44,952 bases of DNA from positions 1 to 44,952 of the forward strand of contig WTIW01000049.1 in the NCBI GenBank assembly GCA_011526385.1. Direction: 5' to 3'. This DNA is from Pelagibacteraceae bacterium (lineage in GTDB: Bacteria; Pseudomonadota; Alphaproteobacteria; Pelagibacterales; Pelagibacteraceae). The notes below the pieces were generated by a model that did no database searches, was not told where the DNA came from, and worked only from the letters and a program-made list of their open reading frames with translations. This document shows, in pieces, positions 1-44,952 of the stretch (position 1 is the stretch's first letter; each line of letters opens with the position of its first letter). Made by a program: the position numbers and the translations under genes.

Positions 1-148
1 CTAAAGAACCATGCGATATTCCAAGAACTAGAATTAAAAAAAAACAAAAATATATAAAATTATTTGATCTAAAATAATCAAAAGCTGAAATGAAAATACT
101 AAAAATAAAAAAAACTGGTGAATGTATATAATTTATTTTATTTACCAT
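1..148 (-). CDS. blh: Brp/Blh-family beta-carotene 15,15'-dioxygenase, N-terminal part (runs off the window start)
   Basis: Not in the ORF track. Minus-strand translation from ATG at 148: MVNKINYIHSPVFFIFSIFISAFDYFRSNNFIYFCFFLILVLGISHGSL; hydrophobic with the GxSHGS motif of Brp/Blh proteins; directly follows the crtY stop (149). Confidence 0.82.
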   Translation of the reverse strand, partial: MVNKINYIHSPVFFIFSIFISAFDYFRSNNFIYFCFFLILVLGISHGSL

Positions 149-1219
149 TTACTTTTCAAATAATGCTTTTAAAAATATCATCTTTGGCATTCTTAAAATG
201 ATAGACATGTCTTCAAAAAAGTTACTTTTGTTTGATAAAAAATTAATTATATTTTTAGAATTGCTCTTAAACATATTAAAGAAAATATCAGGCATTTTTT
301 TGGGATATTTTTTTAAAACTTTTAAAAAAATCTGATCTAAAAAATCGTATTTACCAGGTATTTTAAAACCTTTCTTGTTAGTTATATCTCCCAAGTTATT
401 AACAATATATCTAGATTGTTGTTGAATATTTAAAAATGTATATCCTGTGCTAAGTCTAGTCATCCCACCAGCTGTACCAATATTAATAATATTTTTATTA
501 TTAATATTTGAAGTTTTGAATAATGGAATTTTACCTTGTTCCTTAAAAATTATTTTATAATTTTTAATATTTAAATGTTTGCTGATATAATTTTTAAGTT
601 GCGCATCATAATCAGCTTCTTTTTCGTCAGTCATTGACGATAACCATGTAGTTTCTACTAGAGCTCTCTTTTTAGTGAATGGCAATGTATAAAAAAAATG
701 AACACTATTTCTTTGGTCACAATCAAAATCCATTAAATTCATAATACTTTCATCAAAAAAATCTTTTTCTGTTTCAATTTCATAGCCAGAAAAGTGCTGC
801 CATAAATTTTTTTCGTTATTTTCTATTTCTGGAATACTGTTAAAGATAATCGATTTATTAAAGTCAATTCCACTTTTTTCTTTAAAGAAAAAAATATTTT
901 TGTTTTGTTTTAATTTATTTAAGACTTTGTTATAAAATTTGCCGCTGTCTATTGCTTGATAAGGAAAAAGTTTACATTCTTTGTGTTCAATGCCATTTTT
1001 AGTATTAATTGTGAAATGATCCCAATTTTTAAAAACACAATCTTCAAAATTATGTTGATGAACTCTCCAAAAAGACCAAGTTTTATCTCTTTGGTAATTA
1101 TCTCTTGTTTCAATGATTGCTAGGGATTTGGTTTTTAATTTATCATTTATCTGCATTTCATATGCTAATGATAAACCACTGCAACCACCTCCAAGAATTA
1201 TATAATCAAAATCTTTCAT
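149..1219 (-). CDS. crtY: lycopene beta-cyclase
   Basis: FDYIILGGGCSGLSLAYEM dinucleotide-binding start, TWSFW motif, operon context crtI-crtB-crtY-blh. Confidence 0.9.
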   Translation of the reverse strand: MKDFDYIILGGGCSGLSLAYEMQINDKLKTKSLAIIETRDNYQRDKTWSFWRVHQHNFEDCVFKNWDHFTINTKNGIEHKECKLFPYQAIDSGKFYNKVLNKLKQNKNIFFFKEKSGIDFNKSIIFNSIPEIENNEKNLWQHFSGYEIETEKDFFDESIMNLMDFDCDQRNSVHFFYTLPFTKKRALVETTWLSSMTDEKEADYDAQLKNYISKHLNIKNYKIIFKEQGKIPLFKTSNINNKNIINIGTAGGMTRLSTGYTFLNIQQQSRYIVNNLGDITNKKGFKIPGKYDFLDQIFLKVLKKYPKKMPDIFFNMFKSNSKNIINFLSNKSNFFEDMSIILRMPKMIFLKALFEK

Positions 1220-2060
1220 TTAAATTTATTTCTTCAAATATAATTTTATATTTATCCTCCATTAAATGCGTTCCTGGATTTTTTTTAAAACTTAATTTTA
1301 ATAAATCAATTACAGATAAAAATGTTTGAAAAACTTTACTCAAGTTATTAACAAATATTTTTCCAGATCTTTCATAATTACTAAAATTTTTTTTTTTTAA
1401 AATATTATATCCTATTTCTCTATATATCCTTCTTGCAACACATATTGAAAATCTTAATCTAAAAGGGATCTCTTTCATCGCATAAAACGAACTGTTATAA
1501 AATCTTTCCGCAAGAGAAACAGTTTGCTTAATCTTTTCAAAATCAGATTTTATATAAAATCTATTTTGACTTTTATCTTCAATTACATCTCTAGAAATGT
1601 TTGTTAATTGCATTGCAATACCTAAATCAATTGCACCTTTTAATGCAAAATTTTTTTTCACATTTAAAACTTTTGCCATCATTATACCAACAGTTCCTGC
1701 TACTCTATATGAATAGACTAATAAATCTTTCTCTGTTTCAAATTTTATAATATCTTCTAAATCACTTTCTACACCATCAAATAAATCATAAACTACATTA
1801 ATTGGTATATCTGAAGTTTCAATTAAGCCCCACATATTTTTAATTACTGAGTGAGAAAAATCTTTAGCTTTAAAATTATTTTTAAAATTTATAAATTCTT
1901 GTCTTTTTTTTTGTATATCATTAGGTTCATCAGCAATATTGTCCAGAAACCTGCAAAAATCGTATAGATCAGAGCATTTTTTATAGGTATCTTTGGGTAA
2001 AAAAAATCCTGCCCAGTTAAATGATTTTGCATAAATAGATAAATAATTTTTACCAGACAT
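1206..2060 (-). CDS. crtB: phytoene synthase
   Basis: squalene/phytoene synthase motifs (YDFCRFLDNIADEP, AMQLTNISRDVIED). Confidence 0.92.
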   Translation of the reverse strand: MSGKNYLSIYAKSFNWAGFFLPKDTYKKCSDLYDFCRFLDNIADEPNDIQKKRQEFINFKNNFKAKDFSHSVIKNMWGLIETSDIPINVVYDLFDGVESDLEDIIKFETEKDLLVYSYRVAGTVGIMMAKVLNVKKNFALKGAIDLGIAMQLTNISRDVIEDKSQNRFYIKSDFEKIKQTVSLAERFYNSSFYAMKEIPFRLRFSICVARRIYREIGYNILKKKNFSNYERSGKIFVNNLSKVFQTFLSVIDLLKLSFKKNPGTHLMEDKYKIIFEEINLNERF

Positions 2061-3511
2061 TAAATAATTTTATCTAGAACCTTTGCAGATGAAAGAACAC
2101 CCGGCACACCAGCACCAGGATGCGTTCCAGCACCAACAAAGTACAAACCATCATAAATTTCAGATTTATTGTGAAATCGGAAATAAGCAGATTGTGTAAA
2201 TTTTGGCTGTATAGAGAACCCTGAACCAAATTTAGTATTTAATTCTCTTTCAAAATAATCAGGTGTAAGATAGAAATCTTCTATAATATTTTCTCTTAAA
2301 TCTGGCATTAAGTCTTGCATTTTATCTATTACTAAGTTTTTCATTTCGTCACCTTTTTCTTTCCAGTTTATCCCTGATTGATTGTTTGGAACTGGAACAA
2401 GAACATAAAAACAATCATTGCCTTTTGGTGCCATTGCCTCGTCTGTAGCAGTTGGTCTATGAAGATAATAGCTAATATCTTTATTTAACACCTTGTTATT
2501 GAAAATATCATTTAAATGCTCCTCATATTTTTCACCAAATTTTATTGTATGATGTTCTATATTTTCATATTTTTTTTTAGTTCCAAAGTAATAGACAAAC
2601 AGACCCATTGAATATTCCATTCTTTTCATTTTCCATTTAAAAATGGTATTAAATTTTTCATTTATTAAATTTGAGTAAACGGCAGGCGGATCTGCATTAC
2701 AAACAACATTATTTGCTTTAAGTTGAGTGCCATCTTCCAGCTCAACTGATGTAATTTTTTTATTTATGGATATTAATTTTTTTACTTCCTTGCCTTTTAT
2801 AATTTTAATATTTTCTTCTATCATTAATTTTTCTAATCCATTGATTATCTGCCCAGTGCCTCCCATAGAATAGTGTATTCCCCATTTTTTTTCTAAATAC
2901 AAAATTAATCCATAAATTGATGTTGTTGTGAATGGGTTTCCACCCACTAGTAGAGGATGCATACTTAGCAACCTTCTTAATTTATCATCTTTAATATAAG
3001 AAGAAACTAAACTGTAAACTGATTTATAACTTTTTAGTTTTAGCAAGGATGGAATTTGCTTAAACATAAAGAGTGGTTTATCAAATGGTACATCCGATAA
3101 TTCCGTGAAACCTTTATCAAATATTTTTTTTGTAAAGTTAACTAATTTTTCATAGCCGATAAAATCATCTTTATTAATTTTTTCTATTTGCTCTTTCATA
3201 TTCTCTTCATTTCCAGAGTAATCAAATTTGCTGCCATCCTCGAAAATGAACCTGTACCATATATTTAATGGTTTCAACTTAATGTAGCTTTGAGAATTTT
3301 TATTAAATAATTCAAAAAGCTCATTAATTAAATATGGGGCAGTAATAACTGTAGGGCCAGCATCGAAAGTAAAACCATTTTTTTTAAAAACACGCGCTCT
3401 ACCACCCAAATCATCATGTTTTTCAATTAAAGTTACGTTATGATTTTTTGCTCTCAATCTTAATGCAGAAGCAATTCCCCCAAAACCAGAACCTATTACA
3501 ATAGAATCCAT
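2060..3511 (-). CDS. crtI: phytoene desaturase
   Basis: GSGFGGIASALRL...EKHDDLGGRARVFKKNGFTFDAGPTV and C-terminal GAGTHPGAGVPGVLSSAKV. Confidence 0.94.
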   Translation of the reverse strand: MDSIVIGSGFGGIASALRLRAKNHNVTLIEKHDDLGGRARVFKKNGFTFDAGPTVITAPYLINELFELFNKNSQSYIKLKPLNIWYRFIFEDGSKFDYSGNEENMKEQIEKINKDDFIGYEKLVNFTKKIFDKGFTELSDVPFDKPLFMFKQIPSLLKLKSYKSVYSLVSSYIKDDKLRRLLSMHPLLVGGNPFTTTSIYGLILYLEKKWGIHYSMGGTGQIINGLEKLMIEENIKIIKGKEVKKLISINKKITSVELEDGTQLKANNVVCNADPPAVYSNLINEKFNTIFKWKMKRMEYSMGLFVYYFGTKKKYENIEHHTIKFGEKYEEHLNDIFNNKVLNKDISYYLHRPTATDEAMAPKGNDCFYVLVPVPNNQSGINWKEKGDEMKNLVIDKMQDLMPDLRENIIEDFYLTPDYFERELNTKFGSGFSIQPKFTQSAYFRFHNKSEIYDGLYFVGAGTHPGAGVPGVLSSAKVLDKII

Positions 3512-3557
3512 ATTAAAATTTTATATTATTTGGTGAAAAAAAAGAAATAACTAATTA

Positions 3558-4052
3558 TTAAGAATTAGCTTTTTTAAGCTCAGCTTTTGTTTCTTCTAGG
3601 TTTTTATCAAACAATTGGTCCAATTTAGATTTGTCTACCGAATTAGATATTGTTTTTTTAACAGTCTCAACTGCAATTTTAATAGATGTGTCTTTTATAT
3701 TTTTAATTGCAGCATCTTTCATTTGAGAAATTTTTGTTTGTGCTAGATTTTTTTTAATTTCTGCAGATTTATTGAATTTTTCATTCATATCAGCAATCAA
3801 TTTTTCAGAGTCTGATTTTGCTTGCTCGGTTATTTTTTTTGTCTCTTGTTCAGCAGTATTCAATTTATTTTGAGCATCATCTAGCAGCTTTTTTGCCTCT
3901 GATCTTAATTTTTCACTTTCATCTATTTCATTCTTAATATCTACAATCATTTTAGTTAGTAGATTGTTAACATTTTGAGGAACTTTAAAATAAATTAGTA
4001 AACCAAAAAATATTACAAAAGAAACAGCTACCCAAAATGTTGCATCAAACAT
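3558..4052 (-). CDS. atpF: F0F1 ATP synthase subunit b
   Basis: N-terminal TM plus coiled coil; the more likely start is the internal Met (MFDATFWVAVSFVIFFGLLIYF) at 4052 rather than the ORF-track start at 4088. Confidence 0.88.
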   Translation of the reverse strand: MFDATFWVAVSFVIFFGLLIYFKVPQNVNNLLTKMIVDIKNEIDESEKLRSEAKKLLDDAQNKLNTAEQETKKITEQAKSDSEKLIADMNEKFNKSAEIKKNLAQTKISQMKDAAIKNIKDTSIKIAVETVKKTISNSVDKSKLDQLFDKNLEETKAELKKANS

Positions 4053-4632
4053 TATCTCTTTTCTCACTTTCTTTTTTAGCAATTTCATTAACTATTGAAG
4101 AAATATTATCTCTACTTATTTCTTCACCGATTAGTTGCTTGATTAAATTAGAAGAGGTTTCAGTAGCTATCTGTTTAATATTTTCTATTGAGCTGGTGTT
4201 TAAAGCTTTAATTTCTTCTTCAGCAGAAACTATTTCCTGCTCCAAGCTATTTTCAAGCTCGTTCCTTTTTTTATCAATATCACTCAATACTTTTTGGCGC
4301 GCTTCATTAAAAATATTCTTTGCTTCAATTTTGCTATTTAAAATAATTTTTTCAAACTCTTTTACTTTTTGTTCACTTTCTTCTCTTTGCTTTTCTGCAA
4401 TTTCTATATTTTCCAATATTTGTGATCTTCTAATTTCTAAATTATCACTAATCTTTGGTAAAATTACTTTTGATAAAACTATGTACAAAGCACCAAAAGT
4501 TATGACAAGCCAAACAATTTGTGAAACCCAAAATTCAGGATTCAATTGAGGCATGCCTCCACTTTCAGCACTTTGCGCTTGAGTTATAAACGCAAAGCTT
4601 AATAAGATTTTAAAAACTATTTTTTTTTGCAT
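4045..4632 (-). CDS. F0F1 ATP synthase subunit b' (AtpG/AtpF2)
   Basis: GGMPQLNPEFWVSQIVWLVITFGALYIVLSKVILPKI typical of alphaproteobacterial b'; F0 operon context. Confidence 0.9.
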   Translation of the reverse strand: MQKKIVFKILLSFAFITQAQSAESGGMPQLNPEFWVSQIVWLVITFGALYIVLSKVILPKISDNLEIRRSQILENIEIAEKQREESEQKVKEFEKIILNSKIEAKNIFNEARQKVLSDIDKKRNELENSLEQEIVSAEEEIKALNTSSIENIKQIATETSSNLIKQLIGEEISRDNISSIVNEIAKKESEKRDNV

Positions 4633-4635
4633 TAA

Positions 4636-4863
4636 CTAAAATGCAAATAAAATAATAAGCGCTACTACTAGACCGAATAATCCAGTTGCTTCTGCTAACG
4701 CAAATCCTAAAAGCAAATTAGGAAATTGTTTCTGAGCTGCCGAAGGGTTTCTCATTGCACCTGATAGGTAATTTCCAAAGATTATACCTATACCAACCCC
4801 AGCACCTGCAAGAGCTATCGCTGCAAGTCCTGCTCCAATCATTTTTGCTGCTTCTAATTCCAT
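4636..4863 (-). CDS. atpE: F0F1 ATP synthase subunit c
   Basis: 75 aa, two TM helices, GAGVGIGIIFG and LAEATGLFGLVVALIILF with the conserved Glu. Confidence 0.97.
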   Translation of the reverse strand: MELEAAKMIGAGLAAIALAGAGVGIGIIFGNYLSGAMRNPSAAQKQFPNLLLGFALAEATGLFGLVVALIILFAF

Positions 4864-4881
4864 TATATCCTCCTATAGTTA

Positions 4882-5616
4882 TTAATGGTGTAAATTTAAT
4901 GCATCATTTAAATAGATGCAGGTTAATATTGCAAAAACATAAGCTTGAAGAAAAGCAACTAGTATCTCCAAACCAGTTAAAGCAACTGAAAAACTTAATG
5001 GTAGCCATCCACCTACAACTCCCAAGCTAACAACAAATCCTCCAAATACTTTCATCATGGTGTGACCAGCCATCATATTTGCAAATAATCTTACTGATAA
5101 GCTTATTGGTCTACTTAGATATGAAATAATTTCGATCACAACAATTAATGGTAATAGTACCATTGGTACTCCACTTGGAACAAAAAGTTTCAAATATCCA
5201 AGACCATGTTTTATAAAACCAATAATAGTAACGCCTATAAATATAAACGCCGCTAAAACAAAAGTTACAATTATGTGACTAGTTACTGTAAAAGAGTAAG
5301 GGATCATCCCAAACATATTGCAAAATAATACAAACATAAAAAGAGAAAATATAAATGAGAAATAAGGTTTCGCTTTAGTTCCAGCAGTATCACTTATCAT
5401 TTTAGATACAAATGAATAACTTAACTCTGCAAGCAGTTGTATTTTATCCGGTATTAAAGATTTCTTTTTTGCGCCTAAATTAAAAACTAGAAGAATTGCT
5501 AAGGTGCTTATAACCATGAACAAACTAGCGTTTGTAAAAGATATATCTACATCACCTAGTTTTATTTCAGGACCAATTCGATAAACATTGAATTGGTACA
5601 TTGGGTTTGCTGCCAT
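4882..5616 (-). CDS. atpB: F0F1 ATP synthase subunit a
   Basis: SLSVRLFANMMAGHTMMKV with the conserved Arg; polytopic. Confidence 0.97.
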   Translation of the reverse strand: MAANPMYQFNVYRIGPEIKLGDVDISFTNASLFMVISTLAILLVFNLGAKKKSLIPDKIQLLAELSYSFVSKMISDTAGTKAKPYFSFIFSLFMFVLFCNMFGMIPYSFTVTSHIIVTFVLAAFIFIGVTIIGFIKHGLGYLKLFVPSGVPMVLLPLIVVIEIISYLSRPISLSVRLFANMMAGHTMMKVFGGFVVSLGVVGGWLPLSFSVALTGLEILVAFLQAYVFAILTCIYLNDALNLHH

Positions 5617-5632
5617 GTCTTAATTTCTTTTT

Positions 5633-5908
5633 TTATTTTTGCATTTTTTTTGCAGTTTTAACCACATTCATTATTCCTGCGGCCACACCTACAAAAAAAA
5701 AAATTAAAATTAACCAGGGCTTAGTACCAAACCAATTGTCTAAAATAAACCCAATAATTGTCCCAACAGCTACTGCAGATACTAATTCTGTGCTCATTTT
5801 GAACGCTGTTCCCATGTTAGACCCAGATTGTGCAGTTTCTTGGTCTTTATGAATTTTCGCTTTATTTTTTGCAATTTTTAGGCGAGTTTTAAATTTGTCC
5901 TCTGACAT
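5633..5908 (-). CDS. atpI: ATP synthase accessory protein AtpI
   Basis: 91 aa, two TM helices, upstream of atpB. Confidence 0.8.
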   Translation of the reverse strand: MSEDKFKTRLKIAKNKAKIHKDQETAQSGSNMGTAFKMSTELVSAVAVGTIIGFILDNWFGTKPWLILIFFFVGVAAGIMNVVKTAKKMQK

Positions 5909-5914
5909 TAAATG

Positions 5915-8491
5915 TTAAGCAACCATGCTCTCAGCTTTTTGAAGATCCACAGCAACTAGTTGGCTTATTCCTTTTTCAGGCATTGTTACACCATAAAGTC
6001 TATCCATTTTAGACATGGTAAGCGCATGGTGAGTAACAATTATAAATCTTGTCGATGTAATTTTAGTTAGTTCAGTTAACAGATTGCAAAATCTTGTAAC
6101 GTTAGCATCATCAAGAGGTGCATCGACTTCATCCAATACACAAATTGGAGAAGGGTTTGTTAAAAATACTGCAAATATTAATGATAGGGCAGTTAAAGCT
6201 TGCTCCCCACCTGACAGTAAAGTTATTGATTGAAGTCTTTTGCCCGGGGGGCTTACTAGCATTTCTAGCCCTGCATCTAATGGATCATCCGAGTCAACTA
6301 GCTCTAGTTTTGCATTACCACCATTAAATAGCTTTGTATAAACTTCATTAAATTTTCTATTAACTTTCTCAAAAGCCTCAAGCAGTCTTTCCCTTCCTTT
6401 TTGATTTAATTCAGAAATACTTTCTTTTAGTTTTATTATTGCCGTAACAAGATCTTGTCTATCTTTTTCCATTTTTTTAATTTCAACTTCATATTTTGAA
6501 GTTTCTTCATCAGCTCTCAAATTAACTGAACCCAATTTCTCTCTATCTCTTTTTTTTGCATCTAATAATTCCTCTTGAGCAACCACATCAGGAAATTCCT
6601 CTTCTTTTTCTAAATTTGAAAATTCTAGTATTTTATCTTCTTTCAAATTGAGTTCAGAGAATACTCTTTCTAAAAGATCACTTCTTCTTTTTTTAAGACC
6701 ATCTATAGTTGCACCTGAACTAGCTTTTCTCTCTCTTATTTCAATTGAGTTTTCTTTTGTATTATTTAATTCGTTTCTTAAATTTATAATTTTTTGATCT
6801 ATCTCATCAATGATTATTTCATTTTCATTTTTTTCTTTTTCAGAAATTCTTAAATTTTCAGAAATCTGACCTTTTTTTTCTGCTTGTAACTGTGGCTGCT
6901 TTTCAAGGTCATTTAGTTTTGTTGTTTGTTTATTCTTTCTATCATTTAATTCATTCACCATTTTTTCTGAATTAGATAATAGATTTTTCCAACTTTCTAT
7001 TTCTGTATCTATTGTTTGTATTCTCTCATTTCTCTTTACAGATTCTTTTTTAATATTTTGGTTATTGCTGTAAATATCAGCATATTTTTCTTGTAATTTT
7101 TTTATTAGTTCATTTGATTGATTAAGTACCGTAATTTTATCTCCTTCTTCAGCATCTTTTATTTTAATGTTTAGATAAGATAAGTTTTCTTTACACTCAT
7201 CTAATATTTTCAAGGCTGCAATACTATTGTTTTCGTTTATCAGGTTCTTTGCTGATGTTATTTGATCAATAATTGAATTAATTTGCTCTATATTTTTCTT
7301 TAAATTTTCAGAACTAAATGTATCTAAAATTCTATCAACTTTGTCTTGTTCTTTTTTTAAATTTTCTTTAGCAACCTCTAAATCTTGATTGGATAATTTT
7401 TCTGTTTCATAGTATTTAGAGTCTGTCTCAATTAGGTCGTTTTTTTCTTCTTTTAATCTTTTTTCATTAGAGTTAGCGTCTATCACTATACTTTTTTCTC
7501 TATCAATATCTTCGTCTATTACCTTCAGTGAGTTCTTTATAGCTTCTATTTCTTGTTGAATTCTGTCACTTTCTTCATCCAGGCTTTTTAATTCTAGATT
7601 TAATCTTTGGATTTTAGATAAGTTTTCAATATTTTTTTCTCTAATAGGTGTTACTTTATTATTTTCATCTTGAATTCTTTTTTCTAGATCATCTAATTTA
7701 GAGTTAAATTCTTTTACCTGGTCGTCTGCCTCAGTATTAATCTCATCTTCTAACTTAATTTCATGGTCTATATCTTTTAACTTAAGATAATAAAGTCCTG
7801 CTTCCACTTTCTTTATTTCCTCAGAAATTGATTTATATTTAGCTGCCTCTTCAGCTTGTTTTTGTAAATTTGCAAGTTGACGTTCTTGCTGTCTTCTTAG
7901 TTCATCGGCTCTTTTTAAATTATTTTCTGCTGCACTTAATCTTAGTTCTGCCTCATGTCTTCTAACATGAAGACCTGCAATTCCTGCAGCTTCCTCTAAT
8001 ATTGCTCTTCTGTCAGCAGGTTTTGCAGTCACAAGTGCTCCTATTCTACCTTGACTGATCAAAGATGGGGAGTGAGCTCCAGTAGACAAGTCAGCAAAAA
8101 ACATTTGAGCATCTTTTGCTCTTACTTCTTTATTATTAATATAAAACTTTGAACCTTTATCTTTTTCAATTTTTCTTCTTATTTCAATTTCATCGAGTTC
8201 TTTATATTGTAACGGACCATCTTTATTTTCATTGCTTAAGTTAATAGATACTTCGGCAATATTTTTAGATGGTTTATTTGAAGTTCCAGAAAATATTACA
8301 TCCTCCATTCCAGAGCCCCTCATACTTTTTGCTGAGGTTTCTCCCATACACCATCTAAGCGACTCGACTATGTTTGATTTTCCACAACCATTAGGCCCAA
8401 CAATACCGGTTAGTCCCTCTTCTATAAGAAAGTTAGTTTTTTCAGCAAAAGACTTAAATCCATTGAGCTGGATTTTTTTAAACTCCATCAA
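5915..8491 (-). CDS. smc: chromosome segregation SMC protein (short, 858 aa)
   Basis: Walker A GPNGCGKSN, signature LSGGEQALTALSLIFA, Walker B ICVLDEVDAPLDDANV, long coiled coil. Confidence 0.93.
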   Translation of the reverse strand: MMEFKKIQLNGFKSFAEKTNFLIEEGLTGIVGPNGCGKSNIVESLRWCMGETSAKSMRGSGMEDVIFSGTSNKPSKNIAEVSINLSNENKDGPLQYKELDEIEIRRKIEKDKGSKFYINNKEVRAKDAQMFFADLSTGAHSPSLISQGRIGALVTAKPADRRAILEEAAGIAGLHVRRHEAELRLSAAENNLKRADELRRQQERQLANLQKQAEEAAKYKSISEEIKKVEAGLYYLKLKDIDHEIKLEDEINTEADDQVKEFNSKLDDLEKRIQDENNKVTPIREKNIENLSKIQRLNLELKSLDEESDRIQQEIEAIKNSLKVIDEDIDREKSIVIDANSNEKRLKEEKNDLIETDSKYYETEKLSNQDLEVAKENLKKEQDKVDRILDTFSSENLKKNIEQINSIIDQITSAKNLINENNSIAALKILDECKENLSYLNIKIKDAEEGDKITVLNQSNELIKKLQEKYADIYSNNQNIKKESVKRNERIQTIDTEIESWKNLLSNSEKMVNELNDRKNKQTTKLNDLEKQPQLQAEKKGQISENLRISEKEKNENEIIIDEIDQKIINLRNELNNTKENSIEIRERKASSGATIDGLKKRRSDLLERVFSELNLKEDKILEFSNLEKEEEFPDVVAQEELLDAKKRDREKLGSVNLRADEETSKYEVEIKKMEKDRQDLVTAIIKLKESISELNQKGRERLLEAFEKVNRKFNEVYTKLFNGGNAKLELVDSDDPLDAGLEMLVSPPGKRLQSITLLSGGEQALTALSLIFAVFLTNPSPICVLDEVDAPLDDANVTRFCNLLTELTKITSTRFIIVTHHALTMSKMDRLYGVTMPEKGISQLVAVDLQKAESMVA

Positions 8492-8496
8492 TTAAC

Positions 8497-9075
8497 TTAT
8501 ATCAGTTTTTCTAAATATTTTTTTAATTTTTTGTAGTTTGATGGATTTTCGAACTTTTCTCCGTTTATAATTAAAGTAGGAGTTGCTTCAACTTTGAATT
8601 TTTTAACACCATTGATTCGGTCTTCAAGTATATGATCTTCAACTGACTTATCAGCCAAGCATTCATCAACGTTGATACCAAATTCAGACTTTTCAATTAA
8701 ATCTTTAATATTTTTATTTGCATCTTCAATTGAACTTCCTTTTACCCATTGTCTTTGGTTTTCATACAAATAATGAAGAACGTCAGAGTTTCCATCATTT
8801 TTACAATGTGCAATTTTAGAGGCATTAAAAGCAGCAATATCTAATGGAAAATTTTTATATTCAATTGAAATTAACCCATTATCAATAAAGTCTTTTTTTA
8901 ATTCAGGATAAATATTTTTATGGAAATTAGCACAATGACTACAAGTTAAGGACTCAAAAACTACCAACTTAATTTTTGCGTCTGAATTTCCGTCAATGAT
9001 TGGTTTTACTTCAGCATTCGAAACAATCGGAAAAAAAATCAAACTGAATAGTAAAGATAAAATAAGTTTTTTCAT
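8497..9075 (-). CDS. DsbA-family thioredoxin-fold protein, secreted
   Basis: signal peptide, CSHC active site (ESLTCSHCANFHKNIYPELKKDFI), cis-Pro VEATPTLIING. Confidence 0.88.
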   Translation of the reverse strand: MKKLILSLLFSLIFFPIVSNAEVKPIIDGNSDAKIKLVVFESLTCSHCANFHKNIYPELKKDFIDNGLISIEYKNFPLDIAAFNASKIAHCKNDGNSDVLHYLYENQRQWVKGSSIEDANKNIKDLIEKSEFGINVDECLADKSVEDHILEDRINGVKKFKVEATPTLIINGEKFENPSNYKKLKKYLEKLI

Positions 9076-9554
9076 TTTTTTTTATATAGTTTGCTCAACT
9101 CTAGTAAAGAATTTCTAACTTTTTCATTTTTAATATCAGTTATGTCTTTTATGTGTTTGTTTTTTGTCGCATTTAAAGGGCTTTTTTTGGAATTTTTTTC
9201 TATAATTCCATCAAAAGTATTTAATTTAATACTCTGAACAACTTCATATCCAAAAAAGGCATTCATTTTTTTTATGATGTTGCCTTTCGAATATTCCAAA
9301 TCTACTTCCGCACCCCTTTTTACCATAATATTCAAACAGCTGCCTTTAACTCTATTTGATCCTTTAAAAGATTTTGGATAACAAACTTTAAACAATTCAT
9401 TTCCAACAATATATTTCCAATTATCTAGAGTATTATTATAAATCTCTCCTTTTTTATTAAGAATTCTTTTGGCTTCTTTGGGCAAAGTGTCTTTAAAAGA
9501 TCTTAGACCTTGAATGGATTTATATCTCTGCTTAGAATTAAACTTAATATTCAT
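9072..9554 (-). CDS. dciA: DciA/DUF721 family protein
   Basis: NTLDNWKYIVGNELFKVCYPKSFKG...GSCLNIMVKRGAEVDLEY resembles DUF721; likely start at internal Met (MNIKF) at 9554. Confidence 0.7.
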   Translation of the reverse strand: MNIKFNSKQRYKSIQGLRSFKDTLPKEAKRILNKKGEIYNNTLDNWKYIVGNELFKVCYPKSFKGSNRVKGSCLNIMVKRGAEVDLEYSKGNIIKKMNAFFGYEVVQSIKLNTFDGIIEKNSKKSPLNATKNKHIKDITDIKNEKVRNSLLELSKLYKKK

Positions 9555-10538
9555 ATGCCAAATCAAAACATACCAAAAAAAATTCTACATTGGTACGATA
9601 ATAATAAAAGAACTTTACCTTGGAGAAAAAAAGTTTCAAAAAGTAAAAGAGAATATTTCACTCTCATAAGTGAGTTTATGCTTCAACAAACACAGGTCAA
9701 AACTGTGGTGCCTTATTTTGAAAATTTTGTAAAAAATTTTCCAAACTTACAATCACTAGCTAAATCAAGTGATCAAAAAATTCTAAAAAATTGGGAAGGT
9801 CTTGGTTATTATTCTAGAGTAAGAAATTTAAAAAAAACTGCTATCTTATTGTTAAAAGAGTTTAATGGTAAATTGCCAAAAGAAATTGAAAAACTCAAAT
9901 CCCTACCAGGAATTGGCGAGTATACATCAAGATCAATTTTAGCTATTGCACATAATAAGCCCTATATTCCTATGGATGGTAATGTTGAAAGAATACTTAA
10001 AAGAGTTTTTTTACTTAAAACAAATAATGAAATTTCGAAAGAAAACTTAAGCAAAAAAAAATCCTTTTTTGGTTTTTCTAAAAGATCAAGCGATTATGCC
10101 CAAGCCATAATGGAGATAGGAGCTTTAATATGTAAACCCTCATTACCATCTTGTATTCATTGCCCATTAACAGAAAACTGTAAAGCTTTTAGAAGAAAAG
10201 ATTTTATAATTAATTCTAAAAATAAATTTAGTAAAACAAAATACTTTCAAGCAAATGTTTCTAAGTATAAAAATGAGTACTTATTAACTAAAAATAAAAA
10301 ATTTAATTTTTTAAAAAATTTAGTCATTTTTCCAATGGAGGAAATAGATGAGAAAAAATTTAAAAATTCAGTTCAAAAAAAAATAAATATTAAAATGTCT
10401 AACATGAATATGAAAATTATTATTAATGAAAATACCAAAATAAATAAAACTAATAACAGTATATTTTTGAATAAAAAAAATATTAATAAATATATTTTAC
10501 CATCATTCACAAAAAAAATTTTCAATTCAGTATCTTGA
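9555..10538 (+). CDS. mutY: A/G-specific adenine glycosylase
   Basis: EFMLQQTQVKTVVPYF, LPGIGEYTSRSILAIA, MDGNVERILKR, FeS motif CX6CX2CX5C (CKPSLPSCIHCPLTENC); likely start MPNQNIPKK at 9555. Confidence 0.93.
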   Translation: MPNQNIPKKILHWYDNNKRTLPWRKKVSKSKREYFTLISEFMLQQTQVKTVVPYFENFVKNFPNLQSLAKSSDQKILKNWEGLGYYSRVRNLKKTAILLLKEFNGKLPKEIEKLKSLPGIGEYTSRSILAIAHNKPYIPMDGNVERILKRVFLLKTNNEISKENLSKKKSFFGFSKRSSDYAQAIMEIGALICKPSLPSCIHCPLTENCKAFRRKDFIINSKNKFSKTKYFQANVSKYKNEYLLTKNKKFNFLKNLVIFPMEEIDEKKFKNSVQKKINIKMSNMNMKIIINENTKINKTNNSIFLNKKNINKYILPSFTKKIFNSVS

Positions 10539-10542
10539 TCAA

Positions 10543-11676
10543 ATGAAAAGTATTGCAATTATTGGAGCTGGAATTTCTGGTTTATATCTCGCAAATCTTT
10601 TAGAAAAAAACAAATCTTATTCTTATAAAATTTTTGAAAAAAAACCTTCATTAGATCTTAGTGATGGATACGGTATACAATTGTCAGTAAATAGCATTAA
10701 TCTTCTAAATAAAACTGGATTTCAAAAAATGAATGCAAGGGATGTATATTTTCCAAAAAAAGTAAATTTTTTTGATGCAAAAGTACTAAAAAAGATATGT
10801 GATATTGACTTATCTCAGTTTAACTTTGAGAATAACAGGTACACAACATTAAAAAGATCAAAACTAATAGAATTTTTATTAAGCAATATACCGAAAGAAA
10901 AAATAAATTTTAATTCAGATCTTGTTGATATTAAACAACATCAGAAATTAAACTTATTTTTTAGAGATAATCACAAAGAGGAGTTTGACTATATAGTAGC
11001 GGCTGATGGAGTTTATTCTAGGACTAAAGAAATTTTATTTAAAAAAGAAGGTCTTCCCAAGTATTTTAATTCAATTGCATTAAGAGGGAATATTCATAAC
11101 TTCAAAGATTTAGACATTTCATTATATCTAGGGCCAAATTTTCACTTTGTTATTTATCCAATCAATCAAAATAACGAATTTAATTTTATATCAATAATAA
11201 GGAAAGAATTAATTGAATCCGAAATTTCAAATAGAAATCTATTTAATGATGAAAGTTTTACAAATAAATTGATGAAACAGATCTCATCAAAATCTAATTT
11301 AAATTTAACTGAAATAGTTAAAGATATAAAATGCTTTCCAATTTTTGTGAGTAAAAAAATTCAAATACCTAGTTATAAAAACATCTTTTTAACTGGCGAT
11401 GCTTTTTTTTCTTTTCCTCCTTCTTTTGCACAAGGAGCATCACAATCGATTGAAGCAGCACATGATATTTTTAATGATTTAATAGATAATTCATCAAATT
11501 ATTATAAAAAAAGAGTTTTAAAAACTAAACAGATTAATTCTAGATCTTCAACCAATCATTTTGCGTTTCATCTTGCAAATCCACTAAATGTTTTTTTTAG
11601 AAATATATTTTTAAAATATCTTTCGAAAAATAGAAAATTTTTGGAAAATTATTTAGGTAAAATTTATAAAAACTAA
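10543..11676 (+). CDS. FAD-dependent monooxygenase (UbiH/salicylate hydroxylase-like)
   Basis: IAIIGAGISGLYLANLLEK, DYIVAADGVYSRTKEILF, FLTGDAFFSFPPSFAQGASQSIEAAHD. Confidence 0.82.
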   Translation: MKSIAIIGAGISGLYLANLLEKNKSYSYKIFEKKPSLDLSDGYGIQLSVNSINLLNKTGFQKMNARDVYFPKKVNFFDAKVLKKICDIDLSQFNFENNRYTTLKRSKLIEFLLSNIPKEKINFNSDLVDIKQHQKLNLFFRDNHKEEFDYIVAADGVYSRTKEILFKKEGLPKYFNSIALRGNIHNFKDLDISLYLGPNFHFVIYPINQNNEFNFISIIRKELIESEISNRNLFNDESFTNKLMKQISSKSNLNLTEIVKDIKCFPIFVSKKIQIPSYKNIFLTGDAFFSFPPSFAQGASQSIEAAHDIFNDLIDNSSNYYKKRVLKTKQINSRSSTNHFAFHLANPLNVFFRNIFLKYLSKNRKFLENYLGKIYKN

Positions 11677-12746
11677 GCTCTTGGTCTTAAACGTTGTCTT
11701 AATTCATCAATAGGTTTTAGACTATTTCCTACTTGATAATGCCAATAAGTCCAACCATTGCAGCTTTCTGCGCCTAATATTTGAGCTGCAACTTTATGAA
11801 TAGATCCTTCATTTTCTTTATGTTTTATACTGCCATCAACCATAACTTTTGCAAAAACTTTTTTCTTTTGGTCATAAATTTCTGTTCCAGGTTTAATTAC
11901 ACCTAATTCTATTAATGAGCCAAAAGGTACCCTTGGTTTTGATTTGTTGTTTTGAACTGTATCTAAATATTCATCCTGGATAACTTTAGTATTTTTTATC
12001 CTCTTATTTGCAGCCTCAAAATATTTTTTTTCTTTTTCTATTCCAAAGTAAGATCGCCCTAATTTTTTAGAAACCACAGCTGTTGTACCCGATCCCAAAA
12101 AAGGATCTAAAATAAAATCATTCTTATTTGAGGAAGCTAATACCACTCTATGCAGTAAAGCTTCTGGTTTTTGAGTTGAATGAACTTTTATTCCATTGTC
12201 TTTTAATCTTTCTTTACCGTTACATATTGGCAAATTCCATGTAGATCTCATTTGCAAATCATCATTAAATGACTTCATTGATTGATAATTGAAAGTATAT
12301 TTTGATTTTTTACTTTTTGATGCCCAGATCAATGTTTCGTGAGCATTAGTGAACCTAGTACCTCGGAAATTCGGCATAGGGTTATTTTTATTCCAGATTA
12401 CGTCATTTAAAATCCAGAAACCAAGATCCTGAATTATTTTGCCAACCCTAAATATATTGTGATAGCTACCTATAACCCAAATAGACCCATCTTTTTTTAA
12501 AACTCTGTTACATTGTTCTAACCATTCATATGTAAATGTGTCATAAGATTTGAAACTTTTAAACTGATCCCATTTATCATCCACTGCATTAACCTTAGAT
12601 CTATCTGGTCGAATTAAACTGTTTTGTAATTGTAAATTATACGGTGGGTCTGCAAAAATTAGATCAAATGTTTCATCTGGAATTTTTTTTAATTCTTTTA
12701 AGCTGTCTCCATTAATAATTTTGTTATGTAAATTTTTTGCAACCAT
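11673..12746 (-). CDS. ccrM: CcrM-type adenine DNA methyltransferase (predicted GANTC specificity)
   Basis: DPPYNLQLQNSL, FLGSGTTAVV (motif I), C-terminal RAMA-like domain ending WTYWHYQVGNSLKPID; adjacent to rnhB as in other alphaproteobacteria. Confidence 0.92.
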   Translation of the reverse strand: MVAKNLHNKIINGDSLKELKKIPDETFDLIFADPPYNLQLQNSLIRPDRSKVNAVDDKWDQFKSFKSYDTFTYEWLEQCNRVLKKDGSIWVIGSYHNIFRVGKIIQDLGFWILNDVIWNKNNPMPNFRGTRFTNAHETLIWASKSKKSKYTFNYQSMKSFNDDLQMRSTWNLPICNGKERLKDNGIKVHSTQKPEALLHRVVLASSNKNDFILDPFLGSGTTAVVSKKLGRSYFGIEKEKKYFEAANKRIKNTKVIQDEYLDTVQNNKSKPRVPFGSLIELGVIKPGTEIYDQKKKVFAKVMVDGSIKHKENEGSIHKVAAQILGAESCNGWTYWHYQVGNSLKPIDELRQRLRPRA

Positions 12747-12759
12747 TTTTTATAAAGTG

Positions 12760-12788
12760 ATTAGACTCCAGGGTGGATTCTACGTCAA
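12760..12788 (-). promoter_or_regulatory. candidate sigma70 promoter of ccrM (TTGACG-17-TCTAAT, minus strand) with two GANTC sites in or overlapping it
   Basis: -35 at 12788..12783, -10 at 12765..12760, exact 17-bp spacer, 13 bp between -10 and ATG. Confidence 0.55.
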
Positions 12789-12805
12789 CCAGAGATTGAA
12801 AAAAA

Positions 12806-12851
12806 TGGACTCTATTTGTTGTGAGTTTTAGCTTGGACTCAATATGTTGTG
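12806..12851. repeat. direct repeat pair TGGACTC[T/A]AT[T/A]TGTTGTG (12806-12823 and 12834-12851)
   Basis: 16/18 identical by eye, 28-bp period, each carrying a GACTC site; second copy lies in the rnhB 3' end. Confidence 0.75.
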
Positions 12852-13397
12852 TATAGGTCTAAAGCTTTTCCGATGGTGTTTAGAAATGCCAAACTTCTTA
12901 ATGGCTTGCAAATGTTTTTTAGTTCCATATCCAGCATTTTTATCCCAAGCATATTTTTTATACTTTTTTGACATTTTTGTAATTAGCCGATCTCTAGTAA
13001 CTTTAGCTATTATAGATGCTGCTGAGATTTCAGATATTTTCTGATCTCCTTTAATGACACACTTAAGTTTGTATCCTTTCATATCTGGTATTTTATTCCC
13101 ATCAATCAATGTTATTGATGGCTTTGCTTTAAGTTTTTTTATTGATCTCTTCATAGCCAATAAACTTGCATTTAAAATATTTAATCTTTCAATTTCCCTT
13201 AAAGAGGCAGATCCTATGCTCCAGATAGAATTTTTCTTAATATATTTTTCTAAAATATTTCTTTTTTCTTTTGAAAGTTTTTTCGAGTCTTTAATCTTGC
13301 TCTTATCAATATTTTTTTTAAATATTACCGCAGCCGCATATACTGGCCCAACTAAACTCCCCCTTCCAACTTCATCAACCCCAGCTATTTTTCTCAT
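12828..13397 (-). CDS. rnhB: ribonuclease HII
   Basis: IAGVDEVGRGSLVGPVYAAAVI; DSKKLS; SIIAKVTRDRL. Confidence 0.96.
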   Translation of the reverse strand: MRKIAGVDEVGRGSLVGPVYAAAVIFKKNIDKSKIKDSKKLSKEKRNILEKYIKKNSIWSIGSASLREIERLNILNASLLAMKRSIKKLKAKPSITLIDGNKIPDMKGYKLKCVIKGDQKISEISAASIIAKVTRDRLITKMSKKYKKYAWDKNAGYGTKKHLQAIKKFGISKHHRKSFRPIHNILSPS

Positions 13398-13531
13398 TAT
13401 TTAAAAAAAAAATGATAAATGATTATTCCTAAAATTAAACCCTTTAGAAAAGAAATCCAAAGTAAACTATACTCTGAAAGATTAAATTTTCTTTTAAAAA
13501 AATTTATGTAGTTTTTATGTAGTTTAATCAT
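13397..13531 (-). CDS. small predicted membrane protein, 44 aa
   Basis: Below ORF-track cutoff. MIKLHKNYINFFKRKFNLSEYSLLWISFLKGLILGIIIYHFFFK*; TAATG overlap with the rnhB start; begins 4 bp after the upstream glycosylase stop. Confidence 0.5.
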   Translation of the reverse strand: MIKLHKNYINFFKRKFNLSEYSLLWISFLKGLILGIIIYHFFFK

Positions 13532-13535
13532 AAAA

Positions 13536-14240
13536 TTATAATCTTATTTTCAATTCATCAATTTTTTTTCTGATTTGTTTTAAATCTGCCCAGGAATATT
13601 TTTTTTGATCAGGTTGTCTAAGAAGGTAAGCTGGGTGAAAAGTTATCATTGTCAAGTAAGTTTGATTATTAATGATTACTTCTTTCCAATTTCCTCTTTC
13701 TTTTGATATTTTTATTTTTGTTCCAAACAAAGACTCCATTGCAGTACTTCCCATTAAAATTAATATTTTTGGATTAATTATTGATATGTGTTTTCTTAAA
13801 TATTCTGAGTATCTGTTTATTTCAGCGGGCTCTGGTTTTCTATTATTTGGAGGTCTAAAATTAACAACATTTGTAATATAAATACTTTCCCTATCAATAT
13901 TAATTGCTTTAAGCATTTTATTAAGCAATAAGCCAGCATCGCCTACAAATGGTTTTCCCATCTCGTCTTCTTTTTGACCCGGTCCTTCTCCAACGATCAT
14001 AATTTTACTGTTAGCATTACCATCGCTAAACACTAAATTAGTTGCGCTATTTTTAAGTTCACAATTTGAGATATTAGCTATTTCATCTCTTAAGTTTAAT
14101 AATTGAGAATCTTTATCTTCTAGTATTGGTTTAGTTTTAAACCTATTTATTGGTTTATCGCTGAAAATAAATTCTATATCATTTTGTTCCATTAATTCTG
14201 AATTTAAAATGTCATTTTGATTTTTATCATCTAAAGTCAT
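13536..14240 (-). CDS. uracil-DNA glycosylase, type 4/5-like superfamily
   Basis: IMIVGEGPGQKEDEMGKPFVGDAGLLLNKML, YITNVVNFRPPNNRKPEPAEI, ITFHPAYLLRQP. Confidence 0.88.
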   Translation of the reverse strand: MTLDDKNQNDILNSELMEQNDIEFIFSDKPINRFKTKPILEDKDSQLLNLRDEIANISNCELKNSATNLVFSDGNANSKIMIVGEGPGQKEDEMGKPFVGDAGLLLNKMLKAINIDRESIYITNVVNFRPPNNRKPEPAEINRYSEYLRKHISIINPKILILMGSTAMESLFGTKIKISKERGNWKEVIINNQTYLTMITFHPAYLLRQPDQKKYSWADLKQIRKKIDELKIRL

Positions 14241-14250
14241 AAATTGTCTT

Positions 14251-15927
14251 ATGCGTATAAAAATTTTTATTATTTTATTGTTTACTTTATATCAAACATC
14301 CAGTTTTGCTAAAACAAATGACAAAAATGATTTCAACTACAAGTATCTATCAAACTATTTTTCTGCATTACTATCGTTTGATAATCAGAAAAATGAAAAG
14401 GCACTAGAATTTTTTGAAACATCAAAATCTTTAAAAAGAAAACATGAAAAATTTTTAAAGGAGTATGTATATGCATTAGTTTTAGATGGACAGGTAAAGA
14501 AAGCAATTACTCAAATTAAATCATCAAGAAATTCAGAAAGTTCAAATTTCTTTGAGGCGAAACTTTTACTTGCTTTGGATTTAATAGGTAAAAAAAAATA
14601 TATTCAAGCTTCTAAAGTCATAAAAAGTTTCGACATATCAAACAATAATACTTATGAGATGATTATTTTAAAATCTTTAGAAAACTATAATCAATTATTT
14701 AAGACAAAAAAAATATTTAACCAGAGTAAGGAATTTGGAAAATTAAGCTTAATAGTTAATGCTTTTCAAAATTGTTATATAAATTCAAAAAAAACTGATA
14801 CTCATTTTTTAAATCTTATTAATTCTGCTGAGGGTGATTACTCTAGATACTTATTTTTTTATTTATCAAATGTAATAGAAAATAAAGATTACTTAACTGC
14901 TAAAGAAATTTCAAAAACTATTGAGCCTTTTTCAAGCACTCTTTTGATATCTCAAACAAAAAAATGGATTGATGATGAAAATTTTAATAAGTTTAGTAAG
15001 CATTTTTCATGTCAAAGTGAAAAAGATATTCTTGCAGAGTTTTTCTTTCTTATGTCGAATTTGTACTCTTCACAAAATATTTTTGAAATTTCTAATTTTT
15101 ATTTGAGCTTATCAATTTATTTAAATCCGAAATTTTATTTTAATCTATCTTTACTGGCAGAAAATTATTTTGATAATAATAATTTCAATTTAGCAAGAAA
15201 AACTTTAGAAAAATTTGATAGTAAAGACAAAATATATTCTTGGTATAAAGTCAAAAAAATTGCTCAAATTATTTCTGAAGAAAAAAGTGATGAAGAGTCT
15301 CTAAAATTTATTGAAAGCAACATTCAAAATTTTCAAAGTGACTCAGCTAAAATTATTTATGATATAGCAAACATATATAAAAATTTTAAAAAATATGAAA
15401 AAGCAATTGAATATTATACTAAAGTATTAAACAAACTCGAAAAAAATTCAGATACTTATGCAGACGTACTTTATAGAAGAGGTGGAAGTTATGAGAGGCT
15501 TAAAAATTATTCAAAAGCAGATGAAGATTTGTTGTTATCTTTGGATATACGGTCTGATGATGCATATACACTAAATTATCTTGCATATAGTTGGCTTGAA
15601 AGAAATATAAAAATTGAAGAAGCAATGAAGATGTTGATGACAGCATATGAGCAAAAAGAAAATGATCCTTATATTACTGACTCTGTTGGATGGGGATATT
15701 ATCTTATTGGAGATTTTACTAACGCAGAAAAATATTTAAGAAGAGCAGTTGAATTAATGCCTGATGACCCAATAGTAAATGATCACTATGGAGATGTGCT
15801 GTGGCAATTAAATAGAAAACTACAGGCAAAATATTTTTGGTTACATGTTTTAGAGCTTGACGATGCAGAAGATGAAATGAAAAGGAGTATAGAAATAAAA
15901 TTAATTGATGGACCAAAAAAAATATAA
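14251..15927 (+). CDS. TPR-repeat protein with signal peptide
   Basis: N-terminal hydrophobic leader; repeated TPR units (YEKAIEYYTKVLNKLEKNSDTYADVLYRRGGSYERLKNYSKADEDLL...). Confidence 0.85.
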   Translation: MRIKIFIILLFTLYQTSSFAKTNDKNDFNYKYLSNYFSALLSFDNQKNEKALEFFETSKSLKRKHEKFLKEYVYALVLDGQVKKAITQIKSSRNSESSNFFEAKLLLALDLIGKKKYIQASKVIKSFDISNNNTYEMIILKSLENYNQLFKTKKIFNQSKEFGKLSLIVNAFQNCYINSKKTDTHFLNLINSAEGDYSRYLFFYLSNVIENKDYLTAKEISKTIEPFSSTLLISQTKKWIDDENFNKFSKHFSCQSEKDILAEFFFLMSNLYSSQNIFEISNFYLSLSIYLNPKFYFNLSLLAENYFDNNNFNLARKTLEKFDSKDKIYSWYKVKKIAQIISEEKSDEESLKFIESNIQNFQSDSAKIIYDIANIYKNFKKYEKAIEYYTKVLNKLEKNSDTYADVLYRRGGSYERLKNYSKADEDLLLSLDIRSDDAYTLNYLAYSWLERNIKIEEAMKMLMTAYEQKENDPYITDSVGWGYYLIGDFTNAEKYLRRAVELMPDDPIVNDHYGDVLWQLNRKLQAKYFWLHVLELDDAEDEMKRSIEIKLIDGPKKI

Positions 15928-15930
15928 TTG

Positions 15931-16779
15931 ATGAATTTTATTAAAATCAATTCAAATGCAAAAGTAAATTTATCTCTTACTGTTTTAAAAAAATTAAAAT
16001 CAAAATTTCATAAAATCGAGAGCCTTATTAGCTTTTTAGATCTGTATGACGAGATTTTTTTAAAAAAAATAAAAAATAAAAATCATAAAATTCTTTTTTA
16101 TGGAAAATTTTCAAAAGGAATTAGTAATAATAATACTGTTTCAAAGTTGATAAAGATTTTAGATAAAAAAAAACTTATTAATAATGACAAGTACTTAATT
16201 AAAATAAAAAAAAACATACCTAATAGATCAGGCTTAGGTGGTGGATCAATGAATGCTGCAGCTGTTTTTAAATATTTTTTAAAAAAATATAATTTAAAAT
16301 TAAATAAAACAGAAATATTTAAAATTACCTCAAAAATTGGATCAGACACCATTATAGGTATGCATAAAAATTCAACTATTAAATTGGGTAATTCAAAAAT
16401 TAAATTCGCTAAAATTAAAAGATCTATGCATTTATTATTGATTAAACCTAGTTTTGGATGTTCGACAAAATCAATATATTCTAATGTTAAAACTTATTCT
16501 AAATCGCAAATCAATTTTAATAATAACAAATTTTTATCAAATAAATATTTATTTAATTTATCAAACGATCTTGAAAAACCAGCTTTTAAAAAATATCCAA
16601 AATTAAAAAAAATAAAATTATTTATGGAAAATTTAGATCAGATTTTATTTTCAAGGATGACGGGGTCAGGTTCAACAATCATTGGATATTTTAAATCAAA
16701 AAAAGACTGTCAAAATGCACAAAAAATATTGAAAAAAAAATATAAAAACTATTGGTGTATTTTATCTAAAACTATATAA
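15931..16779 (+). CDS. ispE: 4-diphosphocytidyl-2-C-methyl-D-erythritol kinase
   Basis: NAKVNLSLTVLKK, NRSGLGGGSMNAAAVFKYF, MTGSGSTIIGYF; ATG at 15931 preferred over TTG at 15928. Confidence 0.9.
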   Translation: MNFIKINSNAKVNLSLTVLKKLKSKFHKIESLISFLDLYDEIFLKKIKNKNHKILFYGKFSKGISNNNTVSKLIKILDKKKLINNDKYLIKIKKNIPNRSGLGGGSMNAAAVFKYFLKKYNLKLNKTEIFKITSKIGSDTIIGMHKNSTIKLGNSKIKFAKIKRSMHLLLIKPSFGCSTKSIYSNVKTYSKSQINFNNNKFLSNKYLFNLSNDLEKPAFKKYPKLKKIKLFMENLDQILFSRMTGSGSTIIGYFKSKKDCQNAQKILKKKYKNYWCILSKTI

Positions 16780-16812
16780 AGCTTTTTTTTTGTGTTATAC
16801 GAAAATTAATTT

Positions 16813-16887
16813 TGGGGTGTAGCCAAGTGGTAAGGCAGCGGTTTTTGGTACCGCCATTCCTAGGTTCGAATCCTAGCACCCCAGCCA
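16813..16887 (+). tRNA. tRNA-Gln (anticodon TTG), CCA encoded
   Basis: TGGGGTG/CACCCCA acceptor, GCGGT-TTTTGGT-ACCGC anticodon arm, CTAGG-TTCGAAT-CCTAG T arm, G + CCA. Confidence 0.96.
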
Positions 16888-16890
16888 AAT

Positions 16891-18165
16891 ATGAATAATA
16901 TAATTTCAAAACTTTTTAATTTAACAAAAAAATTAAATCAAAAAGAACTTTCTTTTCAAAAAATAAAGAATTCGACAAAAATATTAAAAATTTTTCAATC
17001 TATTTCTAGTCATAATGAATGGAGTGAAGTTAGATATGTAGGTGGATGTGTTAGAAAAATTTTAAATAATGAAAATTACGACGACATTGATCTTGCAACA
17101 AATTTGGATCCGCAACAGATTAAAGAGTGCTTAAGTGCTAATAATATAAAATTTTTTGAGACTGGAATAAAACATGGAACTATTACGGCAACAATAGAAA
17201 AACAAAATTTTGAGATAACATCCCTTAGAAAAGATATAGCAACAGATGGAAGACATGCAGAAGTATTATTTACAAAAGATTGGAATGAAGATTCGAGTAG
17301 GAGAGATTTCACAATAAATTCAATATATGCTGATATTGATGGAAATATATTTGATCCAAACGATGGGGCAAATGATCTAAAAAATGGAATAGTAAGATTT
17401 ATAGGAAATCCAGAAAAAAGAATAAAAGAAGATTATTTAAGAATACTGAGATACTTAAGATTTTTTAGCACATATAGTTTGAAAGATCATCAGCCCGAGA
17501 TAAAAAAATCTATAATGCAAAATATAAGTGGAGTTGTTGGTTTATCTAAAGAAAGATTATTAGATGAATTTAAAAAAATTTTTAAATCAGGTGCATTATT
17601 TAAATTAAATAAAGATCATTTCTCAAATGATGTAATTTCTCTTGTATTTCCACAATTTATTAATTTAAATTTATTAACAAAATTGGATAAGAATAATCAA
17701 AAAACATTACTTGTTAAAAGTTTTGATTTCTTACTTGCTTTTTTGGTTATAGACGAAACGGACAACTCAGATTACTTTTTATATAAATTTAAAACTTCCA
17801 ACGAAACAAAAAAAAAAATAAATTTTTTAAAAAAATCTTTTTTAGAATCAGCTGAAAAAAATTACTTCTCTAAAAAAAATCTTGAAAAAATTTTTTATTT
17901 TAATGAAAAGTCAGATGTTTTAGATTTAATTGACTTTGAATTATTTAAATCAAAAAAAAATAAAAAAAAATTAATCGAACTTAAAAACTACTTTATCAAA
18001 ACTGAAAAACCTGTTTTTCCTGTAAAAGCTAAAAATATAATGGAAAAATTTGATCTTAAAGAGGGTAGGGAGTTGGGCCAAAAACTAAAATATTTAGAAG
18101 ATTTATGGGTTAATAACTCTTTTAATATTTCCGACAAAGAGATTGAAAAAACTTTTCAAGGCTAG
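16891..18165 (+). CDS. CCA tRNA nucleotidyltransferase / poly(A) polymerase family
   Basis: [84 protein letters not shown]. Confidence 0.92.
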
Positions 18166-18638
18166 ATGTATTTTACATCAATAATTTCAAAGTTTTTTAC
18201 TCCAGCAGGTGTGTTTACTTCAACAAGATCTCCTTTGTTTTTTCCTATTAAACCTTTTCCAATCGGTGACTTAAAATAAAGTAATTTTTGCTTTAAATCA
18301 GCCTCATCTTTTCCCACAATTTTATAATCAATTTTTTCATTTGTATCCAAATTCTGTAAATAAACTGTTGAACCAAATATCACTTTGCCATCATTTGAAA
18401 TTTTAGTTACATCTATAACGTTTGCTCTTGCAATAATGTCCTCAACCTCTTGAATACGACCTTCATTATGTGACTGCTGTTCTTTAGCAGCATGATATTC
18501 TGCATTTTCTTTTAAATCTCCATGTGATCTTGCTTCAGCTATAGCAGCTACTATTTCAGGTCTCTTCTTTTCTTTTAAAAATACTAATTCTTCTTTTAGT
18601 TTTTCTAATCCATTAATAGTTATAGGTTCTTTTTCCAT
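18162..18638 (-). CDS. greA: transcription elongation factor GreA
   Basis: [50 protein letters not shown]. Confidence 0.97.
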
Positions 18639-18639
18639 T

Positions 18640-19467
18640 CTATTTCCACTTTGCTATTGGAGGAAGTGACATTAATATACCTTCTACGTTACCTCCGGTT
18701 TGTAATCCAAACTTTGTCCCTCTATCATATAGTAGATTAAACTCAACATATCTACCTCTCTTTAAATATTGAATTTCTTTATCTTTGGCATTCCACTTTT
18801 TATTTGATTTTTTTAAAATAATTTCTCTAAAGATATTTTTAAAGCATAAACCTACTTCTCTCACAAAGGAAAAATCTTTCTCCCAATTGTCTTTTTTATA
18901 ATCAAAAAATATACCACCGATACCTCTTGATTCTTTTCTATGAGGCAAATAAAAATATTCATCGCACCACTTTTTATACTTCTTGTAATAATTTTTATTA
19001 TGTTTATTGCACGAACTTTTCAATTCTGAATGAAACCATTTTTCTAATTTCTTATCCTTAAAGCAGGGCGTAACATCCATTCCTCCACCAAACCATCCAT
19101 GAGATGTATAGATATATCTTGTATTAAAATGCATTGCTGGCACATGTGGATTTTTCATATGCATAACTACAGAAACACCTGAGGCCCAAAAGTTTGGATT
19201 AGTATCTGTTCCAGGTATTCTTTTCCTAAATTCTTTTGAAAATTTACCGTGAACTTCAGAAAAATTTACTCCAACTTTTTCAAAAATTTTGCCATTTTCA
19301 AAAATTCTAAACTGGCCGCCACCTTCGTTTTTATTTTTTCCTCTTTTCCAATTAGTGATTTTAAATAAATTTTTTTTACCCTCTAACTCTTCTATATCCT
19401 GGCATAAAACTTCTTGAATCGTTTTAAACCAATTTCTTGCCAGTTTTTTTTTTATTTCTTTATCCAT
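18640..19467 (-). CDS. hemF: oxygen-dependent coproporphyrinogen III oxidase
   Basis: [69 protein letters not shown]. Confidence 0.97.
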
Positions 19468-19940
19468 GTTGTTTGTCTTAAATTTTCTGCGAGTGTTATA
19501 GCAACTGAAGTCGCTAAATTTAATGATCTTTTTTCCTCTATCATTGGTATCTTAATTCTATCTGTTACTCTTTTATGAACAGTCTCTGGTACCCCAGCAC
19601 TCTCTCTGCCAAAAAGAAGAGTATCATCTTTTTCAAATTTAAATGATGTTAAATTTGTTTTAGCCTTTGTAGTCATAAGCACTATTCTTTCCCCTTTTTT
19701 TTGAGCAAAGAATTCGTCTGAACTTTTGTAAAAAGTTAAATATGTTTCATCTAGATAATCCATTACTACTCTTTTAAATCTTTTGTCACTAAACAGAAAA
19801 CCACATGGTTCAATTATTTCAAGCTGTGCACCTAAACAAGCACACGTTCTTATAATTGCTGCTGTATTTTGAGGTATATCTGGCTCATAGAGTGCTATTT
19901 TGGGTCTAGAATTCTGCTGTTTATGTGTCATTGTTACCAT
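19452..19940 (-). CDS. trmL: tRNA (cytidine(34)-2'-O)-methyltransferase (SPOUT)
   Basis: ALYEPDIPQNTAAIIRTCACLGAQLEIIEPCGF, LLFGRESAGVPE, IPMIEEKRSLNLATSVAI. Confidence 0.92.
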   Translation of the reverse strand: MVTMTHKQQNSRPKIALYEPDIPQNTAAIIRTCACLGAQLEIIEPCGFLFSDKRFKRVVMDYLDETYLTFYKSSDEFFAQKKGERIVLMTTKAKTNLTSFKFEKDDTLLFGRESAGVPETVHKRVTDRIKIPMIEEKRSLNLATSVAITLAENLRQTTWIKK

Positions 19941-19999
19941 AGAAAAATATCTTTTTTCTTATAAGAAATCATATATTACCGAGTAATTAAATTAATAAG

Positions 20000-20521
20000 A
20001 TGTCAGATAATAACGATAAAAAAAAGACAGAAAGACGAGATTTTCTTTTTACAGCAACAGCAGCAGCGGGCGCAGTAGGTGTTGGAGCTGCTATTTGGCC
20101 AGTAGTTGACCAAATGAATCCTGATGCTTCAGTAAAAGCATTAGCAAGTACAGAGGTTGATATTAGCTCAGTTCAACCAGGGCAATCTTTAACTGTGTTA
20201 TGGAGAGGTAAACCAGTTTTTATTAAAAGAAGAACAGATGAAGAAATTCAAAAAGCAAGAGAAGTAAGTTTAAATGAGTTAAAAGATCCACAAAAAGATG
20301 AAGATAGAGTTCAAAAACCTGAGTGGTTAGTGATGTTAGGGGTTTGCACTCATCTTGGATGTGTTCCACTAACAGACAAAGGCGATTACAATGGCTGGTT
20401 TTGCCCATGTCATGGTTCACACTACGACACATCTGGAAGAATTAGAAAAGGACCTGCTCCTACAAACATGGAAGTTCCTAAATATGAATTTGTAAACGCT
20501 AATACAATTAAAATTGGATAA
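20000..20521 (+). CDS. petA: ubiquinol-cytochrome c reductase Rieske iron-sulfur subunit
   Basis: CTHLGCVP...CPCHGSHYD; Tat-like N-terminus [16 protein letters not shown]. Confidence 0.97.
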
Positions 20522-20527
20522 TTAAAA

Positions 20528-21790
20528 ATGAGTGATCACGAATACACACCTAGTTCAAAATTTGGAAAATGGTTTAATGATAGGCTGCCATTATTATCTT
20601 TAGCAAACCACCTCACAGATTATCCAACACCAAAAAATTTAAATTATTGGTGGACTTTTGGTGGAATACTTACTTTTTGCTTAATTACTCAAATCGTAAC
20701 AGGATTAGTTCTAGCAATGCATTACATTGCTCATGTTGATCACGCATTCAGCAGTGTTGAACACATTATGAGAGATGTAAATTATGGTTGGCTGTTAAGA
20801 TATGTTCATGCAAATGGAGCATCTATGTTTTTCTTAGCTGTTTATATTCATATCTTTAGAGCTTTGTTTTATGGATCTTATAAGGCTCCAAGAGAAATTA
20901 TATGGATAATTGGTATAATTATTTATCTATTAATGATGGCTGCAGCATTCATGGGCTATGTATTGCCATGGGGACAAATGAGTTTTTGGGGAGCAACAGT
21001 AATAACAAATTTATTTAGTGCAATTCCTCTTGTTGGAGAAAGTATAACTACTTGGTTGTGGGGAGGTTATTCAGTAGATAATCCAACCCTTACAAGATTT
21101 TTTACACTTCACTATTTAATTCCTTTTTTAATTTTAGGTTTAGTGGTTCTTCATATTTGGGCGTTGCATGTTCCAGGAAATAATAATCCTGTTGGAATAG
21201 ATATTAAAAAGCCTTCAAAGGATACAGTTCCATTCCATCCCTATATTGTAATAAAAGATGCTTTTGCCTTATTAATGTTTTTAATTCTTTTTGCGATGTT
21301 TGTATTTTATTCTCCAAATGTATTAGGACATGCGGATAATTATATTGAGGCAAATCCATTAGTTACACCTGCACACATTGTACCAGAATGGTATTTACTT
21401 CCTTTTTATGCAATCTTAAGATCTGTTCCAGATAAATTAATGGGCGTAATCGCAATGCTATCAGCAATATTAATTTTAGCTGCACTACCTTGGTTAGATA
21501 CATCTAAAGTAAGATCAGCAGTATTTAGACCTTTGTATAAGCAATTTTATTGGATATTGGTTTTAGATGTATTGGTGCTTGGGTACGTAGGTGCTATGCC
21601 GGCCGAGGGACTATATTTGTTAATTGCAAGAATAGGTACCGTATATTATTTTGCACATTTTTTAATAATTCTTCCAGTTCTTGGGTTAAAAGAAAAAACT
21701 CTTCCTTTACCATTAAGTATTTCTGAACCTATATTAGGTGGTTCTCCCAACTTAGCTGCCGCAAGAAATAAAGAAGAGAAAATAAACTAA
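20528..21790 (+). CDS. petB: cytochrome b
   Basis: [42 protein letters not shown]. Confidence 0.97.
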
Positions 21791-22567
21791 GTGAGAAATA
21801 TTTTTAAAATATCAACTTTTTTAATTTTATTAGTTTTTTCAAAAGCTTATGCAGCTGAAAATAATGCTAAATTATTAAAAACCGATTGGACATTTAAAGG
21901 GCTTTTTGGAAAATTTGATAGAGGTTCTTTGCAAAGAGGATATCAAGTCTATACAGAAGTTTGTGCATCATGCCACTCAATGAAGTATTTAACTTATAGA
22001 AATTTAGCAGAAAAGGGTGGTCCAGAATTTTCTGAGGCAGAGGCAAAAGCAATAGCTGCAAATTTTGAAGTTACAGATGGTCCAGATAGTACTGGAGAAA
22101 TGTTTACAAGACCAGCAAAGCTCTCAGACAAATTTGTTATGCCATATGCTAACGATGAAGAGGCAAAATCTGCAAATGGAGGAGCTTATCCTCCTGATAT
22201 GTCTGTTTTAGTTAAAGCAAGAAAAGGTGGTGCTGACTATATCTATTCACTTTTGCTTGGTTATGAAGATCCACCATCAGATGTAAAATTAGACGATGGT
22301 GTTTATTACAATAAATTTATGTATGGCAATAAAATTAAAATGCCAGCACCGTTATCTGATGATTTGATTGAATATTCAGATGGTACTAAGGCAACAAAAG
22401 AACAGATGTCAAAAGATGTTGTAAATTTCTTAATGTGGTCTGCAGAACCTCATTTAGAGCAAAGACATAAAACTGGTTTTAGAGTGATAGCTTATTTGAT
22501 TATTTTAACAGTGCTTGTTTATTTCAGTATGAAAAAGATTTGGTCACGTGTTGAATCTAAAGTTTAA
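21791..22567 (+). CDS. petC: cytochrome c1 (GTG start)
   Basis: VCASCHSMKYLTYRNL heme motif; C-terminal TM anchor. Confidence 0.96.
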   Translation: MRNIFKISTFLILLVFSKAYAAENNAKLLKTDWTFKGLFGKFDRGSLQRGYQVYTEVCASCHSMKYLTYRNLAEKGGPEFSEAEAKAIAANFEVTDGPDSTGEMFTRPAKLSDKFVMPYANDEEAKSANGGAYPPDMSVLVKARKGGADYIYSLLLGYEDPPSDVKLDDGVYYNKFMYGNKIKMPAPLSDDLIEYSDGTKATKEQMSKDVVNFLMWSAEPHLEQRHKTGFRVIAYLIILTVLVYFSMKKIWSRVESKV

Positions 22568-23620
22568 AATATCTCCATCTTTAACAATATAATCTTTTCC
22601 CTCTAATCTCATTTTTCCATTTTCTTTAGATTTTACCCATCCTTCATTGCTCACAAAATCGTCATAAGAAACAGTTTCTGCTCTAATAAAACCTTTTTCA
22701 AAGTCTGTATGTATTTCTCCTGCTGCTTTTGGAGCGGTACAATTTGTGGTAATAGTCCAAGCCCTAGACTCCTCTGGACCAGATGTAAAAAAGGTTTCTA
22801 AAGATAATAAATTATAACCTTTTTTAATTAAATTATTTAAACCAGTTTCCTTTATATTTAACATCTCCATAAAATTTTTCTTCTCATTGTCATCACCCAG
22901 TTCATTAATTTGGTTTTCTATATCAGCAGAAATTATTAGAGTATTTTGATCACCAAACTTACTAATGAATTCATCTGTGTATTTATTTCCTTTTGCAATA
23001 CTTTCTTCATCCACATTGCATACATACAACTTAGGTTTTGTAGTTAGTAAACCACATTGCTTTATATCCTTCAGTTCAAATTCACTATTCAATAGTTCTA
23101 GATCTTTGTCTTCATTTATTAAATTCATAGCTTTTTCAAGAATTTCTATTTGAACTTCTTCTATGTTTTTTCTATTTTTTTTATCTATTCTTTTCTGAAT
23201 AGACTCTAAGTCTGCTAATTTCATTTCTGTTTCAATAATTTCAAGATCCCTAATTGGGTTTACATCTGGGTTTACATTCTGAATATCATCAGAATCAAAA
23301 CATCTAATCATATGTATAATTGCATCCACTTCTCTTATGTGTGATAAAAACTTATTTCCTAATCCTTCTCCTTTAGAGGCACCTTTAACTAAACCTGCTA
23401 TATCAACAAAAGAAATTGTAGTATGAATCTTTTTTTTTGAACTTGAAATATCTACCAACTTATCAAGTCTTTCATCAGGTACTGGTACTAAACCTATATT
23501 TGGGTCAATCGTACAAAAAGGGAAGTTTGCGGCTTGAGCCTTGCTTGAATTTGTGAGTGCATTAAATAAAGTTGATTTACCAACATTAGGCAAACCTACT
23601 ATTCCACACTTAAAACCCAT
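22544..23620 (-). CDS. ychF: redox-regulated ATPase YchF
   Basis: [39 protein letters not shown]-terminal [12 protein letters not shown]. Confidence 0.97.
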
Positions 23621-23624
23621 TGAG

Positions 23625-24185
23625 CTAATTATTATTTACAGTGCTAGAAAATAAATCTAATTTTTTATCAATTAGAATAGATAAGGAGTCTATTATATTT
23701 GAAGTTATCTTTTCAAGATGCTCTTGCTCATCATCTGAAAAGTCATTAAGAACGTAGTCCGAAACTGATATTTTATTTTCTGGTTTACCAATACCAATTC
23801 TTACCCTTGAATAATCTTTTCCTATAAATTTGTCTATAGATGCTATCCCGTTGTGCCCAGCACTTGATCCACCAAATTTTGCTTTAATTTTTCCAAATTC
23901 AACATCCAAATCATCGTGAAAGACAATTACATCTTCAGCATCCATTTTGAAATATTCAAGCAATTCTCTAATGCATATCCCAGAATTATTCATAAATGTG
24001 AGAGGTTTAATTGCATAAATTTTTTTATCACCAATAGTGCCAGTGGTGAGTAAGCCTTTGAATTTGGGTTTTTGTTTAGAAAGACCAAACTTTTGATTTA
24101 TGGCATCAACAATTTTGAAACCAACATTGTGCCTATTATTATTTGAGTTTGGTGTAGGGTTACCTAGGCCGACTAGTAACAGCAT
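23625..24185 (-). CDS. pth: peptidyl-tRNA hydrolase
   Basis: LLLVGLGNPTPNSNNNRHNVGFKIVD; HDDLDVEFGKIKAKFGGSSAGHNGIASI. Confidence 0.97.
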   Translation of the reverse strand: MLLLVGLGNPTPNSNNNRHNVGFKIVDAINQKFGLSKQKPKFKGLLTTGTIGDKKIYAIKPLTFMNNSGICIRELLEYFKMDAEDVIVFHDDLDVEFGKIKAKFGGSSAGHNGIASIDKFIGKDYSRVRIGIGKPENKISVSDYVLNDFSDDEQEHLEKITSNIIDSLSILIDKKLDLFSSTVNNN

Positions 24186-24220
24186 AAAAAATTAGATTTG
24201 TTTAAATTCCACTATTAAGA

Positions 24221-24916
24221 TTATTTTTTCTCAGCAGCTGGTTTTGCTTCATCTTTAGCTTTGTCGTCTCCCTCTGCTGGCTTATCACCATCAGCAGCTT
24301 GAGCTTCGCCTGCTGCAGCCTCTTCAGTTGCTTCTGCAGGTTTCTCTGGTTCTTTAACGACTGTTGGAGCTGCAATTGTAGCAATTACAAAATCTCTACC
24401 TTGAATTGTTGGTGTTACATTTTCAGGTAATTTAATAAAAGAAATTTTTATACTTGCTCCGATCTCTAAACCACCAAGATCAACAACTAACTCAGTTGGA
24501 ATATTTTCTGTAGGACACTTAAGTTCAACTTTTCTTCTTACTATATTTAATACACCACCTCTTTTTAAACCAGGCGATGTTTCATGATTAATAAATCTTA
24601 CCGGAATTTCTAGAATTATTTTTGCACCTTTTACAATTCTTAAAAAATCTACATGAATAGGATCATCAGTAACTGTATCGAAAGTAATATCTCTTGGTAG
24701 AACCTTTTGCTCTTTTCCATCTAAGTTTAATGAGATTACATTTGATAGGAAATTTTCTTTGTGTATCAAGCTATTAACTTCTTTTTTTGAAAGTGAAATT
24801 TTTTCGTTAGGATTTTCTCCACCATAAATAATTCCAGGGACTTGTCCTTTTTCCCTTAAGAGATTAACTTGGCCTTTAGTTTCTGTAGTTCTTATTGTAG
24901 CTTGAATTGTACTCAT
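24221..24916 (-). CDS. rplY: 50S ribosomal protein L25/CTC
   Basis: GQVNLLREKGQVPGIIYGG; CTC-like second domain; acidic Ala/Glu-rich tail. Confidence 0.93.
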   Translation of the reverse strand: MSTIQATIRTTETKGQVNLLREKGQVPGIIYGGENPNEKISLSKKEVNSLIHKENFLSNVISLNLDGKEQKVLPRDITFDTVTDDPIHVDFLRIVKGAKIILEIPVRFINHETSPGLKRGGVLNIVRRKVELKCPTENIPTELVVDLGGLEIGASIKISFIKLPENVTPTIQGRDFVIATIAAPTVVKEPEKPAEATEEAAAGEAQAADGDKPAEGDDKAKDEAKPAAEKK

Positions 24917-24961
24917 AAAAATGAGGGGTTTTAACTTATGAAATCTATATTTACAAGTAAA

Positions 24962-25894
24962 TTATTTGAACAAATCAGATACTGATGTTGAATTAGATAT
25001 TCGTTTTATTGCCTCTCCAACAAGATTTGAAATAGTCAATACCTCAATATTTTTAGTATTTTTCACTTTATTTGAATTGTCTATTGTATCTGTAATTACA
25101 AGATTTTTAATATTAGATTTTTTAATTTTATCTATCGCATTCCCACTTAATACCCCGTGAGTTACATACACATGAACGTCCTTTGCGCCTCTTTTTTTAA
25201 GTGCAGCTGCAGCATTAACAATAGTCCCACCAGAGTCGATAATATCATCAACTAATATACAGGTTTTTCCTTTAACGTTTCCTATAACATTCATAACTTC
25301 AGATTTTCCCGGCGCTGGTCTTCTTTTATCTACAATTGCAAGCTCAACATGTAGCATTTTTCCTAGTGCTCTAGCTCTTGCAGTTCCACCTACATCAGGA
25401 GCAACACAAATTAAATTTTTTGTTTTTAATTTTTTTTTAATATGCCTAGCAAATATTGGTGTAGCAAATAGGTTATCTACTGGAATATCAAAGAAACCTT
25501 GTATTTGTCCAGAATGAAGATCTATTGTTACAATTCTGTCTGCTCCTGCTTTAGTAATTAAATTGGAAACTAATTTTGCAGATATTGAAGTTCTTGGAAC
25601 AACTTTTCTGTCCTGTCTAGCATATCCAAAATAAGGAATTACAGCAGTTATATTTTTAGCAGATGATCTTTTGAGCGCATCTATACACAATAACAGTTCC
25701 ATTAAATTATCATTCGCCGGAGAAGAAACTGATTGAATTATAAATATGCTATTTCCTCTAATATTTTCATTTATTTCTATATAAATTTCACCATCTGAAA
25801 ATTTTCTTATACTTGAGTTAACAAGTCTATTTTTAAGATACTTGGATATTTTTTGACTAAGGTTTTTATTACTATTACCAGTGAGAAGCTTCAT
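24962..25894 (-). CDS. prs: ribose-phosphate pyrophosphokinase
   Basis: FSDGEIYIEI, PYFGYARQDRK, PRPP loop CILVDDIIDSGGTI. Confidence 0.97.
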   Translation of the reverse strand: MKLLTGNSNKNLSQKISKYLKNRLVNSSIRKFSDGEIYIEINENIRGNSIFIIQSVSSPANDNLMELLLCIDALKRSSAKNITAVIPYFGYARQDRKVVPRTSISAKLVSNLITKAGADRIVTIDLHSGQIQGFFDIPVDNLFATPIFARHIKKKLKTKNLICVAPDVGGTARARALGKMLHVELAIVDKRRPAPGKSEVMNVIGNVKGKTCILVDDIIDSGGTIVNAAAALKKRGAKDVHVYVTHGVLSGNAIDKIKKSNIKNLVITDTIDNSNKVKNTKNIEVLTISNLVGEAIKRISNSTSVSDLFK

Positions 25895-25908
25895 TTTTTT
25901 GAATAAAT

Positions 25909-26661
25909 TTATTTAATCATAATTATAGAAATATTTCTACCATAATCATTAAATTTATTTTTAATTGATCTTCTTGAGCTAAAGAAATTGTTTTTTTTTG
26001 GAAAAGTGTTTTTGTGTATAATTTCAATTTTTTTTACTTTCATGTTAATTAACTGAGATTTAATATAAGAGTTTAAACTAAAAAAAATTTTTTTTTTAAA
26101 AAATTTAAAAAATTTTATATTTTTTTTTGATTTTTGCAGAAATTTATTTAAAAAATCTTTTTTTACCTCATAATTTTTTATAGAAATACACGGACCCACA
26201 ACAGCAATAAGATCTTTAGATTTTGAGCCTTTTTGATTTAATTTATTAATAGTTTTTCCAATTATATCTTTAAAAGCCCCTTTCCAGCCAGCATGTAAGG
26301 CAGCAATAATTTTTTTCTTAGGGTCAAAGATTAAAATTGGGGCACAGTCTGCAGTTAATATTCCTAATGCTAATTTTTTTCGATTTGTAATAAGGCCATC
26401 ACCGATCCTTCTTATTTTAAAAATATCACGTACATTAATTACTTTGTTACTATGAACTTGATTTAAAAGGATTATATTTTGTTTGGTAGTATTAATTTGT
26501 TTTGCTACTTTTTCTAAATTTCGAACAACATTTTTTTTAAGATCTTTTGAGCCAATTCCACAATTCAAACTTTCATAAATTCCTTTGGAGAAACCTCCTT
26601 TAGAATTAAAGAAACCATGCTCAATTTCATCAAATTTATTTAATAACTTGGACTTAAACAT
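25909..26661 (-). CDS. pgeF: YfiH/PgeF-family multicopper polyphenol oxidase-like (laccase domain) protein
   Basis: LNQVHSNKV, LTADCAPILIFDPKKKIIAALHAGWKGAFKDII. Confidence 0.9.
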   Translation of the reverse strand: MFKSKLLNKFDEIEHGFFNSKGGFSKGIYESLNCGIGSKDLKKNVVRNLEKVAKQINTTKQNIILLNQVHSNKVINVRDIFKIRRIGDGLITNRKKLALGILTADCAPILIFDPKKKIIAALHAGWKGAFKDIIGKTINKLNQKGSKSKDLIAVVGPCISIKNYEVKKDFLNKFLQKSKKNIKFFKFFKKKIFFSLNSYIKSQLINMKVKKIEIIHKNTFPKKNNFFSSRRSIKNKFNDYGRNISIIMIK

Positions 26662-27692
26662 TAAAATCCCATACTGAAATTATTTTGTCTATTTGTGACA
26701 AACATTACTTTAAATAGCTCGCCCATTTGTTGACTATCGATAAGTCTTTGAACTCTGTAATACAAATCTGTTTTTTGATGGAAGGTTAAATTTTTACTTA
26801 AAATTTCAGCTCTATGGAGTATTCCCATATTAATCAAAAACTTTCTTTGGGAAATAATTTTTATTTTATCTAACTTTTTATTAAACTTTTTTTTATAAAA
26901 ATTGAAATTTAAAAGGTGCGTTATGTCTGATTGATATATATTTTTGAGAATATCTGTTTTTTTATGATTTTTAACACTTTGAACTGTATCCAGCATTTTT
27001 TTTCCTAAATATCCATAATCTATAATTAGAGCACCTCCATTATTTTTCTTAATTATTTTTGAAATTTCACTAATTTTTTCGTTAGATCTTGGCGAAAATT
27101 CTATAAATTTTTCATTCTTTTGAACCTTCTCACCTAAATTTTTTTCTATTTCGTGAAATTTTATTTCTTCATCTTTAAATTCATATTTGTCTTTATTTTT
27201 AACTACATATCTTTCGTACCATGCTTTACCCAATTTCTTATATTGCTTTACTGGTAAAGCATCAAAAAATTCATTTGCAATTATTATTGTAGGAAAGCTT
27301 TTTATTTTGTTTAGTTTATCAATCCACTTTATTTTAAATAATCTATTTTTTTTCTTTTGTATTTTCATTAATTGTGGACTTTTTTCTAAAATATAAAATT
27401 CACAACTTTTTTTAAATATTTCAAAATTTTTTAATGACTTATTAATTTGAAACATCATTTCCCCAGTACCAGCTCCAAGCTCTATGATATTAATTTTCTT
27501 TGGTTTTCCTAAATTTTCCCAAAATCCAACCAACCAAATTGATATCATCTCTGAAAATAGTACTGATATTTCTGGCGCTGTAATAAAATCACCTTTGTTT
27601 CCAATAGGATTATTTTTCATATAGTAGCCATTGCTTTTGTCATACAAAGAATGTTCTATAAATTTATCTAATGAAAATTTATTTTTTCTCAT
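26661..27692 (-). CDS. MidA/NDUFAF7-type SAM-dependent methyltransferase
   Basis: YYMKNNPIGNKGDFITAPEISVLFSEMI, IELGAGTGEMM, IIANEFFDALPVKQYKK. Confidence 0.9.
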   Translation of the reverse strand: MRKNKFSLDKFIEHSLYDKSNGYYMKNNPIGNKGDFITAPEISVLFSEMISIWLVGFWENLGKPKKINIIELGAGTGEMMFQINKSLKNFEIFKKSCEFYILEKSPQLMKIQKKKNRLFKIKWIDKLNKIKSFPTIIIANEFFDALPVKQYKKLGKAWYERYVVKNKDKYEFKDEEIKFHEIEKNLGEKVQKNEKFIEFSPRSNEKISEISKIIKKNNGGALIIDYGYLGKKMLDTVQSVKNHKKTDILKNIYQSDITHLLNFNFYKKKFNKKLDKIKIISQRKFLINMGILHRAEILSKNLTFHQKTDLYYRVQRLIDSQQMGELFKVMFVTNRQNNFSMGF

Positions 27693-28449
27693 ATTTTAGA
27701 AAATATAAATATATTCCCATTAAGAACGTAAATATGCTGATTACTTGACCCATTGTAAAATTGAATATAATAAATCCAAGTTGCGGGTCAGGCTCTCTTG
27801 TAAACTCAACTAAAAACCTAAATAAAGAATACAAAATCAAAAAAATAGAAGATATTAAACCACTTTGTCTTGATAGATTTTTATACAGATAATTTAATAT
27901 TAAAAATAATAATATTCCCTCTAAAAATGCTTCATAAAGTTGAGAAGGATGTCTATTTAAGCTATCAATCTTTATAAATTTAACAGACCATATCACATCT
28001 GTTTCTCTTCCAAAGAGTTCTGAATTAATAAAATTAGAAATTCTTCCAAGAAAAATTCCTATAGGAGCTGTTACCGCAACTAAGTCTAAAAAGTAAAACG
28101 GCGAACTATCTCTATTTTTACAGAAAATTATTGTTACAATTATAATTCCAATTAAAGCCCCATGAAAAGACATTCCTCCATTCCAGATCATGAGTATCTC
28201 TAAAGGATTATTAATATAGTACTTAAAATTATAAATAATTACGTAACCTAATCTTCCACCTATAATTATTCCTATAATTATGTATGTTATGTAGTCATCA
28301 AATGCGTTCTTTAATTTAGGATCTTTAATTAAAAATCTATTGCAATAGAACCAACCCAAAATAAGACCAATAATATAAGCTAACGAGTACCATCTAATTT
28401 CAAAAGAAAATACTTGAAAAGCTACAGGATCAAAATTATTGATAAACAT
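27679..28449 (-). CDS. lgt: prolipoprotein diacylglyceryl transferase
   Basis: RWYSLAYIIGL, GGRLGYVIIYN, WNGGMSFHGALIGI, GRISNFINSELFGRETD. Confidence 0.97.
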   Translation of the reverse strand: MFINNFDPVAFQVFSFEIRWYSLAYIIGLILGWFYCNRFLIKDPKLKNAFDDYITYIIIGIIIGGRLGYVIIYNFKYYINNPLEILMIWNGGMSFHGALIGIIIVTIIFCKNRDSSPFYFLDLVAVTAPIGIFLGRISNFINSELFGRETDVIWSVKFIKIDSLNRHPSQLYEAFLEGILLFLILNYLYKNLSRQSGLISSIFLILYSLFRFLVEFTREPDPQLGFIIFNFTMGQVISIFTFLMGIYLYFLKYEKK

Positions 28450-28494
28450 TATTATTAGATATTATAAACAATAAAAATTAAGTAATTAATTATT

Positions 28495-28746
28495 ATGTCA
28501 AAATCAAGGTTTGTATTTGATAAATTTGCAAAACTTTTAGAACAGGGTCTTGTAAACTATAAAGATCTCAGTGATGAAGTTATAAGCATTCTAAAATCTA
28601 AAAGAGATGAAATAGTATTTAGAATGAAATTAGCTAGTAAAGAAGAAATAGATATTCTTAACAAACGAATAAGTAACCTTGAAAAAAAAATTGATCAGTT
28701 AAGCAAAGTTAAAAAAACAAAGAAAACTAAAAAGGCAAAGAGATAG
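28495..28746 (+). CDS. ubiK: UbiK/BMFP-family accessory factor (small coiled-coil protein)
   Basis: 83 aa; MKLASKEEIDILNKRISNLEKKIDQLSK C-terminal coiled coil of BMFP type. Confidence 0.65.
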   Translation: MSKSRFVFDKFAKLLEQGLVNYKDLSDEVISILKSKRDEIVFRMKLASKEEIDILNKRISNLEKKIDQLSKVKKTKKTKKAKR

Positions 28747-30040
28747 CAACCTCTAAACCACCAAACTTAGATTTTGCAAATGTGATATCTCCACCATGAG
28801 ATTTAACAATATCTGAAGCTATTGATAGACCAAGTCCAACACTTGATTTTTTTTCAGATCGACTTTTATCTATTTTATAAAAAGGTTTAGTTATATTTTC
28901 GTATTCTTCTTGAGGTATCCCAGGCCCATCATCTGAAATAGCTATAATTATGTTGTCTTGCTGCTTTTCGATTTTGACTTCTACTTTTTTTGCAAATTTT
29001 AACGAATTTTCAATTAAATTATTTATACATCTATTAATTAAGTTTTTTCTTCCATTATAATAAATCCTATCATTAAAATCTTTAATGATATTTGGGTTTT
29101 CATACTTATTTATTAAATTTGAAATTTGCTCTGAAATATCAAAGGTTTCAGTTTTATCTTTTGCACCTGTGCTTGCAAATTGAAGATATTCATTTAACAT
29201 TTTTTCCATTTCGTCTACATCAGATGAAAGTTTTTGCGATAAATTTTCATCTTTGATCATTGCTAGCTGTAGTTTTATTCTAGTTAAAGGAGTTCGAAGA
29301 TCGTGGCTTATACCAGACAGCATTTCTGATCTTTGATTTAAATGCCTTAAAATTCTTTTTCGCATTTTATCAAATTCTTGTCCTGCTTTTCTTATTTCTA
29401 AAGCTCCAGAAGGTCTAAATTCTTCTAGATCTTCTCCTTTACCGAATTTTTCTGAAGCTTCAGCTAGTTTAATAATTGGTCGTGTCTGGTTTTTTAAAAA
29501 GATGATTGCAATCATTATCATTAAAAACGCTGGCAATGTAATCCACAACCCAAAAAGTCTTGCAGAGCTAGTAGTTAGACGGTCTCTTGGTATATAAAAT
29601 TGGAAATAACCATCTCCATATTTTATTCTTAAGTCTATCACATCTTTAAAGTTGGTCGTATTAAACCAATAAATTAAATTTTTGTTTTTTAATTCACGTC
29701 TTAAAGATCTATCAACAGGACTAAACCATCTCTCAGGAACATTATCAGGTATAATTTTTTCCTTTTCATATTTTATATTGAAACCAAGATGATCTTTAAA
29801 CAGAACAATAATAAAGTCTTTATTTGTTTCATCATTATCATATGCATCTACAAAAGTTTTTACCTCAGACACAAGAGCTCTTGTCATACCTGAGTTAGTT
29901 TTAATCCAGAGACTATCAAAAAAAACTACAGAAATAGTGATCTGCAAAACAACAATTGGGACAGCGACTATTAATAATCCTCTGTAAAATAATCTTTTAG
30001 GAAGTAAATTTTTTATGTAATTACTCAATCCAAAGAACAT
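28727..30040 (-). CDS. EnvZ-like sensor histidine kinase
   Basis: two TM segments, HAMP-like linker, H-box GISHDLRTPLTRIKLQL, N/G boxes DDGPGIP and GLGLSIASDIVKSHGG. Confidence 0.93.
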   Translation of the reverse strand: MFFGLSNYIKNLLPKRLFYRGLLIVAVPIVVLQITISVVFFDSLWIKTNSGMTRALVSEVKTFVDAYDNDETNKDFIIVLFKDHLGFNIKYEKEKIIPDNVPERWFSPVDRSLRRELKNKNLIYWFNTTNFKDVIDLRIKYGDGYFQFYIPRDRLTTSSARLFGLWITLPAFLMIMIAIIFLKNQTRPIIKLAEASEKFGKGEDLEEFRPSGALEIRKAGQEFDKMRKRILRHLNQRSEMLSGISHDLRTPLTRIKLQLAMIKDENLSQKLSSDVDEMEKMLNEYLQFASTGAKDKTETFDISEQISNLINKYENPNIIKDFNDRIYYNGRKNLINRCINNLIENSLKFAKKVEVKIEKQQDNIIIAISDDGPGIPQEEYENITKPFYKIDKSRSEKKSSVGLGLSIASDIVKSHGGDITFAKSKFGGLEVAISLPF

Positions 30041-30698
30041 ATCCTTCTCCTCTTATTGTTTGAAGATATTTAGGACTTTTAGGATTCTCTTCGATCTTTT
30101 TTCTTAATCTTGTAATAATTACGTCTATAGATCTTTCCTTATCAAGGTCTATAAAATCCCCTATTTCATCTCTTTTGAAAATTTTACCAGGAGAATTAAT
30201 CATTTTTTCTAATATTATTTTTTCTGTATTATTAATTTTTAAACTCTCATTTTCTCGATAAATAAATAATTTATTAAGATCAATTTTTATACTTCCAAAT
30301 TCTATTACTCTTTTTAAATCATCTTTTTTTGTTTTTGCTAAAATATTATCAATACGAAGAACTAATTCTTTTGGTTCAAAAGGCTTTGGTAAATAATCAT
30401 CAGCGCCAATCTCTAGTCCTTCTACTCTTTCAGAGGCCTCGCCTTTTGCTGTAAGTAATATAATTGGTGTATCAATTCTTTTTTTATTTTCTGATGTAAA
30501 TTCAAGACCACTTTTACCTGGCATCATTATATCTAAAACAATTAAATCAAATTTAATTATTTTTACTTTTTCTAATGCGTCTTCTGCACTATTTGCTGTG
30601 GATACTAAATAATTATTTTGATCTAAATATTGCTTAACTAATTCTCTTATTCCATCATCATCATCTACAATTAAAATATGAGCTTTAAAATTTTTCAT
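30021..30698 (-). CDS. OmpR-family response regulator (possibly PetR-like)
   Basis: receiver HILIVDDDDGIRELV...LIVLDIMMPGKSG; winged-helix VDVIITRLRKKIEENPKSPKYLQTIRGEGYVLWIE. Confidence 0.93.
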   Translation of the reverse strand: MKNFKAHILIVDDDDGIRELVKQYLDQNNYLVSTANSAEDALEKVKIIKFDLIVLDIMMPGKSGLEFTSENKKRIDTPIILLTAKGEASERVEGLEIGADDYLPKPFEPKELVLRIDNILAKTKKDDLKRVIEFGSIKIDLNKLFIYRENESLKINNTEKIILEKMINSPGKIFKRDEIGDFIDLDKERSIDVIITRLRKKIEENPKSPKYLQTIRGEGYVLWIE

Positions 30699-31128
30699 TT
30701 ATTATTTTTTTCAATACATTGTCAAAACTTACTACCTCATTTGAGTCTGAATTTAAAAATGCTCTATAAAGCCTTTTCTTTTGAATACTAAATATTTCAT
30801 TAAATAATTTAATACCCTCTTCTGTTAAGTAGACATGCTTAATTCTAGTATCATTCTCGTCTTTTTGATAATTAATAGCATTTAACTTGATTAAATCTTT
30901 TAGAACTCTGTTTAAGCTTTGTTTAGTAACCTTCAATTTTTTTAATAATTCAGAAATAGTTATTCCTTCATATAAAGAGATGAGATGAATTACTTTATTG
31001 TGAGCAACACCAATTGAGTATTTATCCAGGACAGTTTTTGCATCAGTAACTGTTTCTCTGTAACCCGTAAATATTTTCTCAATATACTGTTTGAGTTCGT
31101 GATCTTTTAAATATAAAAGTTTTTTCAT
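30685..31128 (-). CDS. MarR-family transcriptional regulator (possibly PetP-like)
   Basis: wHTH GITISELLKKLKVTKQSLNRVLKDLIKLNAINYQKDENDTRIKHVYLTEEG; overlaps response-regulator start. Confidence 0.9.
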   Translation of the reverse strand: MKKLLYLKDHELKQYIEKIFTGYRETVTDAKTVLDKYSIGVAHNKVIHLISLYEGITISELLKKLKVTKQSLNRVLKDLIKLNAINYQKDENDTRIKHVYLTEEGIKLFNEIFSIQKKRLYRAFLNSDSNEVVSFDNVLKKIINEKF

Positions 31129-31142
31129 ATTGGTAAGTTATA

Positions 31143-31171
31143 TTGACATATTATATATACAAATATATTTT
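31143..31171 (+). promoter_or_regulatory. candidate sigma70 promoter for ilvE (TTGACA-17-TATTTT)
   Basis: consensus -35 hexamer in the divergent marR/ilvE spacer, 17-bp spacing, weak -10. Confidence 0.4.
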
Positions 31172-31193
31172 TTAAAAAAAATTTTTTATTCAA

Positions 31194-32075
31194 ATGATAC
31201 CTTACGATAAACGCTCTGGAAAAATTTGGTACAACAACGAACTTGTTGATTGGCAAGATGTCAAAGTTCATGTTTTAAGCCATGGCCTTCATTATGGTAG
31301 CTGTGTTTTTGAGGGAGAAAGAGTTTATGATGGTCAAATTTTCAAATTAGAGGAACATACAGATCGTTTTTTTTATTCTGCAAAAAGAATGGGTTTTGAA
31401 ATTCCTTACTCAAAAGAAGAAATTAATAAAGCAAGCAATCAAATTATTTCTGCTCAAAATGTTCAAAATGGATATGTACGACCAGTTGCCTGGAGAGGAA
31501 GTGAAATGATGGCTATTTCAGCTCAGCAAACTAAAATTCATGTAGCAATAGCAACCTGGGAGTGGGGCTCTTATTTTGATCCTAACTTAAAAATTAAAGG
31601 AATAAAATTGAATATTTCAAATTGGAGAAGACCAGCGCCAAATACAATTCCTTGGGATACTAAAGCAGCAGGTTTATATATGATCTGTACTTTATCAAAA
31701 CATGAAGCTGAAGCTCAAGGATATACAGACTCATTAATGCTCGATCATGAGGGAAATATTGCAGAGGCAACAGGTGCCAACGTTTTTTTTAAAGACAAAA
31801 ATGGTGAATTGCACACACCAATACCAGATTCTTTTCTAGACGGTATTACAAGAAGAACAGTTATTGAAATTGCTAAATCAAAAAATATTAAAGTTAATGA
31901 GAGAAAAATTAAACCTGAGGAAATGTCAAATTTTGTTGGGTGTTTTTTAACTGGTACTGCTGCAGAAGTTACACCTGTGTCTCAAATAGCAGATAATAAC
32001 TTTAAAGTTTGCGATGTGATAATTGATTTATCTGACAGCTATCAGCAGTTTGTGAGGAAAAAAAGAGCAGCTTAG
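31194..32075 (+). CDS. ilvE: branched-chain amino acid aminotransferase
   Basis: HGLHYGSCVFEGERVYDG, RPVAWRGSEMM, KAAGLYMICTLSKHEA, DSFLDGITRRTVIEIA. Confidence 0.95.
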   Translation: MIPYDKRSGKIWYNNELVDWQDVKVHVLSHGLHYGSCVFEGERVYDGQIFKLEEHTDRFFYSAKRMGFEIPYSKEEINKASNQIISAQNVQNGYVRPVAWRGSEMMAISAQQTKIHVAIATWEWGSYFDPNLKIKGIKLNISNWRRPAPNTIPWDTKAAGLYMICTLSKHEAEAQGYTDSLMLDHEGNIAEATGANVFFKDKNGELHTPIPDSFLDGITRRTVIEIAKSKNIKVNERKIKPEEMSNFVGCFLTGTAAEVTPVSQIADNNFKVCDVIIDLSDSYQQFVRKKRAA

Positions 32076-32656
32076 TCTTTGTTATCCTCTGATATGGCGT
32101 GGTCTATACCTTTTCTTAAATAATCATAACCAGTATAAAGAGTTAAAAAAGCAGAAAGCCATAACAAAATAATACCAATTGTTTGTGCGTTGTAATCTTG
32201 AAAGTTTATAATTCTATTTCCAGTATCACCCAAAAGTAAAAGTGAAATAGAAAACATTTGTAAAAATGTTTTAAGTTTTGCAAGATTTGAAACTGGTAAT
32301 TTTATTTTTCCTTTTGCTAAAAATTCTCTCAATCCAGAAATTAAAATTTCTCTTGTTAAAATAATTATTGCAGCAATAACCTCATAATTCCTAATTGTTT
32401 GATCCATAACTAAAAGAATTAGAGCTGTTGCTACTATAATTTTATCTGCAATTGGATCTAATAATTCTCCAAGTTTAGATTCTTCCTTGTACATTCTCGC
32501 TAATAATCCATCTAGAAAATCAGTAAATGATGCGATTACAAATAGAGCAAAGGGGAGTATGTCTCCATAAAATCCAGGCAAATAAAAAGCAAAAACAAAA
32601 ATAGGAACAATTATGATACGTCCTATAGTTAGATAATTTGGAAATTTAAATTTCAT
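32072..32656 (-). CDS. pgsA: CDP-diacylglycerol-glycerol-3-phosphate 3-phosphatidyltransferase
   Basis: [19 protein letters not shown]-alcohol motif variant [28 protein letters not shown]. Confidence 0.94.
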
Positions 32657-34488
32657 TCGTGAAAAAAGTTATATATTTTTTTTGCAACTTTTTCTTCAAC
32701 TCCCTCTACTGATTTAATTTCATCCAAACTAGCAGACTCTACTGCTCTTGCTGAACCAAAATGGTTCAATAAAGCCCTTTTTCTTACAGATCCAATACCA
32801 TCTATTTGATCAAGTAATGATTTACTAATTCCCTTCTTTCTTTTAGCTCTATGAGCACTTATTGCAAATCTGTGTGACTCGTCCCTTATTCTTTGAAGAA
32901 AAAATAAAGTAGGGTCATTTTTAGAAAATTTATATTCTTTTCCATTATGAAAAAATGTTTCATTTCCACTATTACGAAATTTACCTTTCGCAATTGCTAT
33001 AATTGGTATGTCATGAAGCCCTAGTTCATTTAAACTTTCTCTTGCAACTGAATATTGACCTTTACCTCCATCAACAAGCACTAAGTCAGGGAATGTTAGA
33101 TAATTATCTTTTTCTTGAACAGCTCTTTTAAATCGTCTGTTTAATACTTCTTTCATCATCCCATAATCATCTTGCTCATTTTTTTTATGCTTGATATTAA
33201 ATTTTCTATATCTTTTTTTTATAAATCCCTCGTTACCATATGCTATTAGAGCCCCAACACTATTTGTCCCCTGAATATGGCTGTTATCATAAACTTCAAT
33301 TAAATTTATATTTGTCTCTAAATTGAACTTTTTCGTTACTGCTTCAAATAGTTCTTTATTATTTTGACTTTCATATAGCTTTCTATTCAAGCTGTCTTTT
33401 GCATTTTTTATTGCCTGATTGATAACTTTTAGTTTTGTGCCTTTTTTAGCAATACTAATATTAATTTGTTTACCTTCTTTTTGACTTAAAGTTTTTTCAA
33501 TTAAAACTTTTTCCTTTATTTCTTCTGATAATATAATTGCAGAAGGTACACTTTTGTTTTCATAAAATTGAGAAACAAATGAATTCAAAATTTCACTTAA
33601 TTTTTCATCAGGATCGTGTTTTGGAAAAAAAGCTTGATTACCCCAATTTTGTTTTGAACGGTAAAAAAATACTTGAATACATGTTTTTCCTGACTCTTTA
33701 TATCCAGCAATTACATCTGCTTCTACTAAATTTGCTTCATTAATTCTTTGAGAAGATTGAATGATGTTTAAAGCCTTAATTCTATCTCTTAAAATTACTG
33801 CCTTTTCAAAATCTAGCTCTTCACTTGCCTTTTCCATTTGAGTTGAAAGATTTTTTTGTATTTTCCTTGATTTTCCAGAAACAAATTCAATCGCATCGGT
33901 AACAGTTTGATCATAATCTTTTTTTCCAATATTGCCAACACAAGGACCAGAGCATCTTTTTATTTGATAAAGGATACAAGGTCTTTCTCTATTTTTAAAA
34001 ACAGTATCATCACAAACTCGTAAGTGAAAAATTTTTTGTATCATTTTTATGGTCCAATTCGCTGAACCAGCAGAAGCAAATGGTCCAAAGTAAAAACCTT
34101 CTTTAGTTTTTTTTCCTCTATGCCTCTTTATTTGTGGCCATTTATCTTTGTTGCCAATAAAAATAAATGGAAATGATTTATCATCTCTCAATAAAATATT
34201 AAATTTTGGTTTAAATTTTTTAATTAGGTTTGCTTCTAAGAGTAAGGCTTCACTCTCATTAGAAGTAGTAGTTATCTCTAATTTTCTAGTTTGAGATAAC
34301 ATTCTTTCAGTTCTTATTATGTGGTTTTTTTCAGCTACATAACTTTTAAGTCTGTTGGGAAGGTTTTTTGCTTTTCCTACATAAAGTATTTCACTTTTTT
34401 CATTTAGCATCCTGTAGACACCAGGAAGTTTGGGAACTAAAGAAAGCTCTTTTTTTATTACTTCTTTTCCAATTTCAGAGCTTATCAT
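32653..34488 (-). CDS. uvrC: excinuclease ABC subunit C
   Basis: GIY-YIG domain [23 protein letters not shown], CxGPC, C-terminal HhH; start probably MISSEIG at 34488 (ORF track starts at 34518). Confidence 0.95.
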
Positions 34489-34900
34489 GGCTTCTTTTTT
34501 TGGTAATTTGTATACCAACAGAGGAGCATTGTTTTAGAATTTCAAGTTTTTCAATTTTTAACATTATTTTTGCAATTCTTTGATCTTTAAACAATTCATC
34601 AAATACAGCCTCAGCCAACGTTTCAAGGAAGTTGTAATGTTTTTTTTTTACTAGTTTTGTAATTAATTTTACAATTGTTCCATAGTTTACAATTGATTTA
34701 ATATCTTTATCACTTGAGGGTTTTTTATCCTCATAATCAATTTCAAGACTAAATTTTACTTTTTGAGGTTTTTCTTTTTCAAAATCATAATATCCAAGTT
34801 TTAAATTTAGTATTAATTCGTTAATAAGAATTTTTTTTTCGTAATTAAATAATGATTTGTTTTTATCAATATTAACAATATTAAATCTATTTTTTTTCAT
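34475..34900 (-). CDS. folB: dihydroneopterin aldolase-like protein
   Basis: [33 protein letters not shown]-like [24 protein letters not shown]. Confidence 0.8.
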
Positions 34901-35652
34901 TCTTTACTCTTCATTATATCTGGTGTTTGCCAGTTTAAATTTTGTCCACTATCTATTGCTAAAATTTGACCTGTAATAGATCTGTTTTTAATAAAGAAGT
35001 CAACTGCATTACAAATTTGTTCAACATCTACTTGTCTTTTAAGAGGTGTTGCTAAATATTGTTTTTTAAAATGTTTTTCAGATTGCCTTTTATTTTTTAT
35101 TGTTGGTCCAGGAGCTATTCCATTAACTCTTATATTTGGCGCTAAACTCATAGCACTTGTTTTAGTCAATGTATATAATCCTGTTTTGCTTATAGTATAT
35201 GAAAAGAAATATGGTGTTAATTTAAATACTCTTTGATCAATTATATTAATTATATTGTTGTTATTTCCTTTTACATTTTTTGAAAATTCTTTTGATAAAA
35301 GAGCAGGTGTTCTTAAATTTGTTCTTAAATGATGACCCCAGCTATCAGTTGTAAAATTTTCTAATTTGTCATTCTCAAATAGCGAAGCATTGTTTATTAA
35401 ACAATCAAAATATTTGAGTTTTGATTTTGCAAATTTTACAATTTTATTTACATCATTCTCTTTACTTAAGTCACCTTTTACTAAGAAGATTTTTGTTCCA
35501 TTTTTTTCTAATTCTTTTTTTAAATTTTCAGCTTTTGTTTTTGATTTATTGAAATGAATTAATATTTCTTTATTTTTCCCTGATAATTTTTTTGCAATTG
35601 CAGCACCTATCCTGGTTGCTCCACCCGTAATGATTATTTTCCGTGCTTCCAT
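34897..35652 (-). CDS. short-chain dehydrogenase, pteridine reductase/FolM-like
   Basis: [60 protein letters not shown]; overlaps folB. Confidence 0.8.
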
Positions 35653-37808
35653 TTTTTATCTCTTTTCTTTGTTACTTTTGTACCTGGCATACCCATGGTT
35701 GATCTACCTTTTGGATAAAGTTTATTTTTAACATCGTACTGTCTAATTTTTGGATTTAAAGTTATTTCAAGTTCAGTGCTTTCTAATTTCCTTATCTCAT
35801 CTCTGATTTTTGCAGCTTCTTCAAACTCAAGATTTGAAGCTGCCTCTTTCATCTTCTTATCAAGAGCTTTTAAATGTTTTTTGAGATTTCCACCAATGTT
35901 TGATCCTTCGCTAATTTTTACATAGTCCTTTTCGTATACGCTTTCTAGAATATCGCTAATTTCTTTTTTTACTGATTTAGCATCAATCTTATGTTTCTTA
36001 TTATATTCTAATTGGATTTGTCTTCTTCTCTCTGTCTCTTTGATTGCTTTTTTGATGCTTTTAGTTTCTTTATCTGCATATAAAATTACTTTTCCCTCAA
36101 CGTTTCTTGCAGCTCTTCCTATAGTTTGAATTAGAGAGGTTTCTGATCTTAAAAAACCTTCTTTATCTGCATCTAATATTCCTACTAAAGCACATTCAGG
36201 AATATCTAAACCTTCCCTCAAAAGGTTTATCCCGACCAAAACATCAAAAACACCCATACGGAGATCCCTCATTATTTCTATTCTTTCAAGAGTATCTATG
36301 TCAGAGTGGAGATATCTAACTTTTACTCCATTTTCATGAAGATATTCTGTCAAATCTTCAGCCATTTTTTTTGTTAAAGTAGTAACTAAAACTCTAAAAC
36401 CATTTTCAATAACTTTTTTGCATTCATGCATTAAATCATCAACTTGATTTTTGGCTGGTCTTATGTCAACGATTGGATCAATTAATCCTGTTGGCCTTAT
36501 TACTTGATCTATAAATTTACCTTTTGTTTGTTCAAGCTCCCAAGGACCAGGTGTTGCAGAAACAAATACAGTCTGTGTTCTCATCAGATCCCATTCTTCA
36601 AATTTTAATGGTCTATTATCCATGCACGATGGTAACCTAAAGCCATATTCAGCTAGGGTACTCTTTCTTGATCTATCACCCTTAAACATACCGTTTAATT
36701 GAGGTACAGTGACATGAGACTCGTCTACAAATACCAATGTATTATCAGGAAAATATTCAAATAATGTAGGTGGAGGTTCCCCAGGTTTTCTTCCTGATAA
36801 AAATCTTGAGTAGTTTTCAATTCCAGCACACGATCCAGTTGCTTCAATCATTTCAAGGTCAAACTTTGTTCTCTCTTCTAATCTTTGAGCTTCTAGTAAT
36901 TTATTATCTGCTTTATGTTTTTTTAAAGTTATCTCTAATTCTTTTCTTATATTTATAACCGCCTGTTCAATTGTTGGCTTTGGAGTGATATAATGACTAT
37001 TCGCATAGACTTTAATTAAGTTTAATTCTCTGACAGTATCACCTGTTAAAGGATCAAATTCTTCAATTTGTTCAAGCTTGTCCCCAAACAAACTTAATCT
37101 CCATGCTCTATCTTCTAAATGAGAAGGAAAAATTTCTAAATTTTCACCTCTTGCTCTAAATGTTCCTCTAAAAAAATTTTGATCATTTCTTTTATATTGA
37201 AGAGCAACTAAAGATTTAATTATATGTTCTCTATTATATTCATAGTTCTTTTGAAGCGTTAAAGTCATTTTGCTATAGGCTTCAACAGATCCAAGACCAT
37301 AAATACAAGAAACACTTGCTACAATTAAAACATCATCTCTTTCCAGAAGAGATCTTGTTGCAGAATGCCTCATTCGATCTATCTGTTCGTTTATAGATGC
37401 TTCTTTTTCAATATATGTATCAGACCTTGGAACATAAGCCTCAGGCGTGTAATAGTCATAGTAAGAAACAAAATATTCAACTGCATTATCTGGAAAGAAT
37501 GTTTTCATCTCACCATAAAGCTGAGCTGCTAAAGTTTTGTTGGGTGCTAAAATTAGCGCTGGTCTATTTGTTTCCTCAATAACCTTAGCCATAGTAAAAG
37601 TTTTTCCCGAACCAGTAACACCCAGTAAAACTTGATTAAATTCATTCTTTTTAGCACCTTGGACTAATCTTTTTATTGCTTCAGGTTGATCACCAGCAGG
37701 TTTAAAGTCAGATTTAATTTTAAATTTTTTCCCACCCTCTAGTTTTCCACTAATTTCAGGATTTTTGCTTTGTATATCTGTAATTAAATCTTGATAAGTA
37801 TTTTGCAT
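35634..37808 (-). CDS. uvrB: excinuclease ABC subunit B
   Basis: [34 protein letters not shown], helicase motifs, C-terminal UVR domain. Confidence 0.97.
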
Positions 37809-37832
37809 ATATTAAACAGCGTATTAAAATAA

Positions 37833-39044
<1,212 letters not shown>

Positions 39045-39052
39045 TTTTCTAA

Positions 39053-40081
39053 ATGAAATCATTGAATATCGTAGTTGTTGGTTTTGGCCTCATAGGACAA
39101 AGACATTGCGAAATCATAAATAATCAAAAAAATATTAATCTCTCTGCAATTGTAGAAAACAATTTAGAAAAAAATTTTTCTAACTTTAATTGTAAAAATT
39201 ATTCATCAATCAAGAGTATGCTTTCTGAGCATAAACCAGATGGAGCAATTATTGCTTCACCATCTAATATGCATGTTGATCATGCTTTAGAGTTAATTGA
39301 AAATGACATCCCTGTATTAATTGAAAAACCTATTTCACACTCTTTAGATAATGTTGAAAAATTAATTAAACTTGCCAAAAATAAAAGTATCCCAATTTTA
39401 GTAGGACATCATAGAAGATATAACGAAATAATTACCTCTGCTAAAAAAATTCTAGATGAGGGATTGATTGGAAATATAAGGTCTGCAATGTCTATGTGCT
39501 GGTTTTATAAACCAGATAATTATTTTGATATTGCTCCTTGGAGAAAAAAATTAGGCGCAGGGCCTATTTCAATAAATTTAATTCATGATTTAGATCTTCT
39601 AAGATATTTCTGTGGCGAGATTGAAAGCGTTCAGGCCTCTATAAAAAAATCTGTAAGAGGTTTTGAAAATGAGGATAATGCATCAATATTATTGAATTTT
39701 AAATCAGGAGTTATTGCAACGATGAATATTTCAGATAGCATAGTTTCTCCTTGGAGCTGGGAAATGAATTCTAATGAAAATTCAGATTTTCCACAAACAG
39801 GTCAAAATTGTTACTTCATAGGAGGATCAAAGGGTTCCTTGTCTATTCCAGATTTAAAAATATGGAAACATGAAAATAAACCAGATTGGCTAACTCAATT
39901 CAAAACAGAAAAACATGATTTTAAAAACAATCAACCACTTGAAACTCAATTACAACATTTTGCTAAAGTTATTCAAAAAATAGAAGAGCCAAGGGTGTCC
40001 GCTGAAGAGGGATATAAATCTTTACAAGCAATTGAAGCAATTAAAGCCTCATCAGAGCAAAAAAAAATAATAGTTTTATAA
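39053..40081 (+). CDS. Gfo/Idh/MocA-family oxidoreductase
   Basis: NIVVVGFGLIGQRHCEII, VLIEKPISHSLDNVEKLI, VGHHRRYN, INLIHDLDLLRYFCGEI. Confidence 0.92.
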   Translation: MKSLNIVVVGFGLIGQRHCEIINNQKNINLSAIVENNLEKNFSNFNCKNYSSIKSMLSEHKPDGAIIASPSNMHVDHALELIENDIPVLIEKPISHSLDNVEKLIKLAKNKSIPILVGHHRRYNEIITSAKKILDEGLIGNIRSAMSMCWFYKPDNYFDIAPWRKKLGAGPISINLIHDLDLLRYFCGEIESVQASIKKSVRGFENEDNASILLNFKSGVIATMNISDSIVSPWSWEMNSNENSDFPQTGQNCYFIGGSKGSLSIPDLKIWKHENKPDWLTQFKTEKHDFKNNQPLETQLQHFAKVIQKIEEPRVSAEEGYKSLQAIEAIKASSEQKKIIVL

Positions 40082-40185
40082 AAATTACTATTTTGCTTAC
40101 TAATTTTCTCCAAAGTAAACTTGCTTCAGTAGACTTTTGCATTTAACTTTCTGAAAAAATAAAAACTTAAATGAGAGGAAATCAC

Positions 40186-41190
40186 ATGTTTTTAAAATTA
40201 AAAAAAACACTTTTAACTGCCGCATCAGTTTTAATGTTAGCAGTCATAAGTGTTACACCAGCTTATTCAGCTAAATTAAAACTTACTATGGCAACATCTG
40301 GATCTGAAACAGATGCTCGTTCAGTTGCAATAGCAAATGTAATGATACCAATGATATCAGATTTTGCTGATGTTAAAATTGGATATAACTCGACTATGTT
40401 CGATCAAGGCACAGAGCTTGATGCAATCAGTAGAGGAAACTTAACAATGTCAATCACTTCTGCGCAAGAATTGGCTCAGTTTTTTCCAGAATTTTCTATT
40501 TTTGCAACAGGTTATGTTCATCAGGATGCAGCTCATCAAGTTAGAGTATTTAATAACGAGTTAATGAATCCTTTTAAGAAAAAAGTTGAAGATGAATTAG
40601 GTGTGAAACTTTTGTCAGTAATGTACTTAGGAAAACGTCATGTTAACTTAAGACAAACTAAAGATGAATTAACAGTTAAAACTCCTGCAGATTTAAAAGG
40701 TGTAAATTTAAGAATGCCAGGAACAGATGCTTGGCAATTTTTAGGTAAAGCACTTGGTGCTTCACCAACTCCTCTAGCTTTTAATGAGGTATACACTGCT
40801 CTTCAAACTGGTGCTGTAGATGGACAAGATAATCCATTACCAACAGTTGTTGATAAGAAGTTTTATGAAGTAACTAAGCAAATTATTCTTACTTCACATT
40901 TAGTTGATTTAAACTATATAGCTTTTTCAAAAAAAACTTGGGATAAGTTATCTGGTGACCAAAAACTAAAAGTGCAACAAGCAGCAGATGCAGCAGCATC
41001 TTGGGGTAGATTAAGACAGCTACAATTAGAGAATGGTTTAGCTGATTTTGTAAGATCACAAGGTTTAGAAATTTACGAACCAGATTCAGCTGCTTTCAGA
41101 AAACATGTTCAAGCACAATATGTTGGAAGTGAGTTTGCAAAAAGTTGGCCAAAAGGGGTTCTTGAGAAAATCAACTCTTTAGGTAACTAA
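40186..41190 (+). CDS. dctP: TRAP transporter substrate-binding protein, DctP family
   Basis: signal peptide; GVNLRMPGTDAWQFLGKALGASPTPLAFNEVYTALQTGAVDGQDNP; ATG at 40186 preferred because gagagg just upstream looks like an SD. Confidence 0.92.
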   Translation: MFLKLKKTLLTAASVLMLAVISVTPAYSAKLKLTMATSGSETDARSVAIANVMIPMISDFADVKIGYNSTMFDQGTELDAISRGNLTMSITSAQELAQFFPEFSIFATGYVHQDAAHQVRVFNNELMNPFKKKVEDELGVKLLSVMYLGKRHVNLRQTKDELTVKTPADLKGVNLRMPGTDAWQFLGKALGASPTPLAFNEVYTALQTGAVDGQDNPLPTVVDKKFYEVTKQIILTSHLVDLNYIAFSKKTWDKLSGDQKLKVQQAADAAASWGRLRQLQLENGLADFVRSQGLEIYEPDSAAFRKHVQAQYVGSEFAKSWPKGVLEKINSLGN

Positions 41191-41197
41191 AAAGTTT

Positions 41198-41731
41198 TTG
41201 AAAAATTTATTTCAAAAACAAATTAATGAAATAATAAAAATAATTGCCGCCACTATGTTGGCGGCATTATTTATTACTTTTCTCTTACAAATTTTTTCAA
41301 GATACGTTTTAAATTCACCTTTTGGTTGGACTTTAGAATTATGCAGAATTCTATGGGTATGGATTGTATTTTTTTGTTGTGCTTTTTTAGTTAAAGAAAA
41401 AGATCACGTTAAGTTTAATCTTCTTTATTCAGCATCATCCAATAAGGCAAAGTTTATAATGTCAATTATATCTTGTTTGGCAATAGTTGTGATACTAGGT
41501 TGGGCATTAATTCCAACAATCGATTACATCGATTGGATGAAAATGAGAAAAACTTCAACCGTCAGATTTCCATTAACTGGAGAAAAAATTAGGTTAAATT
41601 ATATTTTTTCAATTTATGGAATCTTTATGATTTCTGTTATTGGATATTATATTTGGAAATTAAAAAATCTTATTCAAAATGGACCAGAGGAAAACGATAA
41701 AAGTAAATTACGAACTATAATAAAATACTAA
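41198..41731 (+). CDS. dctQ: TRAP transporter small permease, DctQ family (TTG start)
   Basis: four TM segments; SRYVLNSPFGWTLELCRILWVWIVFFCCAFLVKEKDHV; between dctP and dctM. Confidence 0.9.
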   Translation: MKNLFQKQINEIIKIIAATMLAALFITFLLQIFSRYVLNSPFGWTLELCRILWVWIVFFCCAFLVKEKDHVKFNLLYSASSNKAKFIMSIISCLAIVVILGWALIPTIDYIDWMKMRKTSTVRFPLTGEKIRLNYIFSIYGIFMISVIGYYIWKLKNLIQNGPEENDKSKLRTIIKY

Positions 41732-41735
41732 ATTA

Positions 41736-43031
41736 ATGAGTTTTGAGCTAGTAATTTTCTTAATAACTTTATTTGGGCTAGCTGGAATAGGAACACCTGT
41801 AGGATATTCAATAATCGCATCCTCCATAATGTATTTTACTTTTGGAGATATGGATGTTGCGCTAGCAGGTGAAAAAATTCTTCAAGGTTTATATAAATCA
41901 TTTGTATTATTAGCTGTCCCATTATTCATAACAGCAGCAAACATAATGAATGTGGGAACTATAACAGATCGTTTACTAAGTTTCTGTGTTGCCGTTGTAG
42001 GAAGATTTAAAGGAGGATTAGGACATGTTAACGTTGTGGCCTCTTTAATTTTCTCTGGAATGTCAGGTTCAGCCGTAGCAGATGCTGCTGGAATTGGAAA
42101 AATAATTATTGGAATGATGACCAAAAATGGTCGTTATACCAAAGGATATGCAGCTGCAATAACTGCAGCTTCAGCAACAATTGGTCCAATAATACCTCCT
42201 TCCATCCCAATGGTTTTGTATTCCGTAATATCTGACACCTCTATTGGATACTTATTCTTAGCAGGAATTGTTCCTGGTTTAATTATGGGGTTAGTTTTAA
42301 TGATCATGAATACTATAATTTCACATAAAAGAAATTTTGTAACTGAGAAAGCAGTACCACTAAAAAAACTACCTAGAACAACTGTTCGTGCTTTTCCTGC
42401 TTTATTAATGCCAGCAATATTATTGTATGGTATTTATGGAGGCGTCACTACACCTACAGAGGCAGCAGCGATTGCTGCTTTGTATGCATTATTTTTAACC
42501 GGAGTACTTTATAGATCAGTAACATTTCAGTCCCTATATAAAATTTTTGTTGATAGTGCCCGATCTTCAGCTGCAGTTGGAGTTGTTATTGGTGGTGCTT
42601 TTATTTTGAATTATATTGTAATTAGTGAAAACATTCCTGGTATTCTCACAGCATTTCTTCAAGGTATTGATGTTAGTCCTTTAGTTTTTTTAATTTTAAT
42701 TAATATTTTAGTTTTATTATTGGGATGCTTCTTAGATGCAACAACAATAATTTTAGTAATTGTTCCACTTTTTATTCCTGTTTGTAAAGCTTTAGGAATT
42801 GATTTAATTCATTTTGGAGTTCTTGTTGTTGTAAACTCAATGATTGGTCTTATTACTCCACCTTATGGAATACTATTATTTGTGATTAATGCTGTTACAG
42901 GAATATCTTTAAAAGAAATAATTTCTGAGATTTGGATGTTTATAGGTGTTTTAATTTTAGCACTTATTGTAATGATGCTTTTTCCAGAATTAATTCTTTG
43001 GTTACCAGAAATTTTTGGTTACAAGGGATAA
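41736..43031 (+). CDS. dctM: TRAP transporter large permease, DctM family
   Basis: polytopic; GHVNVVASLIFSGMSGSAVADAAGIGKI; GPIIPPSIPMVLYSVIS; LITPPYGILLFV. Confidence 0.95.
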   Translation: MSFELVIFLITLFGLAGIGTPVGYSIIASSIMYFTFGDMDVALAGEKILQGLYKSFVLLAVPLFITAANIMNVGTITDRLLSFCVAVVGRFKGGLGHVNVVASLIFSGMSGSAVADAAGIGKIIIGMMTKNGRYTKGYAAAITAASATIGPIIPPSIPMVLYSVISDTSIGYLFLAGIVPGLIMGLVLMIMNTIISHKRNFVTEKAVPLKKLPRTTVRAFPALLMPAILLYGIYGGVTTPTEAAAIAALYALFLTGVLYRSVTFQSLYKIFVDSARSSAAVGVVIGGAFILNYIVISENIPGILTAFLQGIDVSPLVFLILINILVLLLGCFLDATTIILVIVPLFIPVCKALGIDLIHFGVLVVVNSMIGLITPPYGILLFVINAVTGISLKEIISEIWMFIGVLILALIVMMLFPELILWLPEIFGYKG

Positions 43032-43032
43032 A

Positions 43033-44058
43033 CTATACCAAACCTAATCTTACAACAGATTTTGCTGCATCAACCATTGCACCTTTTGCTGGTTTAAACT
43101 CCATTCCCAATAATTCCTCTGAATATTTTGTATCCGGTTCCATAGTAATTTCTAAATCTGGAATCATTGTTTTGGCGCTACTATCAATCATACTTATTAA
43201 TTTTACCATAAAATTTGGCAATTCTTTTTTTGGAAGTTTTTTAGCATAGTCAGGCAGTGCTTCTGCCATAATATTGGATAATTCAATAAGGGTTTTTACT
43301 TCTTTACCAATAATCAATCTTCTCCCAGCAACTTTGTTATTACCAATACAATTCACGTGTGCCTTAGCAACATCTTTCACATCTGAAATTAATATTCCCC
43401 ATTTAGGAGCGGCAGGAAATTTACCTTTTAAAAATTGAGTTACATATTCAATTGAAGTTCCACCTTTTTTATCTAGCGCGTCACCAAAAACACCACCAGG
43501 ATTAATTGTTGTTAATTTATTTTTTAAACCTTTACTTTCCATAATTTCCCAAGCTGATTTTTCTGCTAAAGTTTTTGATAAAAAATAATCATTTACACCT
43601 TCCACCCAATTTTCATCACTCCAATCTTTCTCCCCAAATGTATAAGGGTTAGATCTATTTTGCTTTCTAAACATTGCTGCAATTGAAGAGGTGACTATTA
43701 TTTGTTCGACATTCGCATTTATACCTGCATTTAATACTCTTAAAGTTCCACCTTTAGCTACAGGGACTAGTTTTTGTCTATCTTTTGATACTTTTATTGG
43801 AAAAGGAGATGCAACATGCATAATATATTTACAACCGCTTGCTGCCTCATTCCAACCTGTGTCATTTAACAAATCTAATTCAACAAATGACAATTTATCT
43901 AAGGGGATTTTTTGATTTTGAAGCGTTTCTTTTGTTGATTGTATTAATTCTTTGTTTCTTACAGTTCCCAAAACCTCATAGCCTGAATTAAGTAATTCTA
44001 TAGCTATATGTTTTGCTATCCATCCACTAATTCCAGTTAATAATACTTTATCAGACAT
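43033..44058 (-). CDS. NAD(P)-dependent epimerase / dihydroflavonol reductase-like extended SDR
   Basis: VLLTGISGWIAKHIAIELLNSGYEVLGTVRN; YFLSKTLAEKSAWE. Confidence 0.88.
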   Translation of the reverse strand: MSDKVLLTGISGWIAKHIAIELLNSGYEVLGTVRNKELIQSTKETLQNQKIPLDKLSFVELDLLNDTGWNEAASGCKYIMHVASPFPIKVSKDRQKLVPVAKGGTLRVLNAGINANVEQIIVTSSIAAMFRKQNRSNPYTFGEKDWSDENWVEGVNDYFLSKTLAEKSAWEIMESKGLKNKLTTINPGGVFGDALDKKGGTSIEYVTQFLKGKFPAAPKWGILISDVKDVAKAHVNCIGNNKVAGRRLIIGKEVKTLIELSNIMAEALPDYAKKLPKKELPNFMVKLISMIDSSAKTMIPDLEITMEPDTKYSEELLGMEFKPAKGAMVDAAKSVVRLGLV

Positions 44059-44061
44059 AAT

Positions 44062-44952
44062 TTAATGAGATAAAAATTTTTCAGCCTCTAGCGCTGCCAT
44101 ACAACCCATTCCAGCTGCAGTAACAGCTTGTCTATATGTTTTATCTTTAACATCACCCGCAGCATAAACGCCAGGTACATTTGTTGCAGTAGAGTCTGGC
44201 TTAGTAATTAAATAACCTTCTTTATCCATATCTAATTGATCTTTAAATAACTCTGTTGCTGGGTCGTGTCCAATAGCAATAAATAAACCATCAATTTTTA
44301 AATCGGTTATTTCTTTTGATTTCAAATTTTTAATTTTTATTCCAGTAACGTTTTTTGGATCTTTGTCTCCAATAACTTCCTCAACAACAGAATCCCAAAT
44401 AATTTCAATCTTTTTGTTTTCCATTAATTTTTTTTGAAGCATTTTTTCTGCTCTTAGAGAGTCTCTTCTGTGAATTAATTGAACTTTTGATGCAAACTTA
44501 GTTAAAAACATTGCCTCCTCAACTGCTGCATTCCCACCACCAACTACTGCAACAGTTTTATCTTTAAAGAAAAAACCATCACATGTTGCACATGCCGAAA
44601 CACCAAATCCTCTAAAATTTTGTTCAGAGTCTAGTTGTAGCCATCTTGCTTGTGCTCCTGTTGAAATTATAATTGAGTCAGCTGTATACTTTTGGCCGCT
44701 ATCTCCTATAGCTTCAAATGGAGATTTTTTAACATCAACCGATTTAATATGATCTTGTATCATTTCAGTTCCAACTGCTTCAGCTTGGCCTCGCATTTGA
44801 TCCATCAACCAAGGTCCTTGAATTACATCTTTAAATCCAGGATAATTTTCAACGTCAGTTGTAGTTGTTAATTGACCACCTGGTTGCATGCCATGAACTA
44901 ATATTGGTTTTAACATTGCTCTTGCAGCATAAACGGCGGCAGTATATCCGGC
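44062..44952 (-). CDS. trxB: thioredoxin-disulfide reductase, N-terminus cut by window end
   Basis: GQLTTTTDVENYPGF, CATCDGFFFKDKTVAVVGGGNAAVEEAMFLTKFA; frame stays open to 44952 (AGYTAAVYAARA before the listed Met). Confidence 0.95.
   Translation of the reverse strand, partial: AGYTAAVYAARAMLKPILVHGMQPGGQLTTTTDVENYPGFKDVIQGPWLMDQMRGQAEAVGTEMIQDHIKSVDVKKSPFEAIGDSGQKYTADSIIISTGAQARWLQLDSEQNFRGFGVSACATCDGFFFKDKTVAVVGGGNAAVEEAMFLTKFASKVQLIHRRDSLRAEKMLQKKLMENKKIEIIWDSVVEEVIGDKDPKNVTGIKIKNLKSKEITDLKIDGLFIAIGHDPATELFKDQLDMDKEGYLITKPDSTATNVPGVYAAGDVKDKTYRQAVTAAGMGCMAALEAEKFLSH

Follow-up and report, generated by a model that had tools for sequence, protein, structure and literature searches.

A predicted methylation-sensing core promoter upstream of ccrM in Pelagibacteraceae, with GANTC sites at conserved positions

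The ccrM promoter of a Pelagibacteraceae bacterium is probably a methylation sensor for the enzyme that it makes, most likely read by the GcrA-sigma70 polymerase, in an ancestral arrangement kept in SAR11. It was analyzed in a stretch of 44,952 nucleotides (contig WTIW01000049.1, hereafter the window), where ccrM occupies 11673..12746 on the minus strand and encodes a GANTC adenine methyltransferase of 357 aa (PF01555, 7e-70; RAMA, 2.5e-17). Its product aligns over its full length with C. crescentus CcrM (6pbd, E 1.3e-139) and has the architecture of CcrM-type orphan enzymes, i.e., an N6_N4 methyltransferase domain and a C-terminal RAMA-type DNA-recognition domain. In line with an orphan methyltransferase devoid of a partner restriction enzyme, no endonuclease match was found among the ccrM neighbours scanned. 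The gene is adjoined by a FAD-binding protein gene and by its upstream neighbour rnhB (RNase HII; 12828..13397, minus strand; PF01351, 6.7e-41), beyond which lies a gene of the uracil-DNA glycosylase family. GANTC is reported to be methylated in other Pelagibacter (PMC9516812), and a ctrA ortholog was reported to be absent from Pelagibacter (PMC2877005, PMC7987155).

A first-pass annotation of this DNA had listed four GANTC sites upstream of ccrM, and all of them are present (GACTC at 12764, GATTC at 12776, GACTC at 12808 and GACTC at 12836). The background of one site per 350-400 bp given with them was wrong. Indeed, GANTC is avoided in the window, with 51 occurrences vs. 118 ± 9.5 in dinucleotide shuffles, and the proper background is therefore about one per 880 bp. 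GANTC avoidance has been reported for the class Alphaproteobacteria (PMC3973325), and the complete genome G012 of the same genus (1.34 Mb) contains 1642 GANTC vs. 3450 expected from base composition and 2547 from a Markov estimate. Among the 383 GANTC found in 334 kb sampled from the own genome, the only cluster of four in 77 bp is the one upstream of ccrM, and no such cluster occurs in G012. Under a Poisson model, 0.11 clusters of this density would be expected per 1.08 Mb genome, with P = 2.4e-6 for a given 77-bp stretch. Window depletion, uniqueness in the 334 kb and absence from G012 rule out a chance origin. The annotation had named two findings that would speak against the cluster, namely equally dense clusters elsewhere and a lack of the sites in close relatives; such clusters proved uncommon in the genome sample, and the sites are conserved in aligned ccrM upstream regions.

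The gap between rnhB and ccrM (12747-12827, 81 bp), both genes being on the minus strand, is predicted to hold the core promoter of ccrM, with TTGAC as the -35, TCTAAT as a non-consensus -10 and a spacer of 17 nt. This architecture was deduced from 73 distinct same-genus ccrM upstream regions, aligned without gaps on TTGAC. The -35 box TTGACG (12783..12788, minus strand, as are all the elements below) has its TTGAC invariant in 73/73 and is common to class-wide ccrM promoters. The putative -10 hexamer (12760..12765), 17 nt after TTGACG, reads TCTAAT in 71/73 and TCTACT in 2/73. A first GANTC, hereafter site T (GAGTC, 12764..12768), lies at the upstream edge of the -10-like box GAGTCTAAT, with which it shares bases, and is found in 72/73 promoters. 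Site S (GAATC, 12776..12780) stands 3 nt after TTGAC in the -35/-10 spacer, at about -28 to -24 in the predicted register, and is found in 69/73. Both thus lie inside the predicted -35/-10 region of a sigma70-type promoter, whose -10 register is uncertain, and they are 11-12 bp apart, i.e., about one helical turn. Site U (GAGTC, 12808..12812) is located upstream of the -35, and a GANTC is present there in 43 of the 73 promoters. On the minus strand, the order is therefore TTCAATC-N4-G-TTGAC, a 15-nt stretch with GANTC 3 or 4 nt after TTGAC, GAGTCTAAT, about 13 nt and the ATG. The left half TTCAA (71/73) forms with the -35 an overlapping palindrome, TTCAA-N7-TTGAC (12784..12800).

A consensus promoter scanner reported no promoter in the ccrM upstream region, because TCTAAT has C instead of A at position 2. 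The -10 could instead be read as TAATCA (12758-12763; TAATNN), with a spacer of 19 nt. If transcription begins near 12753, as predicted, the leader would be about 7 nt long. The distance between the -10-like box and the ccrM ATG is just 13 nt (12747-12760, minus strand) and is similar in same-genus relatives; hence, the ccrM mRNA would be nearly leaderless. No TTAA occurs in 12747-12827, and no TTAA-N7-TTAA CtrA box is found at the -35. A promoter of the CtrA-activated type was accordingly rejected, the palindrome having equal spacing but different half-sites. Regarding the position of the cluster upstream of ccrM, three sites do lie in the gap, but the one at 12836..12840 (minus strand) falls within the end of rnhB, whose stop codon is at 12828-12830, in the frame I-L-S-P-S-stop. 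With a GANTC in 32/73 relatives and a location inside rnhB, it was set aside as a promoter element and is probably incidental. The four sites are not equivalent: two belong to the predicted core promoter, one is upstream and partly conserved, and one is in rnhB. The first-pass annotation had missed the overlap of the two best sites with the core promoter, the rnhB location, the class-wide layout and the encoded GcrA.

Changes in each column were counted on a 48-taxon ccrM tree. Among the 69 promoters holding site S, the N base is A in 36, C in 25, G in 5 and T in 3, and the offset from TTGAC is 3 or 4 nt. On the tree, its G, A and T did not change and its C changed once, while five changes occurred at N. 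By comparison, flanking columns changed 4 to 15 times, with 14 and 15 changes for the two preceding bases and 8 for the following one. Since S takes four bases at N and shifts by one position yet G, A, T and C hold, GANTC itself is under selection. Such a pattern would result from constraint on the methylation site but not on the bases around it. Site T shows no change on the tree, and its N is invariantly G (GAGTC in the 72 promoters), so that within the genus it is not separable from promoter constraint. Class-wide, N of the -10 site varies (GACTC, GAATC and GATTC).

The layout is also found outside the genus. All 16 promoters read from the sister family carry the -10 site, placed 14 nt after TTGAC, and 11 of them carry the spacer and upstream sites as well. 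Within the own family, the -10 site is retained in genus g7, the spacer site in g6 and g8, and both in g10, g15 and g17, while g13 and several g16 genomes lost both core-promoter sites and retained ccrM and GcrA. One MAG (G149) carries two ccrM genes (G149:C5:41710-42759 and G149:C21:6554-7597) with promoters of the g10 and g7 types; as its contamination is 4%, this probably reflects mixed binning. In a class sample of 83 families, with one genome per family, the strict pattern TTGAC-N2..5-GANTC-N4..7-GANTC, located at most 300 bp upstream of ccrM and on the same strand, was found in 29/83 genomes, against about 0.003 predicted by how often it occurs elsewhere. Of the 15 class-wide loci that have a site equivalent to T, all but one place it 14 nt after TTGAC, N being variable. 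The succession GANTC, TTGAC, N3, GANTC, N6 and GANTC at the -10 is visible by eye across the class, e.g., GATTCcaaaaagctaTTGACggcGAGTCcgggctGACTCagatt in L244. Besides, TTGACGNCGANTCN5TGACTC gave at least 120 matches in GTDB contigs; among the matches listed, 109 were upstream of ccrM, 5 were in truncated stretches and 6 were elsewhere. The matches listed were mostly from Rhodobacterales, with others from Novosphingobium (Sphingomonadales), Micavibrio and Rhodospirillales, and 97 of their 109 ccrM promoters had an upstream GANTC within 20 bp. In the same 109 listed promoters, the hexamer that begins with the final base of the third GANTC shows A as its second base (109/109) and T as its sixth (105/109), as a -10 box should. 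Altogether, the GANTC/TTGAC layout is suggested to be ancestral to much of Alphaproteobacteria. The fixed, class-wide core-promoter architecture is apparently new, autoregulation being of a known kind; no prior description of it was found in a literature search of partial coverage.

A wider double-GANTC promoter regulon in SAR11 was rejected, only ccrM fitting in the complete G012 genome. Of ten other same-genus genomes, a set to which G012 belongs, nine have no double-GANTC match except the ccrM promoter. GANTC overlapping -10-like words showed no obvious excess upstream of G012 genes, as judged without a formal control. Across the class, a double-GANTC promoter is also found at a second gene: 20 double-GANTC matches not linked to ccrM were fetched (L272-L291; G241, G209, G205, G228, G273, G289 and others), most of them directly upstream of a DivIC/FtsB-like septum gene, identified by eye from its translation, with the consensus TTGAC-N3..5-GAATC-N5..7-TGATTC. 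In the sister SAR11 family, the DivIC/FtsB gene of L316 (G073) keeps two GATTC just upstream of its start, while no double-GANTC promoter of ftsB was found in the copies examined from the own genus.

GcrA, already known to read methylated GANTC at sigma70 promoters and the most likely reader of the ccrM promoter sites, is encoded in the own genome (G000:C11:2274-2702; PF07750, 2.1e-33; 143 residues from the HMM match, P0001). Its residues 1-49 and 97-142 match chain G of 7ye1, the solved C. crescentus GcrA, and correspond to the DNA-binding and sigma-binding domains. GcrA is encoded in 102/121 relatives. No GANTC was found in the gcrA promoter of the own genome. GcrA binds sigma2, works through it and accelerates the formation of open complexes at methylated promoters (PMC7403470). 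When ctrA P1 is fully methylated, GcrA protects the stretch from -35 to -10, and when it is hemi-methylated the protected stretch is shorter (PMC3667746), the GANTC of ctrA P1 lying near -29 (PMC4287350). Furthermore, a prediction covering 13 alphaproteobacteria placed ccrM among the core GcrA targets (PMC7987155). The extended motif of Caulobacter GcrA, YGAKTCG, is not matched by the spacer site (GAATCC) or the -10 site (GAGTCT); as Brevundimonas GcrA targets lack it (PMC7987155), YGAKTCG is not a general requirement. Two points count against GcrA as the only reader. Among the 29 motif-bearing genomes, 7 have no PF07750 match, one of them being a single-contig genome with a completeness rating of 100%, and no association was seen between the motif and GcrA presence (22/29 with the motif vs. 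49/54 without it, Fisher p = 0.10). Conversely, some SAR11 genera have GcrA but lost the sites; g13 and several g16 genomes being in this case, a co-loss of GcrA with the promoter GANTC was not seen.

Other explanations of the cluster were considered. The annotation had pointed out that all four sites sit in TGGANTCW, which is correct on one strand, and had suggested that an additional protein reads this word. Besides this 4/4 fit, about 10% of the GANTC in the sampled own genome are in TGGANTCW. However, the context was kept at just 3/32 rnhB sites, 6/43 U sites and 17/69 S sites of the relatives, being largely retained only at site T (53/72), and a relative whose CcrM is 93% identical (L032) has it at 1/4 sites. 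On the ccrM tree, flanking columns freely changed 5-15 times vs. 0-1 in GA/TC, and the genome-wide count, a check proposed along with the suggestion, gave 73 TGGANTCW vs. 114 for the reversed pattern, i.e., no enrichment. As the word is unconserved even in the nearest relatives, it lends no support to such a protein, whose existence is hardly credible. The accompanying proposal of a dense autoregulatory methylation switch in a streamlined genome fared better: the cluster is dense and conserved and GANTC itself is selected, while TGGANTCW recognition has to be dropped. Autoregulation by methylation is thereby partly supported as the best explanation of the dense conserved cluster. The GANTC could also be inherited, slowly changing promoter sequence that does not serve as methylation sites. 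The -10 site of the own genus, fixed even at N, could on its own be just that, and some genera have lost the sites. For the spacer site this is contradicted by the four bases tolerated at N and the shifting position of an otherwise constant word, and the N of the -10 site varies class-wide, in DNA that otherwise avoids GANTC; plain inheritance is thus very improbable.

The true regulator might instead be a further protein binding TTCAA-N7-TTGAA/C, with GANTC merely modulating its binding. Outside GANTC, no block is more constrained than the palindrome, which is conserved as strictly as the -35 and has columns -12 to -6 unchanged on the ccrM tree. TTCAA-N7-TTGAA/C recurs in ccrM promoters of SAR11 genera (L189-L213), moving between three positions, namely the -35, the spacer and the start region, with TTCAA-N7-TTGAA of other genera lying at the -10 or just downstream of it, and in g8 it is flanked by GANTC at both ends. 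These features make it a putative operator of a further factor. However, it is missing where the GANTC layout is retained, both in the sister family and in those class-wide promoters that were examined, and it is not enriched genome-wide: with 17 occurrences at spacing 7, within the 7-27 found at other spacings, a palindrome regulon was rejected. Primary control by such a protein is therefore quite unlikely. A similar block, TTCAATC-N5-TTGAC, was observed at G012:C1:291785, about 67 bp upstream of a gene with a purN-like start. Finally, methylation could act directly on the sigma70 polymerase and dispense with GcrA, promoter recognition being weakened or changed by N6-methyladenine in the spacer and at the edge of the -10, in a plain negative autoregulation. 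The bases common to site T and the -10-like box and the motif-bearing genomes without detectable GcrA (7/29) would fit, as would the Agrobacterium gcrA promoter, which is less active when its GANTC are methylated, an effect that persists in E. coli modified to methylate this sequence (PMC11514494). On the other hand, a direct effect has no obvious need for the upstream and spacer sites, yet both are conserved, and GcrA is found throughout SAR11. Although judged unlikely, this direct effect is a live rival.

In the preferred reading, GcrA on the sigma70 RNA polymerase would read the adenine methylation of the sites at a weak core promoter. Replication would bring the sites from the fully to the hemi-methylated state and switch ccrM on, until CcrM re-methylates its own promoter and switches ccrM off. 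For a maintenance methylase, no loop would be simpler than activation by hemi-methylation, which also agrees with ctrA P1. Methylation effects of both directions are known, ctrA P1 being active when hemi-methylated and ftsZ when fully methylated (PMC8116508). For this reason, the proposed sign, with hemi-methylation as on and full methylation as off, is held with a confidence little better than even. In G012, ccrM is about 190 kb from the GC-skew minimum, i.e., roughly 28% of a replichore, and the distance between ccrM and dnaA is nearly constant, at about 260-280 kb, in seven complete SAR11 genomes (G012, G123, G137, G146, G155, G163 and G183). From these distances, ccrM is probably replicated fairly early, and a long hemi-methylated period would follow. 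The GC-skew minimum of G012 lies between ccrM and dnaA, about 92 kb from dnaA.

The Caulobacter ccrM promoter is CtrA-activated and has its GANTC sites in the leader, whereas those of ccrM in the window are in the predicted core promoter, which has no TTAA-N7-TTAA box. The two are alike in that control through methylation of its GANTC sites is very probable for C. crescentus ccrM (PMC3973325), while the predicted GcrA control of ccrM is reported to have been lost in Caulobacterales (PMC7987155). A closer parallel for site S is C. crescentus ctrA P1, with its GANTC near -29 in the spacer, a comparable place, and, on methylated DNA, a GcrA footprint that spans -35 to -10 (PMC3667746, PMC4287350). 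Unlike ctrA P1, the target here is ccrM itself, additional GANTC are present at the -10 edge and upstream, and Pelagibacter is reported to have no ctrA. The predicted core GcrA regulon likewise lists ccrM for 13 species including Ca. Pelagibacter ubique, but the scoring ignored site position (PMC7987155); the fixed spacing, the -10 overlap and the sampling of 83 families are added here. The Agrobacterium tumefaciens gcrA promoter also combines dense GANTC (6 in 250 bp), a cell-cycle regulator and repression by methylation (PMC11514494), although the gene is different, no shared spacing was shown and the effect occurs without GcrA.

Tentatively, and with the odds rather against it, the layout could be an ancestral, geometrically fixed epigenetic switch of Alphaproteobacteria that existed before ccrM came under CtrA. 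It would be the main promoter of its type left in SAR11, for which no CtrA is reported, and the CcrM loop there would chiefly regulate its own enzyme and report replication directly, hemi-methylation being the on-signal. The CcrM timing model derives from Caulobacter, where CtrA drives ccrM. SAR11 bacteria, which are extremely abundant in the ocean, keep CcrM, GcrA and GANTC methylation though they are reported to have no CtrA, and a self-sensing promoter offers a concrete, testable answer to the question of timing. With its fixed spacing, it is also a natural promoter for the structural study of the GcrA-sigma70 polymerase reading methylated spacer and -10 sites. As this promoter type is common to Rhodobacterales, Sphingomonadales and others, it may be the arrangement of Caulobacter that is derived. 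The layout shared by SAR11 with distant Alphaproteobacteria suggests an old self-regulating switch that senses freshly copied DNA.
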